A model generated the notes under the pieces. It ran no database searches and had not been told where the DNA came from. It saw only the letters and a list, made by a program, of their open reading frames with translations. Both the position numbers and the translations under genes were made by a program. A DNA stretch of 64,000 nucleotides from Nostoc sp. HK-01 (GTDB lineage Bacteria > Cyanobacteriota > Cyanobacteriia > Cyanobacteriales > Nostocaceae). Positions 1 to 64,000 of this stretch are shown one piece after another; the first letter of the stretch is position 1; each line of letters opens with the position of its first letter. The stretch covers positions 372,001 to 436,000 of the forward strand of contig AP018318.1 in assembly GCA_003990705.1 (NCBI GenBank), given 5' to 3'.

Positions 1-2942
1 AATAAAGGCCACAAAGCACTACCAATAATGACAGCAGTATCCACAAAGTTAATTGGGGTAATCTTTAAGAGATTTCTTAAAGGTGGCAGGGCGATCGCTA
101 AAATTTGAATAGCAAAGGAACCAAAAATGGCAGCATTTAAATAGCTATTACGTGGGAGTTTTTCTTTGCTAAATAGGCTGTGATGTTCGGAACGACAGCT
201 AATTGTATGCAGCAATTGGCTTGAGGTCAGGGTGAAAAAGGCAATTGTACTAGCTTGGGGGCTAAAACCATATCTGCGGAGGGCGTAGGCGTAAGCGAGT
301 AAGGTACTAACAGATAATCCGGCGGACTCAAAGACGATTCGACCAAAGTCGGATTTTTTAATGATTGGTTCGTCGGGGTTGCGTGGTGGTTGACTCAAAA
401 CTTCTGGTTCTGGGGCTTCCATCGCTAAGGATAAACCAGGGAAGATGTCGGTAACTAAGTTTAGCCACAGGAGTTGAATTGCATTTAAGGGTTCGCCAAT
501 ACCTGCTGCGGTGGCGGTGGTCATCACCATGATTTCGCTGAGGTTGGTGGCGAGGAGGAAATGTACAGATTTGCGGATGTTGTTGTATATTGTCCTTCCG
601 CGACTAACGGCGACAATCATGGTTTCGAGTCGGTCGTCTTCCAGGACGATATCTGCAACTTCTCTGGCGACATCTGTACCGCCTTTCCCCATAGCCACAC
701 CAACTTGGGCGGCTTTTAAGGCGGGTGCATCGTTAATACCATCTCCGGTCATAGCGACGACTTTCCCGGCGGCTTGCAAGGCTTGGACTATTTGCAGTTT
801 ATTGCTGGGACTGATGCGGGCGAAGACATCTACTTTGTCGCTGAGGGCGGTTAAGGCTGCGGGGGTGAGATTATTGAGGTTGCTGGAGTCGAGAATTTCT
901 AATTGTTGTTCTTGACTTAATTCTAATTCTTTGGCGATCGCGTAAGCTGTGGGGCTTTGGTCGCCGGTAATCATCACGGTGGCGATACCGGCTTGATGAA
1001 AGTCGCTAATAAGTTGTTTTGCACCTTTGCGGATGGGGTCGGCCATACCGACTAAACCCAACCAAATCAAGTCTAATTCATGATTATTATTGCTTTGAAA
1101 CTCGTTAATGTGGTTGTAGGCTACACCTAATACTCGTAATGCTTTCCCTGCCATGCGATCATTTTCTATAGCGATCGCTCTTTTATCTGCTGGGGTTAAT
1201 TCTACTATTTCCCCATGTTTTACCCATGTTTGGCAAAGTTCCACCACTTCGGCGGGGCTACCTTTAACGGCGACAAACTTTTTCTCATCATGAGTTTGAT
1301 GAATTGTACTCATCAAGTTACGATTTTCTGACCGCAGGTTGGTTTGCACTAGAGGATACTTTTGTTTGAGGTCGATGATATCTACTCCAGAACTAATGGC
1401 CATGTAAATCAGGGCGTTTTCGGTGGCTGAACCGATAACTTCATACTTACCATTTCCCTCGCGGCTGACTTGGCTTTCGTTGCAGAGAACTGAGACATGA
1501 ATTAGTTTTAATAGTTCATCGTTGTGATAGGGATTAATTTTTTGTTCCCCTGTGATAAATTTTCCGTCTGCAACTTTGATGTTGTGGGTGTTGCTTTGAA
1601 TTTCCACGACTGACATTTTATTTTCTGTCAGTGTCCCGGTTTTATCCATACAAATTGTCTGGACTGAACCCAAGGCTTCAACTGCACTCAAACTCCGCAC
1701 TAGAACGCGGTTGCGGCGCATATCGCGGATACCCAGGGCGAGGGTGGTAGTAGCGACGGTGGGTAAGCCTTCGGGAACCGCAGCCACGGCGAGGGAAATG
1801 GATGATTTCAACATCTGTACTAAGCCGTATCCTCGCCACACACCCAAACCGAAGACTAAACCACAAATACCCATACTGATTAATACCAACTGGCTGCCTA
1901 CTTGGTCTAGTTGTTTGGCGAGGGGTGTTTCCATTGCGGTGGCTTCGCCCACAAGTTGCTGGATATTGCCCATTTCGGTAGATTGACCTGTGGCGACCAC
2001 TACCGCCAGTCCTTGACCACCTGTGACAAAAGTGCCTTTATAGGCCATGTTCACGCGATCGCCTAATGGGATATCTTCACCTATAAGCAAATCATCAGTT
2101 TTAGTTACAGGCAGACTCTCCCCAGTTAAGGCAGATTCATCAATACTCAGGTTATCTGCTGCAATTAAACGGGAATCTGCGGAGACATAAGTGCCTGGTT
2201 TGAGGGCTAAAATATCGCCTAAAACTACATTTTCTGTGGGGATTTCTTGCAGGTTGCTGTCTCTAATTACCCAAGTTGATGCAGGTTCTCGATTTTTGAG
2301 AGAGTGAATGATTTTTTCTGATTGGCTTTCTGTGGTATAACCAATTGCCGCATTGAGAATTACTACGCCTAAAATTACCGCCGCATCAATCACTCCACCC
2401 GTGAAAATTGACACCCCCGCCGCAACTCCGAGTAATGCCACTGGCAGAGATTTAAATTGTTCAATAATAATGCTTAAATCGGAGCGTGTTTCTGTATGCG
2501 AGAGGACATTAGAACCATATTTTTGCAGATTGGCGCTGGCTGATGCACTGGATAATCCATCAGTTAACGAGGTATGTAATTGGTGAACCACTTTATTAAC
2601 TGGCAGTAAATACCAATCTTCTCCCTTTTGTTGTTGGGGATTAGTAATAGTTGGTTTACTTACTTTTGATTTTTTTTCGCTTTTATTTGCTGCAATTAAC
2701 TTGGTTTTTTCTTTGTATGTTAATAAAACTTTTTCAATAAGAGCGCCTATGTCTTTATAGCTTTTTTCTTGGGGAAAATAAACCAAAATTTTGCTGGTTA
2801 AAGGATTAGCATTCACCAACTTTATTTCTGGATAATTTTCTAGCGATCGCTCCAGATAATTTTTGAGTTCTGCTGAATTGTGAAGTTCTTCTATTTTATA
2901 TCTAGCTCTGCCTTTAACTTTAGTATGTATTGCTTGAATCAC
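1..2942 (-). CDS. Cation-transporting P-type ATPase, C-terminus cut by window edge
   Basis: An open frame on the minus strand runs from a GTG at 2942 off the left edge (about 980 codons visible). No ATG precedes that GTG before an in-frame stop near 3006. The phosphorylation motif DKTGTLT has its Asp near residue 433. TGES, a PEGLP motif in M4 and the TGDGINDAPALK hinge are all present, as are the membrane helices. PEGLP points to the P2-type (Ca2+/Na+/Mn2+-like) ATPases rather than heavy-metal P1B pumps. The first ~90 residues form a small extra domain that resembles degenerate HMA modules, followed by a cation-ATPase N domain. The gene follows the small membrane protein at 3092-3622 on the same strand and is probably cotranscribed with it. 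The transported ion cannot be told from sequence alone. Confidence 0.93.
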   Translation of the reverse strand, partial: MIQAIHTKVKGRARYKIEELHNSAELKNYLERSLENYPEIKLVNANPLTSKILVYFPQEKSYKDIGALIEKVLLTYKEKTKLIAANKSEKKSKVSKPTITNPQQQKGEDWYLLPVNKVVHQLHTSLTDGLSSASASANLQKYGSNVLSHTETRSDLSIIIEQFKSLPVALLGVAAGVSIFTGGVIDAAVILGVVILNAAIGYTTESQSEKIIHSLKNREPASTWVIRDSNLQEIPTENVVLGDILALKPGTYVSADSRLIAADNLSIDESALTGESLPVTKTDDLLIGEDIPLGDRVNMAYKGTFVTGGQGLAVVVATGQSTEMGNIQQLVGEATAMETPLAKQLDQVGSQLVLISMGICGLVFGLGVWRGYGLVQMLKSSISLAVAAVPEGLPTVATTTLALGIRDMRRNRVLVRSLSAVEALGSVQTICMDKTGTLTENKMSVVEIQSNTHNIKVADGKFITGEQKINPYHNDELLKLIHVSVLCNESQVSREGNGKYEVIGSATENALIYMAISSGVDIIDLKQKYPLVQTNLRSENRNLMSTIHQTHDEKKFVAVKGSPAEVVELCQTWVKHGEIVELTPADKRAIAIENDRMAGKALRVLGVAYNHINEFQSNNNHELDLIWLGLVGMADPIRKGAKQLISDFHQAGIATVMITGDQSPTAYAIAKELELSQEQQLEILDSSNLNNLTPAALTALSDKVDVFARISPSNKLQIVQALQAAGKVVAMTGDGINDAPALKAAQVGVAMGKGGTDVAREVADIVLEDDRLETMIVAVSRGRTIYNNIRKSVHFLLATNLSEIMVMTTATAAGIGEPLNAIQLLWLNLVTDIFPGLSLAMEAPEPEVLSQPPRNPDEPIIKKSDFGRIVFESAGLSVSTLLAYAYALRRYGFSPQASTIAFFTLTSSQLLHTISCRSEHHSLFSKEKLPRNSYLNAAIFGSFAIQILAIALPPLRNLLKITPINFVDTAVIIGSALWPL

Positions 2943-3091
2943 TGCAATTTTTGCCCCCGTGTTTGCTCTTGCAAAACTGCAATTTTTAAATGTATCTCCA
3001 TTGTCAAATTATAGAGGATGAAACTCTCATTGCTGTTAACAGCAATGTTAAGAGTTTCAAAGTTTATCCCTTGATAATCAGGCTCAATTGA

Positions 3092-3622
3092 TTAATTTTT
3101 ATTTACATTTATTCGCTGTGATTCCTCAGTAACGTTAAGTTTTATGAAACTATCAAAGGCAAACCATGCTAATATATACCAAGGTATCTCTTCAAACTTA
3201 AATCCTTGTTTGATTAACTGAGTAAGGGCAAATAAACCAAGACCTAAAGGTACTATCAATCGCAAATCAGCGGCACCGTTAGTCATTTTGTAAACATCGG
3301 CATTAAAATCAGACATTACATTTAACAAATCTTTAGCGATCGCAGATTTCCCATCTGTTAAATAAATTGGAGAAGTTGAGCTATTTCTATAATTAACTTC
3401 CTCGGTTGTTGGTCGAGTGCGAACATCGCCTGTTACGGCTGCGACTGTTTCTTGATAACTTTGAGATAGATTTATACCTTCTTTAATAGCCGTTTGGACT
3501 AGAGGTTGTTTGATAACTTCAGCTATTGGGACAATTATCGGTGAAAAAATAATCGCGGTCAAACCGTCAAAAATTTCTGGTAAATTCACTTTTTCCCAAT
3601 CAAAGGTAGACTCCATAGTCAT
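3092..3622 (-). CDS. DUF5132-like membrane-associated protein upstream of the ATPase
   Basis: 176 aa. A good Shine-Dalgarno (AGAGGAGAT) directly precedes the ATG at 3622. The N-terminal ~60 residues are a hydrophobic segment followed by an amphipathic stretch (PLVQTAIKEGINL...), which recalls the small DUF5132 proteins found next to P-type ATPases in cyanobacteria. The C-terminal half has another hydrophobic region (LRLIVPLGLGLFALTQLI) and an aromatic tail (PWYILAWFAFDSF). It lies 150 bp upstream of the P-type ATPase start on the same strand, so it may be an accessory or regulatory subunit of the pump; that role is inference. The family assignment comes from recognition of the pattern and was not searched. 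Confidence 0.7.
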   Translation of the reverse strand: MTMESTFDWEKVNLPEIFDGLTAIIFSPIIVPIAEVIKQPLVQTAIKEGINLSQSYQETVAAVTGDVRTRPTTEEVNYRNSSTSPIYLTDGKSAIAKDLLNVMSDFNADVYKMTNGAADLRLIVPLGLGLFALTQLIKQGFKFEEIPWYILAWFAFDSFIKLNVTEESQRINVNKN

Positions 3623-3924
3623 ATCTCCTCTAGCAGCGACTAATCACTATAGAAGCGTAATCAAACTATTAGCTATTTCCATCGTCCAAAAGTCACAGAC
3701 ATAATTTTAAATTTCCATCTCTAGCATTACTTATGTTTGAGTAATTCAGCTTTTTAACTTCTCTAAGAATTCCGAAATCTATTAGTCTATACAGCAAAAT
3801 TCTGTCTTTAGGCTCAAGTAATCAGCGTAAGTAAATGTTAAGAATAAAAAATAGATTACACCAGAATCAAACATTGGTTGTAATCCATAGAATCTAGGTA
3901 AATAAATTAAGAGAAAAAGGTGTT
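3623..3924. other. Divergent intergenic region
   Basis: About 300 bp of AT-rich spacer between the divergent DUF5132-like and flavin-protein genes. It must hold both promoters. I see no gene, RNA or clear operator in it. Confidence 0.5.
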
Positions 3925-4371
3925 ATGGCAATTTCCACAAACAGCGATCGCCAAATTCAAGAACTGCAAACCTTAATTAAAGGTATTGACTATGGGATGT
4001 TGACCACAGTCAATGATGATGGTAGTTTGCACAGTTGTCCAATGCACTCTATTGATGAACTAGATACAGATGGGACACTCTGGTTTTTTACTAGCGCTAA
4101 TTCTCATAGAGTTAGTGAAATTGAACATAATCAGCAAGTGAATGTTAGCTTTACATCATCTCAAAATCAGCGTTATATTTCTATTTCTGGCACAGCACAA
4201 CTACTACAAGACCACCAAAAAATGGCAGAGTTATGGAAACCAGAATTACAAACTTGGTTTTCTCAAGGATTAAATGAACCAGATTTAGCTTTACTCAAAG
4301 TGAGTATTAAACAAGCTGATTATTGGGATAGTCGTTCTAGCTATCATCCCCAACATATAAACTTGTCTTGA
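3925..4371 (+). CDS. Pyridoxamine 5'-phosphate oxidase-like flavin-binding stress protein
   Basis: 148 aa. The layout is that of the split-barrel PNPOx-like general stress protein family (GSP26 type): an early strand YGMLTTVNDDGSLHSCPM, a DGTLWFFTSANSHRVSEI segment for flavin phosphate binding, and the strand QRYISISGTAQLL. These proteins usually bind FMN or F420 and act in redox or stress roles; most are not true PdxH enzymes. The start ATG at 3925 has an upstream AGAGAAAAAGG stretch. The stop overlaps the region just before the ChaB gene, and the pair probably forms a small stress operon. Confidence 0.85.
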   Translation: MAISTNSDRQIQELQTLIKGIDYGMLTTVNDDGSLHSCPMHSIDELDTDGTLWFFTSANSHRVSEIEHNQQVNVSFTSSQNQRYISISGTAQLLQDHQKMAELWKPELQTWFSQGLNEPDLALLKVSIKQADYWDSRSSYHPQHINLS

Positions 4372-4406
4372 ATATCATCCATTTAAAACAGGAGGGTAAT
4401 AATTTT

Positions 4407-4613
4407 ATGCCCTATCAACAAATTGATGAATTACCAGATGCAGTAAAAGACCACTTACCCAAACACGCCCAAGAAATCTTTCGGGCTGCATTTAACAGTG
4501 CAGTAAGAGAATATGATAACGAAGAAAGTGCTTTCCGGGTGGCGTGGAGTGCGGTAAAGCGTGATTACGAAAAAGGCGAAGATGGTCAGTGGTACAAAAA
4601 ATCAAATAATTAA
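4407..4613 (+). CDS. chaB: ChaB family protein
   Basis: 68 aa from ATG 4407. This start is preferred over an upstream TTG at 4368 because GGAGGG at 4391-4396 sits 10 nt before it and the protein then begins with the family's MPYQ-type N-terminus. The sequence has the ChaB pattern: LPDAVKDHLPKHAQEIFRAAFNSA, an ESAFRVAWSAVK helix and a YEK-W-K tail. E. coli ChaB is described as a regulator of the ChaA cation antiporter, and cyanobacterial copies often sit near stress genes, as here behind the flavin protein. The molecular role in cyanobacteria is not settled. Confidence 0.88.
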   Translation: MPYQQIDELPDAVKDHLPKHAQEIFRAAFNSAVREYDNEESAFRVAWSAVKRDYEKGEDGQWYKKSNN

Positions 4614-4830
4614 CATGTAATTGATTTTACTGCTGGTCAAAATAAGTGCCAAAAAGCTCTTTCTTTAGTTAGACGCTAACAAAAGTCATAAAAGTTATTT
4701 TTCTTACTGGCAGTAGTAGTAAACTTCGCTCCTGGGGATTTAAACAAACAATAGTAAAATTCTTGAGCATTCAAGATGAGTAACTAAAAGTTTGTCATGT
4801 TCCCAGGTTATTTCGTATTTTTAAACATCA

Positions 4831-5058
4831 TCAACAAGATTCGTTTTGAGAATTTAGTTCTGGCTCACTTTGCAGATGGGTATGATTGATATGCTGAATT
4901 AAGCTTTCCGCCATCTCCACAGCCACAATCATTAATTGCTGTTCCATCTTTCCATATCCTCCTTCATCGCTAACCTGGGGGTAAATGTGAGGGTTAGATA
5001 GCATGGCGGCTAGTAGTTGAGTCGCAGTTTCTTTTAATTCATACATTTGTAAATTCAC
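4831..5058 (-). CDS. Small conserved-looking hypothetical protein
   Basis: 75 aa, starting at a GTG (5058). A strong GGAGGT lies about 9 nt upstream and supports this start over the ATG four codons later. The protein looks helical and soluble (ETATQLLAAMLSNPHIYPQ..., EQQLMIVAVEMAESLIQHI) with no signal, membrane segment or cysteine cluster. I do not recognise a domain. The clear ribosome binding site and even codon use argue that it is real. It stands alone between chaB and msrB. Confidence 0.6.
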   Translation of the reverse strand: MNLQMYELKETATQLLAAMLSNPHIYPQVSDEGGYGKMEQQLMIVAVEMAESLIQHINHTHLQSEPELNSQNESC

Positions 5059-5400
5059 ACCCTAATTACCTCCGGTTCCCAGCTTTGTCCTGATTCTAAA
5101 AAGTGCAGCACTATCTGTCCTCCGACTAACGGGGCGACATCTTAATTTAAAATATCTATCATTAGGTGGGCGCTTTTTTAGCTAAAATGTAAGTCTCCAC
5201 TTGAAAACGTGCTACTCTGTTCCCTGTTACTTAGCTCAAATATGTTTAGTAATCAAACCAGATTCTTCATCTCTGGCAATGCAATTAAGCAAAAACTCAT
5301 AATAGATATATAGCGTTTCTCATTTTAGTGGTGTACATTTCTTTAATGTCAGAGATTAAAGGCTGGGGAAGATCTACTTAATTAGATTGGTAATTGCTAT
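5059..5400. other. Divergent intergenic region upstream of msrB
   Basis: 342 bp between a leftward small gene and msrB. It is AT-rich and presumably holds both promoters. No RNA gene or repeat was identified. Confidence 0.45.
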
Positions 5401-5895
5401 ATGAAAAAACGCTATTTTTTAGAGGCTGGTGCCGTATTAACAGGTGCAGCCTTATTATCACAGTTTATTAATCCAAGAGGAGAAATCGTGGCAAGTTCTA
5501 ACACTGAGTTTGAAGTTACCAAATCTGAAGATGAATGGAGCAAAATATTAACAAAAGAACAGTTTTATGTTTTGCGTAAACATGGAACTGAACGTGCTTT
5601 CACCAGTCCCCTTGATAAGGAGTATGCAGAAGGTACTTATGTGTGTGCGGCTTGTGACTTACCACTGTTTAAATCAGATACCAAGTTTAACAGCGGTACT
5701 GGCTGGCCAAGTTTCTTTCAACCCATTGAAGGTGCGATCGCTACTACTGTAGATCGGTCGTTGTTTATGACGCGTACAGAGGTACATTGTAGGCGTTGTG
5801 GTGGACATTTAGGCCATGTATTTGCTGATGGCCCTGCGCCTACAGGTCAACGCTATTGTATGAATGGTGTGTCGTTGAAGTTTATCCCTGCTTAA
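5401..5895 (+). CDS. msrB: Peptide-methionine (R)-S-oxide reductase MsrB, exported form
   Basis: 164 aa. It reduces methionine-R-sulfoxide in proteins. The MsrB domain (about residues 38-164) shows both zinc CxxC pairs (C82/C85 and C130/C133), the GTGWPSF loop, GHLGHVF and the catalytic RYCMNG (C153) near the C-terminus. The first ~25 residues are a hydrophobic signal or anchor sequence ([19 protein letters not shown]), so this copy probably works in the periplasm or thylakoid lumen. The gene is single and is followed by a strong terminator. Confidence 0.96.
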
Positions 5896-5933
5896 CTAGT
5901 CAAAGTGCGATCGCTTCTATAACTCAATAGCCC

Positions 5934-5973
5934 AGAAGCCCAGTTTTTTAGAAAACTGGGCTTCTGCTTTTTT
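5934..5973 (+). terminator. Rho-independent terminator of msrB
   Basis: A perfect 14-bp stem (5934-5947 with 5952-5965), a 4-nt loop, then GCTTTTTT. It lies 38 bp after the msrB stop. Confidence 0.92.
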
Positions 5974-6078
5974 ACGAATTATTAAAAATAGCTGTATTTT
6001 TATTAAAAATACACTTACGTATTGTATCTCTATCTTATACCAAGTTGAAAAATATCGGCAATATAATATATTAATTAA

Positions 6079-9000
6079 ATGCGTCACAACTCTAAAAGCT
6101 TTACCGTTACTACCCTTATACTTTCTCTGTTTTGTCCTATAGGACTATCAGCAAATAATGTGTTAATCAAGCAGACATTAGCACAAACTGTTACTCAACC
6201 TAACCGCAAAGCACAAGCAGATAAACTCTACCAACAGGGAGTGCAACAATATCGCCGTGGATATTATGACGATGCAGTGAAAAGTTATGAACAAGCCTTA
6301 GCTATTTACCGCCAACTAGATGATAAAAAAGGAGTTGGGCAAACTCTCAATAATTTAGGACTGGTTTATAATTTAATATTTCAATACCAAAAAGCATTAG
6401 AACTTTTGCAACAAGCTTTAGCAATTCGCCAACAAATCAAAGACCGTACAGGTGAGGGAGAAACTCTTGATAATCTTGGCGCAACTTACTTCAACTTAGA
6501 TCAAAATGAGCAGGCTTTAGAAACATTACAGCAAGCTTTAGTAATTCGCCGGGAAGTCAAGGATAAAGCCGGAGAAGGAGTTACTCTTAGTAGAATTGGG
6601 TTAACTTATTCTTATTTAAAACAACAACCTAAAGCTTTAGAAATTTTACAGCAAGCATTAAAAATACATCAAGAAATTGGAGATACATTTCAAGAAGAAT
6701 ATACTCTATCTAGACTAGGGATAGTTTACAAAAATATGTCAAACTATTCGCGTGCTTTGGAATGGTTTAATAAAGCTTTAGCTGCCAGTAGAAAAGTAGG
6801 AAACCGTGCATTTGAAGGAAGATTGCTATATTTTATTGGGCTTACATATAGCAACCAAAAAAAAGATGCCATCGCTTTAGATTCTTACCGCCAATCCTTA
6901 GCAGTTCAACGCGAAATTAAAGACAAAACTATTCAACTGAACACTTTAAAATTAATTATTTCTCAATATTTAGTAATTGCTACAAATGCTAATGTCAGTG
7001 GGATAACATCTCAAGCAAAAGATATATCTAATCAAACAATTAAGTTGGCTGAGGAAGCTTTAGTTATTGCTAAAGAATTGAATAAACCAGACCAGGAAGC
7101 CGACGCATTAAGAGCATTAGGAAGTGCTTACCAATATTTAGGAGATAATCAAAAAGCCATTGAATTATTACAGCAATCAATTAAAATTGCGCGACAAATT
7201 AAAGCACTTGATACAGAACATTCTGCTTTATCTAACTTAGCATCAATTTATAGTAACCAGGGAGAAAATCGCAAAGTAATTGAGTTAAGACAGCGAGAAT
7301 TAGAAATTTATAGAGAACAGAAAGATACTGCCAATGAAGTTAGTGTATTATTAACTATTTGCAGTACATATAATGTATTGACAGATTATCAAAAAGCAAT
7401 TGAAGCTTGTCAACAAGCTTTAGTTAAATCAAAAGACATAAAAATTACTGAATTACCACCTACAATACAAGATTATGCTCTAAGTTATCCAGCCTCTGCT
7501 TTACAAGTCTTGACTCTTATTTATAAGAATCTTGGAGAATACGAGAAAGCACTAGATTTTGCTAAACAAAGTTTAAGTGCAGTACAAAATCTTCACCGAC
7601 CAAAATTAGAAGCTGATGCGTTAATTTATTTAGGTTATGTATATCAGGATTTACAAGACTTTCCTAAAGCTATTGAAGTTACTCAGCAAGCTTTAGATAT
7701 TACCCGTCAAATTAAGGAACCGAAGCTAGAAGCAGATGCTTTAGAGCAACTCAGTGGAATTTATATACGAAAGGGAAATTATAACTCTGCTATTGAGTTA
7801 GCACAACAAATGTTAACTATTGGTAAACAGTTACAAAACTCAGGGATAGAAGCAGATGCTTTAGATAAATTAAGTGAAATTTATCTAAAACAAGGTAACT
7901 ATCAAAAAGCCTTGGAATTAAGACAACAGCAATTAGTAATTTTTCAAAAAAGTAATAAACGTTCTTATCAAATTGCTACTTTAAGTAAATTCAGTGACAT
8001 TTACCTTTTATTAGGAGATACACAAAAAGCTATTGAAGTAGCAAATCAAGCTTTAACAATAGCAAGGCAATTAAAAGCTCCTGAGTATGAAATGCAACCT
8101 TTAACAAGAATTAGTAGAGCATACAATACACAAGGAGAATATGAGCAAGCAATAAAATACGCTCAACAACATTTGGTCATAGCTCAAAAATCCCAAAATT
8201 TCGTAAATATCGCACTTGCTTCACTTAATCTTAGTAATGCCTATGATTCGCTAGGAGAATATAATAAAGTCATTGCTATAGCAGAACCAGGATTATTGTA
8301 TACTAAAAAATCTCATATTCGTCCTCTAGAAGCTCAAAGTTTACTCTATTTAAGCATTGCTTATACCAGCATTGGTAATTACCAAAAAAGTAAGGAATTA
8401 GTAGAGCAAAGTTTAGCAATTATACGAGAAATTAAAGACAGTTCTTTAGAAGCTCAAGCACTAGCTTCTCTAGGGAATATTTACAGAAATATCCAAGCTT
8501 ATCCCCAAGCTTTAGAGCTATCACAACAAAGTTTACAAATTGCTCAAGCAATCAAAAGTCCTGCATCTGAGGTATACGCGTTAGCTAATCTTGGCGATAC
8601 ATATAGTAATTTGGGGGCTTATCAAAAAAGCAATGATTTTTATCAACAACTCGTAGTTAAACAACGACAACTAAAAAATCGTAATGGAGAAGCGTTTGCT
8701 TTACTGGCGATCGCAGATAATTACTACAATACTGGAGAAGCGCAAAAAACTGTAGACTTTGCCCAACAAAGTTTAGCTATTTTAAAACAAACTAAAAAAC
8801 CAGCTTGGGAAATAATACCACATCGGACATTAAGCCTAGCCTACGGTGAATTAGGCAATGATCAACAAGCAATGCAGGAAATACAAACAGTTTTAGCATT
8901 TGCGAGAAAAGTACAGAACCCAGTTTATGAAAAAGATGCGCTGAATCTTTTAGGAGATTTACATCGCAAATTTGGTAGAAAACAGCAAGCAATTACAGCT

Positions 9001-10689
9001 TACCAACAGGCGTTAACAATTCAAACACCTACAGAAGTTACAGGTGGTGGTTGGGGTATTTATGCTGGGTTAGGTCGTACTTACGCTGATTTAAATCAAC
9101 CAAATGTGGCAATTACTTACTACAAACAATCTGTCAATGGAATTGAACAAGTCCGTCGTAATATTGAAGGATTACCACCACAGTTACAAGCATCTTTCTT
9201 GCAAACAAAGATTGATTTTGGCAAAGTCACCACCTCTGATATTTATCGCCAACTGGCAAATTTATTACTAGCTCAAGGTAGAGGAAAAGAAGCAACACAG
9301 GTTTTAGAATTACTGAAGATTCAAGAAATTAAAGATTTTGCCACTACTAGCATTTCTCCAACAGAGAAACCAAAAGTTACTTTAAATCCAGAAGAGACAA
9401 AAATTGCTACGCCTAATCAATCAATTGTTGCTTTAGCAAAACAAATTAGCGAATGCGAAAAAAATAACTGTAAGGATAAAACGAAACTCAACGATAAACT
9501 GACAAACGTAGTTGCAGAGTTTAATCAAGAGTTAGCAAAAATCGACATAGAAATTAGAGAACGTCTAGCAAAAGATCCTGGTGCATTCCGTCCCGATAGT
9601 CCGAAAGTTTTAGAAATAGTCAAATCACAACCGGGTACAGTGATGATTTACCCCTTGGTGCTAGAAGATAAACTTTGGCTATTGCTATATTCTGGTGATG
9701 CTGCTAAAAAGTTTGAAGTCAAAGTTGGGCGAGAAGAATTAGGAAATACAGTCAAAGAATTTCGGCGGTTAATCGGACGATGCCAAAATATTGATTGTGA
9801 TGTTAAAGATATTTCGCAAATTCAGTCAGTTAGCCAAAAACTTTATACCTGGTTAATTAAACCATTAGAAGCAGAACTAAAAGAAAATAAAGTAAAAAAT
9901 CTCGTGTTTGCGCTTGATAGGGTAACACGTTATATCCCTATGAGTGCTTTGTTTGATGGTCAGAAATATTTAATTGAGAATTATACTGTCTACAATGTTT
10001 TATCCGCAGATTTAACAGATACTACGGCTACCTTACCCGCAGGAACGCAAAATATTTCAGTTTTAGCAATGGGAGTTTCACAAGCGGTAGGTGATTTTCC
10101 CGCGCTAGAAAATGTCCCTACAGAGTTGAATGCAATTGTTAAAACTAAGAATAATCAACAAGGTATATATCCAGGACAAGAGTTCCTCAATAATGCTTTT
10201 GATTTTCGGACTCTGCGCGACCATCTCACAGGTTATAAGATTTTACATCTTGCTACTCATGGTGAATTTGTTCCTGATAGCAAAGATGCTTCGTATTTGT
10301 TGTTAGGAAATGGCGAAAAACTCGCAATTCCTCAAATTCAAACTTTAACAGGGTTAAGCAATATTAATTTAGTTGTTTTATCTGCTTGTCAAACAGCCCT
10401 TGCAGGCTCTCGTCAAGATGGAGTAGAAATTGCTAGTGTTGCATATTCTTTTCTGAATCGAGGTGCAAAGGCAGTAATAGCTTCTTTGTGGCAAGTAAAC
10501 GATCGCAGCACCAGTTTACTTATGCAGCAATTTTACAGCAATCTAGCCAATAAAAATCACCCGACAAAAGCTGAAGCTTTACGCCAAGCACAATTAACTT
10601 TACTACATAGTCATTCTAGTACTACAGAAAATAATTATCCTCACCCTTATTACTGGTCGCCGTTTATTTTAATTGGTAATGGGTTGTAA
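6079..10689 (+). CDS. Very large TPR-repeat protein with C-terminal CHAT protease domain
   Basis: 1536 aa. An N-terminal hydrophobic segment (about residues 8-25) suggests export or membrane anchoring. Residues ~45-1020 are a continuous series of some two dozen TPR units of the 40-residue Tpr_12 type (repeating xALELxQQALxIxRQIKD...). The C-terminal ~400 residues form a CHAT (caspase-like) domain with a His in LATHGEF (H1394) and a Cys in LSACQTA (C1437), plus the typical YYWSPFILIG end. CHAT proteins can be proteases, as in TPR-CHAT/Craspase; Nostoc species carry many uncharacterised copies. It is not next to a type III-E CRISPR effector. Its last 40 bp overlap the hydrolase on the opposite strand. 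Confidence 0.93.
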   Translation: MRHNSKSFTVTTLILSLFCPIGLSANNVLIKQTLAQTVTQPNRKAQADKLYQQGVQQYRRGYYDDAVKSYEQALAIYRQLDDKKGVGQTLNNLGLVYNLIFQYQKALELLQQALAIRQQIKDRTGEGETLDNLGATYFNLDQNEQALETLQQALVIRREVKDKAGEGVTLSRIGLTYSYLKQQPKALEILQQALKIHQEIGDTFQEEYTLSRLGIVYKNMSNYSRALEWFNKALAASRKVGNRAFEGRLLYFIGLTYSNQKKDAIALDSYRQSLAVQREIKDKTIQLNTLKLIISQYLVIATNANVSGITSQAKDISNQTIKLAEEALVIAKELNKPDQEADALRALGSAYQYLGDNQKAIELLQQSIKIARQIKALDTEHSALSNLASIYSNQGENRKVIELRQRELEIYREQKDTANEVSVLLTICSTYNVLTDYQKAIEACQQALVKSKDIKITELPPTIQDYALSYPASALQVLTLIYKNLGEYEKALDFAKQSLSAVQNLHRPKLEADALIYLGYVYQDLQDFPKAIEVTQQALDITRQIKEPKLEADALEQLSGIYIRKGNYNSAIELAQQMLTIGKQLQNSGIEADALDKLSEIYLKQGNYQKALELRQQQLVIFQKSNKRSYQIATLSKFSDIYLLLGDTQKAIEVANQALTIARQLKAPEYEMQPLTRISRAYNTQGEYEQAIKYAQQHLVIAQKSQNFVNIALASLNLSNAYDSLGEYNKVIAIAEPGLLYTKKSHIRPLEAQSLLYLSIAYTSIGNYQKSKELVEQSLAIIREIKDSSLEAQALASLGNIYRNIQAYPQALELSQQSLQIAQAIKSPASEVYALANLGDTYSNLGAYQKSNDFYQQLVVKQRQLKNRNGEAFALLAIADNYYNTGEAQKTVDFAQQSLAILKQTKKPAWEIIPHRTLSLAYGELGNDQQAMQEIQTVLAFARKVQNPVYEKDALNLLGDLHRKFGRKQQAITAYQQALTIQTPTEVTGGGWGIYAGLGRTYADLNQPNVAITYYKQSVNGIEQVRRNIEGLPPQLQASFLQTKIDFGKVTTSDIYRQLANLLLAQGRGKEATQVLELLKIQEIKDFATTSISPTEKPKVTLNPEETKIATPNQSIVALAKQISECEKNNCKDKTKLNDKLTNVVAEFNQELAKIDIEIRERLAKDPGAFRPDSPKVLEIVKSQPGTVMIYPLVLEDKLWLLLYSGDAAKKFEVKVGREELGNTVKEFRRLIGRCQNIDCDVKDISQIQSVSQKLYTWLIKPLEAELKENKVKNLVFALDRVTRYIPMSALFDGQKYLIENYTVYNVLSADLTDTTATLPAGTQNISVLAMGVSQAVGDFPALENVPTELNAIVKTKNNQQGIYPGQEFLNNAFDFRTLRDHLTGYKILHLATHGEFVPDSKDASYLLLGNGEKLAIPQIQTLTGLSNINLVVLSACQTALAGSRQDGVEIASVAYSFLNRGAKAVIASLWQVNDRSTSLLMQQFYSNLANKNHPTKAEALRQAQLTLLHSHSSTTENNYPHPYYWSPFILIGNGL

Positions 10690-12365
10690 TCGTATTGATT
10701 GATAGCCTGAGATAATTCAACTGGGCTGAGAGACTGAACCAGATTTAACCCTAAAATTAAACTAGAAATTTTTTGGGCGTAAGCAGGATGGAGATATGAA
10801 AGATATTGTGGCTTTTTAGCAATATAAGTTTGAAAAAACGGCACGCTGAAAGCATTTATGTAACGCCGTGTTTGCAAAACATCACCAACGATATCAGTAG
10901 GTAATGGGATTTGTCCAGATGTGGAATTTCCACCGCCAATAGCAGAGAAGTGAGTTCCACCGACAAGGGTGACAAGATACTTTTGGGAATTGCTAAACCA
11001 AGCAAAAGGTAAAATTTGCTCAAATATAGCGGGTGCGACAATATCATTGCTACTAGCAAAAATCATCACTGGTATTTTGATTTGGCTTAAACTAGCCTTG
11101 CCAAAAATCGAACTTGTTACTGGGTTAATGGCGATCGCAGCTTTAATGCGATTATCTTGTAAATTATAATTAGCAGATTGGTTTGGTATTGCCAAAGCGC
11201 GACATTGAAATAATAAAGACATATTCCAAGTTTGATGCAGCGCTTTAGTTGTACAATCTTGTTTTAACTGAGCAAAATTAATTTTCGCACCTGCTAAAGC
11301 CAGCGCTGTGTAACCACCTAAAGAATGACCAACAACACCAATTTGTTGTAAGTTAAGTTTACCTTTAATTCGAGTATCTGATTTGTTACCTTTTTCTAGC
11401 TGACCCAAGATATATTTAATATCTAAAGGGCGATTTTGAAATTCATCGGGTGTAAATAATTCTGTTTCTTGTACTTGAATTAGCGATCGCAATTGTTGCG
11501 TATTACTCTCTGGATGCTGGGGAACAACCACCGCAAACCCATAAGAAGCTAGATGTGTGGCTAAATATTGAAAGTTACTATTATCTGTACCCAAACCATG
11601 CGAAATTACAATTAGTGGTGCAGGAAGCAGCAGATTAGGAAGATAAATATCAGTTAATAATGGGCGGTTACGGGTTGAGTCAAAATAATTTAATGTATAT
11701 TTTTGTGATTTTAAACTTCCTGGTTTTTGCAAATCTGCTAGTTGTGAAAAATTGCTAGGTTTTGGGATTGTGATAGCTTCTAGATTAGACCTTTGAGTAA
11801 CTGTTGCGATCGCTTGATTAGTCGCCTTTACTAAATTTTCTAGTTCTGTCGCTATATTTAAGCTACTTTCTAAATCAATCCGAATATTCTTAGCCGGATA
11901 CTTGCGTAACAGATTTAATAACGTTAAACCATCTGGTTCTGCAACAGCCAAAATTAATGCCGAACGCATCTCTTCTAATATCGGTTGCGTTTGCGGTGCT
12001 TTATTGTGAATTACTTCTATAAAACGCCTAACTAAAAATTCTCCTTGTGGTGTCGAGAGAAATTGCGATACTACCGCCGGACTAGATTTTACAGGAGTAA
12101 TTAAAATTCGTTGTAATTCTTGAAATTGTTTTGCAGGAATATACTTTTGATAAGTCGCTAATTCATCATTAATTACACCTTTTTTAGCATAATTTTCTAA
12201 CGCAGCAACAGAAACAGAAAATTCTACAGATGAATAGGAAATATAAACTCGTTCTGCTGCTTTTACAGATTGATTAATTCCCAATATTAGTAACAATGTT
12301 GATATAAATAACAAGAGCGATTTGCTTTTCAGGGTGCTAAACCAATTACTCAATAAACTATTCAT
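10650..12365 (-). CDS. DUF1400 alpha/beta hydrolase
   Basis: 571 aa. It begins with a signal sequence ending near KAAERVYISYSSVEFSV. The DUF1400 domain of cyanobacterial lipases/esterases follows (about residues 40-190), then an alpha/beta hydrolase domain with the oxyanion segment ISHGLGTD (~254) and nucleophile elbow GHSLGG (Ser348). A candidate Asp is in FASSNDIVAP and the His is in GGTHFS. The likely product is an exported esterase or lipase-like enzyme; the substrate is unknown. Its 3' end overlaps the last 40 bp of the TPR-CHAT gene tail to tail, so transcripts of the two genes would be antisense there. Confidence 0.92.
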   Translation of the reverse strand: MNSLLSNWFSTLKSKSLLLFISTLLLILGINQSVKAAERVYISYSSVEFSVSVAALENYAKKGVINDELATYQKYIPAKQFQELQRILITPVKSSPAVVSQFLSTPQGEFLVRRFIEVIHNKAPQTQPILEEMRSALILAVAEPDGLTLLNLLRKYPAKNIRIDLESSLNIATELENLVKATNQAIATVTQRSNLEAITIPKPSNFSQLADLQKPGSLKSQKYTLNYFDSTRNRPLLTDIYLPNLLLPAPLIVISHGLGTDNSNFQYLATHLASYGFAVVVPQHPESNTQQLRSLIQVQETELFTPDEFQNRPLDIKYILGQLEKGNKSDTRIKGKLNLQQIGVVGHSLGGYTALALAGAKINFAQLKQDCTTKALHQTWNMSLLFQCRALAIPNQSANYNLQDNRIKAAIAINPVTSSIFGKASLSQIKIPVMIFASSNDIVAPAIFEQILPFAWFSNSQKYLVTLVGGTHFSAIGGGNSTSGQIPLPTDIVGDVLQTRRYINAFSVPFFQTYIAKKPQYLSYLHPAYAQKISSLILGLNLVQSLSPVELSQAINQYDYNPLPIKINGDQ

Positions 12366-12547
12366 CGCTCAACTTTATTGGTGATATTGTTTCACTGGAT
12401 GTTGGCTTTGGTATTGATTAACGCACCCTATTAATAATCTCAGTTTTTAAGCTTGTAGGGGTAATTACGAACAAGACATACTCGCAGAAATCATAACAAA
12501 TAAGCAATTACTCTGCATCGGTATAGGTGATGTAGTTTTGCATTAAA

Positions 12548-13474
12548 TTATTCAACTCTTTTCCCCAAAGCGATCGCCATCGAACCAGCTACTACTAAAA
12601 TAGCCCCAACCATCCCAGTAATTGTAATATTTTCCGCAGGGATTAAAGTAGGTACTAATATTGCCACTAACTCAACAGATATTAATGTCACAATCGGCGC
12701 TAAAGTTAGCACAGCACTAACACGCGATGCTTCCCAATGTTCTAATGATTCCGCAAAAGCACCATAAGCAATTAACGTATTTAAAGCACAAAAAATTAAC
12801 ATCCCCAACGGCAAATTATTCAGTTTTAAAATAGTGTCTGGTTTTGCTAAAGGTGTAAATAATAAAGCTGCACCTCCATAAATCAGCATCATGATATTGG
12901 GTGACGATAAAGATTGTAACAACTGCTTTTGTGCTAAAGCGTAAATAGCCCAAACAGATGCACCTACCACTACCAAACCACTACCAAAAATATATGTACC
13001 ATGTGCGGTAATTAAATTAGCAAGTTGGTCATGGAAAAATACCACATAACCACAAATCAGTACACCCACACCAACCCATTGACGGAGTGTATAACGTTCG
13101 TGAAAAATAACTAACCCACCTAAGCCTAATAACAAAGTTGCTAATTGAATCAGCACTTCTGCATTTGCAGGAGATGTCAACGCTAAACCCTGCATAAAAA
13201 AGAAATAATTAGCCCCTAACATCAGTGTAGCGATCGCTAACAATTTCCAAGCAGCGGCAGGTAATTGTTTTAACTTTGGTAATTCACCACGTACCCCTAA
13301 ATATACACTCAGTAGTACAAACGATACTAAAAAGCGAAACCAAATCACCGTATAGACATCAAGCGCTTGCAGGATCACCGCCAGCGCGATCGGTAAAATT
13401 CCCCACAAGAAAACAGTTAGAAGCGATAATGCCAGCCCTAAACGCCAGCGGCCAGAATTTTGATGTAATGACAT
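12548..13474 (-). CDS. EamA/DMT-family transporter
   Basis: 308 aa with about ten hydrophobic segments in two similar halves, the EamA (drug/metabolite transporter) layout. Family hallmarks include LTVFLWGILPIA in the first helix, YFFFMQGLALTSPANAEVL in the first repeat and AYGAFAESLEHWEASRVSAVLTLAPI in the second. It is an inner-membrane exporter or importer of small metabolites of unknown identity. It stands alone and diverges from the cytochrome peroxidase gene. Confidence 0.92.
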   Translation of the reverse strand: MSLHQNSGRWRLGLALSLLTVFLWGILPIALAVILQALDVYTVIWFRFLVSFVLLSVYLGVRGELPKLKQLPAAAWKLLAIATLMLGANYFFFMQGLALTSPANAEVLIQLATLLLGLGGLVIFHERYTLRQWVGVGVLICGYVVFFHDQLANLITAHGTYIFGSGLVVVGASVWAIYALAQKQLLQSLSSPNIMMLIYGGAALLFTPLAKPDTILKLNNLPLGMLIFCALNTLIAYGAFAESLEHWEASRVSAVLTLAPIVTLISVELVAILVPTLIPAENITITGMVGAILVVAGSMAIALGKRVE

Positions 13475-13722
13475 TCAGTTATGGTAACAAAACTCCAATT
13501 GCTAGAGCAGAACTCACAATAGATGGTCATTTGTAGAGAAGAAACAACACCCACAAGACAGAAGCATTTTTATACATCTATATAGTATTTACTATTCAAT
13601 TAACTTTTTTAATGTAATCTTTTTAGCTTGATAAAGTTAAAGCAATGTTAAGCGGTCAATATCAAGCTAATAGCTTACTATAAAATTTGGTTAAATCTAC
13701 TTGATGTTTTTTACTAAAAAAC

Positions 13723-15786
13723 ATGGCAATTATACCTGTCATTATTGTTGGGCTTGTGATAACGAGTCTACTTACATACTTTCTACTGACTTTCAAGGGT
13801 AGATGGCGAAACAGGCAAAAAATTAAATCTCTGCAATCTAAACGGCTGAGATTTAGGTGGCAAAAAGCGATGATCATTGGAGCGATCGCCACAGTCGCCA
13901 TCATTGCCGGAAACACTGTATCAGCACAGGTTACACCACCTTTAGTGTCCCTTAAAACAGTAACAGTTCCAGAACCTGACAACCTCACAGACTTCGTAAA
14001 AAACAAAGTCGCCGCTATTAAGTTAGGAAAAGCACTGTTTTGGGATATGCAAGTGGGGAGCGATGGTGTAACCGCCTGTGCAAGTTGTCACTTCCATGCT
14101 GGTGCTGACAATAGATCGAAAAATCAGATTTCCCCTGGATTATTACGAGTTAACGCCGATAAAACAGAAAACCCAGATACAGTTTTTGATGTTGGTGGCG
14201 CACCTAACTATCAACTCAAGCCAGAAGATTTTCCCGTCCAGACTAATGATATTGTGTCGTCCCAAGGTGTATTCAACAGCGAGTTTGTGAATGCTACGCC
14301 TGGTAATCCGGTAGATCAAGTTAACTTTTTGCCAGATCCAGTGTTTAACGTCAACGGTACAAATGTGCGCCGTGTTGAACCGCGTAACACACCAACCGTA
14401 ATTGACTCTGTATTTAACTTCCGTAACTTCTGGGACGGTAGAGCGCAGGAAATCTTCAATGGAGTAAATCAATTTGGGTTAAGAGATCCCAATGCTTATA
14501 TTTATAAAGCCACTACTCCTGGCCATCTGGAATCTGTAAAAGTTAGCCTCAACCATGCGTCGTTAGCTTCCCAAGCTGTCGGCCCGCCAATCAGTGCTTT
14601 TGAGATGTCGGCTGATGGTCGCACCTTTATAGAAATTGGTGATAAGTTTGGGGCAATTGACCATAAATCTTACAGTGTGGGCAAAGGTAAGAAACTACCC
14701 AGAGAGACGGCGAAAAAATTACTTCCCCTAAGACCACTAGCTAAACAGATAGTACATCCAGAAGATAGCGTATTAGGCACAGATAGTAGATCACCTCAAA
14801 CTGGACTGCAAACTTCAACCTATGAACAATTAATTGCCCAAGCATTTAAAAATGAATGGTGGGAATCTAATCGCGTCATCCAAGTGAATGCTAACGGTAG
14901 CAAAAATTTCAGTGATAAACCAAACGGCTCCTTACCACATAATAAGTACACACTCATGGAGTACAACTTCCCGCTGTTCTTTGGACTAGCGGTACAACTC
15001 TATGAGTCTACACTTATTGCTGACGATACACCTCTTGATCGCTTCTTAGAAGGAGACACCACTGCCCTCAACGAACAGCAGCAGCAAGGAAAACTATTAT
15101 TTGAAGGCAAAGCTCGCTGCACTACTTGTCACAATGGCGCAGAACTCACAAGAGCTTCAGTTAGTGCTGTGCGGCAACAACGTATCGGGATAATTAATAT
15201 CCCGAACCGCAGAATTGTCTTTGACAATGGCTTCTTCAATATTGGTGTAAGACCGACTCTAGAAGATGTTGGTGTTGGTGGTAATGATCCCTTTGGCAAT
15301 CCACTGTCAGAATCGCGATTATCTTTGTTAGGGACGTTTAAGCAATTGCTTGGTTCTGACCCTAATATTCTTGTTACTGCCAATGACTTATTACTTGCAG
15401 ATGGTAGTTTCAAGACACCGGGACTACGCAACATCGAACTTACAGCACCTTACTTCCATAATGGTGGCTACTTGACTTTGCAACAAGTTGTGGACTTTTA
15501 CAATCGTGGCGGAGACTTACGTCAGCAAAGCGCCCTTGCCCCATTAAATTTAACGGAACAGGAGAAAGCTCAGTTGGTGGCGTTTCTTCAAGCCTTGACT
15601 GATGAGCGAGTTCGCGATGAAAAAGCTCCTTTTGACCATCCACAATTGCTCGTTCTCAATGGACATCCAGGCGACTCTACCTCTGTCACTGACGATGGTA
15701 CAGGCAAAGCTACAGATAGCTTCCTAGAAATTCCTACTGTGGGTAAGTTTGGTGGCAATGGTACACCTAATTTCTTGGAAGATTAG
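13723..15786 (+). CDS. Di-haem cytochrome c peroxidase family protein
   Basis: 687 aa. Two CxxCH haem-binding motifs, CASCH (119-123) and CTTCH (466-470), mark the CcpA/MauG superfamily. KTPGLRNIELTAPYFHNGGY near residue 565 is the conserved C-terminal signature. The N-terminus has two hydrophobic segments (about 3-24 and 49-68, ending SAQV), so the haem part should be outside the cytoplasmic membrane or in the lumen. At 687 aa it is much longer than classical ~350-aa peroxidases. The extra sequence between the haem sites is seen in a cyanobacterial/planctomycete subgroup with less certain activity. Candidate distal ligands cannot be assigned by eye. Confidence 0.92.
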   Translation: MAIIPVIIVGLVITSLLTYFLLTFKGRWRNRQKIKSLQSKRLRFRWQKAMIIGAIATVAIIAGNTVSAQVTPPLVSLKTVTVPEPDNLTDFVKNKVAAIKLGKALFWDMQVGSDGVTACASCHFHAGADNRSKNQISPGLLRVNADKTENPDTVFDVGGAPNYQLKPEDFPVQTNDIVSSQGVFNSEFVNATPGNPVDQVNFLPDPVFNVNGTNVRRVEPRNTPTVIDSVFNFRNFWDGRAQEIFNGVNQFGLRDPNAYIYKATTPGHLESVKVSLNHASLASQAVGPPISAFEMSADGRTFIEIGDKFGAIDHKSYSVGKGKKLPRETAKKLLPLRPLAKQIVHPEDSVLGTDSRSPQTGLQTSTYEQLIAQAFKNEWWESNRVIQVNANGSKNFSDKPNGSLPHNKYTLMEYNFPLFFGLAVQLYESTLIADDTPLDRFLEGDTTALNEQQQQGKLLFEGKARCTTCHNGAELTRASVSAVRQQRIGIINIPNRRIVFDNGFFNIGVRPTLEDVGVGGNDPFGNPLSESRLSLLGTFKQLLGSDPNILVTANDLLLADGSFKTPGLRNIELTAPYFHNGGYLTLQQVVDFYNRGGDLRQQSALAPLNLTEQEKAQLVAFLQALTDERVRDEKAPFDHPQLLVLNGHPGDSTSVTDDGTGKATDSFLEIPTVGKFGGNGTPNFLED

Positions 15787-15827
15787 TAAATTAGCTAGTT
15801 TTGCAATTCACTAATATTTTCGTACTA

Positions 15828-15851
15828 CCCCTGTATGTCTACAGGGGTTTT
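15828..15851 (+). terminator. Terminator after the cytochrome peroxidase gene
   Basis: An 8-bp CCCCTGTA/TACAGGGG stem with a 4-nt loop, followed by TTTT. It lies about 40 bp after the stop. Confidence 0.85.
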
Positions 15852-16370
15852 CTGTAGAAAACGGTTGTTGAAATATTTGCATCTTTTATTACTATCTATA
15901 GAATTTAATATTAAAAAATTATTAATTTTTAATTGTCGAGTCTAGTTTCGAGATGGTAAAAGATAGAAGTATAAAGTAGTATGTATATCTTATTGACGAA
16001 AGTACTTAGTAACAGCTAAATTTCTGGCAGTGAGAGACTATATATTGAGGATAAACTTTAGTTTTAGCTTTCAAAGTTAATTATTTATCAGGAAAATTAT
16101 ATTTTTTAAAAGTTTTTGCCGAAATTGTGTATTTTTTACCATTATCTTTACTCAGCGGGTGACACAATCATACTTACTATTTATTCGCTAAGGAATTGTG
16201 AAGAAAAATAATACATAACTGCATAATATCTCTCAAAACTGAAGCCAAAAGTCTGTCAAAGAATATCAGACAACTTCAGGAATTTTTAGGTTGCTTCTAC
16301 TGATGGCAGCCAAAAATTTTATTGGTAAAAATTAAAAATTAACTCATAATCTTTATCAGGGTTAAAGTAA
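15852..16370. other. AT-rich intergenic region upstream of the metalloprotease
   Basis: About 520 bp of very AT-rich sequence with no convincing ORF. It presumably holds the promoter and long leader of the protease gene. I see no recognisable RNA or operator. Confidence 0.4.
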
Positions 16371-19307
16371 ATGAATAAAGTAACTTTTTATGTAATTTTG
16401 TTGCAAGGTTTATTATTAGGAATAGGAACGGCTAATGCTGAGTCTCTACGGGCTAACAAAGAAAATAAAACTTTAAATGTTAACCAAATTGCAGAAATTA
16501 CAGACAGCAAAAATAGCCAAAAACCTACCTGGAAAAAATTACCATCGCCGCAAGTTTGGGTAATTAATCAAGATAAAAAAGTCCAAAGTCAACCATTTAC
16601 TTGGGTCGTCAAAAATACCAAGCAAGCAGAAAAACAACCCTTTTTAGAAGTGGGTAAACCCAGCAATAAACCAGAAAAAAAGCCAAATACTCCGGCGAAA
16701 CCAGCAGCTAAAGATGATTTAGAAGCATTTGATGAAGTAATTAAAGATGCTGAAAAAAAAGAGGGACTATTTACTCTCTATCGCAATTCTAAAAAGAATA
16801 AAGTTTACCTAGAAATTAAACTAGAACAGTTAAATAATAATTATTTAGCAACTGCCACATTAGAATCGGGAATTGGTGAACGAGGTATTTATAGCGGTAT
16901 ACCTTTGCAAGATTTTTTGTTTTATTGGCAGCGGGTAGGCGACAAATTACACTTTGTTGTTCGCAACGTTAATTTTCGCACGCGGGATGGAGATCCACAA
17001 GCGCGATCGCTGGCTCGGTCATTTAGCGATTCAATTCTCTATATGTTACCAATCAAAAGCGTTCATCCCCAACGCAAAACTATCCTCATCGACCTCAGTG
17101 ATTTACTCCTTTCCGACTTAGCCGGATTATCTGCAAGTTTAGGTGTGACCGCCACTACAGACCAATCATACTTTGGTGAGGCGAAAGCTTTTCCCCAGAA
17201 CGTCGAAATTGAGTCGGTATTAAATTTCTCTAGTGGAAGTAGTAGTAGTCGAGATAATCAACGGCTGAATTTCGCCTCCCTCGCTGACGACCGTGGCTTT
17301 ACTTTACGCGTCCACTACAGTCTTTCACAATTACCCAATAATAATTACCGCCCACGTTTAGCCGACGAACGAGTGGGTTATTTCATCACCGCTTACCAAG
17401 ACTTAACCAAAGATAGCGGCGACCCCTTTGTGCGTTATGTCAATCGCTGGAATTTAGAAAAAGAAGACCCCAAAGCCAAAATCTCCCGTCCCAAAAAACC
17501 AATTGTTTTCTGGATTGATAATGCAGTCCCTTTAGAATATCGTGATGCCATTAAAGAAGGCATATTAATGTGGAATAAAGCTTTTCTCAAAGCCGGATTT
17601 AAAGATGCGATTGAAGCCAAACAAATGCCAGATAACGCCACCTGGGATCCAGCGGATATTCGCTACAATACAATTCGCTGGATAAACACAGTCGATGGTT
17701 ATTTTGCAATGGGGCCATCCCGCGTTAACCCCCTAACCGGAGAAATTTTAGATGCAGACATTTTAGTTGATGCTAGTTTTGTGCGGGCGCTGAAGAGTGA
17801 ATATCGCAAAATTGTCCAACCTAACGCCAACCAAAATCGCACCTCCCTATCAGCATGGATGCAAAATCGCTTTCTTTGCGGCGGGGAAGCAGCCAAAGAC
17901 CAAAATTCTCCCCAGCCAGAACAAAACGGGTTATTGCGAAATTTATCCAAACTAGCTGGGGAGTATGACTTGTGTTATGGCATGGAAGCAGCTAATCAAT
18001 TTGCCTTTGGTTCCTTGGCAATGACGCTGTTAAAAGACGGTACACCCAGCCAAGACCAAGTAAAAGAATATATTAATCAATATTTACGGTTAATTATTGC
18101 CCACGAAGTCGGTCACACCCTTGGTTTGCGGCATAACTTCCGGGGTAGTACTTTGTTACCACCCCAGGAGATGAACAATAAAGATGTCACCCACAATAAA
18201 GGTTTGACTGCTTCTGTAATGGATTACATTCCGCCAAATATTGCACCCCAAGGCACAAAGCAGGGTGATTATTTTCCGAGTGCGGTGGGGGCTTATGATG
18301 ATTGGGCAATTCAATATGGTTATATCTCCACCCAAGCAACCACTCCCATTGCCGAAAAACCATTGTTGCAGGAAATTGCCAACCAATCTTATAAGCCAGA
18401 GTTGAGTTATTCCACAGACGAGGATGTGTACGACCTCGACCCCACCGCCGATGCTTGGGACAATAGTAACAACGTACTGGTTTATTCCCAATGGCAGTTA
18501 GATAATTCACGGGTGATGTGGGATCGTCTGAACAAAGGTTATCCCACAGCCGGGGAAAGCTATAGCGATGTCAGTGAACGCTTTAGTACAGTGTTAGGCA
18601 ATTATTTCCAGCAAATTTATTATGTGAGTAAATATATTGGCGGACAGTCTTTTTACCGCATCAAAGGCGGTGATGTCGACTCTAGCAAACTGAGTGGACA
18701 AAATCGTTTACCATTTCAACCAGTCCCCGTAGAAGAACAACGCCAAGCCTTAAAAACCTTACAAAAGTATGTGTTTGCCGAAGATGCCTTAAAATTTTCC
18801 CCAGATTTGTTGAATAAATTAGCACCTTCACGTTGGCGACACTGGGGCAGCTATCCCCGCGTTGGGCGTTTAGATTATCCGATTCACGAGTTGGTTTTAT
18901 TCTTACAGAGTGCGGTTTTGCGAGATTTACTCTCAGGCGATCGCCTCAACCGTCTCAAAGATTTAGAACTCAAAGCTCAGTCAGGACAAGCACTGACACT
19001 GCCAGAATTATTTGATACACTTCAATCAGGTATTTGGACAGAAGTCATCAAACCGCAAAGGTCAGCTTTGCAAATCTCCAGTATGCGGCGAGGTTTGCAA
19101 CGAGAATACCTGAATCTCTTAATTGGTATGGTGTTGCGTAAAGAATCCGTCCCAGAAGATGCGCGGACTTTAGCTTGGTACAAACTCAAGCAATTAGATG
19201 AAAAACTGGCTCAGGTCAGTTCTGACGATGAATATAGCAAAGCCCATATTCTCGAAACACGCGATCGCATTGCTAAAGCCTTGAATGCACAATTACAAGG
19301 AAATTGA
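16371..19307 (+). CDS. Secreted zinc metalloprotease of the DUF5117/DUF4953 (metzincin-like) family
   Basis: 978 aa with a signal peptide (about residues 1-24, ending NAES). A Lys/Pro-rich linker is followed by a DUF5117-like region (FTLYRNSKKNKVYLEI...) and a catalytic domain with HEVGHTLGLRH (His578, Glu579, His582, His588). That is the extended HExxHxxGxxH zinc site of metzincins. SVMDYIPP downstream is the expected Met-turn. It is likely an exported or outer-membrane-associated peptidase; no substrate is known for this family in cyanobacteria. It stands alone in the + direction. Confidence 0.93.
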   Translation: MNKVTFYVILLQGLLLGIGTANAESLRANKENKTLNVNQIAEITDSKNSQKPTWKKLPSPQVWVINQDKKVQSQPFTWVVKNTKQAEKQPFLEVGKPSNKPEKKPNTPAKPAAKDDLEAFDEVIKDAEKKEGLFTLYRNSKKNKVYLEIKLEQLNNNYLATATLESGIGERGIYSGIPLQDFLFYWQRVGDKLHFVVRNVNFRTRDGDPQARSLARSFSDSILYMLPIKSVHPQRKTILIDLSDLLLSDLAGLSASLGVTATTDQSYFGEAKAFPQNVEIESVLNFSSGSSSSRDNQRLNFASLADDRGFTLRVHYSLSQLPNNNYRPRLADERVGYFITAYQDLTKDSGDPFVRYVNRWNLEKEDPKAKISRPKKPIVFWIDNAVPLEYRDAIKEGILMWNKAFLKAGFKDAIEAKQMPDNATWDPADIRYNTIRWINTVDGYFAMGPSRVNPLTGEILDADILVDASFVRALKSEYRKIVQPNANQNRTSLSAWMQNRFLCGGEAAKDQNSPQPEQNGLLRNLSKLAGEYDLCYGMEAANQFAFGSLAMTLLKDGTPSQDQVKEYINQYLRLIIAHEVGHTLGLRHNFRGSTLLPPQEMNNKDVTHNKGLTASVMDYIPPNIAPQGTKQGDYFPSAVGAYDDWAIQYGYISTQATTPIAEKPLLQEIANQSYKPELSYSTDEDVYDLDPTADAWDNSNNVLVYSQWQLDNSRVMWDRLNKGYPTAGESYSDVSERFSTVLGNYFQQIYYVSKYIGGQSFYRIKGGDVDSSKLSGQNRLPFQPVPVEEQRQALKTLQKYVFAEDALKFSPDLLNKLAPSRWRHWGSYPRVGRLDYPIHELVLFLQSAVLRDLLSGDRLNRLKDLELKAQSGQALTLPELFDTLQSGIWTEVIKPQRSALQISSMRRGLQREYLNLLIGMVLRKESVPEDARTLAWYKLKQLDEKLAQVSSDDEYSKAHILETRDRIAKALNAQLQGN

Positions 19308-19331
19308 AGAAGCTAAACTCTTTACACAAAA

Positions 19332-19364
19332 AGATCCCCGACTTTTCAAAAAAGTCGGGGATCT
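19332..19364. terminator. Hairpin after the metalloprotease gene
   Basis: A 13-bp perfect stem AGATCCCCGACTT/AAGTCGGGGATCT. There is no U-run on the + strand, but one follows on the minus strand. A very similar hairpin occurs at 38974-39006, so this may be a dispersed repeat acting as a 3' hairpin. Confidence 0.6.
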
Positions 19365-19461
19365 GAGCCAATCCAATTTTCACAAATCAAATCGGATTAC
19401 CGTATGTCATTTCTTAATGAAATAGTACAGACTGGAATGTAAATCAATACAGTTCACTTAA

Positions 19462-19500
19462 TATCCCCCGCCTGCTTTTTAAAGGGGGGTTGGGGAATCT
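19462..19500. repeat. G/C-run Nostoc repeat, partial copy
   Basis: A block with CCCCC, a T/A-rich centre, then GGGGGGTTGGGG. It shares CTTTTTAA-GGGGGGTTGGGG with the larger element at 57628-57707. It lies in the spacer before the MATE gene. Confidence 0.65.
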
Positions 19501-19552
19501 AAGAAGAAATTGAACAGTATTGAAAGATAAATTCCAGTAAAGACAACAATCT

Positions 19553-20911
19553 ATGACAATTGAGGTCTCACCCAAGTACAACTTCTTGCCTCGCTTTTAC
19601 AAATTGGCAAGCATTAGTATGCTATCCAACATGATGGTTCCCCTAGCAGGTTTGGTAGACATCGCCTTTTTGGGACACTTGGCAGATATCCGTCACTTGG
19701 CGGGAGTTATTTTAGCAACGATTATTTTTGATTACCTTTACCGGGTGTTGAAATTCCTGCGTTCTAGTGTGAATGCGCTGACTGCACAAGCTGTCGGACT
19801 CGATGACCACAAAGCCGTACTCTTAGCTGGGATACGTAGTGGCTTAATTGCGCTGGGAATGGGCTTATTAATTCTGTCCCTACAATACCCATTACAAAAA
19901 CTTGGCTTTACAATTCTCAGCGGTTCCCCAGACATTGAAATTGCTGGGGCTGATTATTTCCAAGCCAGAATTTGGGGAGCGCCAGCCGTGCTGCTGAATT
20001 TTGTCTTAATTGGCTGGTTTATGGGGCAAGAAAAGAATAGTGTAGTCTTGCTCATGTCTGTGATTGGTAACGGTTCTAATGTGGTCTTGGACTATTTGAT
20101 GATTTCGCTGTGGGGTTGGGAAAGTATGGGAGCCGGACTAGCCACAGCGATTAGTCAATATCTGGCGCTAGTGACTGGCGTGATATATGCCTGCTTTAGT
20201 ATTCCCTGGCAAACTGTACCCGCTGCTTTACAAGAAGTATTTGATTGGGTAGCCTTGAAAGATACTGTAGCGCTCAAGAGTAACATTCTCATTCGCTTTG
20301 TTGTGCTGATTTCCACTTATGCCATCTTCACCAACTTGAGCGCAGCAATGGGAACAGAAATCTTAGCCGAAAATGGGTTGTTATTACAGATTGCTTTGCT
20401 AAGTCAGTTTACAGTCCAAGGTGTGGGAATGACCACTCAAACACTCACTGGGAACTTTTATAGCAAAGGTGCTAAAGAACAGATGAGTTCACTACTGACT
20501 GTCTCAATATTAACCAGTTTGGTAATTGCATTGGGTTTTGCTGCCGTGTCTGTACTGTTTCCTGATACAGTATTTGGACTCTTAACTAATCACGCCGAAG
20601 TTAACAAACATATCAGTACTTATACAATTTGGTTATTGCCACTTTTAGGATTAACCGCCGTTGCCTTTATGTTGGAAGGTTATTTCATCGGCTTAAAAGA
20701 AGGTGCAACCCTACGTAATGCAGTCTTAATTGCCTTTGGATTGGGCTTTTTGCCTGTAGCAATTACAGCTTCGTATCTTCACAATAACCAACTATTGTGG
20801 ATGTCGCTGGTAGCTTATATGGCAGTTAATTTAACAGTATTGGCAGTACAAATACCCCGCACATTTGGTAGCCCAACTCTAGAAAATCAGCAACCACTAC
20901 CATCTAGTTAG
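19553..20911 (+). CDS. MATE family efflux transporter (DinF-like)
   Basis: 452 aa with about 12 membrane segments. The N-terminal half has the MATE features MLSNMMVPLAGLVDIAFLGHL and LRSSVNALTAQAVG; the second half repeats the fold (GMTTQTLTGNFYSKG). It exports cationic drugs or metabolites using an H+ or Na+ gradient; the substrate is not predictable. The LpxB-like gene follows after 82 bp that include three TTTTGCC heptamers, a Nostoc short repeat. Confidence 0.92.
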   Translation: MTIEVSPKYNFLPRFYKLASISMLSNMMVPLAGLVDIAFLGHLADIRHLAGVILATIIFDYLYRVLKFLRSSVNALTAQAVGLDDHKAVLLAGIRSGLIALGMGLLILSLQYPLQKLGFTILSGSPDIEIAGADYFQARIWGAPAVLLNFVLIGWFMGQEKNSVVLLMSVIGNGSNVVLDYLMISLWGWESMGAGLATAISQYLALVTGVIYACFSIPWQTVPAALQEVFDWVALKDTVALKSNILIRFVVLISTYAIFTNLSAAMGTEILAENGLLLQIALLSQFTVQGVGMTTQTLTGNFYSKGAKEQMSSLLTVSILTSLVIALGFAAVSVLFPDTVFGLLTNHAEVNKHISTYTIWLLPLLGLTAVAFMLEGYFIGLKEGATLRNAVLIAFGLGFLPVAITASYLHNNQLLWMSLVAYMAVNLTVLAVQIPRTFGSPTLENQQPLPSS

Positions 20912-20955
20912 TTAAGGCAGAAAATTGCACGCAGATATACTACTAATATTAAAAA

Positions 20956-20990
20956 CAATTCTTACTTTTGCCTTTTGCCTTTTGCCATAA
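20956..20990. repeat. Short tandem repeat (TTTTGCC heptamers)
   Basis: Three consecutive TTTTGCC-type heptamers directly upstream of the LpxB-like start. They match the STRR-type spacers of heterocystous cyanobacteria. A related block lies at about 41425-41476. Confidence 0.75.
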
Positions 20991-20993
20991 ATC

Positions 20994-22253
20994 ATGACTC
21001 CAGTAGATATTCTCATTCTCTCCAATGGCCCTGGAGAAATTACAACCTGGGTGCGTCCAGTTGTCCAAGCATTACGCCAACAACTAGGAGATGACCGTTC
21101 TTTAGTCAGAATTTCTGTAGTCTTATCACCTTGCCCAAATGCTAGTGGTAAAGAAGCTGCGATCGCATTATCCTACCCAGAAGTTGATAGAGTTCAGGGA
21201 GTAGAACATTTTTGGCAATTTTTACTTTGGGGAAAAACCTATGAAAATTGGGATTGGAGAAGCCACGGTGTCGTAGTTTTCCTGGGTGGCGATCAAATTT
21301 TTCCGGTGATTATTGGCAAAAAACTTGGATATCGCACCGTGGTTTACGCTGAATGGGAAGCGCGGTGGCATAACTTAATTGATCGCTTTGGTGTCATGAA
21401 AGCAAAAGTCGCTGAAAAAGTCTCTCAAAAATACGCCCATAAATTTACAGTCGTCGGCGACTTAATGCTAGAAGCCGCCACAAATGACAAAGGACAAATT
21501 ACAAATGACCAAAAACAAACTCAAATCATCGGCCTTCTCCCAGGTTCAAAAGCCGCCAAACTGACTCAAGGAATTCCCTTAACTTTAGCCATTGCTGAAT
21601 ACATTCACACCAAACAGCCACAACTCAAGTTTGTCATTCCCGTAGCGCCAACTTTGGATTTACCAACCTTAGTCAGCTTTGCTGATCCTCGAAAAAACCC
21701 TTTTACCGAAACTTTTAAATTTTCTGGTGCTTCTTTAGTGATGCCAGAACAAAATCATGAGTACCCGTTATTGAAAACAGATCAAGGATTAAACATCGAA
21801 CTACACCAAGAAAATCCTGCATACAGCATCTTATCGCAATGTAGTATCTGCTTAACGACAGTCGGTGCAAATACAGCAGAACTTGGATCTTTAGGCGTAC
21901 CAATGATTGTGTTACTACCAACGCAACAGCTTGATGCTATGCGTTCTTGGGATGGTCTACCTGGATTATTAGCGAATTTGCCGGGATTGGGTACAACATT
22001 TGCCAAATTAATTAACTGGCTATTTCTGCGACGCAAGGGTTTATTAGCATGGCCAAATATCTGGGCGGAATCAGAAATAGTCCCAGAACTTGTAGGTCAA
22101 TTGCAACCGCAAGAAATTGGCGAAATGGTATTAGACTTGTTAGCGCATCCAGAAAAATTGGATGCGATGCGTCACAATCTCAGACGCGTTCGCGGTGAAA
22201 GTGGCGCAGCACAAAAAATAGCGCAGATTGTTTGTGAGGAAATTGAGTCTTAA
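20994..22253 (+). CDS. Lipid-A-disaccharide synthase-related glycosyltransferase
   Basis: 419 aa of the cyanobacterial 'lipid-A-disaccharide synthase-related' group, a GT-B fold. Hallmarks are ILILSNGPGEITTWVRPV at the start, GLLPGSKAAKL after the linker, and TTVGANTAELGSLGVPMIVLLPT for nucleotide-sugar binding. The true lipid A step is uncertain because cyanobacterial lipid A is unusual. Residues ~163-175 (TNDKGQITNDQKQ) look like the translation of a Nostoc ACAAATGACNAA-type repeat inserted in frame. The stop overlaps the next gene's stop by 4 bp on the opposite strand. Confidence 0.87.
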   Translation: MTPVDILILSNGPGEITTWVRPVVQALRQQLGDDRSLVRISVVLSPCPNASGKEAAIALSYPEVDRVQGVEHFWQFLLWGKTYENWDWRSHGVVVFLGGDQIFPVIIGKKLGYRTVVYAEWEARWHNLIDRFGVMKAKVAEKVSQKYAHKFTVVGDLMLEAATNDKGQITNDQKQTQIIGLLPGSKAAKLTQGIPLTLAIAEYIHTKQPQLKFVIPVAPTLDLPTLVSFADPRKNPFTETFKFSGASLVMPEQNHEYPLLKTDQGLNIELHQENPAYSILSQCSICLTTVGANTAELGSLGVPMIVLLPTQQLDAMRSWDGLPGLLANLPGLGTTFAKLINWLFLRRKGLLAWPNIWAESEIVPELVGQLQPQEIGEMVLDLLAHPEKLDAMRHNLRRVRGESGAAQKIAQIVCEEIES

Positions 22254-22636
22254 TCTGAAGACTGACCATCTCGTCGCCCCAGTTCATAAATCCCAGAACC
22301 CATACAAGCCAGTATCCCCATACTAATTGCCCAACTCCTACCTAAGCTGATTTCTACACCCCAGTTACATAAAGTACCTATGCCTAAAAATGGCAGGATG
22401 CTAAATAATGAGGCATAAAAAGCGTTTTGAGATTCTCTGGCTTTGCGAGTCTTTTCAAATTCCGTCTGGCTAGTATAAAGCGATCGCTCGGCAAAATTAA
22501 ACCAGCGGTTCAATTGCTCAATTACCCATTCACTACACGGGAAAAAACCTAAGTACAGCGCTAAAGACCACAGACTAGCGCCCGCGATCGCAACGGTATC
22601 TACTTCAAAAGAGAAAGGTAATATATCAGTCAGCAT
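22250..22636 (-). CDS. Cyanobacterial hypothetical membrane protein
   Basis: 128 aa with three likely membrane segments (about 14-32, 70-90, 98-115). Between the first two is a charged amphipathic region (LYTSQTEFEKTRKARESQNA). I recognise no functional domain. It converges on the LpxB-like gene with a 4-bp stop overlap. The composition and hydrophobic pattern support a real gene. Confidence 0.7.
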   Translation of the reverse strand: MLTDILPFSFEVDTVAIAGASLWSLALYLGFFPCSEWVIEQLNRWFNFAERSLYTSQTEFEKTRKARESQNAFYASLFSILPFLGIGTLCNWGVEISLGRSWAISMGILACMGSGIYELGRRDGQSSD

Positions 22637-23195
22637 GGCTTGGGTGCGTCCTGCAAATGGTCATCTTGGCCTTTTTTCAAGCTCAATTGACCTATTCAGC
22701 AATTTTAAGCATAAATGCCTGCACGATTTCAACTATCTAGAGCAAAAAGTCACCGTTCACAAGATACAGGAAATAGTCAGCAGGCAATATTTTTCTCAGT
22801 TCCTGATTCTCTAGTGCTACTTACGTATATACATAAGTATGGCTACAGTTCCTATGGCTGCAAACTACCAGTAGATAAGAGATAGCAACTAAGCGCATAG
22901 TGTAAAAAATATGTTTATCTAGTAAAAAATCTGCAAAATTGCCACTTGAACCTAATTTTTTAATTCCAACATCTGATAACATAATCGAGGCAATGCCTTG
23001 GCTATTATCCTTAACCCACAAGTAATTTTAGTAAATTCATCAAACAAAATAACATTGTGATGTAAAAAATTAGCATAAATAATCAAAATTAAAAATTAAA
23101 AACAAAATTGCATTTTCTGGCATTAATTAAGAGCTAAATCATCGGGACTTTCTGAAAAGTTTGCAGATAATACTGTGAAAATAAGGAATCAAATA
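22637..23195. other. Intergenic region upstream of the M23 peptidase
   Basis: About 560 bp that includes the leader of the M23 gene. The right half is very AT-rich. A 66-codon frame on the minus strand (22821-23021) shows no family features and is not accepted as a gene. Confidence 0.4.
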
Positions 23196-23873
23196 ATGGG
23201 TCAAAGACCAAAAAAAGTATTGCTTTCTGGAGCTACACTATTAGTATTTGGTTTAGGTGTTGTTGGTTTCAGCACTTTAGGGTCAAATGTAGAAACGGTT
23301 ACAGCCAGAGAAGTGCAACAAAGAACAGCCACCAGAAGCAATGGTTGGTTAGCCGCTTCTTTTCCGGTAGAAAACTTTCAAGCATACACATCACCCTTTG
23401 GTTATCGCCGTTCTGCGACGGGTGGGTCTAATTGGGAATTTCACGGCGGCTTAGATATAGCTGCACCACAAGGTAGTTATATTCGCAATTGGTGGGTAGG
23501 GACAGTAGTTAAAGTGGCCGATCGCACTGCTTGCGGAACTCACATAGTTATTAAATCCGGCGAGTGGGAACATACCTATTGCCATTTGGAAGGTCATGTA
23601 GAAACTGCATCTGGTCGGCGTTACTTGATAGATAGGGCTGGTGGAATTCAGATTTGGGAAGGTCAAGTAATTCCCACTGGAGTCAGGATTGCTCGTGTGG
23701 GTATGACAGGACGCACCACCGGGCCGCATCTCCATTGGGGACTGAAATATGCAAATAACTATGTAGACCCTGCTTTAGTGTTACGAGAAATGTTTACTCA
23801 GCAACAAATTGCCAGCCGAGAGTCAAAAATTATTATTCAAGAGTCAAAAAATCAGCGCGATTCTGGTTATTAA
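23196..23873 (+). CDS. M23 family (LytM-like) metallopeptidase
   Basis: 225 aa from ATG 23196, preferred over a GTG seven codons earlier because AAGGA sits 8 nt before it. An N-terminal hydrophobic segment (about 8-30) is a signal or anchor. The M23 domain has the zinc ligands His and Asp in FHGGLD and His in PHLHWGL, with the additional His in the THIVI/HTYCH region. It should cleave or bind cell-wall peptide cross-links outside the cytoplasmic membrane. It is not in an operon. Confidence 0.92.
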   Translation: MGQRPKKVLLSGATLLVFGLGVVGFSTLGSNVETVTAREVQQRTATRSNGWLAASFPVENFQAYTSPFGYRRSATGGSNWEFHGGLDIAAPQGSYIRNWWVGTVVKVADRTACGTHIVIKSGEWEHTYCHLEGHVETASGRRYLIDRAGGIQIWEGQVIPTGVRIARVGMTGRTTGPHLHWGLKYANNYVDPALVLREMFTQQQIASRESKIIIQESKNQRDSGY

Positions 23874-24008
23874 AATAGACTTCATCAGTCATAATCCTGG
23901 CTCCTAACTCCTGAATTACATTTTGGCATTTTGGCACATTGACAACTGTAAATGTTGCTATGCTATTTGAGAGAAAAACATCCTAAATTAGAGCAATATT
24001 AATTATGT

Positions 24009-24035
24009 CCTCTGGTATCAACCAGGGGATTTTTT
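24009..24035 (+). terminator. Rho-independent terminator
   Basis: An 8-bp stem CCTCTGGT/ACCAGGGG with a 4-nt loop, then ATTTTTT. It lies 135 bp after the M23 stop. Confidence 0.8.
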
Positions 24036-24221
24036 ATCTTCAAATCTAAAAAAGTATTAGAACATAACAGTAAAAAATAAATTCTCATACTAACAGTCAC
24101 AGCAAATAATTTGGTATATATGTCAACAAAAAGACTGGATTGTTATCTCTTAGGAAATAATGAATGACTACATACAGTTGTTAGTTAAATAGATGGGCAT
24201 AAAGAAATCTCATATCCTCCC

Positions 24222-24306
24222 TCATTGCAAGGGAAGCAAAGCAATTGCATAGTCTCTGGGATTGCTTCGCTTCTCTGCGAGACGCTAACGCGAACGCTCG
24301 CAATGA
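24222..24306. repeat. TCATTGC-ended palindromic repeat element
   Basis: An 85-bp block bounded by TCATTGC and GCAATGA. Inside are GAAGCAAAGCAATTGC and TTCTCTGCGAGACGCTAACG-type sequences familiar from Nostoc intergenic repeats. It is probably a non-autonomous repeat (MITE or REP-like). No coding capacity. Confidence 0.75.
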
Positions 24307-24510
24307 CATTTTATATTTAATTATGCCGACCTACTTAATCAACTAAAAAATATTTTTTGCCAACTAATTATACAGTGACGTATATCTGATGACAGAGAAG
24401 GAACTTACTCCGAGGGATTGAGGAAAATTTTAGCAAAAAAGGATAGGAATAGAAGTATTGAACTCAATAAAATTGTAATCACAAGATTTTACTTAATAGG
24501 AGAAGTTAAA

Positions 24511-26103
24511 ATGGTTGTTGGTGTACGGAGACGGTCTATAGGCGTATTTTCTAATCGTAGAGATGCCGAAGAAGCATTACATGAATTGAGAAATTCTGGC
24601 TTTCCGATGGATAGAGTTTCTGTGATTGCCAGAGATGCAGACGGCAAAGATGATATTGCTGGTACCCAAGTCAGCGATCGCATCGGCGATAAATCTGACG
24701 AAGGTGCGAGAGTTGGTGCAGCTACAGGCGGCGCTTTAGGTGGTTTAACAGGCTTATTAGTTGGTCTTGGCACTTTGGCAATCCCTGGTATTGGGCCAAT
24801 TATGTTGGCAGGTGCAACAGCAACTGCGATCGCCACTACTATTGCTGGGGCTGGTATTGGTGCAGTAGCTGGTAGTTTAATTGGTGCCTTAATTGGTTTA
24901 GGAATCCCCGAAGAACGCGCCAGAGTTTATAACGATCGCGTCCAACGAGGCGGCTATTTAGTCATCGTAGATGGCACAGATGATGAAATCGCTAGAGCAG
25001 AAGCCATCCTCCATCGTCGGGGAATTGAAGAATATGGTATTTACGACCATCCCCATACCCATGAAGTTCAGCGGGAAACTGGTTATAGCAAACACGCTCT
25101 AGGTTACTTTAATCTGCGGCAAGATGCAGAAGCCGCAATTAATGATTTACGAGTCGCAGGCTTTCCCCTGAGCCAAATTTCCTTAATTCATCGGGAGTCT
25201 GTCAATCAAGATGCCTTAAAAGGCGTGAATTTTAGCGATCGCCTGGATGCTATTCGCTATGGATTACCAGATGACCGTACTCGCTTTTACAACGAGCGTA
25301 TCAATCACGGCGATTACATCGTTGCAGTCAGTGGTACAGATGACGAAATCAATCGTGCTGCGACCATTCTCAATCGCCATAGAATTCAACAGTGGCAAAT
25401 TTTTGACCCCCGCAGCCACTCAACAACACCTGTACACCAGCACCAAAACCGCCGCGCCGTGGGTGTATTTTCCCACCGTCGTGATGCAGAAGCCGCACTC
25501 AATGAACTGCGTGATGCTGGCTTTCCTATGAATCGCGTCTCACTCATCGCTAAAGACACAGACGGTCATGGTGTGGCTGGTGTCGGTAATAAAGCTGATG
25601 AAGGTGCTAAAGCCGGTGCAGCTACAGGTGGTGCATTAGGTGGTTTAGGCGGCTTATTAGTTGGTTTAGGTGCATTAGCCATTCCCGGAATCGGCCCTGT
25701 AATTGCTGGTGGTGCAGTGGCGACAGCCTTAGCCACAACTATTGCTGGTGGGGCGATTGGTGCAGCCGCAGGTGGTTTAGTTGGCGCATTAGTTGGTTTA
25801 GGCATTCCCGAAGACCGCGCCAGAGTGTATAACGATCGCTTCCAACGCGGCGATTACTTAGTCATGGTTGACGGTACAGAAGCGGAAATTCAACACGCTC
25901 AAACCATCCTGCAACGTCGAGGAATTGAAGACTTTGGCATCTTTGACGCTACCGATATCGATCCAGAAGCTCATCGAGGTTTGGACTGGACAAGACATCA
26001 AGAAACCCCAGTCATCGAAACTGGTCACACTCATCATCCAGTAACAGGCAATCATCAAGATCCTACCGTCACAATTGTTGATCGTCGTGATGACACACTC
26101 TAA
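24511..26103 (+). CDS. Stress protein with three YflT-like units and two glycine-zipper segments
   Basis: 530 aa from ATG 24511, preceded by AGGAGA; an upstream TTG start at 24418 lacks support. Three homologous units begin with R(S/A)xG(V/Y)F...RDAE-AL-ELR-(S/A)GFPM-RVS(V/L)IA. Units one and three each contain a long Gly/Ala-rich hydrophobic double helix (AATGGALGGL...IPGIGP...), then GIPE-RARVYNDR and DYLVMVDGT. The middle unit keeps the ends but has lost the glycine-rich part. The family is annotated as general stress protein (YflT/GSP17M-like). It may insert into or tether membranes; function is unknown. The BON lipoprotein follows on the same strand. Confidence 0.85.
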   Translation: MVVGVRRRSIGVFSNRRDAEEALHELRNSGFPMDRVSVIARDADGKDDIAGTQVSDRIGDKSDEGARVGAATGGALGGLTGLLVGLGTLAIPGIGPIMLAGATATAIATTIAGAGIGAVAGSLIGALIGLGIPEERARVYNDRVQRGGYLVIVDGTDDEIARAEAILHRRGIEEYGIYDHPHTHEVQRETGYSKHALGYFNLRQDAEAAINDLRVAGFPLSQISLIHRESVNQDALKGVNFSDRLDAIRYGLPDDRTRFYNERINHGDYIVAVSGTDDEINRAATILNRHRIQQWQIFDPRSHSTTPVHQHQNRRAVGVFSHRRDAEAALNELRDAGFPMNRVSLIAKDTDGHGVAGVGNKADEGAKAGAATGGALGGLGGLLVGLGALAIPGIGPVIAGGAVATALATTIAGGAIGAAAGGLVGALVGLGIPEDRARVYNDRFQRGDYLVMVDGTEAEIQHAQTILQRRGIEDFGIFDATDIDPEAHRGLDWTRHQETPVIETGHTHHPVTGNHQDPTVTIVDRRDDTL

Positions 26104-26204
26104 CCAAAGTTAGTTGTCAATCCTAACTTGCTTGTTTGTAATTATGGGTGCGATCGCCAGTCAAAAATCCTTCGTGTCCACTATATCTATCACTAATTAA
26201 ACAA

Positions 26205-26666
26205 ATGAAAAAACTAGCTCCCTTCTTCATTAGTAGCTTATTACTTGTTAGTGCTGCTGCTTGTCAAAATCCTTCTAGAACCAGTGAGTCAGCACCCGAT
26301 ACAGTCAGTCAAAATCCTGCATCACCAGCGGCACAAACAACTCAAGAAGCAAAAGAAGACGCTCAAAGTGAATTGCGCCGCCGACAACTTAATGAAGATA
26401 TTCGCGCGCGTGAACAACGAAATAATGCTACTGGTGGTGATACCAACAGAGCAACAGGCGACCTCGCCAGCGAAGTTCGCTCTAAATTAGAAGCTAATAT
26501 CCCTGACGGTCAAATCACAGTAGCGGCTGACAAGCAAGGTACAGTAACTGTCAACGGTACGGTGAAAAATCAAGATCAACTGAATAAGATTCAGCCTTTA
26601 GCCCAAGAAATTAAAGGTGTTAAAAGCGTAGTTAACAAAGTAGTTGTGGCTCCACCAAAACAATAA
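26205..26666 (+). CDS. BON-domain lipoprotein
   Basis: 153 aa from ATG 26205. An upstream GTG at 26148 would place a non-signal sequence before a clear lipoprotein signal. The signal is MKKLAPFFISSLLLVSAAAC with Cys20 as the lipidation site. A polar, low-complexity linker precedes a BON domain (about residues 85-150: VTVNGTVKNQDQLNKI...IKGVKSVVNKVVV). BON proteins bind membranes and are often osmotic- or stress-related (OsmY type). The location 100 bp behind the glycine-zipper stress protein suggests shared stress expression. Confidence 0.88.
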   Translation: MKKLAPFFISSLLLVSAAACQNPSRTSESAPDTVSQNPASPAAQTTQEAKEDAQSELRRRQLNEDIRAREQRNNATGGDTNRATGDLASEVRSKLEANIPDGQITVAADKQGTVTVNGTVKNQDQLNKIQPLAQEIKGVKSVVNKVVVAPPKQ

Positions 26667-26738
26667 CAGAGTTAACGGCAAATCCAAATTAATAGACGGG
26701 CATCAAGAAACGTAGAAAACGTGATGATGATTACTAAT

Positions 26739-26769
26739 CAGAGGTTGGTTGAGTTAAAACTAACCTCTG
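26739..26769 (+). terminator. Hairpin after the BON lipoprotein gene
   Basis: A 12-bp stem CAGAGGTTGGTT/AACTAACCTCTG with one G-U pair. It is followed by an only partly T-rich tail, so it is a moderate terminator candidate. Confidence 0.65.
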
Positions 26770-26839
26770 ATTTAGCCCGCTATTTTATTTTTTGTGCCTT
26801 TCTTAGTAAAATTATTATGATGAGTAAAATTCTAAAAAT

Positions 26840-27271
26840 ATGGCACTCGAACAAGAATTCAATTCTGTAGATGTGGCATCTTCAACAAGTACAGCCGCCC
26901 TTGAAGGTGTAGACACGCAAAACTTACCAAAGCTGCCCCCTGCCCGTGAACCTGAAACTCAATGGCAGCAAATAAATCGCCAAATTTCTCAGTTTTTAGA
27001 TCAGCTACCCTATTATTTAAATCAGTTTTGGGTAGCCTACAAATTACCTTTAATAACCCTAGTTTTAGTTTTAGTAGCTACTGTCACACTCAAAGTTGTA
27101 CTCACAGTACTGAATGCTATTAATGACTTGCCATTGCTAGAGCCAACTTTACAGTTAATTGGCATTATTTACTCTACTTGGTTTGTCTTTCGTTATCTTC
27201 TGCAATCTTCAACTCGTCAAGAACTTTTGGCAGAGATTCGCGCTTTCAAAGCCCAAACTTTAGGAGAATAG
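26840..27271 (+). CDS. CAAD-domain (CURT1-like) thylakoid membrane protein
   Basis: 143 aa. A polar N-terminal part (~1-60) is followed by an amphipathic helix, two membrane helices (about 73-92 and 97-118) and a C-terminal amphipathic helix. That is the CAAD/CURT1 layout. Matching motifs are LPLLEPTLQLIGIIYSTWFVFRYLL and the SSTRQELLAEI tail. CURT1 proteins bend thylakoid margins; the same module is attached to some cyanobacterial aminoacyl-tRNA synthetases. Here it stands alone, so a membrane-curvature role is the likelier reading. Confidence 0.9.
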   Translation: MALEQEFNSVDVASSTSTAALEGVDTQNLPKLPPAREPETQWQQINRQISQFLDQLPYYLNQFWVAYKLPLITLVLVLVATVTLKVVLTVLNAINDLPLLEPTLQLIGIIYSTWFVFRYLLQSSTRQELLAEIRAFKAQTLGE

Positions 27272-27307
27272 AAATCCTAATTTGATGAGTGAAAATTTTC
27301 AGTTTTC

Positions 27308-27340
27308 AGATACCCAAGTTCTTCAAGAAGTTGGGTATCT
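27308..27340. terminator. Hairpin between convergent genes
   Basis: Inverted arms AGATACCCAA/TTGGGTATCT with an extra inner TTCTT/AAGAA pairing and one mismatch. It separates the CAAD gene from the convergent glycosidase gene. There is no strong U-run. Confidence 0.6.
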
Positions 27341-27405
27341 ATATAATTAAGAACTTAATTAAGCGATCGCTAAAAATTATTCCTCTATAAATTAAACACT
27401 TTCAC

Positions 27406-29484
27406 TCAATTCACAGTGATAACTACACCCAAACTCTCATTCGCTAACCTATCAACAGCACAGACAGCATAAGTTCCAGGTTGAACAGTGGCAAAGGTTG
27501 TCCCAGCCGATAAAATACGCTGAAGTGTCCAACCATCCCCAGCTTGCCGATAAAGTGTCCAAGAACGTACCGGTTGACTATCTCCAGGTTGCCAATTGAG
27601 TTTACCGTCTTTGAATTGCAGGGCTTTGGGTGGTGCGACTGGGGCTGCATTCCGCCAAGACATAGAAGGTACTATTGCAGGTCGAGAATAAAGAGAATTT
27701 TTGAATTGGTCAGCAATACCGCGCCGATTTTGATTAATGGCACTCATACTAAAGAAAATATTCCCTAAAGACAAACTTCCGGCTAAGTTCCGGGAAATTT
27801 TCACTTGTTTATCAATTTCATCGTCTTTCCAAGCTTTACCATCTAGTTGACCAAGATTATTCCCGGTGTAAATGTGTCGCTGCTGAGAATTAATGTCTGT
27901 CCACCACTTCAATAGCGCAGGATAACTTTGTTTGGTTTGGTCAATTCGCCAATAGAGTTGAGGTGCTAAATAATCAATCCAGCCTTGTTCTAACCATTTG
28001 CGTGAATCTGCATACAGCACATTGTAAGCATCTAAACCAGTAATGCCGGCTGGTTGTCCGGGGCGGTAAATCCCAAAAGGACTGATACCAAATTTGACAT
28101 AGGGTTTTGTCGTCTTGATTCCTTCAGAGAGGCGCAACACCATTTGATTCACATTTTCTCGCCGCCAATCATCTAAATTCAACGCACCGCCAGCAGCTTT
28201 GTAAGCGGCGTAGGTTCTGCTATCGGGGAAAGATTGACCTTGAATGGGATAGGGATAGAAATAATCGTCTAAATGAATTCCATCTACGTCATAGCGCCGC
28301 ACAACATCAAGGATGACATTGTAGGCTCTATCTTGAACAATTTTCGAGCCTGGTTCCATCCACAGTTGATTACCCCATTGATAAACTACTTCTGGATGAG
28401 TCACTGCTATATGAGGGCGAACATTAGGAGAACCCTTGATGCTAGTTTTAGCGCGGTAGGGGTTGAACCAAGCATGAACTTCTATATTGCGTTTGTGACA
28501 TTCGGCGATCGCAAACTCTAATGGATCATAAAATGGTTCTGGCGCTCTCCCTTGAGTTCCCGTAATCCAAGCACTCCAAGGTTCTAATTCCGAAGCATAC
28601 AAAGCATCCCCTTCTGGGCGAACCTGCAAAATTAAGGCGTTGAAATTCAGTGCTTGCAACTGGTTGACAATTTCCAAAAATTCTGATTTTTGTTGGGCAG
28701 TTGATAACCCAGCTTTAGAAGGCCAATCAATATTCGACACCGAGGCTACCCAAGCCCCGCGAAACTCTCGTGTATGGCTGAGTTTTAATGTACCGGGTAC
28801 TGGGGGTGTGGGTATGGGTGTTGGAATTGGAGTAGGTGTGGGTGTAGGCGTGGGCGTTGGTGCTGGTGTTGTGTTTGCTGGTACTACAAGGTAAACAGAA
28901 GGAATCTTCGGGGCGCTACCCAAATACACCAAAGCTTGATAAACCATCACCGCGACATCGCCGCGAGTAGCAGCTGTCGCATAGTTAAGTAACTTGATAT
29001 TGGGGAAACTAGCCACAAAGCCGGCACTCGTCGCCAATGCTACTTGATTTCTCGCATAACCAGGAATGTTAACTGCGTCTTGATAAATTTGGGGTAGTTG
29101 GTTGACTAAGTCCGGGTTGATTTTTGCTGCAATGTCCAACCCGTTTACCAGAGAAACTAAAACATCACCCCTAGCAATGCGATTATTCGGACGGAAATAT
29201 TTATCGGGGTAGCCAGCCAAAAATCCGGTTTCGTAAGCTTTTTGAATGGCGCTTGCAGCCCAGTGATTTACCGGAACATCAACAAAAGGACTGTATTGGC
29301 GCTTGACTGGTACAGTAAAAACTGCTGCAACTATCGCCGCAAACTCAGCACGCGTCACTGAGTTATCTGGGCGAAAAGTCCCGTTGGGATAACCATTTAA
29401 AATGCGCCGCCCTGCTAAGGCTTCAATAAACAGACGCGCCCAATGGTTTTGAATATCTGAGAAGCGTGCAGTAGTAGAGACCAT
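27406..29484 (-). CDS. SLH-domain glycoside hydrolase-like 10 (GHL10/DUF187) protein
   Basis: 692 aa. Three S-layer-homology repeats occupy about 5-190, each with an F-D-HWA...GYPDG-FRP pattern. A Thr-Pro repeat linker follows (~203-232), then a GHL10/DUF187 domain (REFRGAWVASVSNIDWPS... to ~540) and a small C-terminal module. GHL10 proteins act on peptidoglycan-like or other glycans. SLH repeats usually bind the cell surface, but no signal peptide precedes them, and an in-frame TAG lies four codons before the ATG. The gene is monocistronic. Confidence 0.92.
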   Translation of the reverse strand: MVSTTARFSDIQNHWARLFIEALAGRRILNGYPNGTFRPDNSVTRAEFAAIVAAVFTVPVKRQYSPFVDVPVNHWAASAIQKAYETGFLAGYPDKYFRPNNRIARGDVLVSLVNGLDIAAKINPDLVNQLPQIYQDAVNIPGYARNQVALATSAGFVASFPNIKLLNYATAATRGDVAVMVYQALVYLGSAPKIPSVYLVVPANTTPAPTPTPTPTPTPIPTPIPTPPVPGTLKLSHTREFRGAWVASVSNIDWPSKAGLSTAQQKSEFLEIVNQLQALNFNALILQVRPEGDALYASELEPWSAWITGTQGRAPEPFYDPLEFAIAECHKRNIEVHAWFNPYRAKTSIKGSPNVRPHIAVTHPEVVYQWGNQLWMEPGSKIVQDRAYNVILDVVRRYDVDGIHLDDYFYPYPIQGQSFPDSRTYAAYKAAGGALNLDDWRRENVNQMVLRLSEGIKTTKPYVKFGISPFGIYRPGQPAGITGLDAYNVLYADSRKWLEQGWIDYLAPQLYWRIDQTKQSYPALLKWWTDINSQQRHIYTGNNLGQLDGKAWKDDEIDKQVKISRNLAGSLSLGNIFFSMSAINQNRRGIADQFKNSLYSRPAIVPSMSWRNAAPVAPPKALQFKDGKLNWQPGDSQPVRSWTLYRQAGDGWTLQRILSAGTTFATVQPGTYAVCAVDRLANESLGVVITVN

Positions 29485-29698
29485 TGTTGATTGTCACTAG
29501 TTTGCTTGGCTGGATTCTAGCAGTGCGATCGCAATTACTACCGGACTTTCCTATAAATTTTCATATTTGGTAATCTTTTCTGGGCTGTGGCAACAGTTTG
29601 CGTTAATTAACTCCATAATCATTCAACTTACAAAAATTTTGCTATGTCTGTCAGGGCATTTCTTTCTCAGAATAATGCTCATAAATGAAGGAACTACT

Positions 29699-29782
29699 GA
29701 AATGAGTAAGCAATATGCTCAATTGCTGAATAAATCTCTCAAAATGAGAAAGTAATCAGGCAAAATGAGTAAGTAAATATGT
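29699..29782. repeat. Four 21-bp degenerate direct repeats (iteron-like)
   Basis: Units begin at 29699, 29720, 29741 and 29762 with a strict 21-bp period (two helical turns). Three share the core ATGAG(T/A)AAG(C/T)AA at 29702, 29744 and 29765; the second unit is strongly diverged. They lie about 95 bp upstream of the ParA-like gene and are candidate centromere or operator sites. Confidence 0.65.
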
Positions 29783-29833
29783 CTTTTACTGCTTAAAATA
29801 AAGTTCATTATCTAATGAATAATTTATTTCAGA

Positions 29834-29870
29834 TGGGAACACTATATTTAGAAATTGCTGGAAGTTCCCA
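29834..29870. promoter_or_regulatory. Inverted repeat just before the ParA-like gene
   Basis: TGGGAAC (29834-29840) and GTTCCCA (29864-29870) are perfect inverted arms 23 bp apart, ending 6 bp before the ATG. This could be an operator for autoregulation or an mRNA hairpin. Confidence 0.4.
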
Positions 29871-29876
29871 CAAATT

Positions 29877-31214
29877 ATGAGTGTAACTACTGATAGTCTT
29901 CGAGAGGCACTGCAAAACCTTCCTGAAAATGCACCAGAAGCTATTGTAAGCGACCTTTTTGCTCCTCACCTGCTAAGGACTTTAGGGTTTCAGCCTGAAG
30001 AAATTTATCCACAATATAATACTGGTGACGGTGATGTTGATAAGGCAGCCAGGAAAACTAATGGGGAGGATGTTTTTCTCAACACCAAGTCTAATCCATA
30101 CCTCCTATTAGAGTTGAAAGGGCGAGATATTAACCTATCTGAAGATGCAGCACAATATCACACAACTGTTAAGCAACTCAAGCGTTATCTACTTGCTCCT
30201 AATTGCCAAACTGTACAATGGGGAATAATTACTAACTCTTCTCATATTCAATTGTTTCGCAAGCACGGAAAAGTAATTTTTCCTGCAACAAAATGTTTGT
30301 CACTAAACGTCTATAACATTGATAAGATAGTTGCGGCAATTCGCCAAAAAATTGAAAATGTTCCAAAAGCCCTAACTGTAGCAGTTTATAACAATAAGGG
30401 TGGAGTTGGAAAAACAACTACTACTGTCAATTTAGCTGCAATCTTAACTTTTTTAGGGAAAAAAGTTTTAGCCATTGATTTTGATCCTAACCAACAAGAT
30501 TTAACAAGTTCTTTAGGTCTTCCTTTAAGTAACGGGAGTGTTTTTGAGGCTCTTAAAGAAAGAAATGTAGAACTTCAGAGTACTCTACATCCTTATAAAT
30601 TTCCTATCAAAAAGCATAAGATAGATCTGAGGTTTGATGTTATTCCTGCTGACCAAAAACTAACAGAAGAATCTGAAAGTGAATTATTTAATTATTTGAC
30701 AATTAACACCCTTTATCGCAAGTTAGAATTTTCAAGACAAGAATATGACTACATTTTGATTGATGCACCACCTAACTGGCGGATATTTAGCCAATTAGCT
30801 GTTTATGCAGCTGATGTTGTCTTTATTCCTACAAAGCATAACAATCTTTTTTCTTTAGAAAATGCAGCAATGGCAATGAAAAAGTTCATTCCTGAAGTCC
30901 AAGCTAAAAAAGCAGATGGTAGCCCTATTCCATTACCAATTTTTTTTAATGGAGAAAAGATTACACCGCCTAAATTAGCAGTTGCTCAACAAGAAATTAA
31001 TAATATTCTTAAAACTGCTAAAAAAGAGGGATTTAATTTACTTCCTTACTTTTATCCCAAGTATACCAATACCAACAAAGACCTTCGTATTCATGAGATT
31101 CCAAGCTACGCTAATATAGCTGATTCAGCTTTTGCTCGTATTCCTGCGGTTTATCGAGATCGATCTGCTCATGAATATTACAAAAATCTAGCAAAGGAGT
31201 ATTTCCTACAATGA
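29877..31214 (+). CDS. PD-(D/E)XK nuclease-like domain fused to a ParA ATPase
   Basis: 445 aa. Residues ~1-150 resemble the HsdR N-terminal restriction-like domain: D51/D53 in TGDGDVDKA, E79-x-K81 in LLLELKGRD and Q99 in KQLKRYLL fit a D-ExK-Q active site. From ~165 on comes a ParA/Soj ATPase with the deviant Walker A KGGVGKT (K174, K179), IDFDPNQQDLTSSLG and a YDYILIDAPPN Walker B region. ParA moves DNA or protein cargo; the nuclease-like head is not part of ordinary ParA. The start ATG lies after a phased repeat array. Its stop overlaps the next start by 4 bp (ATGA), which implies translational coupling. Confidence 0.86.
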   Translation: MSVTTDSLREALQNLPENAPEAIVSDLFAPHLLRTLGFQPEEIYPQYNTGDGDVDKAARKTNGEDVFLNTKSNPYLLLELKGRDINLSEDAAQYHTTVKQLKRYLLAPNCQTVQWGIITNSSHIQLFRKHGKVIFPATKCLSLNVYNIDKIVAAIRQKIENVPKALTVAVYNNKGGVGKTTTTVNLAAILTFLGKKVLAIDFDPNQQDLTSSLGLPLSNGSVFEALKERNVELQSTLHPYKFPIKKHKIDLRFDVIPADQKLTEESESELFNYLTINTLYRKLEFSRQEYDYILIDAPPNWRIFSQLAVYAADVVFIPTKHNNLFSLENAAMAMKKFIPEVQAKKADGSPIPLPIFFNGEKITPPKLAVAQQEINNILKTAKKEGFNLLPYFYPKYTNTNKDLRIHEIPSYANIADSAFARIPAVYRDRSAHEYYKNLAKEYFLQ

Positions 31215-31903
31215 GTAGCCTCAGCAATATTGGAAATTTGATGCACTTATATTTGGATGAAATTGATCCAGGTGCAGGAACCGATGCGCCGGAATTTTTA
31301 ATTAAAGCTTCAGCCCATTTACTTAACCAAAAAGGTGGACGTAATTGGATTCCAGTAATTGTAAAAGAAACTGGTGAAGATAAGTATCAAGTAATTGGCA
31401 ATTCTTTCATTTATGCAGTTGTCGAAGCTGCTGGTTTAGAACGCGTTTGGTGCATTATTACTGATGGTAGTAATGACATTGTCGAAGTAACAAAAATACT
31501 AGCTGGGGAAGAAATACCCAAAATCAATCTCTCTAAGGCATCTAGAGATGAAATTCAATCAGCATTAGAGTATTTAGTCAAGCAACCAGATAGTATTCTT
31601 AAATCTGTCAAACCTGCTATAGCGACAAACCGAATTGATGAAGCCCCTCGTCAATATTGGAAGACATTAGAACCAATCATAAATCTAAAATGTGGCATTA
31701 CCAAAGGTAAAAAACTAGATGCTTTAAAACAAGTTTTTTATCTAACTCCTCAATCAATACCAGAGACAATCACTGATTCTGAGATCATCAAAACAATGTC
31801 AACGGCTGATTTAAAAGCAATGGCAAAGAAACAAGGAATCACTGGCATAAGTAAGATGAAAAAAGATGAGCTTATTAGAGAATTAAGCAAGTTTTCAAAG
31901 TAG
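31211..31903 (+). CDS. ParB/sulfiredoxin-like protein with C-terminal Rho_N/SAP-like motif
   Basis: 230 aa, coupled to the ParA-like gene by a 4-bp overlap. The N-terminal ~100 residues follow the ParB N-domain pattern: GGRNWIPVIVKE..., YQVIGNSFIYAVVEAAGLERVWCIITD. The usual GERR CTP-binding box is replaced by GNSF. The last ~35 residues (LKAMAKKQGITGISKMKKDELIRELSK) match the Rho N-terminal/SAP-like helix-extended-loop-helix often used for nucleic acid binding. It is probably the DNA-binding partner of the upstream ParA fusion. A conventional HTH domain is not visible. Confidence 0.75.
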   Translation: MSSLSNIGNLMHLYLDEIDPGAGTDAPEFLIKASAHLLNQKGGRNWIPVIVKETGEDKYQVIGNSFIYAVVEAAGLERVWCIITDGSNDIVEVTKILAGEEIPKINLSKASRDEIQSALEYLVKQPDSILKSVKPAIATNRIDEAPRQYWKTLEPIINLKCGITKGKKLDALKQVFYLTPQSIPETITDSEIIKTMSTADLKAMAKKQGITGISKMKKDELIRELSKFSK

Positions 31904-31962
31904 CAAACAACAAATCGTAGAATATCAAGCTATCAGATATTCCACTTCTAAGTATTAGTTTT

Positions 31963-31995
31963 GTAAGGTGCTTCAAAACACACAAAGCATCTTAC
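31963..31995 (+). terminator. 3' hairpin of the ParA/ParB-like operon
   Basis: An 11-bp stem GTAAGGTGCTT/AAGCATCTTAC (one G-U) lies 60 bp after the stop. There is no U-run, so it may stabilise rather than terminate. Confidence 0.5.
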
Positions 31996-32242
31996 TGACT
32001 AATTGAGTAGTTATAGGAGAAAAGTAATTAATCAATAAAACTCATGTATGGAGCATTTTCATGGTGAGCCTATTGATAAGAGTGCTAATTTTGAGTTAGG
32101 GCGTAAATGCGAAGCGGCTTGTTGTCAGACCTTACATTAGTCATATAAGGTATATGATAACAGCACACTGATACGGATGCGATCGCCACATTTTACCAGT
32201 TGCTAAAATAGAACCGGAACAAATAGTCTTAGTATTCGACCA
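31996..32242. other. Spacer after the ParA/ParB-like operon
   Basis: Together with the hairpin this forms a 339-bp gap. It contains a HIP1-type GCGATCGC near 32179 and a CGTAAATGCGAAGCGGCTTG stretch that resembles dispersed Nostoc repeats. No gene is evident. Confidence 0.4.
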
Positions 32243-32710
32243 GTGCGAAGATATCAGGTATTTTATTTAATATTTTTTATCACCTTAGCTGCTATTCTGA
32301 GTTTTGCTTTACTCACGGACTTTTCACCAGTGGTTAGTTGCGATCGGGTGAGATCTACTACATCATTAAAAGAAAAATATTACGCTTCTCCTATAGAATT
32401 GGTAGTTCAACCTTGGCGCGGACAGCATAATGTCTATGGAACATTTCTCATTCCCACTGGTTATAAAAATGATGGCTTTTTTACTTTGACATTACCAGGA
32501 AACAAAACTTACTGTGGACAACTATTAAATGTTGGTGGTTTTGTCATTCCAGGTCTTTACCCAAAGCCTAAAAATCGGATTATTAGAGGCTATTTAAATA
32601 CTCGCATTGCGATTTGGCTGATTTTTCAAGGACATATCAATGACTTAAAACAACCAGAAAACTGGAAACTAGGTTATTTCGAGAGTAAGAAAATAAAGAA
32701 GTACAGATAA
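32243..32710 (+). CDS. Hypothetical membrane-anchored protein
   Basis: 155 aa beginning at a GTG. One N-terminal hydrophobic helix (about 6-26) is followed by a mostly beta-type, basic extracytoplasmic part with three cysteines (CDRV..., TYCGQ). I recognise no family. No clear Shine-Dalgarno is visible, so the start is uncertain. It sits alone between the ParA-like operon and the convergent nucleoside transporter. Confidence 0.55.
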   Translation: MRRYQVFYLIFFITLAAILSFALLTDFSPVVSCDRVRSTTSLKEKYYASPIELVVQPWRGQHNVYGTFLIPTGYKNDGFFTLTLPGNKTYCGQLLNVGGFVIPGLYPKPKNRIIRGYLNTRIAIWLIFQGHINDLKQPENWKLGYFESKKIKKYR

Positions 32711-32724
32711 AAATGCTGCATTTT

Positions 32725-33933
32725 TTAAATTAATATTCCGGCAATACAAGCAGTAATAAAACTTGCTAATAGTCCAGCAATCATTGTTCTCACACCCAAG
32801 TGAGCTAAATCATGCTGGCGGTAAGGAGCCATACCAGTTAATCCACCAATTGTAATTCCAATTGAGCCAATATTAGCAAAATTGCATAATGCGTAAGTTG
32901 CAATAATTACGGCTCGTTGCGAAATTTTGCCGTCTTGAATTAGCTGTTTTAAATCTAAGAAAGCAATAAACTCATTTAAAATTGTTTTTGTTCCCAAGAG
33001 CGCCCCTACTTGTTGACAATCTTGCCAAGGTACACCCATCAACCAAGCTATAGGAGCCATAATAACCGATAATATTAATTGCAAAGATAACTGGGGTAAA
33101 TTAACCAAAGAACCCAACCATCCTAATAAAGCATTTAAAGCAGCGAGTAACCCTAAAAAGGCAATAATCATTACGCCGACATTAACTGCTAATTTTACCC
33201 CGTCAATTGCTCCTGTCGTAGCCGCATCAATAACGTTAACATAATTCGTTTCTACATCAATTTTGGCTTGACCTGCTGTTTGAGAAACTTCTGTTTCTGG
33301 GTACATTAACTTGGACACAACTAACGATGTTGGCGCAGTCATAAAGAAAGCTGCAATTAAATGTTCTGCGGGAATACCAAAAGATAGATAAGCGCCTAAA
33401 ACTCCACCAGCAATTGTGGCAAAACCTCCTGTCATCACTGCATGGAGTTCTGATAAAGTCATACTTCCTATGTATGGTTTAACCATCAGTGCAGATTCTG
33501 TTGGCCCTAAAAAGATATTACCTGCACAAGATAAAGACTCGGAGCCTGATGTTTTCATTGTTTTAATCATCACCAAAGCCAGGATATTGACAATTCGCTG
33601 CAAAATTCCGTAGTAATATAAGACACTAATGAAAGCGGAGAAAAAGATAATAGTTGGCAGTACTTGAAAGGCAAATAAATGGTCTTTAAAATTTTCTCCA
33701 AAGACAAATTTTGCACCAACATCAGAAAAAGCTAAAAAATTACTGACAATATCTCCTAAAGATTTAAAGATATTTAAACCCCAAGGTGTTTTCAAAATTA
33801 TTAAGGCAAAAATAAACTCTAATCCTAATCCCCAAGCAACTGTTCGCCAACGAATGGCTTGACGTTCAACAGAAAAAGCGTAAGATATCCCAATAAATAC
33901 TAATATTCCCAATAAAGAAATAGCACGTTCCAT
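32725..33933 (-). CDS. Concentrative nucleoside transporter (CNT/NupC family)
   Basis: 402 aa from the ATG at 33933. GGAAG five bases before it, and the family N-terminus MERAISLLGILVF, favour this start over one 14 codons upstream. It has the three CNT regions: gate and N domain with GIQ-like helices, the central FVFGENFKDHLFAFQVLPTIIFFSA, and NEFIAFLDL...YALCNFANIGSIGI in the C-terminal ligand-binding part. It imports nucleosides with H+ or Na+. A nearby amidohydrolase group could use the bases. Confidence 0.95.
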   Translation of the reverse strand: MERAISLLGILVFIGISYAFSVERQAIRWRTVAWGLGLEFIFALIILKTPWGLNIFKSLGDIVSNFLAFSDVGAKFVFGENFKDHLFAFQVLPTIIFFSAFISVLYYYGILQRIVNILALVMIKTMKTSGSESLSCAGNIFLGPTESALMVKPYIGSMTLSELHAVMTGGFATIAGGVLGAYLSFGIPAEHLIAAFFMTAPTSLVVSKLMYPETEVSQTAGQAKIDVETNYVNVIDAATTGAIDGVKLAVNVGVMIIAFLGLLAALNALLGWLGSLVNLPQLSLQLILSVIMAPIAWLMGVPWQDCQQVGALLGTKTILNEFIAFLDLKQLIQDGKISQRAVIIATYALCNFANIGSIGITIGGLTGMAPYRQHDLAHLGVRTMIAGLLASFITACIAGILI

Positions 33934-34162
33934 ATTGACTTCCAAAAATGTACAGCAATGATACTTGGCTATCAAGCATACATAAAAATGTAACTTTTTT
34001 AACTTTTTGTAGTTAAGTTGTCTCGGTATTAAACGAAAACGCGATCGCCAATTGAGAATAAAACTCTATACAAAGCAAAGGTTTAGAATTTGTAATAAAA
34101 CTTCCGGCTTAAAACGATGCTAAAACTGATACCCTAAAATTTACTTTGTGCAAAAACTGTTT

Positions 34163-34429
34163 ATGAATCGAATGTTTCGGCGCTACCACCGTCAGATAGC
34201 TATTATTCTATGTTTGCCCTTATTTTTAACCGTATTAACTGGTATGGGATTTACCATAGCTCATGAATGGTTACACCAAGATGAGTTAGGCGAATTTCTT
34301 TTAGGACTGCATACATTAGAAATCATTCATTTAGAGAAAATTTACCCCATCTTGAACGGGTTAGGCTTACTTGGCTTGTTAATTACTGGTGTAAGTATGA
34401 CAGGTTTATTCCGTCAACGAGCTTCATAA
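34163..34429 (+). CDS. Small PepSY-associated two-helix membrane protein
   Basis: 88 aa from ATG 34163; a GTG five codons earlier (34148) is also possible and no clear ribosome binding site decides. It starts with a basic RRYHRQ and has one helix (about 12-30), a loop with HEWLHQD, and a second helix near the C-terminus (ILNGLGLLGLLITGVSM). The pattern matches the PepSY-associated TM helices of cyanobacteria, here without a PepSY domain. Role unknown. Confidence 0.75.
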   Translation: MNRMFRRYHRQIAIILCLPLFLTVLTGMGFTIAHEWLHQDELGEFLLGLHTLEIIHLEKIYPILNGLGLLGLLITGVSMTGLFRQRAS

Positions 34430-34452
34430 TAATGTTTGTGTCTAGCAAATAT

Positions 34453-34680
34453 CTACCATTCATTGATATCAACCTGTTCACAGTCTTGCTCAATTGCTTC
34501 ACGCATTAACTGGAGATTATCGGGTGGTATCGAGCCTGCAAAACGTAGCAATTTTCTACCTGGAGTGCCGCGAACTTGAGCTTTTGCCAGTATTCGAGCA
34601 AATTCAAGTACCTGCCATTGCAAATCCTGTGGCATCGCTCTTAATTGTTCGATTACTTCATCAATAAAGGATCTATTCAT
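34453..34680 (-). CDS. Orphan antitoxin-like protein (DUF2281 type)
   Basis: 75 aa from ATG 34680 with an excellent AAGGAGG 5 nt before it; an ATG eight codons upstream lacks such a site. The sequence IDEVIEQLRAMPQDLQWQVLEFARIL... is typical of DUF2281/VapB-like antitoxins whose partners are PIN toxins. No toxin gene follows: downstream is a convergent PepSY-type gene. It is either an orphan antitoxin or the remnant of a toxin-antitoxin pair. Confidence 0.75.
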   Translation of the reverse strand: MNRSFIDEVIEQLRAMPQDLQWQVLEFARILAKAQVRGTPGRKLLRFAGSIPPDNLQLMREAIEQDCEQVDINEW

Positions 34681-34864
34681 TTTATCCTCCTTCCTATTCG
34701 TCATCCTACACTGCTTGAAGATGTGCCATACAGATGATTTTGAGAGAGTGCGATCACTTAAATATTCCCTAATATTCCCTTTTCTTAGACATTTAACAGC
34801 ATTATAATGTCTCGCCTCTTGATTCTAATTAGAAATTCTTGTTTAATTAGATGCAAATTACTTG

Positions 34865-35998
34865 TTAATTCCAATCTTTACGTATTCTCCAAAATTTAAA
34901 AAGCTCTTTAACTTTTATCATCTCTACAGGTTTAAAAATAAATTCCTGCCCCGCTCTATCAATTTCATTCTGAATATTTTTTCCGATAATTGAATCATCT
35001 ATTTCATTCAGTCTTTCTAAATTATTTAAGAGATAATTCTCAAATTCCTTGCGTTCCTCATGATTTCTGTATAACAAAAATACAGCCTCTCCAACCAGGC
35101 TTTGAAAATCGAGCTTGCTATCTGTCATAAAATTCAGAAATGCTCCAGTCCTACTTTGAAGCACGTAATACATATACCAAATTTCGCGTCCTGATGCTCT
35201 AACATGACCATTTTTATGTACTGCTAATGCAATCCTCATTTCATCACAGTACATATAAGGCAAAGTAAACAATGTTGTGGATAAGTATTTAAATTTTGCC
35301 TCTCCTATAAATGACATTTCATTTGAATAGAAATAACTGAATACCTCCCTAAACTCTTTAGATTCAGCGAATTCTATTTGATACTCAGGGTTGTATTTGT
35401 GATAGGCACACTCTTGATTTCCAATATCTTTTTCCCATTCTTCAGGCTTCCATAGTAAATCTACCATTTTCTCACTGGGCTGGACATCCAAACCAAAACG
35501 TTCTCGCCACATGAGTTCAATCATCCTGATGTCAGCACTTTTATCTATAGGTGTATTCGTATCAATGTTTCTTGTATAAATGCTATTTGCTCTTATTAAC
35601 TTATCATTATCTCTGTATTCTTCTCTTAAGTAGTAAGGTTTAAATGGTCTATCAAATATTATTAACACATCTATTTCATTGCTTTGTAATTCAATTGTTC
35701 TTAATTCAATTTCTGGTCTTATATCACCAGCAAATGGCTTTGACCGAAGAAAATCTATCAAGTCAGTTTGTGACCTTCTATTGTCTTGAACAACTCCTTT
35801 TATTTCACAGCCAGCTTGAGGATCGCTCACTCCAAAGATTAGGTACTTATTTCCTTTATGCAGCGAATTAGCAAGACAAATAATATCCTGAAGCAATGCA
35901 GCCTTGTTATCATGATGTTTTTCTTTAAAATCCCAATATTGTCCTTCTCTCTTTGTTGCAACTAACTGTTTAATTTCAGCCTGTAGATTTATATCCAT
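34865..35998 (-). CDS. AlbA_2/Schlafen-like putative DNA-binding protein
   Basis: 377 aa. Residues ~8-135 match the AlbA_2 (Schlafen-type, formerly divergent AAA_4) domain: E-x-x-x-W-D-F-K-E at 20-27, LLQDIICLANS with the conserved NS, and KYLIFGVSD. The remaining ~240 residues contain an alpha/beta region with many aromatics and no recognised domain. AlbA_2 proteins occur in phage-defence islands and transcription regulators. It stands alone, next to an orphan antitoxin. AT content and codon use look slightly higher in AT than in the core genes. Confidence 0.82.
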   Translation of the reverse strand: MDINLQAEIKQLVATKREGQYWDFKEKHHDNKAALLQDIICLANSLHKGNKYLIFGVSDPQAGCEIKGVVQDNRRSQTDLIDFLRSKPFAGDIRPEIELRTIELQSNEIDVLIIFDRPFKPYYLREEYRDNDKLIRANSIYTRNIDTNTPIDKSADIRMIELMWRERFGLDVQPSEKMVDLLWKPEEWEKDIGNQECAYHKYNPEYQIEFAESKEFREVFSYFYSNEMSFIGEAKFKYLSTTLFTLPYMYCDEMRIALAVHKNGHVRASGREIWYMYYVLQSRTGAFLNFMTDSKLDFQSLVGEAVFLLYRNHEERKEFENYLLNNLERLNEIDDSIIGKNIQNEIDRAGQEFIFKPVEMIKVKELFKFWRIRKDWN

Positions 35999-36147
35999 GA
36001 AAACTCCACACTCAGGAATTATTAAACTATTTATAGACGTACTTTTACAGTTGAGACTAAAATATGACCGGTTGCCAAAGTACGTCTACTACACAACAAA
36101 TAGTGAACTCATCATCAGTTATGAAGTGAATTCAATCTGATTGCATT

Positions 36148-37545
36148 TTACAAACCCATCACAGTACGATAATGGGCTTCAATCTCCGCTACAGTTTGCG
36201 ACTTGCGCTGTGTATCCCATTGACTTAGCTGAAATAATTTTTGCCGTAATTCATCGACATTTATGGTATTAACTTTACCAGCAACGACTATTTGTTTGCC
36301 ATTCACCCACGCACTATCAACAGCATTGGTAGGTCGTCCTAAAACTAATAAACCAATGGGATCTGTACGGGGAAGTAATGATAAACTTGTCAAATCATAA
36401 AGCACTAAATCAGCTTGTTTACCCACAGTTAGGGAACCAATTTTATCTACCATATTTAAGCCTTTTGCACCACCTAAAGCTGCCATTTCTACAGATTTTC
36501 GGGGTGTAATCCAATGTTGATAATCTCGGTCTGTGGTGTTGTGCAGAATAGAACCAATTTTAATAGCTTCTAATAAATCTTGGGAATCATTACTCGAAGC
36601 ACCATCACAACCAAAAGTCACATTTACCCCAGCTTGGCGATATTTTAAAATTGGCGCAATACCACTACCTAAGCGCAAATTACTTAAAGGATTGTGAACA
36701 ACGGTAGATTGAGTTGCGGCAAGAATTTCAATATCAATATCATTTAACCAAACACAATGAGCGAGGGAAGTGCGATCGCTTAAATACCCAAGGCGTTTCA
36801 GATGTTCAACAGCACTACAACCGTATTTTTCTTGAGCTAGTTTCTCTTGGGCTTTGGTTTCGAGTAAATGTGAGTGACGACATAAATTATAGCGATCGCT
36901 CAACTCAATACAACCAGTAAACAAAGCATCACTACACAGCTGAATTCCTGTGGGTGCAACTAAAATATTCACACCTTCCTCTGGGCGATGAAACTGTCTC
37001 ACCGCTTCTTCAATAATTGCTAGGGTGTCCGCAGTTGAGCGAAAATACGGTTCATGATTGCGTTCTGTCTCCCCAGAGGGAATACCTGCTGTCAGCGATT
37101 CATCTTGAATTAAAGGTGCAATAAAAGCCCGAATCCCAATTTCTCGGTAAGCGCGAACTGCGGTAGCGATGGTTTCTAACTCTTGTCCCGGAATTAACAC
37201 CAGATGATCTACGACACTTGTACCGCCGGAAAGTAAAGTTTCTACCGCCGTTCCTAACGCACTGAGATAAACTTTTTCGGTGTCCAAAGGGGCAAAATCA
37301 TACAGTTCCGCCAGCCATAATTCTAAAGGCAAAACTGACATAATTCCCCGTTGCCACATTTCGGAAGAATGGGTGTGGGCGTTGACAAAACCAGGTAGTA
37401 GCAGTTTATTTTCCCCGTTAACAGCTGTCCCCACAACATCCAAATTAGACGCAATAGCAGAGATTTTACCCGCTACAACCTGCACATCTGTGGTTGTATA
37501 AGCATCATTGGTGGCAATTAAAACATTTTTAATAGTAAAGTTCAC
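36148..37545 (-). CDS. Amidohydrolase (ATZ/TRZ, guanine-deaminase-like subfamily)
   Basis: 465 aa. Metal-binding motifs of the superfamily are all visible: HTH (H57/H59), a His in RHSHLLET, a His in AHCVWL and an Asp in GCDGASSND. The EXXXE-like context and the C-terminal metal-box tail (GKQADLVLYDL) match the ATZ/TRZ-type deaminases. It should hydrolytically deaminate a heterocycle such as guanine, a triazine or a related base. It diverges from a cysteine hydrolase and cupin pair across an 82-bp promoter region, suggesting a shared pathway. Confidence 0.9.
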   Translation of the reverse strand: MNFTIKNVLIATNDAYTTTDVQVVAGKISAIASNLDVVGTAVNGENKLLLPGFVNAHTHSSEMWQRGIMSVLPLELWLAELYDFAPLDTEKVYLSALGTAVETLLSGGTSVVDHLVLIPGQELETIATAVRAYREIGIRAFIAPLIQDESLTAGIPSGETERNHEPYFRSTADTLAIIEEAVRQFHRPEEGVNILVAPTGIQLCSDALFTGCIELSDRYNLCRHSHLLETKAQEKLAQEKYGCSAVEHLKRLGYLSDRTSLAHCVWLNDIDIEILAATQSTVVHNPLSNLRLGSGIAPILKYRQAGVNVTFGCDGASSNDSQDLLEAIKIGSILHNTTDRDYQHWITPRKSVEMAALGGAKGLNMVDKIGSLTVGKQADLVLYDLTSLSLLPRTDPIGLLVLGRPTNAVDSAWVNGKQIVVAGKVNTINVDELRQKLFQLSQWDTQRKSQTVAEIEAHYRTVMGL

Positions 37546-37627
37546 GAGTTAAACCTTGATTAAGTAATTGAACGCTCTACTACATTTCAAGTTACAAAAT
37601 AGAAAAAGGTGTTGGGTGTTGCAATTT

Positions 37628-38419
37628 ATGAATCAGCCTCTGCGGACTTTGGGAGTTGCGCCAAATGCTTGGATGGTAGATCATGCGATCGCAGATATTA
37701 CGCGTCCTCCCAAAACCCCACAACCCGTTATTTTATCAACCGAAACGAAAACCCTGCGCCTTGATTTGTCAAAAGCTGCCATCCTCGTTATTGATATGCA
37801 AAACGACTTTTGCCATCCCGATGGCTGGTTGGCGCATATTGGCGTGGATGTCACTCCCGCACGTCAACCCATTGAACCGTTAAATAATTTACTTCCTAAA
37901 CTACGTCATGTTAATGTGCCTGTAATTTGGATAAATTGGGGCAATCGTCCCGACTTACTCAATATCAGTGCGGCTTCGCATCACGTTTATAACCCCACTG
38001 GCGATGGTGTTGGTTTAGGCGACCCTTTACCCAAAAACGGTGCTAAAGTTTTGATGGCAGGTAGTTGGGCGGCTGCTGTCGTTGATGAATTACCACAGTT
38101 ACCCGAAGATATCAGTGTGGACAAATACCGCATGAGTGGTTTTTGGGACACGCCCTTAGATAGTATCCTGCGAAATTTGGGAATTACTACAATATTTTTT
38201 GCTGGTGTGAATGCTGATCAATGTGTATTAACTACACTGTGTGATGCCAATTTTTTAGGATATGACTGCATTTTAATTAAAGATTGTACGGCAACAACTT
38301 CACCTGATTATTGTTGGTTGGCAACTTTATATAACGTCAAACAATGCTTTGGTTTTGTCACCGACTCACAAGCAATTTTCACCGCTTTAAATCACCCTGA
38401 ATTAACAGGAGGAACTTAA
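37628..38419 (+). CDS. Cysteine hydrolase, isochorismatase-like family
   Basis: 263 aa from ATG 37628 (an upstream TTG at 37568 is not supported). The isochorismatase-like amidase triad is visible: Asp56 in VIDMQND, a Lys in the DKYRMSGF region and Cys199 in NADQCV. The enzyme likely cleaves a C-N bond of a small amide, as in biuret hydrolase, ureidoacrylate or N-carbamoyl amidases. The cupin gene follows after only 3 bp, and the amidohydrolase is divergent. Together they suggest catabolism of a ring or urea-like compound. Confidence 0.9.
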   Translation: MNQPLRTLGVAPNAWMVDHAIADITRPPKTPQPVILSTETKTLRLDLSKAAILVIDMQNDFCHPDGWLAHIGVDVTPARQPIEPLNNLLPKLRHVNVPVIWINWGNRPDLLNISAASHHVYNPTGDGVGLGDPLPKNGAKVLMAGSWAAAVVDELPQLPEDISVDKYRMSGFWDTPLDSILRNLGITTIFFAGVNADQCVLTTLCDANFLGYDCILIKDCTATTSPDYCWLATLYNVKQCFGFVTDSQAIFTALNHPELTGGT

Positions 38420-38422
38420 TCA

Positions 38423-38878
38423 ATGCACTCTACTCGTTGCGTAATTCCTGTTATTAAATCTCCTAAAGATTATCAAGCATACCGCATTACTCCCCATGAT
38501 ACCAATCGGTTAGCAATTATCTTTGATTCAACCAACGCTAACACTTCTTTAACTTGTTGTATAGAAATCTTTGATGTCGGAGGCAAAACCCCACCCAATC
38601 GCCATCAATGGGCAGTTGAAATGTTTTTTGTTCTCAAAGGTGAAGGAGTGGCTATTTGTGATGGTAAAAAAGTTGCCATTAAAGCCGGAGATAGTTTACT
38701 AGTGCCGCCTACAGGTACACATTTAATTAAAAATACAGGTTCTAGTCGCTTGTATACATTGACAATTATGGTTCCTAATGAAGATTTTGCCGAATTAATT
38801 CGCAGTGGCACACCAGTAGAATTAGATGCAGAAGATATGGCAGTATTTGGTAGGTTAGATACCTTTATGCCGTATTGA
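38423..38878 (+). CDS. Cupin-domain protein
   Basis: 151 aa, start ATG after AGGAGG, 3 bp behind the cysteine hydrolase. A single cupin fold (about 40-125) has motif 1 spanning RHQWAVEMFFVLKGEG and motif 2 around VPPTGTHLIKNTG. The motif 1 His and Glu and the motif 2 His remain for metal binding. The role may be an enzyme or regulator of the neighbouring pathway. The tight spacing with the hydrolase implies an operon. Confidence 0.88.
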   Translation: MHSTRCVIPVIKSPKDYQAYRITPHDTNRLAIIFDSTNANTSLTCCIEIFDVGGKTPPNRHQWAVEMFFVLKGEGVAICDGKKVAIKAGDSLLVPPTGTHLIKNTGSSRLYTLTIMVPNEDFAELIRSGTPVELDAEDMAVFGRLDTFMPY

Positions 38879-38973
38879 ATCTGAATTAAATATCAAATGG
38901 CAACTCAACAACTATTGAAGATGTTGGGTTTGGTTTTATGTTGGATCAATTTTATCAACAACTGCTCCAATTC

Positions 38974-39006
38974 ATATCCCCGACTGCTTGAAGTAGTCGG
39001 GGATAT
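38974..39006. terminator. Hairpin between convergent cupin and phosphoesterase genes
   Basis: A 12-bp perfect stem ATATCCCCGACT/AGTCGGGGATAT. It shares TCCCCGACT with the hairpin at 19332-19364. It probably works for both convergent transcripts. Confidence 0.7.
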
Positions 39007-39029
39007 TGTCACTTACCAATTATCAATAA

Positions 39030-39887
39030 CTAATTAGCTGACGTTAAAGTAAACACAGTAATTTCTGGACGGGAAAATAACCGCAGATGTAAACCTGTCA
39101 TACCTAAGCCCCGGTTGGTATACAAAAACATCTTTTCTACCTGATATTTTCCCAAGTAATACTTTTTCGCAAAAGGTGGCAGAATCAGCGGCTCAATAAA
39201 TGGTAAACGTATCTGTCCACCATGAGAATGTCCTGAAAGTTGCAAATCAAAGCGCCCTGTTGCAGCACTGGTAGTCGCAAAGTCTGGTTCGTGGGCTAAC
39301 AATATTGCTGCGCCTGCTTTGGGTAACTGCTGCATCACTAAATCTAGGCGGCTTTTCCCCATCTGTACATCATCTACACCTGCAATATGCAGCGTTGCTC
39401 TACCTCGTTTGAGGGTATAAATATCATTACCTAAATAGACAATGTTGCTTTGTTGGATTGCTTTGATAATTCCTGGAGTATCGTTCTCGTAGTCGTGATT
39501 ACCTAATACGGCTACAGTTTGATCTTTGGGTGTGAATTTAGCTAAAGAATCTGCCAGTGAAGGAATTAATTTTGATAAATGGCGTGTAACTAAATCACCT
39601 GTAATGGCGATTAAATCGGGTTTTTGTTGGTTAACAAGCTGGACTATCCGATTTAAACGTTGCGGACTCATCCATCTATCCCGGTGAATATCGCTGATTT
39701 GCACGATGCGATAGCCGTTAAATTCTGATGCGAGGTTGGGTAATGTCAGTTGTAAAGAATTAATTTCAATCCAATTTGGTTCAATTAACTGGGCGTATAG
39801 TAAAATGCAAAAGCCAAACAATATGCACCATCGTATACATCGAAAGGCTGATCTGCTGGCTTTTATCAACCACTTACGAGTTCTCAA
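39030..39887 (-). CDS. Metallophosphoesterase (YaeI/YkuE-like)
   Basis: 285 aa. One N-terminal hydrophobic segment (about 17-33) anchors it in the membrane. Calcineurin-like motifs run in order: SDIHRD (D-x-H), AITGDLV (G-D), VLGNHDY (GNHD), a His in LLAHEPDF and SGHSHGGQ. These bind two metals. Related YkuE/YaeI proteins act on phospholipid-linked substrates such as UDP-diacylglucosamine. It is a single gene facing the convergent cupin gene. Confidence 0.93.
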   Translation of the reverse strand: MRTRKWLIKASRSAFRCIRWCILFGFCILLYAQLIEPNWIEINSLQLTLPNLASEFNGYRIVQISDIHRDRWMSPQRLNRIVQLVNQQKPDLIAITGDLVTRHLSKLIPSLADSLAKFTPKDQTVAVLGNHDYENDTPGIIKAIQQSNIVYLGNDIYTLKRGRATLHIAGVDDVQMGKSRLDLVMQQLPKAGAAILLAHEPDFATTSAATGRFDLQLSGHSHGGQIRLPFIEPLILPPFAKKYYLGKYQVEKMFLYTNRGLGMTGLHLRLFSRPEITVFTLTSAN

Positions 39888-40039
39888 GGCACAATCTCCT
39901 TCGACTTAATTGCCAAGTTTTTTACAGATGTTTGCAATTTTTTGTTTAATTTTCTTTTACCAGAGAAAATTAAAGATAGTCTTAAAATCGATAGAATAAA
40001 TAGATGTGATATACTATCTGTCTCTCTACTCCTGGTTTT

Positions 40040-41401
40040 ATGGGACTGCCAATTGTTGCAATTATCGGCCGACCGAATGTCGGCAAATCCACCCTGGTTA
40101 ATCGTCTCGCTGGGGAACAAACGGCGATTGTCCACGACGAACCAGGTGTGACACGCGATCGCACTTACATGCCTGCTTATTGGAATGATCGCGAGTATTT
40201 AGTGGTAGATACAGGTGGTTTAGTCTTTAACGATGACACCGAATTTCTGCCCTTAATTCGCCAACAAGCACTAGCAGCTCTACGAGAAGCATCTGCGGCA
40301 ATTTTCGTGGTTAATGGGCAAACAGGCCCCTCGCCAGCAGATGAAGAAATCGCTGAATGGTTACGTCAACAACCAGTACCTGTACTGCTGGCTGTGAATA
40401 AATGCGAATCTCCAGAACAAGGCATAATACAAGCTGCTGAATTTTGGGAACTGGGGCTAGGAGAACCATACCCCATCTCTGCAATTCATGGCAACGGTAC
40501 AGGAGATTTACTCGACGAGTTAATTAAATACATTCCAACTGTTACAGAAGTACCACAAACCAACGAAATTAAAGTGGCGATCGTTGGGCGGCCAAATGTG
40601 GGTAAATCAAGTTTATTGAATGCTTTTGTCGGTGAAGAAAGAGCCATTGTTAGCCCAATTTCTGGCACAACGCGAGATGCCATCGACACGTTTATCGAAC
40701 GGGATGGACAACAATATCGCCTCATTGATACTGCCGGGATTCGCAAAAAGAAAAATATCGACTACGGGACGGAATTTTTCAGCATTAACCGTGCTTTTAA
40801 AGCAATTCGTCGTGCTGACGTAGTTTTATTAGTCATAGATGCCCTTGACGGAGTGACCGAACAAGACCAAAAATTAGCAGGGCGGATCATTGAAGATGGT
40901 CGAGCTTGCATCGTTGTGGTGAATAAATGGGATGCCATTGAAAAAGACTCCCACACTATCTACGATTATGAAAAAACTCTGCAAGAACGGTTACATTTTA
41001 CCGACTGGGCATCAACAATCTTTGTCAGCGCCTTAACAGGGCAAAGAGTCGAAAAGATTTTAGAGTTGGTAAATCAATCAGCAGTCGAACACAAACGCCG
41101 CGTGAGTACATCGGTAATTAACGACGTTTTAGAAGAAGCTGTCAGATGGCACTCACCACCAACTTCACGCGGTGGCCGTCAAGGCAAAATTTATTATGGT
41201 ACACAAGTAACTACCCAACCACCGACAATTGCCCTATTTGTCAACGAAGCCAAACGTTTTAACGACAACTACCGTCGCTACATCGAAAGGCAATTTCGTC
41301 AACAACTAGGATTTAAGGGTACACCAATTCGTCTACTTTGGCGGAGTAAAAAAGTCCGCGATATGGAAAGTGGTAATGTCAACCGCGCAACTCGCGTGTA
41401 A
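40040..41401 (+). CDS. der: Ribosome-assembly GTPase Der (EngA)
   Basis: 453 aa with two consecutive G domains, each with [10 protein letters not shown] (starting near residue 10 and 183), DTGG/DTAG and NKCE/NKWD. A KH-like C-terminal domain ([12 protein letters not shown]..., [17 protein letters not shown]) follows. Der acts in 50S assembly. The length is typical. The ECF transporter gene follows after a repeat-rich 80-bp spacer. Confidence 0.98.
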
Positions 41402-41409
41402 TGAAGTAA

Positions 41410-41480
41410 AAAGTAAAAAGTAAAAAGGCAAAATTTTATCTTTTTACTTTTGCCTTTTACCTTTTAACTTTTGCCTTATC
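41410..41480. repeat. Nostoc short repeats between der and the ECF T gene
   Basis: The spacer is made of AAGTAAAA and TTTTGCC/TTTTACC heptamer-like units, like the 20956-20990 block. They extend to the start codon of the next gene, so no Shine-Dalgarno is visible there. Confidence 0.7.
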
Positions 41481-41482
41481 TT

Positions 41483-42415
41483 ATGGATTTACTGCGATCG
41501 CTACCACTAGGCCTATACTTAGAACAACCGCAAACTTGGCTGCATAAACTTGATCCCCGCGTCAAAATTGCTTGGTTGATGAGTTTTTTAACCAGTTATA
41601 GTTTTGCAACTAATGAATGGCGCATCTTGCTAGTCGTGCTGTTGATTATTTTTACCTTATTTGCCAAAATTCCCCGCCGCGTTTGGCAGCAACAATTAGG
41701 TTGGTTATTAACACTCACAGTTTTAGTTTTATTTATTGCCGCAGTTAGCCCCGATGGCTTAGGCGTAAGTTATCAGCCTCGTCTCCCAGCTAATGAAAAA
41801 ATCTTAACTCCTAACTCAGCACAGGCTGAACGCCCCGCTAACAACACTCAGCACTCCCCACTCAGCACTAAAAAATACTCATACGTCCTATTTCACCAAG
41901 GGCCAGTGAAAATCACCAGGCATTCCTTAGATTTAGCCGTGCGTCTGAGTACAATTTTATTTACGGTGATTTATAGTACTAACTTATATCTTTTGACAAC
42001 TGCACCAGAAGAAATTACTGCGGCGATTGAAAGTATCATGCAGCCCTTACGCAGACTCAAGATACCTGTAACAGAAATTACCTTGACCTTAACTTTATCC
42101 TTGCGATTTATTCCCCTAGTTTTAGAAGAAGTGCAGAACTTGATTCGTTCTGTGATGACCAGGGCAATTAATTGGAAAAAACTGGGGTTGAAAGGTGCAG
42201 TCAAAGTGTGGATGATAGTCGCAGAAAGACTGTTAGAAAATTTGCTGTTAAGGGCAGACCAAATGGCGAATGCCATGATGGTGCGCGGTTTTACTAGCCC
42301 TAACGAACACAAAGTTCAGTGGCATGAATTACGACTCAAAACACGAGATTGGTTAGCGATCGCCACTTTAACTTTATTCTGGGGAGTGCGGGTAATTTCT
42401 GGTAATAAATTTTAA
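41483..42415 (+). CDS. Energy-coupling factor (ECF/CbiQ-type) transporter T subunit
   Basis: 310 aa from ATG 41483 (a TTG four codons earlier is less likely). The CbiQ/EcfT fold is shown by LDPRVKIAWLM at the start, several membrane helices and the coupling motifs ITLTLTLSLRFIPLVLEE and the ARG-type MAN-AMMVRGF. It joins a substrate-binding S component with ABC ATPases; none of these is adjacent. About residues 107-130 (TPNSAQAERPANN...) are translated from a Nostoc intergenic repeat inserted in frame. Confidence 0.9.
   Translation: MDLLRSLPLGLYLEQPQTWLHKLDPRVKIAWLMSFLTSYSFATNEWRILLVVLLIIFTLFAKIPRRVWQQQLGWLLTLTVLVLFIAAVSPDGLGVSYQPRLPANEKILTPNSAQAERPANNTQHSPLSTKKYSYVLFHQGPVKITRHSLDLAVRLSTILFTVIYSTNLYLLTTAPEEITAAIESIMQPLRRLKIPVTEITLTLTLSLRFIPLVLEEVQNLIRSVMTRAINWKKLGLKGAVKVWMIVAERLLENLLLRADQMANAMMVRGFTSPNEHKVQWHELRLKTRDWLAIATLTLFWGVRVISGNKF
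41814..41876. repeat. Nostoc repeat inserted in the ECF T-subunit gene
   Basis: The core ACTCAGCACAGGCTGAACGC and following CCCGCTA (41814-41840) matches 25 of 27 bases with 43804-43830. A tail of ACTCAGCACTCCCC-type units follows. It is read in frame as AQAERPANN. Confidence 0.8.
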
Positions 42416-42429
42416 GCTGTTCACTTATT

Positions 42430-43971
42430 ATGACCAAGCCTTGGCATTGGCGATCGCTCCCCTTAGAAAATCGTACTGGCGCGGAAATTTTCGCAGCCTT
42501 ATTTCTCCCAACAACACCATCAGGAATCGCTACCCTTCTAGAAAGTCCCTACCCAAACCCAACGAAACAACCCCAACTCAGTCGCTATTCTATCTGTGCA
42601 GGCGCTCCTAGGATAGTCGATGGCGTACCGCAGATGTGGACACCACAATTAGGAAAAGTTTTCCCATTTTTGGAAGAGTTGCTACAAAGTAGGGGTGTAG
42701 GGGAACAAATATTGAACTCATCCTCATCCCCCCTGCCTCCTGCCCCCTGCCTACCTCCTAATCTCCCCTTCACAGGTGGTTGGCTAGGATGGCTTGGTTA
42801 TGATGTGGCGTGGGAAATTGAACAGTTACCTTTTGCTAAATCTGATACCTTACCCTTCCCCGTAGCTTTTTGGTATGAACCAGAATCTTATGCCGTTTTG
42901 GATCATGTTGAACAAATTCTTTGGATAGCAGGTAGTGACATTAATGATGTAGATAGGTTAAAAATTCTTTTAGAAGAGAAAAAATCAGGGGATTCACTCT
43001 ACCAAGTTACCGCCTCACAAGATCAACCCATCAGTTTTGCCCCTGAGTTCTTCACATCGCAGTCAGATTATGAAACATCCGTCAACCGCGCCAAAAAATA
43101 TATTCAGGCTGGAGATATCTTTCAGGCGAATCTTTCTTTACGATTTGCCGCATCTACAAATGCTTCTGGCTGGTCAATTTACCAAACATTACAGAAAATC
43201 AATCCTTCACCTTTTGCCAGCTACTGGCAGACTCCTTGGGGTGAAGTAGTTAGCTGTTCACCAGAACGCTTGGTGCTGTTACAAAATCAGCAAGCCCAGA
43301 CTCGACCAATTGCCGGAACGCGATCGCGTGGTACTACCCCAGAAAAAGATAATCAACTGGCACAAGAACTACTCAGCAACACCAAAGAACAGGCAGAACA
43401 CATCATGCTGCTGGATTTAGAACGCAATGATTTAGGGCGAGTTTGTGAATGGGGAACAGTAAAAGTTGATGAATTGCTCACAATTGAGCGTTATAGCCAC
43501 GTTATGCACCTTGTCAGCAACGTTAAAGGTACTTTAAAATCCGACCAGAGCGCTGTTGATTTAATTCGTGCCATGTTTCCTGGTGGCACAATCACAGGGT
43601 GTCCAAAAGTGCGGTGCATGGAAATCATCGAAGAACTAGAGCCTGTTCGGCGTAGCCTATTCTACGGTTCCTGCGGCTATCTCGACTGGCGCGGCAACTT
43701 AGACTTAAATATCCTGATTCGTACCTTGCTATTAGCACCCGCATCTTCAGTTGAGGGGCAGAGGGCAGAAGGCAGGGGGCAGAAGGCAGGAAAAGAATCT
43801 CTGACTCAGCACGGGCTAAACGCCCCGCTACCGCTAACAGCACTCAACACCGTTTGGGGACAAGTGGGAGCAGGTATTGTGGCAGATAGTGATCCTGAAA
43901 AAGAATGGTACGAATCTCTGCACAAAGCACAGGCACAACTAGCAGCCCTAAAAATCATCAATTACCAGTAG
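42430..43971 (+). CDS. Anthranilate synthase component I / aminodeoxychorismate synthase (TrpE/PabB family)
   Basis: 513 aa, starting 14 bp after the ECF gene. The chorismate-binding domain (about 215-510) contains PIAGTRSRG, LLDLERNDLGRVC, the YSHVMHLVS segment, FPGGTITGCPK and a GLDWRGNLD-like end. PIAGT carries Ala as in anthranilate synthases, where E. coli PabB has Lys, so TrpE-like activity is likelier; the exact product is open. Two stretches look like translated Nostoc repeats: residues ~98-110 (SSPLPPAPCLPP) and ~440-470 (EGQRAEGRGQK, then TQHGLNAPL). Confidence 0.88.
   Translation: MTKPWHWRSLPLENRTGAEIFAALFLPTTPSGIATLLESPYPNPTKQPQLSRYSICAGAPRIVDGVPQMWTPQLGKVFPFLEELLQSRGVGEQILNSSSSPLPPAPCLPPNLPFTGGWLGWLGYDVAWEIEQLPFAKSDTLPFPVAFWYEPESYAVLDHVEQILWIAGSDINDVDRLKILLEEKKSGDSLYQVTASQDQPISFAPEFFTSQSDYETSVNRAKKYIQAGDIFQANLSLRFAASTNASGWSIYQTLQKINPSPFASYWQTPWGEVVSCSPERLVLLQNQQAQTRPIAGTRSRGTTPEKDNQLAQELLSNTKEQAEHIMLLDLERNDLGRVCEWGTVKVDELLTIERYSHVMHLVSNVKGTLKSDQSAVDLIRAMFPGGTITGCPKVRCMEIIEELEPVRRSLFYGSCGYLDWRGNLDLNILIRTLLLAPASSVEGQRAEGRGQKAGKESLTQHGLNAPLPLTALNTVWGQVGAGIVADSDPEKEWYESLHKAQAQLAALKIINYQ
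43750..43855. repeat. Two Nostoc repeats inside the TrpE/PabB gene
   Basis: A GGGCAGAGGGCAGAAGGCAG-type purine-rich repeat (about 43753-43795) is followed by the ACTCAGCACGGGCTAAACGC core (43804-43830). Both stay in frame. Confidence 0.8.
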
Positions 43972-44379
43972 TTGGCAATTATTGGTTATTTTGTGCCACA
44001 GAATAATAATTATGGCAACATGGAGAGAAGCCAGCGCCAACATCAATTTGCAAGTCAGCCTTGGCTATTACTTTAGAGGGTAAATCTTTTAGCGATCGGC
44101 AAAACCAAACAAAAAGGCAGATATTTTTTGTGTTATCCATCGCCAATAAGTCCGAGTTATCCAAGTCTCATCAACCCTTGTGTGCCTTTACCTTCTCCTA
44201 ACTATTAGCTTCATTTGCCTAGTAGGCATCAGATTAATGATTTCATAACTGCTATGTAATGGCAGAAGTTACTCAATTGGAGTAGTTTTAACTAAATATT
44301 CTGACGAATAGTATGATCATCGTCTGAATGTTTATCTAGAACTACGAATAAATATTCATACTCCTACCTTGATTCCTAA
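43972..44379. other. Intergenic region upstream of pipX
   Basis: 408 bp without a convincing gene. It holds the pipX promoter. The best NtcA-like match is an imperfect GTA-N8-TAA at 44282-44295, which is weak. Confidence 0.4.
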
Positions 44380-44658
44380 ATGACTTCAGAAACCTCCGAA
44401 ATTTACATAAATCATCCAACTTGGGGCTTACTTTATCGAATCTGTATGGTTGACGATAACCAAGATATGTTCACTACACTTTATGCCCAAAGATTATTTT
44501 TTCTGGTCACAAACGACGTAAAAGGAATTAAATTTCAACCCATTGGACGCACAGAGGCGCGAATGATGTTGGAAAATCGTTTGCGTACCCTGCGACGCAA
44601 TGGTCAATCTCAGGAGTACGATCAGCTTCAGAGTGTTTTCCAACGCACCTTCCAATGA
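44380..44658 (+). CDS. pipX: PipX, PII-interacting co-activator of NtcA
   Basis: 92 aa. Cyanobacterial PipX features are intact: an N-terminal Tudor-like region with INHPTWGLLYRIC and LYAQRLFFLVT, then the helical pair GRTEARMMLENRLRTLRRNG ... VFQRTF. PipX bridges PII (GlnB) and the nitrogen regulator NtcA, depending on 2-oxoglutarate. The 4-bp overlap with pipY is the conserved genomic arrangement in cyanobacteria. Confidence 0.97.
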   Translation: MTSETSEIYINHPTWGLLYRICMVDDNQDMFTTLYAQRLFFLVTNDVKGIKFQPIGRTEARMMLENRLRTLRRNGQSQEYDQLQSVFQRTFQ

Positions 44659-45323
44659 GTAGTTCGATTGACGAACGTATTGCCTATATTCGCTCCTCAC
44701 TGCCTACATCTGTCAGGTTAATTGCTGTCAGCAAGCAGGTTCCGGCGGAGGTAATTCGTTTAGCTTACAACGCCGGAATTCGTGATTTTGCCGAAAGTCG
44801 CATCCAAGAAGCAGCCAGTAAACAAACTCAGTTGCAAGACTTATCAGATATTACTTGGCATTTTATTGGACATTTACAAAGTAATAAAGCCAAAAAGGCA
44901 CTGGAATTATTTGAGTGGATTCACTCTGTCGATAATTTGAAGCTGGCACAGCGCTTAAATCAATTAGCGCAGCAGCTAGGTATCAGTCCAAAAGTGTGTC
45001 TGCAAGTGAAAATACTTCCCGACCCGCAAAAGTCTGGTTGGAGCGTTCCAGAATTACTGGCTGACTTAGAAGAACTCAACCAGTGCCAGTTTTTACAAAT
45101 TCAGGGATTGATGACAATTCCGCCTCTAGAGTTGACAGAAGCGGAAATCATGAATGTATTTAATAGCACTTACCAGTTAGCGAAAGAGATCCAGTTACAA
45201 AACTTGCCGAATATTCACATAAAGCATCTTTCAATGGGTATGTCCGGCGATTATCAACTGGCAGTACAAGCTGGCGCAACGATGGTAAGATTGGGAACTA
45301 TTTTATTTGGCGATCGCCATTAA
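44655..45323 (+). CDS. pipY: PipY, PLP homeostasis protein (YggS/PROSC family)
   Basis: 222 aa starting inside the last codons of pipX (ATGA overlap). A single PLP-binding barrel: SKQVPAEVIRLAY supplies the PLP lysine region, with FIGHLQSNKAK and SMGMSGDYQLAVQAG for phosphate binding. It maintains PLP and amino-acid balance, and its physical link to pipX is typical of cyanobacteria. Confidence 0.97.
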   Translation: MSSSIDERIAYIRSSLPTSVRLIAVSKQVPAEVIRLAYNAGIRDFAESRIQEAASKQTQLQDLSDITWHFIGHLQSNKAKKALELFEWIHSVDNLKLAQRLNQLAQQLGISPKVCLQVKILPDPQKSGWSVPELLADLEELNQCQFLQIQGLMTIPPLELTEAEIMNVFNSTYQLAKEIQLQNLPNIHIKHLSMGMSGDYQLAVQAGATMVRLGTILFGDRH

Positions 45324-45686
45324 TTTCTCGGACAACCATTATTCACCATTTGTAGCAGTAGCTCTAGGTAGAAAATACAGATAATTTTCCTAGACTACTG
45401 GTACAATAAGACACTAAAAAAAATATTAAAAAAAGTAACGAATAATCAAAAAAACCTGTAATTAAGCTTCATATCCTAAAATCTTTGGGATATAATCTTG
45501 ACTCATTATTGTATCTAGGTTAAGGTACAGGCGTTTACAAAAGCGTCAGTTCATTATCTATAGTTGTAATAGAAGCTACAAACAACGATAAGATTACTAG
45601 ATTGTCCGTCCTTTGTAGTGATCTTTAGTGGCTACATCAACTAACAGCCAAATCGATAAAGGTAATTTGCATCAGGAGCGTACCAA
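45324..45686. other. Intergenic region upstream of sepF
   Basis: 363 bp, AT-rich. It carries the candidate sepF promoter and a long leader. No gene seen. Confidence 0.5.
45498..45526 (+). promoter_or_regulatory. Candidate sigma-70-type promoter for sepF
   Basis: TTGACT at 45498-45503 and TAAGGT at 45521-45526, spaced 17 bp. The start codon of sepF is about 160 bp downstream, giving a long leader. Confidence 0.45.
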
Positions 45687-46283
45687 ATGAACAATATTTT
45701 TTCTAAACTTCGAGACTTCGTAGGGCTAAACGAGCAGGTAGAATACGAATATTACGAAGAAGAAGCAGAAACGGATAACTACCAAAATCTGTATCAAGAG
45801 GAAAATCCTCAACCTGCGCCCGCAGAAGCTACTACACAAAATCGACGTTGGCGGGAACCCATGTCTACAATGGGTAATGATGTAGCAACAGGATCAAAGT
45901 CTACGATGGGGAACGTAATTGGTATGCCAGGAGCAGTGAACGGGATTTCAGAAGTATTAGTACTTGAGCCTCGTACATTTGAAGAAATGCCCCAGGCAAT
46001 TCAAGCCTTGCGTGAGCGGAAGTCAGTTGTACTCAACCTGACAATCATGGATCCAGATCAAGCACAACGTGCCGTTGATTTTGTTGCTGGTGGAACTTAC
46101 GCATTAGATGGACATCAAGAACGGATTGGAGAAAGCATCTTTTTGTTTACGCCAAGCTGTGTGCAAGTCAGCACCCAAGGTGGAGTTATTCATGAAGTCC
46201 CACAACCACCGGCTCGTCCTGTACGTACTGCCCCAACTGCCACTCCCAACTGGGGAAATGAACCTAACCGCATGGCACAATAA
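45687..46283 (+). CDS. sepF: Cell division protein SepF
   Basis: 198 aa with an N-terminal amphipathic helix ([14 protein letters not shown]), an acidic variable region, and the SepF domain about residues 88-172 ([31 protein letters not shown]..., [30 protein letters not shown]). SepF tethers FtsZ to the membrane; the Synechocystis counterpart Cdv2 is needed for division. AGGAGCG precedes the ATG. The position between pipY and proC is conserved among cyanobacteria. Confidence 0.97.
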
Positions 46284-46289
46284 TTTTAA

Positions 46290-46366
46290 ATTAATAGTCC
46301 AGAGTCAAAAGTCAAGAGTCCTGTGTTTTTGACTCTAGACTATTGACTATGGACTATTGACCATAA
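46290..46366. repeat. GACTATTGAC-type short repeats between sepF and proC
   Basis: The spacer is composed of AGTCAAAAGTCAAGAGTC and GACTATTGACTATGGACTA units up to the proC start. Related units follow proC at about 47186-47232 and are echoed in the in-frame insertion near 21481. Confidence 0.7.
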
Positions 46367-46370
46367 ACGA

Positions 46371-47183
46371 ATGACTAAAAAATTTGGCTTAATTGGTGGT
46401 GGGGTAATGGGAGAAGCGCTGTTATCCCGCCTCATTGCAGATGGCATCTACCAACCTTCAGAAGTAATCGTTAGTGAACCCCAAGGGGCGCGGCAAAATT
46501 TTCTACAGCAACAATATGATGTAACCGTGACGGCAGATAACAGCTTGGTATTTCGCCAAGCGCAGGAAGTCATATTTTTAGCTGTAAAACCGCAAGTATT
46601 TAGCGCGATCGCCCAAGAATTAGCAGATATTATTTCGGTAGAACACTCACCTTTGGTGATTTCGATTTTGGCCGGAGTGCCTTTACATCACCTAGAAGCA
46701 GCATTTCCCCAACTCCCAGTTATTAGAGCCATGCCTAATACCCCAGCCACAGTGGCAGCAGGGATCACAGCAATCTGTTTAGGCGCATACACCAACACCA
46801 AACACCACCAAAAAGCTTTGCAAATATTTTCGGCAGTGGGAGAAGTAGTAGAAGTTTCCGAAAGTTTGATGGATGCAGTCACGGGGCTATCTGGTAGCGG
46901 CCCCGCTTACGTCTCTATCTTAGTAGAAGCCTTAGCCGATGGTGGAGTCGCCGCAGGTTTGCCTAGAAGTATTGCCAATCAACTCGCCCTACAAACTGTT
47001 TTGGGAACTGCACAATTACTGCATAATAGCAAAATGCACCCAGCAGAATTGAAAGATAGAGTTACCAGTCCTGGTGGAACAACAATTGCGGGGATTTGCC
47101 AATTAGAAAAAGCCGGATTTCGTTCAGCTTTAATTGAAGCAGTCAAAGCCGCTACAGTGCGATCGCAAGAATTGGGTAAATAG
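46371..47183 (+). CDS. proC: Pyrroline-5-carboxylate reductase
   Basis: 270 aa. It makes proline from 1-pyrroline-5-carboxylate with NAD(P)H. An N-terminal Rossmann motif GLIGGGVMGEALL, VKPQVF and the C-terminal signature DAVTGLSGSGPAYV... with TSPGGTTIAG are present. The length is normal. It belongs to the conserved pipX-pipY-sepF-proC gene order, though separated by repeats. Confidence 0.97.
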   Translation: MTKKFGLIGGGVMGEALLSRLIADGIYQPSEVIVSEPQGARQNFLQQQYDVTVTADNSLVFRQAQEVIFLAVKPQVFSAIAQELADIISVEHSPLVISILAGVPLHHLEAAFPQLPVIRAMPNTPATVAAGITAICLGAYTNTKHHQKALQIFSAVGEVVEVSESLMDAVTGLSGSGPAYVSILVEALADGGVAAGLPRSIANQLALQTVLGTAQLLHNSKMHPAELKDRVTSPGGTTIAGICQLEKAGFRSALIEAVKAATVRSQELGK

Positions 47184-47282
47184 TCTAAAATTCAAACCCA
47201 TTGACTATTGACCCATGACAAATGACGAAGTTGACAAAAGACCCGTTAATATAGTAAACAGTCTGGTTGCAAATGTGATTGA

Positions 47283-49955
47283 GTGAATTATCCCGCACCG
47301 TCTCCAGAAATTAACTTAGGGTCGATATTTCCCTTTGATCTGGATCAGTTTCAGAAAGATGCGATCGCGTCCCTTAACGCTGGACGCTCCGTAGTTGTAT
47401 GTGCGCCCACAGGGTCGGGCAAAACATTAGTCGGAGAATACGCTATTTATCGCGCCCTAGCGCGAAGAAAACGTGTATTCTACACCACGCCCCTGAAAGC
47501 GCTGTCGAATCAAAAATTACGCGATTTCCGTGAAAAATTTGGAGCCGATTTGGTGGGACTGTTAACTGGCGATGCGTCAATTAACAGAGATGCACCAATT
47601 CTGGTGATGACCACAGAAATCTTCCGCAATATGCTCTATGGCACACCCATTGGGCAAGTTGGCATTTCCTTGGTAGACGTAGAAGCAGTGGTATTAGACG
47701 AATGCCACTACATGAACGATCGCCAACGCGGTACAGTTTGGGAAGAATCAATTATCTACTGTCCTCGTGAAGTTCAACTAGTAGCCCTCTCCGCTACAGT
47801 TGCCAACAGCGAACAACTCACCGATTGGTTAAATCACGTTCACGGCCCCACCGACCTGATTTATTCTGATTTTCGCCCAGTACCCTTGGAATTTAACTTT
47901 TGTAATCCCAAAGGTCTGTTTCCTTTATTGAATGAGAGTAAAAACAAAATTAATCCCCGCTTAGTTAAAAAACACCGCAAAGGACAAGGGGATAGAGGTA
48001 AAAACGGCAGACCAGAAGCCCCTGGCATCATTTATACTTTGAGCCAGCTACAACAACGAGATATGCTTCCTGCCATTTACTTTATCTTCAGTCGCCGGGG
48101 ATGCGATAAAGCCGTGGCAGAAGTAGGTGATTTATGGTTAGTTAATGGCCAAGAGTCACAAATATTACGCGAGCAAATCGACGATTTTTTAAACCGTAAC
48201 CCTGAAGCTGGACGTTCGGGACAAATTGCCCCCCTTTATCGCGGGGTTGCTGCCCACCATGCAGGGATTTTACCTGCTTGGAAAGTGCTAGTGGAAGAAC
48301 TATTCCAGCAGGGATTGATTAAGGTAGTATTTGCGACCGAAACTTTAGCCGCAGGCATTAATATGCCTGCCCGTACCACAGTTATTTCCACCCTGTCTAA
48401 GCGTACCGATACCGGACACCGCTTATTAAATGCTTCGGAATTTCTGCAAATGGCAGGCCGGGCTGGTCGTCGGGGGATGGATAAACAAGGTTATGTGGTG
48501 ACAGTCCAAACGCCCTTTGAAGGAGCTAAAGAAGCAGCGTATCTGGCTACCTCTAAGGCAGACCCCTTGGTGAGCCAGTTTACACCTAGTTATGGTATGG
48601 TACTGAACTTACTGCAAACTCACACCATAGAACAAGCCAGAGAACTAGTAGAACGCAGTTTTGGGCAGTATATAGCTAACTTGCACCTCAAACCAGAATA
48701 CGACGAGATTGCCGAACTGCAAGACCAACTAGCCCAACTCCAGGAACAAATCGCCGCAGTAGATGAAAATGAAATCGCCGTTTATGAGAAATTGCGGCAA
48801 CGTCTGAAAGTAGAACGCCAGTTATTAAAAACTCTACAACAACAAGCCCAAGATGATCGCCAAGAAGAATTGGTAATGATGTTGGGCTTTGCTGTTTCTG
48901 GAACACTGTTAAGTCTCAAAGGAAAAAATATTACAGTATCTACACCCATAACGGCAGTTTTAGTTGGCAAAAGTCCTGGTTTAGCACAAGCACCTTATTT
49001 TGTCTGTTTAGGGCAAGATAACCGTTGGTATGTGGCAACAACGGAAGATGTGATGAATTTACACGCAGAAATGCCCCGGCTAGATGTGCCAGCAGATATG
49101 TTACCGCCCCCAGAGTTGCTGTTCAAGCCAGGACAATCTTACCGTGGGAATGAACAAACAGCTGCGATCGCCCAAAGCATTCCCGAACCCGGAGAACCTT
49201 TTCATCTGTCACCAGAAGTAGCAGAACAACTCAGTCGCGTTACTGCTATTGAAGAACAAATAGAAAATCATCCTCTGCGACAATCAGGTAATGCCTCAAC
49301 AATTTTTAAACGTCGAGCGCGTTATGTTGAACTCGAAGCCGAACTTGAACAATTGCAAGAGCAAGTTGAACAACAATCACAACGTCATTGGGAAGAATTT
49401 CTCAATTTAATTACGATTTTGCAACAATTCGGCTGTTTGGATAACCTAGTACCCACAGAATTAGGGCGAATTGCCGCAGCTATTCGGGGAGAAAATGAAC
49501 TGTGGTTGGGTTTAGTCTTTGCTAGTGGTCAACTTAACCAATTAGATCCCCACCACTTAGCCGCAGCCATAGCCGCTTTAGTCACAGAAACCCCACGTCC
49601 TGATAGTCGAGTCAACTTTGATTTGAGTGAGGAAGTAGCCGAGGCTTTAGCAAAACTGCGGGGTATCCGTCGCCAAATGTTCCAACTGCAACGGCGATAC
49701 AATGTGGCTTTACCCATCTGGTTAGAATTTGAGCTAATTGCCATTGTCGAAAAGTGGGCATTGGGTATGGAGTGGACAGAACTATGCAGCCACACAACCT
49801 TAGACGAAGGCGATGTGGTAAGAATTTTACGCCGCACGTTGGATTTATTATCCCAAATTCCCCACGTTCCCCATTTACCAGAAATTTTGCAGCGGAATGC
49901 TTACCGCGCAATGCAATTAATTGATAGATTCCCGGTGAATGAAGTAGTTGAGTAG
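47283..49955 (+). CDS. Ski2-like DEAD/DExH-box RNA helicase with DSHCT domain
   Basis: 890 aa from a GTG start. Helicase motifs: APTGSGKT (I), DECHYM (II, DExH type), LSATVANS (III), FATETLAAGINMPARTT (V) and QMAGRAGRRG (VI). The C-terminal third contains a coiled-coil region (about 470-530) and a DSHCT-like end. Such helicases (Ski2/Mtr4-like) act in RNA turnover; cyanobacterial homologues are common. Confidence 0.95.
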   Translation: MNYPAPSPEINLGSIFPFDLDQFQKDAIASLNAGRSVVVCAPTGSGKTLVGEYAIYRALARRKRVFYTTPLKALSNQKLRDFREKFGADLVGLLTGDASINRDAPILVMTTEIFRNMLYGTPIGQVGISLVDVEAVVLDECHYMNDRQRGTVWEESIIYCPREVQLVALSATVANSEQLTDWLNHVHGPTDLIYSDFRPVPLEFNFCNPKGLFPLLNESKNKINPRLVKKHRKGQGDRGKNGRPEAPGIIYTLSQLQQRDMLPAIYFIFSRRGCDKAVAEVGDLWLVNGQESQILREQIDDFLNRNPEAGRSGQIAPLYRGVAAHHAGILPAWKVLVEELFQQGLIKVVFATETLAAGINMPARTTVISTLSKRTDTGHRLLNASEFLQMAGRAGRRGMDKQGYVVTVQTPFEGAKEAAYLATSKADPLVSQFTPSYGMVLNLLQTHTIEQARELVERSFGQYIANLHLKPEYDEIAELQDQLAQLQEQIAAVDENEIAVYEKLRQRLKVERQLLKTLQQQAQDDRQEELVMMLGFAVSGTLLSLKGKNITVSTPITAVLVGKSPGLAQAPYFVCLGQDNRWYVATTEDVMNLHAEMPRLDVPADMLPPPELLFKPGQSYRGNEQTAAIAQSIPEPGEPFHLSPEVAEQLSRVTAIEEQIENHPLRQSGNASTIFKRRARYVELEAELEQLQEQVEQQSQRHWEEFLNLITILQQFGCLDNLVPTELGRIAAAIRGENELWLGLVFASGQLNQLDPHHLAAAIAALVTETPRPDSRVNFDLSEEVAEALAKLRGIRRQMFQLQRRYNVALPIWLEFELIAIVEKWALGMEWTELCSHTTLDEGDVVRILRRTLDLLSQIPHVPHLPEILQRNAYRAMQLIDRFPVNEVVE

Positions 49956-50039
49956 TTTGAACTAGAAAGTAGGGAGTGGGAATAGCTGGTACACATACTA
50001 GAAAATATATTACCCCTCTGCACCCTGCCCCACTGCCTA

Positions 50040-50762
50040 CTAAGGCGCTAATCGAGCTTTACCTAAACGCTGCTTTTCATACCATTGGGCGATCGCTGGT
50101 GTCCACTCGGCAAAATGCGGCCACATTAATTCGCACAATTTCTGAATTTCCAGTTGAGCATCTTTTTTATTTCTCAAGTCACAAAAATGCAGAAATGACC
50201 TGAGATTAAAGCTCACTACAAAGTGTTGGCGATAATCAAATGGAACTATCCCTCTAGCGTGTTCTTCAGACATTCCCGCCGCAAAACTCGCTGCATATCG
50301 TTTTGCTGCTTCCATACACCACTCTAAATCTGCGGCGCGTTGCTCTGGTGAATAGTAATATTTCTTGCCTTGTCTATCTGTGTAATAACCTACTGGGCGC
50401 AGATAAAATACATCTTCTATATCTTTTTTGCCTTCTATTACTTGTATAAATTGATTCCCAGTATATCTAAAAGATTGGACATCAAAACTCACGCTCACGC
50501 GATGAGTACGCGCCTGTTGCATGACGCTGTGAGGAAAATAACCACAGTTGAAGACAATTTGGGGATGTTCTAGCGGCCCGTAGTGTCCTCGTTCCCCTGC
50601 TAACAATCGTTTAACAATCACTTCGCCGCATTGTGATTCCGAAGGCCATGAGTCTCGTTCATCAACCACAAATGCGTCGGTATAGTCTTGGTGCATCGCA
50701 GCATAAATCACTTGCTGCGGATTTGGTGTTTTGGTAATAACCTCTACTCGGAATCGCTGCAT
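50040..50762 (-). CDS. thyX: FAD-dependent thymidylate synthase ThyX
   Basis: 240 aa. Makes dTMP from dUMP with FADH2 and methylene-tetrahydrofolate. The ThyX signature RTHRVSVSFDVQSFR fits the RHRxxSxxxxSxR pattern with one substitution (Thr in place of the first His neighbour). FDYRQHFVVSFNLRSFLHF follows as the second conserved segment. It converges on the helicase gene with an 84-bp gap containing C-rich Nostoc repeat sequence. Confidence 0.97.
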   Translation of the reverse strand: MQRFRVEVITKTPNPQQVIYAAMHQDYTDAFVVDERDSWPSESQCGEVIVKRLLAGERGHYGPLEHPQIVFNCGYFPHSVMQQARTHRVSVSFDVQSFRYTGNQFIQVIEGKKDIEDVFYLRPVGYYTDRQGKKYYYSPEQRAADLEWCMEAAKRYAASFAAGMSEEHARGIVPFDYRQHFVVSFNLRSFLHFCDLRNKKDAQLEIQKLCELMWPHFAEWTPAIAQWYEKQRLGKARLAP

Positions 50763-50884
50763 GGGTTTTCTCAGACTGGGTAAAAAGGAGGATGAAAGCC
50801 TGTGTATGAAACATGGCTAAAAACTCAATCCATCATCATATAACTTTGGGCAGACTCAGATACTTTACAAAAATTAATTTAAAA

Positions 50885-50902
50885 GTTACACTTCTTTACA
50901 TT
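50885..50902 (+). promoter_or_regulatory. HLR1-like RpaB box before the Hlip gene
   Basis: GTTACACT-TC-TTTACATT fits the HLR1 consensus of two (G/T)TTACA(T/A)(T/A) repeats 2 bp apart, with one mismatch. It ends 23 bp before the Hlip ATG. A further TTTACAAA half-site lies near 50861. Confidence 0.7.
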
Positions 50903-50925
50903 ATCAAGTAATTAAGGAAAAGTTC

Positions 50926-51141
50926 ATGCGTAGTAGTGGTTCGATTGTGGATGATCAGGGCAAAATGAACAACTTTGCGGTTGAGCCAAAAATTTATGTA
51001 GATGAACAAGGCGATCGCACTGGCTTTACACCCTATGCAGAACTACTCAACGGTCGTTTAGCAATGATTGGTTTTATCTCGCTGATAGCGTTAGAAGTAT
51101 TTACAGGACATGGTATTTTTGGACTGTTATCTAGGCTGTAA
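50926..51141 (+). CDS. High-light-inducible protein (Hlip, one-helix CAB-like)
   Basis: 71 aa. The single membrane helix carries the chlorophyll-binding motif ELLNGRLAMIGF (E-x-x-N-G-R-x-A-M-x-G-F). The N-terminal ~30 residues are soluble and include FAVEPKIYVDEQGDRTGFTP. Hlips bind chlorophyll and carotenoid in thylakoids and protect photosystem II assembly under light stress. The HLR1-like box upstream fits light-responsive control by RpaB. Confidence 0.95.
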   Translation: MRSSGSIVDDQGKMNNFAVEPKIYVDEQGDRTGFTPYAELLNGRLAMIGFISLIALEVFTGHGIFGLLSRL

Positions 51142-51157
51142 TAGAGTAGGGAACAGG

Positions 51158-51261
51158 TAATACCGTTTCACTTTAAGTTTGATACAAATAGACCGCAGGG
51201 GGCAGGGGAAAAGAATGAAAAACCCATAAATTTGTATCATTTTTTTCGTAAAATGGTATTA
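51158..51261. mobile_element. 104-bp MITE-like inverted-repeat element
   Basis: Ends TAATACC (51158-51164) and GGTATTA (51255-51261) begin ~32-bp imperfect inverted repeats reaching GATACAAAT/ATTTGTATC. A GCAGGGGGCAGGGG core fills the centre. It is in the spacer after the Hlip gene; its right half recurs at 57534-57584. Confidence 0.75.
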
Positions 51262-51414
51262 CAGAGTTAAAAGTCTTTTGATGTCTAAGTGTTGTCATCT
51301 ATTGATGTATTAACTACTTTGGCTGTTGGCATCACTCAATTTTTAAAACGCAATTTTTCATACATTTATTTAAAGAGACAGGAAATTTCCCGTCTCTTTG
51401 TTTTTGATGTCAAA

Positions 51415-52068
51415 TTATGAGTTGGAATTGCGATGAGCAATTACAGCATAAAAGGGATCTCCAGCACCAATACCCATCAACTGTAAGAAATAGGGCGTTG
51501 TTGATTGGCGAACAATCACTTCAGGAGTGGTAAATCCTGGTATTGAGTTGAAGTAGTGCTTGACTAGTTCGACTCTGGTGGTTTCGGAAGCATCACGCCA
51601 AGCTTGAATTGCTTTCTGAAAAAACATCCGGTTAGAAAAGCTGATAATTACAATACCACCGGGTTTGAGAATGCGGTAAATTTCCGAAAATATGGCTTCG
51701 GGATACTGTATGTACTGCACAGAAACACAGATGAGAACCGCATCAAAATCTTGATCGGGTAGGGGTATTTGGGGATTTTCGTTGAGATTTTGGACAAAGT
51801 AATGATTTAAGCGGGGATTTCTTGCTAGTTCCTCAGCGTTGAGTCCGTGTCCTTCAATATGGGCAAACTCTATTTCTTCTGGTAAATGAGATACCCAGCT
51901 GCTCATCATATCAAGGATGCGGGTGTTGGGTTGGAGGCGATCGCGGTACAAATCTGTTAACTGTTGAATAAACCCATCATCAACATGAGTAACAAACCGG
52001 GGATAGGCATAAAATAGCTGATCATCGGTATTATCTAATTTTTCGCGTTGATTTGGACTAAGTGGCAT
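51415..52068 (-). CDS. Methyltransferase-11-like SAM-dependent methyltransferase
   Basis: 217 aa. The C-terminal part of the Rossmann methyltransferase fold is clear: QDFDAVLICVSVQYIQYPEAIFSEIYRILKPGGIVIISFSNRMF. The expected SAM motif I is unusual: ILDMMSSWVSHLP in place of the usual D-x-G-x-G-x-G loop. The family occurs in cyanobacteria and plant plastids with unknown substrate. Single gene, convergent towards the Hlip. Confidence 0.85.
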   Translation of the reverse strand: MPLSPNQREKLDNTDDQLFYAYPRFVTHVDDGFIQQLTDLYRDRLQPNTRILDMMSSWVSHLPEEIEFAHIEGHGLNAEELARNPRLNHYFVQNLNENPQIPLPDQDFDAVLICVSVQYIQYPEAIFSEIYRILKPGGIVIISFSNRMFFQKAIQAWRDASETTRVELVKHYFNSIPGFTTPEVIVRQSTTPYFLQLMGIGAGDPFYAVIAHRNSNS

Positions 52069-52215
52069 AAATGTCTATTTTGGAAAAGTTTTTGACAAAC
52101 TTGCTGCAAATTTCGGTATTCTTTTGCACAAGGATTCTGTTACATATTTTAATAAAATCAGTATCAATAAATTTAACAGCACTCAACTGAATCAAGCTAG
52201 AAAATTTTTAATTAC

Positions 52216-53820
52216 ATGTTACATAAATCACATTTGTTGCAATCTATTTGGCGACAATTTCGCTTATCAGCCGCATTTCCTTATATCAGCTTGTTAATTT
52301 GGCTACTGCCTTTATTATTATTTACCTCTGGACAAAATAGCCTGATGGCGCATGATGAAGGGCTTTATGCTTGGCGAGCGCGGCGGATGTTCGATTCTGG
52401 TGACTGGATAGCGCCGTGGGGTACTGTGCATCATAAAACCCCTGGTTTTTATTGGCTGATTGCCAGTGCTTATACACTATTTGGTATGAGTGAAGTTAGT
52501 ACAAGAATTCCCAGTGCGATCGCTGGAATATTCTGCTTATTCTTAATATATGAAATTGGGAAAATTATCCTCAATCAAAAATTAGCTTGGTTAGCTGCTG
52601 CAATTTTGAGTTTAGAGTTTCTTTGGTTGCAATATTGCCGTTTAGGCGCACCTGATGTGCCGATGATTTTTTTAGTTTTATTAGCAATTTTTTCTTTACT
52701 TAAAGCTGAATTACCACCAAAATATGCTAATTTTTGGCAATTTATAGCAGGTTTGTGTTTAGGCTTAGGCTTTTTAGTCAGAAGCTTTATGATTTTTTTG
52801 CCAGCAATAGCATTATTGCCTTATCTCATTGGTGAACATCGCCGCCACCGTCATCTTAGTAGCCCTATTTTTTATTTAGGTTTAATATTAGGTTTTATAC
52901 CGACTTTGATTTGGCTATGGTTGAGTTGGCAGCGTTATGGCAGTAATAGTTTAGAAGCTTTATTACAATTTGTTTTTCAACTCGGTTCTGAGGAAAGAAA
53001 AGGAAACGGCATCATATTTTATTTTTGGAATGTGCCTTTAAAAGCATTTCCTTGGACATTTTTTAGTCTTTTAGGTTTGATTGTAGCATTCCGTCGTCCA
53101 ATCCCTAATTATCATTTATTATTAGTTGGCTTTCCGATAGTTTTATTTACAGAATTAAGTATTTTTTCAACCCGTTTATCACACTATAGTCTTAGCCTTT
53201 ATCCCTTTATTGCTTTGTTAGCAGCTTTGGGTTTAAGTTGGTTAGGCAAAGCTTATGAGAAGACACAACCACCCAGAAACCTTCCTCGTAACTTGAGTTA
53301 TGGCTTTGGCGGATTAGGTATTTTACTTTTGTTAGCAGGGATATACCTTTTAATTTGGGGTAATGCAGATATTAGTAAGTATGCAGCCTTTGGTTTAATT
53401 GTCGGTTTAGGTTGGTTAATTTTACCTGTCGTGTGGATTTGTCGTCACCACTTTGGTTACACGTTTCTCACAGAGCGTTATTGGTTAGCTGGTTGGTTGA
53501 TTCCCTGTTGGTTAGGTTTAGCTGTGGCGGGTAGTTTGGGATTAATTGGTGATTATAACGCAGCGTTTAGAAAGTTTTTTCAAGAACCTGCGATCGCCTC
53601 AATTCTGCAAAGTCAGCCTATTTACTTTGTCAAGCTTGATGGGAAAAATGCTGTTCTCTTAAATTTTTACACACCTATTCACGGAAAGAGTTTAGATACA
53701 ATTTCTCAACTACCAGCTTCTAGCTACGCTTGGATATATTTACAAAGTTCTCCTGATTTATCTCGTCCTTACCGCATTGTTGGGACAGTGGAAGGCTATC
53801 AGTTAATTCAAGTTTTGTGA
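52216..53820 (+). CDS. GT39/ArnT-like membrane glycosyltransferase
   Basis: 534 aa with about 11 membrane helices. The first extracytoplasmic loop has the acidic motif AHDEGLYAWRARRM used by ArnT/PMT (GT39/GT83) enzymes, followed by HHKTPGFYWLIA. Such enzymes use lipid-linked sugars to modify lipids or proteins outside the cytoplasmic membrane. The acceptor is unknown. Confidence 0.92.
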   Translation: MLHKSHLLQSIWRQFRLSAAFPYISLLIWLLPLLLFTSGQNSLMAHDEGLYAWRARRMFDSGDWIAPWGTVHHKTPGFYWLIASAYTLFGMSEVSTRIPSAIAGIFCLFLIYEIGKIILNQKLAWLAAAILSLEFLWLQYCRLGAPDVPMIFLVLLAIFSLLKAELPPKYANFWQFIAGLCLGLGFLVRSFMIFLPAIALLPYLIGEHRRHRHLSSPIFYLGLILGFIPTLIWLWLSWQRYGSNSLEALLQFVFQLGSEERKGNGIIFYFWNVPLKAFPWTFFSLLGLIVAFRRPIPNYHLLLVGFPIVLFTELSIFSTRLSHYSLSLYPFIALLAALGLSWLGKAYEKTQPPRNLPRNLSYGFGGLGILLLLAGIYLLIWGNADISKYAAFGLIVGLGWLILPVVWICRHHFGYTFLTERYWLAGWLIPCWLGLAVAGSLGLIGDYNAAFRKFFQEPAIASILQSQPIYFVKLDGKNAVLLNFYTPIHGKSLDTISQLPASSYAWIYLQSSPDLSRPYRIVGTVEGYQLIQVL

Positions 53821-54025
53821 AAAAGAATTGAGGAATCAGAATTAAGACAGTAATTAAAATATTGATGATTTTTCTACATTTAATTACTTTTGTTTATGGA
53901 ATTGAAAAAAAAGAGTGTTTGATTTTATTGAATAAAATGAATATTTTGAAGGTGTGCTGGCGTTGCTGGCATTAAAAGCAAATTTTTATAGAAAAAGCAG
54001 AATGCTTTTAAACAGGAGGAAGTTA

Positions 54026-54643
54026 ATGAAAGCCTGGAAAATGATGTTGTTTGTTTTGTTATTGTTATTAAATTTTGCAGTAGCACAACCTTCTTGGGCA
54101 GATAAAATGTCTAAAATTAGCCCAGATTATCCGCTAGTTGTGCAGAATCTTAATAGTCTCTTAATAGCGAGAAATAACCCTGAACAGTCTGGTTATACCC
54201 CAGAAGAACTCCAGCAAAAAATTGCAGCGCTACAATTACAAAAACAAACTCTAGAAACTTCCGAAGATTGGGCTAGTTGTCAAAATGAAACGGGAAGGCC
54301 ACTAGCTATTTATAGTCGTAAACCTGAAGACGCAATTCCCAACAGCCTCTACTATTTAGGAAATAGACAAACTACCGATGAAGATTGGGACTGTGATGCT
54401 GTCTACTTACCGAATGATGCTCAAGTAGCAGGGTTAAATTTACCAGCAGGAGAACCAGCTATTTTGAAGCTTGTAGATGGCGCACGACTTGTGGCGAGAA
54501 TTAATCCTACTACCCAACAAATGCAATTTGATGTTCCACCTGCATTAGTAGAAGTTCTCAAGCCTGAGCAAGTAACTTGGTCAGTTCCTAATTTAGCTCA
54601 AGCAGATATTGATATCCAAACTCCTAATGCTCCAAATGATTGA
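54026..54643 (+). CDS. Secreted cyanobacterial hypothetical protein
   Basis: 205 aa from ATG 54026, chosen because GGAGGAAGT lies just upstream and the signal peptide then starts properly (MKAWKMMLFVLLLLLNFAVAQPSWA). The mature part has a helical stretch (PEELQQKIAALQLQKQTLE) and two cysteines (ASCQNETG, DWDCDAVY) that could pair. I recognise no domain. It is followed by a perfect terminator. Confidence 0.75.
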   Translation: MKAWKMMLFVLLLLLNFAVAQPSWADKMSKISPDYPLVVQNLNSLLIARNNPEQSGYTPEELQQKIAALQLQKQTLETSEDWASCQNETGRPLAIYSRKPEDAIPNSLYYLGNRQTTDEDWDCDAVYLPNDAQVAGLNLPAGEPAILKLVDGARLVARINPTTQQMQFDVPPALVEVLKPEQVTWSVPNLAQADIDIQTPNAPND

Positions 54644-54651
54644 AATTAAAT

Positions 54652-54691
54652 AAAAAAGCGGCGATATCAGTCATGATATCGCCGCTTTTTT
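54652..54691. terminator. Strong bidirectional terminator
   Basis: A perfect 18-bp stem AAAAAAGCGGCGATATCA/TGATATCGCCGCTTTTTT with a 4-nt loop. It separates the secreted hypothetical gene from the convergent copper-binding protein gene. Confidence 0.95.
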
Positions 54692-54744
54692 ATGAGGTTG
54701 TGTTTTGTAAATGTAGCGATCGCTATCTATTTACTAATCTTAAA

Positions 54745-55149
54745 TTAGCGAGATAAAAGTGCATCTTCTGTAACTAAACTGGCTCTGCGGAAATAAGAAG
54801 TAGAATTGAGCGCCATTGCTTTGCAGTGTTCTGCACATTTACGGCAAATAGCCGCGCAATATCTCATTGTGGCATCGTTACTCATCTGCTCACAAGCCAT
54901 TGCTGTGCGATCGCACATTTCTGCACACAAGCTACAAGCATTACCCATAAACTCAGAACCGTCGTTCATCATATTGACGCACATCATGCACATTTCGGCA
55001 CAGTCACGCATCATGGACATCATAGTCATATCCAGATGTTGACCTCCATGATTTTTGCTGTATTTGAGGGTATCAATACAAATAGTGTGACATTCGATGC
55101 AGGTTTCTTTGGTGGTTTCTACTGCGTTAAGTATAGATTCAGTCATCAT
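54745..55149 (-). CDS. Cys-rich four-helix copper-binding protein (DUF326/Csp-like)
   Basis: 134 aa with 14 Cys in CxxxC/CxxC helical spacing: ETCIECHTIC, DCAEMCMMC, ACSLCAEMC, YCAAICRKCAEHC. The many Met residues also fit copper binding. This is the four-helix-bundle DUF326 family that includes Csp storage proteins. There is no signal peptide, so it is a cytosolic (Csp3-like) form. A single gene. Confidence 0.93.
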   Translation of the reverse strand: MMTESILNAVETTKETCIECHTICIDTLKYSKNHGGQHLDMTMMSMMRDCAEMCMMCVNMMNDGSEFMGNACSLCAEMCDRTAMACEQMSNDATMRYCAAICRKCAEHCKAMALNSTSYFRRASLVTEDALLSR

Positions 55150-55702
55150 AAGAGTAATTTCCTAAAAACTTAAATGCTGTGAGATAGCTCTTAATTAGCA
55201 AGGTAAAGGTTTACTTTGGAGAATTCAATAGTTTGCTAAATTCCTCAAACTCGAAGATCACTAAATCTATGAACTTGCTGTAAATTTAGCTGTTTGGCGA
55301 GACTAGTGCAGAAGGGAATTAGCCAAAATCCTGATTAATTAAGGCGGAAAAATCTGCCATTTTTTGTCAAGCATTAATTATGAGAACTGATTTCCCACTC
55401 AAACATGGGAGATTCACGGTGACTTTGGCTCTCTATTTCATCCTTACAACACAACATTAGCCGAGTGAACACACCCGCCATCCTCATCCATACAATCATT
55501 ATTCAGTCAAGGTTTCAGGTATTTTTATCAACAGCAAAATGTTGCCAGAAAATATGCAATGAGTACATTTACTCGAAGTAACCTAATGTCAAAAATCCCT
55601 GACTTTATTGCAAAATGTTACGTTTATGAGGCACTTAATCTGTTTCCTACCTAATTTTTACGTTGTAGACATTGCCCACCCGACAATTGTCTGGGTGTAA
55701 GC
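55150..55702. other. 553-bp intergenic region
   Basis: Between two leftward genes. It holds a + strand intrinsic terminator at 55343-55365 that belongs to no visible + gene. No coding frame stands out. Confidence 0.45.
55343..55365 (+). terminator. Orphan terminator-like hairpin
   Basis: A 6-bp stem GGCGGA/TCTGCC (one G-U) with an AAAA loop, followed by ATTTTTTG. No gene on the + strand ends before it. Confidence 0.5.
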
Positions 55703-57346
55703 CTAAGAACGAATTTTTTGGGAATAAAACGAAGCTGATTCTTCGTTTTCGGCACATTCTTGAGCAAACTTAATCAGATGATGTCCAACTAGTCCCACAT
55801 GAATTAAGTTCTCAATATTCCCTGATTTCAGTGCTGGTTTAGCCATTTGCCAAAAAACTTGGCGATAGTTAGCAAATACACCGACACGCAACAAAATATT
55901 AGTTAAATAAGTTAAGCCTTTGCGAATATTTGCCCAAGAAGTCCGAGCCGGGCTATTAGGTACAGCGATGCGGTTGGGGTAAGTATGCTCCATATTGTAG
56001 GCAAACCGCTGATATAAAAACTCTGGCTGATATGCTTGCGTGATACAACGTCGCCACATTTCCACAACTTGCTGATAAGGTAGCAAAAACTCCACATTTG
56101 ATTCCCGACTTTCATCAAAGACGAGCCGCCCTTCTGCTTCTAATCTCCGCCATAAGGGAGTTCTTGGTAGAGCGTGAAGTAGATTAATTGTCAACATAGG
56201 AATTTGTGACAGCCGAATAAATTCGAGAATTCGGTCTGCGGTTTCTGGTGTATCTGTATCTAAACCGATGATGATACCTGATACAACTTCCATGCCATAG
56301 CTATTCAAAACCTTAATAGCTTCTAAGATGGGCATACTGAGATTTTGGTCTTTAGAAATAGAGTGCAACGCCTCTGTTTCTGGGGTTTCTATCCCACAAA
56401 ATACAGTACAAAAATAGGCTTCGCGCATCATCGCCAATAATTTTGGACTTTGCGCGAGGTTGAGAGTTGCTTCACAGGCAAATTGAATCGGATAACCATT
56501 GCGCTTTTGCCAGTCAATTAAGTGAGGTAGCAACTGCATTGCCGCACGGCGATCGCCAACAAAGTTATCATCAACAAAATACACTGCGCCTAAATTCCCA
56601 GATTTTCGCATCGCATCAAGTTCCGCTAAAACTTGCTCTGGGGTTTTCATCCGTGGATTTCTGCCATAGAGTTCGGGAATATCACAAAACTCGCAGCGAT
56701 AAGGACAACCGCTAGAGAACTGGACATTTGCGAGAAAATAATGATTGAGATTCACCAAATGATAAGCCGGAGTGGGGAACTCAGTTAAGGGCAAACGTTC
56801 TTGAGTTTCAAACCGAATTTGTTGTGGCGGACGTTCATGATTTTGGTCGAGATACTCAATCAGGCGATCGCTGGCATCTCCCAATTCACCTAAATGTAAA
56901 ATATCAAAGTCAGGATAATATTCTGGACAACCAGACACCGAAGGGCCTCCCAAAACTGTGATTTTGCCTTCGCGGTGAGCCAGTTGATTAATTTGATTAA
57001 TCTGCGGTTTTTGGATGTGCATTCCACTCACAATCACCACATCCGCCCATTGATAATCAGCTTTTTTGGCTGGGTGCAAATTTTCATCAATAAAGCGTAC
57101 TTCCCATTCTTGGGGTAAATAGGCAGCCACAATCAAAATACCTTGAGGTGGCATAAAAGCCCGAACATTACCCATCAATGGATAAGCATGATGAAACGTG
57201 CCAAAAGAGCGACTGTACTTGGGGAAGATGCAGAGAATCCGCCGATGATGTATGGGAACGTAACGGGCTTTTTTAGTGATAGGAGTAGTTGCTAAATTAG
57301 CAGCCACAGGGATTTGTTTCTCAAAAGAATTTAGTTGCACAGTCAT
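55703..57346 (-). CDS. B12-binding radical SAM methylase, HpnP-like (hopanoid C-2 methylase candidate)
   Basis: 547 aa. The N-terminal part is a cobalamin-binding-like domain (~35-180: CIFPKYSRSFGTFHHAYPLM..., FMPPQGILIVAAYLP). The radical SAM cluster motif CPYRCEFC has Cys214, Cys218 and Cys221. The C-terminal DUF4070 region has TINLLHALPRTPLW. The pattern closely matches HpnP, the hopanoid C-2 methylase, as I remember it; a paralogue with another substrate cannot be excluded. No hopanoid genes are adjacent. Confidence 0.8.
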   Translation of the reverse strand: MTVQLNSFEKQIPVAANLATTPITKKARYVPIHHRRILCIFPKYSRSFGTFHHAYPLMGNVRAFMPPQGILIVAAYLPQEWEVRFIDENLHPAKKADYQWADVVIVSGMHIQKPQINQINQLAHREGKITVLGGPSVSGCPEYYPDFDILHLGELGDASDRLIEYLDQNHERPPQQIRFETQERLPLTEFPTPAYHLVNLNHYFLANVQFSSGCPYRCEFCDIPELYGRNPRMKTPEQVLAELDAMRKSGNLGAVYFVDDNFVGDRRAAMQLLPHLIDWQKRNGYPIQFACEATLNLAQSPKLLAMMREAYFCTVFCGIETPETEALHSISKDQNLSMPILEAIKVLNSYGMEVVSGIIIGLDTDTPETADRILEFIRLSQIPMLTINLLHALPRTPLWRRLEAEGRLVFDESRESNVEFLLPYQQVVEMWRRCITQAYQPEFLYQRFAYNMEHTYPNRIAVPNSPARTSWANIRKGLTYLTNILLRVGVFANYRQVFWQMAKPALKSGNIENLIHVGLVGHHLIKFAQECAENEESASFYSQKIRS

Positions 57347-57533
57347 CGCTAATTTCTCACCCGAAAAATGAGCAGCTAATTTGACAATTTATTGCCAAAT
57401 TAGCTGTAATTTTAAATAGCTTACCGTGATAGTTAAAAAATTTGTACCTGTCTAGATATACACCTTTTTATAGAAGTTGGAGATGATTGATTATGTTATT
57501 GCAGAAGGTAGGAGGCACGCAGAGAGCAGGGAG

Positions 57534-57584
57534 AAAGAATGAAAAACCTATAAATTTGTATCATTTTTTTCGTGAAATGGTATA
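57534..57584. mobile_element. Right half of the 104-bp MITE-like element
   Basis: AAAGAATGAAAAACC, then ATAAATTTGTATCA, seven Ts, and CGTGAAATGGTAT, matching 51210-51261 with few changes. The left inverted repeat is not found. Confidence 0.7.
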
Positions 57585-57627
57585 AGAGGATGTTTGAAAA
57601 GTCTCTTGTGGTGGATCAAATAATTTT

Positions 57628-57707
57628 AGATCCCCCTAAATCCCCCTTAAAAAGGGGGACTTGAAGAGGCTCTTAGCCCCCCTTTTTAAGGGGGGTTGGG
57701 GGGATCT
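57628..57707. repeat. G/C-run cruciform repeat
   Basis: An 80-bp block with outer arms AGATCCCCC and GGGGGGATCT and two inner C/G-run hairpins around TTAAAAA and TTTTTAA. It is a dispersed Nostoc repeat; a partial copy is at 19462-19500. Confidence 0.8.
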
Positions 57708-58375
57708 GGAAGTGCCAATATACACAACAAATCACTTTTAAAACAACCTTTAAGAGGCAAAAGTAAAAGTCTGATTATTCATGGCATTCAAGCTTTCAAA
57801 TTCTCCTAAAATATCTGACTACCGCTTGAAAAGCTTAAATTTTAGAGGTGCGGATAAAATCAGGCTTTTTTGATTAACCTAATATTCCTACTAATGAAAT
57901 AATTGAAATTTACATATCTTATACTTTTGATAGATGTAGCGAAAGTAATTATAGTAATGGGATGTGATGAATAAATTACTTGTGAAGATAGGAAAAAGAG
58001 AACGGAGAATAGAGAATAAGAAAGAAGGAATAAAGGTCTACTTATTTTTTCTCAAAACTAAATTAGAAATTATATATGTAGAAAGTGCAACATCAACACA
58101 GGATCATCCCTCTAAGTGTATAGTGAGCGAGGGGAATTATCGGCGATCGCATTTTGGAAAACCCTAGTGACAATTAAAGGGTTTAGCGAATAAACTACCG
58201 ATAAAATTTGCTCAAAGGCTGACTCTGTATCGGTTATAGCTGAATAAATAAAATAGATGTATTATGGAAAATCCTTATGTAAAATTAGAAAGTCGCAAAA
58301 ATTAAAAATTGCTAACACTTCTGGCTAACAGTGCTAGAGTTTCAAAAATTCATCAAAAATTTTCAGCGGGTATCA

Positions 58376-60577
58376 ATGCTGAAGCAACTTAAGAAAAACC
58401 AGGTTCCTTTAATTATTGGCGCGGCAGTATTTGCCTTTTCAGCTGGGGCAATGGTGTCCGCACCTGAGATTGGCAAAACAGTGGGTCAATGGCTCAAAAT
58501 AGGTAAAAATCAGCCAGAACAGCTATCAGAAGCGAATAAAGTCAAATCTGCTGTATTCCCACTGGTAGCGCAATCTCCAGTGGAAAGAGCCGGAAAATTA
58601 GAAGCGATCGCCAAAGGATTTGCTTCAGCTGACCGCAATCGCGCCCGCTATCTTTTAGCTAGTGATTTACTTGAAACTAGAGATGCTCAACAAGCCCTAG
58701 ATTTACTGGCAGACTTGGAAAAAGACTATCCTGTGTTAGCGCCCTACATATTGCTGAAACAAGCCCAAGCACAGGATATTTTAGGCGAACAAGGCAAGGC
58801 TTCCGATCTGCGGCAAAAAGTGCTGAAATCTTACCCCAAAGCAGCGGCGGCGGCGAAAGCGCTGTACTTAATTGGTCAACCAGAAACTCAAGATACGGCG
58901 ATCGCGCAATTTCCCTCCCACCCCCTCACCTGGGAAATTATTCGTCAACGCTTGCAAAAAAATCCCAATCAGCCCCAATTAAAATTAATCTTGGCCAAAT
59001 ATGCTTACAATCAACCAGGAATAGTTGGGATATTAGATCAGCTGGTGAAACAGCCAAATCTCAAACCCGCAGACTGGGAGACAATTGGCACAGCGTATTG
59101 GGAAAATACCCAATTTCGCAAAGCAGCGATCGCCTATACTCAAGCACCAAAAACACCTCAAAATCTCTACCGCATAGGACGGGGGTTGCAGATAGGTGGT
59201 CAAAGCCAAGATCGAGAAAAAGCGATCGCCACATACAAGCAACTAGTACAACAATTCACCGATGCTCAAGAAACGGGAACTGCATTATTACGTTTAGCAG
59301 ACACGGCCAAAACCCGCAAAGATGCCATACCCTATCTCAATCAAGTCATAGAGCAATTCCCAGAACAAGCACCCACAGCCCTAGCCACCAAAGCTAAAAT
59401 TCTTCCCGGTCTAAATGATCAAAAATCGGCGCAACAAGCCTGGGATTTATTGTTGAGCAAGTATGGTAACTCTGATGAAGCCGCAGAATATCGCTGGAAA
59501 ATTGCCCTAGATAAAGCCAAAGCTAACGATTACGTCACCGCTTGGGAATGGGCGCAACCAATTACCACAAATAACCCTAATAGTATTTTGGCTCCCAGAG
59601 CCGGATTTTGGGTAGGTAAATGGGCGATAAAACTGGGCAAGCAACAAGAAGCTAAAACCGCCTTTGAGTACGTAATTAGCCAGTTTCCTCAATCTTATTA
59701 TGCCTGGCGATCGGCTAATATTCTGGGGTTGAATGTCGGCAACTTTAACAATGTGCGCCAACTCACTCCTGAAGTTGTTCCGCACCTGCGTCCAGTTCCC
59801 ACTGCTGGTTCCGACACCTTCAAAGAATTGTATTTGTTAGGACAAGACCGTGATGCTTGGTTGCAATGGGAAACCGAATTTCTCAACAAAAAACAGCCCA
59901 CAGTTGCCGAACAATTCACTGAAGGTTTGATGCGTCTAGCTAGGGGAGAAAATCTTTCGGGAATAGACATTATTTCTAAATTGGAAGATCGAGAAATACC
60001 CGAAGAACAAGCGCAATATCAAGCCTTAAGTAAACAAATCATTTACTGGCAAGCTCGTTATCCATTTCCCTATCTCAAAGAAATTGAAAAATGGTCTGCC
60101 GAACAGAAACTTAATCCTTTACTAGTTACTGCTTTAATCCGTCAAGAATCGCGGTTTGAGGCTAAGATTAAATCCGTTGCTGGGGCTACAGGGTTAATGC
60201 AGGTACTACCCAGTACAGGGAAATGGATAGCCTCAAAAAATAATTTGGACGGTAGCAAACTTGATTTAAGCATTCCCAGCGACAATATTCTATTGGGTAC
60301 ATTGTATTTGGATTATACCCATCAGCAGTATGGCAATAATTCGTTGTTAGCTATAGCTAGTTATAATGCTGGCCCTGGCAATGTTTCTAAATGGCTGCAA
60401 ACTCTTCCCAAAGAAGACCCCGATGAATTTGTCGAAGAAATTCCCTTTGATGAAACCAAAAATTATGTGCGTCAAGTTTTTGGTAATTATTGGAATTATC
60501 TGCGACTTTACAACCCCGAAATTTCTGGTGTAGTGGCAAAATATTCAACAGAACACCCAAAATTGCCCACCCAGTGA
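58376..60577 (+). CDS. Lytic transglycosylase with SLT domain and TPR-type N-terminal region
   Basis: 733 aa from ATG 58376; a GTG 15 codons upstream is less likely. A hydrophobic signal/anchor segment (~10-30) and a long helical repeat domain (TPR-like, ~65-540) precede the SLT domain. The catalytic Glu (E591) is in LIRQESRFE, followed by GATGLMQVLPSTG and SYNAGPGNV. It cleaves peptidoglycan glycan strands to 1,6-anhydro products. The layout resembles E. coli Slt70. Confidence 0.95.
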   Translation: MLKQLKKNQVPLIIGAAVFAFSAGAMVSAPEIGKTVGQWLKIGKNQPEQLSEANKVKSAVFPLVAQSPVERAGKLEAIAKGFASADRNRARYLLASDLLETRDAQQALDLLADLEKDYPVLAPYILLKQAQAQDILGEQGKASDLRQKVLKSYPKAAAAAKALYLIGQPETQDTAIAQFPSHPLTWEIIRQRLQKNPNQPQLKLILAKYAYNQPGIVGILDQLVKQPNLKPADWETIGTAYWENTQFRKAAIAYTQAPKTPQNLYRIGRGLQIGGQSQDREKAIATYKQLVQQFTDAQETGTALLRLADTAKTRKDAIPYLNQVIEQFPEQAPTALATKAKILPGLNDQKSAQQAWDLLLSKYGNSDEAAEYRWKIALDKAKANDYVTAWEWAQPITTNNPNSILAPRAGFWVGKWAIKLGKQQEAKTAFEYVISQFPQSYYAWRSANILGLNVGNFNNVRQLTPEVVPHLRPVPTAGSDTFKELYLLGQDRDAWLQWETEFLNKKQPTVAEQFTEGLMRLARGENLSGIDIISKLEDREIPEEQAQYQALSKQIIYWQARYPFPYLKEIEKWSAEQKLNPLLVTALIRQESRFEAKIKSVAGATGLMQVLPSTGKWIASKNNLDGSKLDLSIPSDNILLGTLYLDYTHQQYGNNSLLAIASYNAGPGNVSKWLQTLPKEDPDEFVEEIPFDETKNYVRQVFGNYWNYLRLYNPEISGVVAKYSTEHPKLPTQ

Positions 60578-60589
60578 TTTTGCTAACAG

Positions 60590-60631
60590 TTACCGAAAAA
60601 GTCACAAAGTTATCTCCAACTTTTTCGGTAA
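60590..60631. terminator. Hairpin between convergent SLT and PEP-CTERM genes
   Basis: A 13-bp perfect stem TTACCGAAAAAGT/ACTTTTTCGGTAA with a 16-nt loop. It is placed to serve both genes. Confidence 0.7.
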
Positions 60632-60675
60632 ATTCAAGAGTTTTATCAAGCTTTGGTACAAGGGGATTCTTGCGG

Positions 60676-61305
60676 TTAATCTTGGTGCTGAAAGACAAAT
60701 TTTCTTTTGATAGCAATACCAAAGCCAGCCGCAGTCAAGCTACCAAGAATAGTCAGAGGTTCAGGTACAGATGATCCTGTTGACGGTATAAAGTTGGCGT
60801 AAGTTACTTCGGTAAAGTATAAGGTAGAAGCATTGATTCGCTTGCTTCTACTTAAACTAATATAATTATCATTAATTAATCCACCCCACCAACCGGCTCC
60901 AAGACCATTACTAAAAACAAAGGGAACATTCCATTGATGAGATAAATTTCCCTCAATATCTTCTATTTGTGAAAATCCATGATCTGATAAGTCATATAAA
61001 TTAATTAAGCTTTGCCAAATAGTTGTACTAGCCCTTCGCGCATCATTAGCATTTGTATAAAAAGTTGCAATCCCCCGATGTGTGAGCGATAAATCTTCAA
61101 AAGTTCCCGTGATAAAATTTACATCGTACTTTTTGTTGAAAATTTCTAACTTTCTGATAGCTTTTAAAGAATTATTTTCTGCATTAAGAATAAATGTTGG
61201 CCCATTTTTGTCAGGAGTAATGCTAAAAGCTTCAGCCTTAGTGATGAAACCACTGCTGATAAGTACGAATGAGGCCGTGGCAACAGCGAGAAATTGTTGG
61301 CTCAT
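60676..61305 (-). CDS. PEP-CTERM sorting-domain protein
   Basis: 209 aa. It starts with a signal peptide (about 1-26, ending AEA), then an extracellular beta-rich part, and ends in VPEP followed by a hydrophobic helix and KRKF. That is the PEP-CTERM anchor recognised by exosortase. The central part (GLGAGWWGGLINDNY...) matches no domain I know. No exosortase gene is in this window. It is probably displayed on or released from the cell surface. Confidence 0.88.
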   Translation of the reverse strand: MSQQFLAVATASFVLISSGFITKAEAFSITPDKNGPTFILNAENNSLKAIRKLEIFNKKYDVNFITGTFEDLSLTHRGIATFYTNANDARRASTTIWQSLINLYDLSDHGFSQIEDIEGNLSHQWNVPFVFSNGLGAGWWGGLINDNYISLSRSKRINASTLYFTEVTYANFIPSTGSSVPEPLTILGSLTAAGFGIAIKRKFVFQHQD

Positions 61306-61472
61306 ATATAGGGTCAGAGGGTCAATGTTTTTGATGTTTATTTGCTGTAGCTTTTTTCAGCTAGGTTTCTTTTACCGTGTTTTCTTATCCCTTAGCAATA
61401 TATAGGTAAAGTTTTTATAAAAATTTAATGGAGAATCCAAATTACGTAAGTTTTAGTAAAAACCCTGGCATA

Positions 61473-64000
61473 TCAATACTTAAAACATAAAGCGCGATCG
61501 CTCTGACTAACTTTAGGGTTAGTCTGTAAATAATCATGTAGCAAATCGCAACCCCGTCTTAGTAAATGCTCTAGTTTGATATCTGCTAACGGCCGAAAAA
61601 TTACCATACCTTTACCGCTACCTGCGGCCAAAGTTTTACCATCTGGGCTAAAAGTCACACTGGTTAATTCATCCTTATCGCCTTTCAGGGCAATTAGTAA
61701 TATGCCATCGCGGTTCCATAGCTTGAGCTTATCATCGCTGGCAGCTACTATTGTTTTGCTATCGGGACTAAAATTCACACTAATGAAACTATCTCCATCT
61801 CCAGGAATATCATTGAGTAGTTGACCGTCTCGGCTCCAAATTTTAATCGTGCTATCAATACTAGCGGAAGCTAAGGTTTGACCATCGGTTGACCAAGCCA
61901 CACCATTCACCGGACGGTTGTGACGGTTTAAGATTTTTTGTCGTTTCCCATTTCGACTCCAAATCATAACTGTTTTATCATCGCTGGCTGAGGCTAACAA
62001 TTTCCCGTCAGGACTAAAATCCACCCAATTGACAGCATCTCGATGTCCTTTTAAGGTGTGCAGCAGTTTGCCATCTCGACTCCACAGCTTGACTGTTGCA
62101 TCTTTACTAGCAGAAGCGATGATTTGTCCATCACCAGACCAAGCTACACCCAGTACTGTATCTCGATGTCCTGTTAATGTATGCAGTAGTTTGCCATCAC
62201 GCTGCCAAATTTTGACTGTTTTATCTTTACTGGCTGAGGCAATGTTTTGTCCATCAGGCGACCAAGCTACACCCCAAACTTGACCTTGATGGCCTTGTAA
62301 GGTGCGTAAAAGTTCCCCTTTGCTATTCAAGATTTTGACAGTGGAATCACGACTAGCTGCGGCGATATTGCGGCTATCAGGGCTAAAACTGATACTTGTA
62401 ATCCAGTCTGCTTGGTCATTTTTGGGGTTACGTAGCAGCACATTATCCCAGTGCCACAGTTTTACAGTTTTGTCACGACCAGCGGAAATTAAAGTTCCGC
62501 TGTCAGAACTAAATCTCACACTATTGACCCAATTGTTATGTCCTCTGAGAGTCCCTAATAGTAAACCTTGCGGACTCCATAGCTTAACGGTTTCATCAAT
62601 ACTGGCTGAAGCAATTGTATGATTATCGGGACTGAAACTGACACTGGTGATTCCGGCAGTATGTCCAGAGAAAGTTTTGATGAGTTTACCTTGGATATTC
62701 CACAGTTTGATTGTTTGGTCTAAACTGCCAGAAACAATAATTTGGCCATCACCAGACCAAGCTAGGCTTTTAACCGCATCATCATGAGCTTGCCAGCTTT
62801 TGAGTAATTCACCTTCTCTGTTCCACAGCTTGATAGTTTTATCAGCACTAGCAGAGGCAATAGTTTGACTGTCTGGCGACCATGCTACATCTAATACTGA
62901 ACTTTGATGTCCAGTTAAGGTGCGGAGTAATTTGCCGTCACGACTCCACAATTTCACGGTGTTGTCGGTACTAGCTGAGGCAATAATTTGCCCATCAGGA
63001 CTAAAACTTACACTATTAACTACAGCTGTATGACCTTGGAGCGTTTTGAGTGGTTTACCTTCCCGACTCCATAATCTAACGGTCATATCTTGACTACCAG
63101 AGGCAATAATTTGCCCATCGGGACTAAAACTTACACTATTGACTATATCTTGATGTCCCCAAAGGGTTTTGAGCAAAGTACCATCGGCACGCCAGAGTTT
63201 AATGCTATTATCGGCGCTACCGGTGACAATTAAAGCGTTATCGCCACTAAATACAGCACTATTCACCCCACCTGTGTGACTCTCTAATCTGTTAGACTCC
63301 CTCTCTCCCGAAACTGCTTGATACAGTGCCGTCTGCACCTGCTGTCTAGTTGAAGAATCTACCCACAAAGCTTGTTGTAATTTTCTCCCAGCTTTTATTC
63401 CTTCTTTTAAAGCATCGATACCTTTTTGGGAAGCAAACAAAGCTTCACTAGAAACACTCAGGGTTTTAATTTCGCTATCTAAAACTGTGATGATGGAAAT
63501 TGATAAACCAAAGATAGCTAAAAATGCTACAGATAAAGCAACTTTCAAAGAACGATTTAATCGCGTTTCGTTAATTCGTTGTTTTTCTTTAGCTTCTGCT
63601 AGTTGTGCTGTTAATTCTTTTTCTTTCAGCACCGACCGTAATTGTTCAATTTCTAACTGACTTAATTCTTCCCGCTTGCGTAATTCTCGCAGTTCTGTGA
63701 CTAAATCTAAACTTTGCTGTGGTTGAGCATCTGGGAGTCTAACTTGTTGCTTTTTTTGGCGAAGTTCGATTTTGAGTCGCTCAATTTCCGATTCACTTTG
63801 GTCAACTTTGCGGCGTAACTGATCAAGTTTGACTTGTAAACTAGATTCTTGTTCTTGCAAGTAGCGAATCAAATCTACTAAGTAATCATGAATTAATTGA
63901 TAGCGCTCTGGCACATCAGGAAATAAAACTACTAACCCAGAACTGACTAAAATATTTAACACTAACTCTAACTTACTAGCATCTTCTAATTCAGCAATTT
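61473..64000 (-). CDS. STAND-type WD40 protein, N-terminus beyond window edge
   Basis: The reading frame is open to the right edge (at least 842 codons), so the GTG at 63962 is internal. The visible part begins in the winged-helix-like end of an nSTAND/NACHT module (ASKLELVLNILVSSGLV..., YQLIHDYLVDLI). A long coiled coil (~40-120 after that) and a membrane-like helix (SVAFLAIFGLSISI) follow, then 14 WD repeats of the type GH-V--V-(F/W)SPDG--IASAS-D-T(V/I)KLW, enough for two seven-bladed propellers. Such proteins sense signals or invaders in Nostoc. Confidence 0.93.
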   Translation of the reverse strand, partial: IAELEDASKLELVLNILVSSGLVVLFPDVPERYQLIHDYLVDLIRYLQEQESSLQVKLDQLRRKVDQSESEIERLKIELRQKKQQVRLPDAQPQQSLDLVTELRELRKREELSQLEIEQLRSVLKEKELTAQLAEAKEKQRINETRLNRSLKVALSVAFLAIFGLSISIITVLDSEIKTLSVSSEALFASQKGIDALKEGIKAGRKLQQALWVDSSTRQQVQTALYQAVSGERESNRLESHTGGVNSAVFSGDNALIVTGSADNSIKLWRADGTLLKTLWGHQDIVNSVSFSPDGQIIASGSQDMTVRLWSREGKPLKTLQGHTAVVNSVSFSPDGQIIASASTDNTVKLWSRDGKLLRTLTGHQSSVLDVAWSPDSQTIASASADKTIKLWNREGELLKSWQAHDDAVKSLAWSGDGQIIVSGSLDQTIKLWNIQGKLIKTFSGHTAGITSVSFSPDNHTIASASIDETVKLWSPQGLLLGTLRGHNNWVNSVRFSSDSGTLISAGRDKTVKLWHWDNVLLRNPKNDQADWITSISFSPDSRNIAAASRDSTVKILNSKGELLRTLQGHQGQVWGVAWSPDGQNIASASKDKTVKIWQRDGKLLHTLTGHRDTVLGVAWSGDGQIIASASKDATVKLWSRDGKLLHTLKGHRDAVNWVDFSPDGKLLASASDDKTVMIWSRNGKRQKILNRHNRPVNGVAWSTDGQTLASASIDSTIKIWSRDGQLLNDIPGDGDSFISVNFSPDSKTIVAASDDKLKLWNRDGILLIALKGDKDELTSVTFSPDGKTLAAGSGKGMVIFRPLADIKLEHLLRRGCDLLHDYLQTNPKVSQSDRALCFKY

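Follow-up and report, generated by a model that had tools for sequence, protein, structure and literature searches.

In ParABS systems such as Soj/Spo0J, an ATPase of the ParA fold, bearing the Walker residues and their signature lysine, is encoded directly upstream of a partner with a ParB/sulfiredoxin (Srx) fold. The conserved lysine closes the ATP sandwich dimer in ParA/MinD proteins. ATPases of other classes are joined to or paired with nucleases in OLD, Gabija, Septu and PARIS. ParB/Srx-fold domains, for their part, work with nuclease activity in conflict in GmrSD (PMC4619093), SspE (PMC13251355) and Osa, where the accessible parts of the sources name foreign DNA or rival plasmids as the targets and describe a DGQQR motif in the ParB/Srx domain of GmrS and SspE (PMC4619093, PMC13251355). 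The ParB cases in the accessible part of a survey of polyvalent proteins come without ParA-like partners (PMC5512222).

Here we analyse a cyanobacterial gene pair, A and B, in which a predicted restriction-type nuclease, a ParA and a ParB-fold partner are joined, a combination that appears to be so far unnamed. A model of the fusion was not found in Pfam, NCBIfam or PADLOC, and a literature search that took in the accessible parts of PMC4619093, PMC5512222, PMC12839542 and PMC13251355, and had bioRxiv and most subscription papers outside its scope, returned no paper on a nuclease-ParA fusion. The pair shares with ParABS the ParA fold, the Walker residues and the position of the partner, but it differs by the N-terminal PD-(D/E)XK nuclease on its ParA, by a partner that has other tails and no nucleotide-box arginine, and in that no multi-copy centromere site was found. 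With the type I restriction subunit HsdR, gene A has in common a head with D55, an ExK motif and Q100 that matches HSDR_N profiles, with no direct structural match, whereas its motor is a ParA ATPase and not an SF2 helicase. Compared with GmrSD, SspE and Osa, as far as the accessible parts of those sources describe them, the arginine is missing in A-B and a ParA is present. OLD, Gabija, Septu and PARIS, as generally described, differ from A-B in their ATPase, which in gene A is of the ParA/MinD class.

Gene A joins a predicted nuclease head to a ParA ATPase

The window, that is, the whole stretch of 64,000 nucleotides of Nostoc sp. HK-01 DNA that was analysed, corresponds to bases 372001-436000 of the 6.49-Mb main contig in a 7.5-Mb genome of eight contigs. 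It holds the following features:

29877..31214, plus strand: gene A, predicted HsdR_N-kind PD-(D/E)XK nuclease joined to a ParA/Soj-type ATPase (open reading frame (ORF), Pfam, conservation in 54 and 101 sequences, AlphaFold2, Foldseek)
31211..31903, plus strand: gene B, ParB/sulfiredoxin-fold head, middle helical region and Rho_N/SAP-like tail (ORF, Pfam, AlphaFold2, Foldseek, position after A)
29815..29876, plus strand: leader box of the A-B module, presumably its promoter/operator (alignment of upstream regions, single genomic copy)
29701..29773, plus strand: short repeats TGAGnAAGnAA, not in the module (repeats and pair dissociate in sister genomes)

The ORFs confirm the coordinates given in a preliminary description of this DNA: gene A encodes 445 residues including the KGGVGKT motif, and gene B encodes 230 residues and overlaps gene A by 4 bp (ATGA, 31211-31214). 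Residues ~165-445 of the gene A product form a ParA/Soj-type ATPase with K174, K179, D201, D203 and D296. Residues 167-343 match the ParA-type Pfam family AAA_31 (E 1.2e-31), the NCBIfam matches listed (25 of 34) all belong to P-loop ATPases and score under the family cut-offs, and K174, K179, D203 and D296 are each found in 101 of 101 gene A relatives. In Foldseek searches with an AlphaFold2 model built on 43 relatives (pLDDT 90.3, pTM 0.90), Soj and ParA were the best fold matches, with TM scores by target length of 0.75-0.81 in the nine best rows. The family match, the invariant Walker lysines and aspartates and the Soj/ParA fold bear out the earlier proposal of a complete ParA ATPase, and because of this fold match and the invariant K174, K179, D203 and D296, ATP-dependent dimerisation of the gene A product would be expected.

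Residues ~8-160 make up a predicted PD-(D/E)XK nuclease domain of the HsdR_N kind, marked by E21, D55, E79, K81, Q100 and Y104. Pfam returned HSDR_N_2 at residues 24-129, below its cutoff (E 2.4e-4), and when 23 heads were searched at E ≤ 0.1, HSDR_N_2 (PF13588) was found in 20 and HSDR_N (PF04313) in 13. Alignment of heads from the family with 13 cyanobacterial HsdR heads (hhalign) gave a match of 36 columns that includes the ExK strand (probability 60%, E 8.5e-5). Among 54 aligned relatives, E79 and K81 are present in all, E21 and D55 in 53 each, Y104 in 52 and Q100 in 50; across 101 sequences that include both near and wider subfamilies, E21 and E79 are found in all, D55 and K81 in 100 each, and Y104 in 92, while Q100 is found in 73 and replaced by Arg or Lys in 24. 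The preliminary description had recognised the type of motif, D...ExK...Q, and had placed E79 and K81 correctly; because of the conservation in both sequence sets, its D53 and Q99 are to be replaced by D55 and Q100.

In the model, the head consists of helices 21-27 and 29-35, strands 43-48, 53-58 and 76-80, helix 92-105 and strand 115-119, which is the order of elements in a PD-(D/E)XK core. The first helix carries E21 and the second strand D55; E79 sits where the third strand ends, K81 comes just past it, and Q100 lies in the helix that follows. The best 50 of 1204 solved-structure matches to gene A were all of the ParA/MinD class by title, with no solved nuclease among them, and therefore the case for the nuclease fold is made by the motif, the profiles and the predicted order of elements. 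When the head was searched as a profile against solved structures, four matches came back, the best of which was a phage cement protein (E 0.1). Thus, of the structural check proposed earlier, the predicted order and the placement of the catalytic residues came out in favour of the fold, and a structural match did not emerge. We conclude that the head of gene A is, by prediction, an HsdR_N-like PD-(D/E)XK nuclease domain. In PADLOC, component B of PDC-M28 weakly matched the P-loop and the last part of the head (29.6 bits, E 8.7e-8), with only 99 of 438 positions covered, and no PDC-M28 model was among the matches of 52 partner proteins.

Gene B encodes a ParB-fold partner with a variable tail

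Pfam identified a Rho_N tail at residues 194-225 of gene B (E 9.8e-9) and a marginal ParB_N match (E 0.034). The AlphaFold2 model (pLDDT 90.0, pTM 0.72) matched ParB, Noc, KorB, PadC and sulfiredoxin in Foldseek, so that the earlier assignment of a ParB fold with a Rho_N/SAP-like tail holds. The superposition is good over the N-terminal domain only (~1-100; sulfiredoxin 6ky4, TM 0.70 by target, 3.1 A), and longer superpositions on ParB, Noc and KorB gave an rmsd of about 11-19 A. The arginine of the ParB nucleotide box (GERR-type) is missing in gene B of the window, which has GNSFI at the box, and for 52 partners Arg does not figure in the lists of up to six most frequent residues in the nucleotide-box columns. 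Searches with the same 52 partners (E ≤ 0.01) found ParB_N in 37, Rho_N in 18, SAP in 10, and HeH and HHH_6 in six each; the ParB-fold head is thus predicted to be constant among the partners, and the small nucleic-acid-binding tails to be exchangeable. The genome of the window encodes a second, distant pair (L101; A' of 472 and B' of 251 residues), whose B' matches ParB_N above the cut-off (31.3 bits). In PADLOC, the 52 partners matched 15 models, one member each (best E 3.3e-5).

In six near-relative comparisons, dN/dS was 0.12-0.17 for the head, 0.12-0.16 for the ParA part and 0.08-0.11 for the first 180 codons of B, values that suggest strong purifying selection on both genes. Distances between A sequences correlate with those between B sequences (0.89 over 39 loci; 0 of 2000 permutations), a figure to which shared ancestry contributes, and B thus appears to change in step with A.

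The pair is a recurring unit in cyanobacteria

A scan of genome contigs for near loci, in which near-type peptides only were used, yielded 49 loci at 45-86% identity. Gene B follows gene A in 47 of them; the contigs of the remaining two stop at A or within 140 bases of it. B is also the sole widely common neighbour of A (47 loci); the next cluster occurs in seven, at varied positions, and no HsdM or HsdS is among the common neighbours, which again sets the pair apart from type I systems. The wider genome search, which covered cyanobacteria only, found the head in 104 of 386 sampled genomes and 64 of 139 genera (E ≤ 1e-6), a count that takes in some ORFs other than the fusion (about 350-390 and 1300 residues). 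From this search 59 loci were taken, making 60 wider loci with the second pair of the window genome (L101). An ORF on the same strand lies directly downstream of A in 52 of the 60, at distances from an 80-base overlap to 60 bases downstream; the other eight comprise five orphan A genes, one locus with a degraded-looking B, one without B and one with a truncated A. The head was detected in 16 of 60 relatives at E ≤ 0.001. The search across cyanobacteria called for by the preliminary description thus recovered a recurring two-gene unit, and A-B is a diverse family with several subfamilies in many cyanobacteria.

On a tree of near relatives, gene A of the window lies among the Nostocaceae, and the sequences cluster partly by host family (17 changes, compared with a shuffled mean of 23.2), which therefore speaks for inheritance as well as patchiness. 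One sequence titled Tatlockia (L028), from a 3.7-kb contig, groups with a cyanobacterial sequence and may be mis-binned.

Upstream elements

The preliminary description had proposed a module of three parts, the third being a repeat array. The repeat core AATGAGNAAG[CT] occurs at 29701, 29743 and 29764, giving three copies upstream of the pair and none elsewhere in the window; this exceeds chance (three copies arose in 0 of 20000 single-base shuffles of 29501-29900), for a pattern chosen after sight. A longer form of the pattern has three copies in the genome, two of them upstream of the window pair. Repeats are found without the pair at two loci (L086, two copies; L090, six copies), and the pair is found without repeats at a third (L092); the repeats are therefore placed outside the module. 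A shared repeat array was not found in up to 500 bases upstream of homologues either, which likewise rules the array out as a module part. The two-gene unit stands as recurring and self-contained. Two homologous loci (L019 and L022) have upstream repeats of their own, unrelated to these.

Directly before gene A, alignment of 18 of 22 upstream regions revealed a leader box, TGGGnACACTAnn...TTGCTGGAAGT, at 29815..29876, with a 7-bp inverted repeat (29834-29840 / 29864-29870) in the window genome; in L019, L021 and L031 there is no clear box or a partial one only. The box is presumably the promoter/operator of the module. Allowing up to three mismatches, a search of the whole genome found the box once, which rules it out as a dispersed partition site, and as it is the only conserved non-coding element seen, the earlier suggestion that the system is tied to a partition site finds no support. 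As a conserved RNA fold, the leader hairpin TGGGAAC...GTTCCCA was rejected (three unrelated pairs, -0.59 kcal/mol), and Rfam gave no match to the leader at E 0.1.

The chromosomal site and its occupants

The gene that flanks the pair at 27406-29484, which by eye we take to be an SLH-type glycoside hydrolase, is present in 11 of 11 genomes of the genus, and the near type of the pair is present in two of the 11, the window genome included. Where both flanks of the site were seen, it holds the pair in the window, nothing in G006, and in G001 a PIN gene (PF01850, E 8.9e-7) after a 99-residue ORF with no Pfam match; in G007 the repeats and the left portion of the box, up to ~29839, are joined to window position ~31997. 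We read the G007 junction as a probable deletion scar, since elsewhere, too, the leader box goes with the module. In two further genomes one flank was seen: G003 carries the pair and G002 a type II restriction endonuclease (3e-29), a methyltransferase (6.9e-106) and a control protein (6.1e-26). The remaining five genomes show either a rearrangement of the stretch or a contig end there. At 34868-35998, 3 kb downstream of the pair, the window also has a single-gene candidate of PADLOC, PDC-S50 (2.6e-107), which G001 and G006 lack at the corresponding position. Given these occupants (restriction genes, PIN, PDC-S50, nothing and the scar), the locus acts like a small site where restriction, toxin and candidate defence genes are exchanged.

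This occurrence fits the part of the earlier proposal that links the system to DNA conflict. As to closeness to defence islands, the window site has these restriction and toxin genes as alternative occupants and PDC-S50 nearby. In a family-wide PADLOC comparison, 145 ORFs at 20 family loci matched 16 models, versus 119 models for 144 ORFs in 17 control regions, figures that do not show enrichment around the family. The control set comprised 17 of 20 regions and 144 of 170 ORFs from the same genomes, and the model counts are not ORF counts, because many models match one ORF.

Proposed function and alternatives

The reading that we prefer, and to which we assign an even chance, is that the pair acts in genome conflict as an ATP-switched nuclease and is not a partition system. 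Its target would most likely be the DNA of an incoming plasmid or phage, or a competing element, which would be cut or disabled. ATP-bound A would dimerise on DNA and so bring two nuclease heads together for cutting. The ParB-fold head of B would contact the ParA part of A, as ParB does with ParA, and the tail of B (Rho_N/SAP/HeH or helix-hairpin-helix) would sense the nucleic acid marking the target; by this means B would control the place and time at which the nuclease is licensed by the ATPase switch, as either an activator or a restrainer of A. From the conserved catalytic and ParA residue sets, the operon-coupled and co-varying partner and its swappable tails we infer a function of this kind. 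Purifying selection, the patchy distribution, the turnover of occupants at the window site and the plasmid copies beside an integrase speak for it as well. Points that count against it are the family-wide PADLOC comparison, the orphan A genes, the interrupted copies of A, the partial clustering by host family and the mostly incomplete viral and phage matches described below. More tentatively, and with a confidence that falls somewhat short of even, we suggest that A-B represents an undescribed class of prokaryotic conflict system, common across cyanobacteria, in which partition machinery has been converted to restriction: a sandwich dimer of ParA would serve as the ATP switch and license a PD-(D/E)XK nuclease, whose target would be picked by a ParB/Srx-fold adaptor that bears exchangeable nucleic-acid-binding tails. 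If this is true, the ATPases that control immune nucleases would come to include one of the ParA/MinD class, and ParA-ParB pairing, hitherto associated with DNA movement, would turn out to bring about DNA destruction. Cyanobacteria, in which the family is widespread, matter to ecology and biotechnology, and A-B might contribute to the poor transformation of some strains.

Three other explanations were weighed against a conflict nuclease. An accessory, ParABS-like partition system, with the head as a DNA-binding relic of a nuclease, would account for the complete ParA, for the ParB-fold partner in the operon and for an upstream leader box that could bind B, but we consider it quite unlikely: the nuclease residues are nearly invariant across diverged subfamilies, B lacks the nucleotide-box Arg and only its first domain matches ParB well, the leader box is single-copy, and the repeats are not linked to the pair. 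Nor is the pair confined to plasmids as ordinary partition genes, since at least 33 of the 59 fetched loci lie on chromosome-sized contigs (≥1 Mb), and the plasmids of Nostoc sp. UHCC 0870 that bear the pair have separate ParA-, ParB- or ParM-type genes elsewhere on the plasmid. These plasmids are among the observations that agree with a different alternative, namely a selfish maintenance or competition module that stabilises its own locus or plasmid, in the manner of addiction or exclusion, by killing losers or by cutting related elements that have no partner. Two of them carry the pair (52-56% identity) adjoining a site-specific integrase, and a third, like L. boryana pLBA, carries a distant form. 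When the distant A' was searched against plasmids, none of the best 5000 records listed covered 80% of it. Among eight relatives on viral contigs, one, at 54% identity, spans nearly the whole protein; it lies on a 58-kb contig, among genes that, by eye, we take to be Rad52-, XRE- and metalloprotease-like. Among phages, nine records match gene A, all starting at residue 137 or later. The tight operon, which resembles toxin-antitoxin pairs, also fits a selfish module, but a segregation benefit is less obvious for the loci on contigs of at least 1 Mb, and both the loss scar in G007 and a locus at which, by eye, we take A to be kept and B degraded (L145) argue that loss is survivable on an evolutionary scale. 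On balance a selfish module seems unlikely.

It is also quite improbable that A-B is a housekeeping factor of DNA processing or repair in cyanobacteria. The strong purifying selection would agree with such a role, as would the orphan A genes, four of the five of which, in four genomes, lie at one common chromosomal site with neighbours that by eye we take to be rpsB and tsf; there, A looks like a settled, vertically kept gene. Against this, the near type occurs patchily in the genus and at one site is interchanged with restriction and toxin genes. A single genome can also hold several divergent matches to the head, and at least three of the 49 near loci (L035, L055 and L056) have an interrupted gene A.

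Other nuclease-ParA fusions in cyanobacteria

The genome of Nostoc sp. HK-01 encodes a second, distant pair of a nuclease-ParA fusion and a ParB-fold protein, whose neighbours are one gene for Uma2 and another for a plain ParA.

L101 6352-8525 (G000:C1 ~4943351-4945524), minus strand: second nuclease-ParA and ParB-fold pair

Searching a sample of cyanobacterial genomes with the nuclease head profile returned five matches within a single genome (G094), and the fusion gene of the window pair is interrupted in at least three near relatives (L035, L055 and L056). Four cyanobacterial genomes of ~2.5 Mb each carry a nuclease-ParA fusion without a partner (L136, L137, L139 and L140), in all four at one common site beside rpsB and tsf, the two genes being recognized by eye; this partnerless fusion is possibly a settled version.

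Partition genes beside a methylase in Thermus

A non-cyanobacterial case of partition genes adjoining a restriction-type enzyme is found on Thermus thermophilus plasmid pTthSNM3-3c, where successive genes lie within 3-5 bases of one another and the joined match to the distant fusion of Nostoc runs from ParA up to the methylase start.

L239 2851-8123: ParA, ParB and N-6 DNA methylase in succession

Genes and repeats near the window pair

Three features lie at or near the pair in the window, and a fourth belongs to the same-genus genome G001.

29701-29773: TGAGnAAGnAA..., a short repeat between genes that includes TTGCTTGC stretches; also in sister-genome stretches L086 and L090
34419-34704, minus strand: antitoxin-like 83-aa ORF (by eye), then apparent toxin remnant
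34868-35998, minus strand: match to PDC-S50, a PADLOC candidate, over almost the full length (E 2.6e-107)
L095 3534-3899 (G001): PIN-like toxin, same place

The PDC-S50 candidate is 3 kb away from the pair, and its ORF has no counterpart at the corresponding place in the G001 and G006 (same-genus) stretches. The apparent toxin remnant comprises only the first 28 residues of the G001 PIN-like toxin (86% identity); the toxin gene looks truncated in the window genome. The TGAGnAAGnAA repeat at the pair's site is present in some sister genomes and missing from others.
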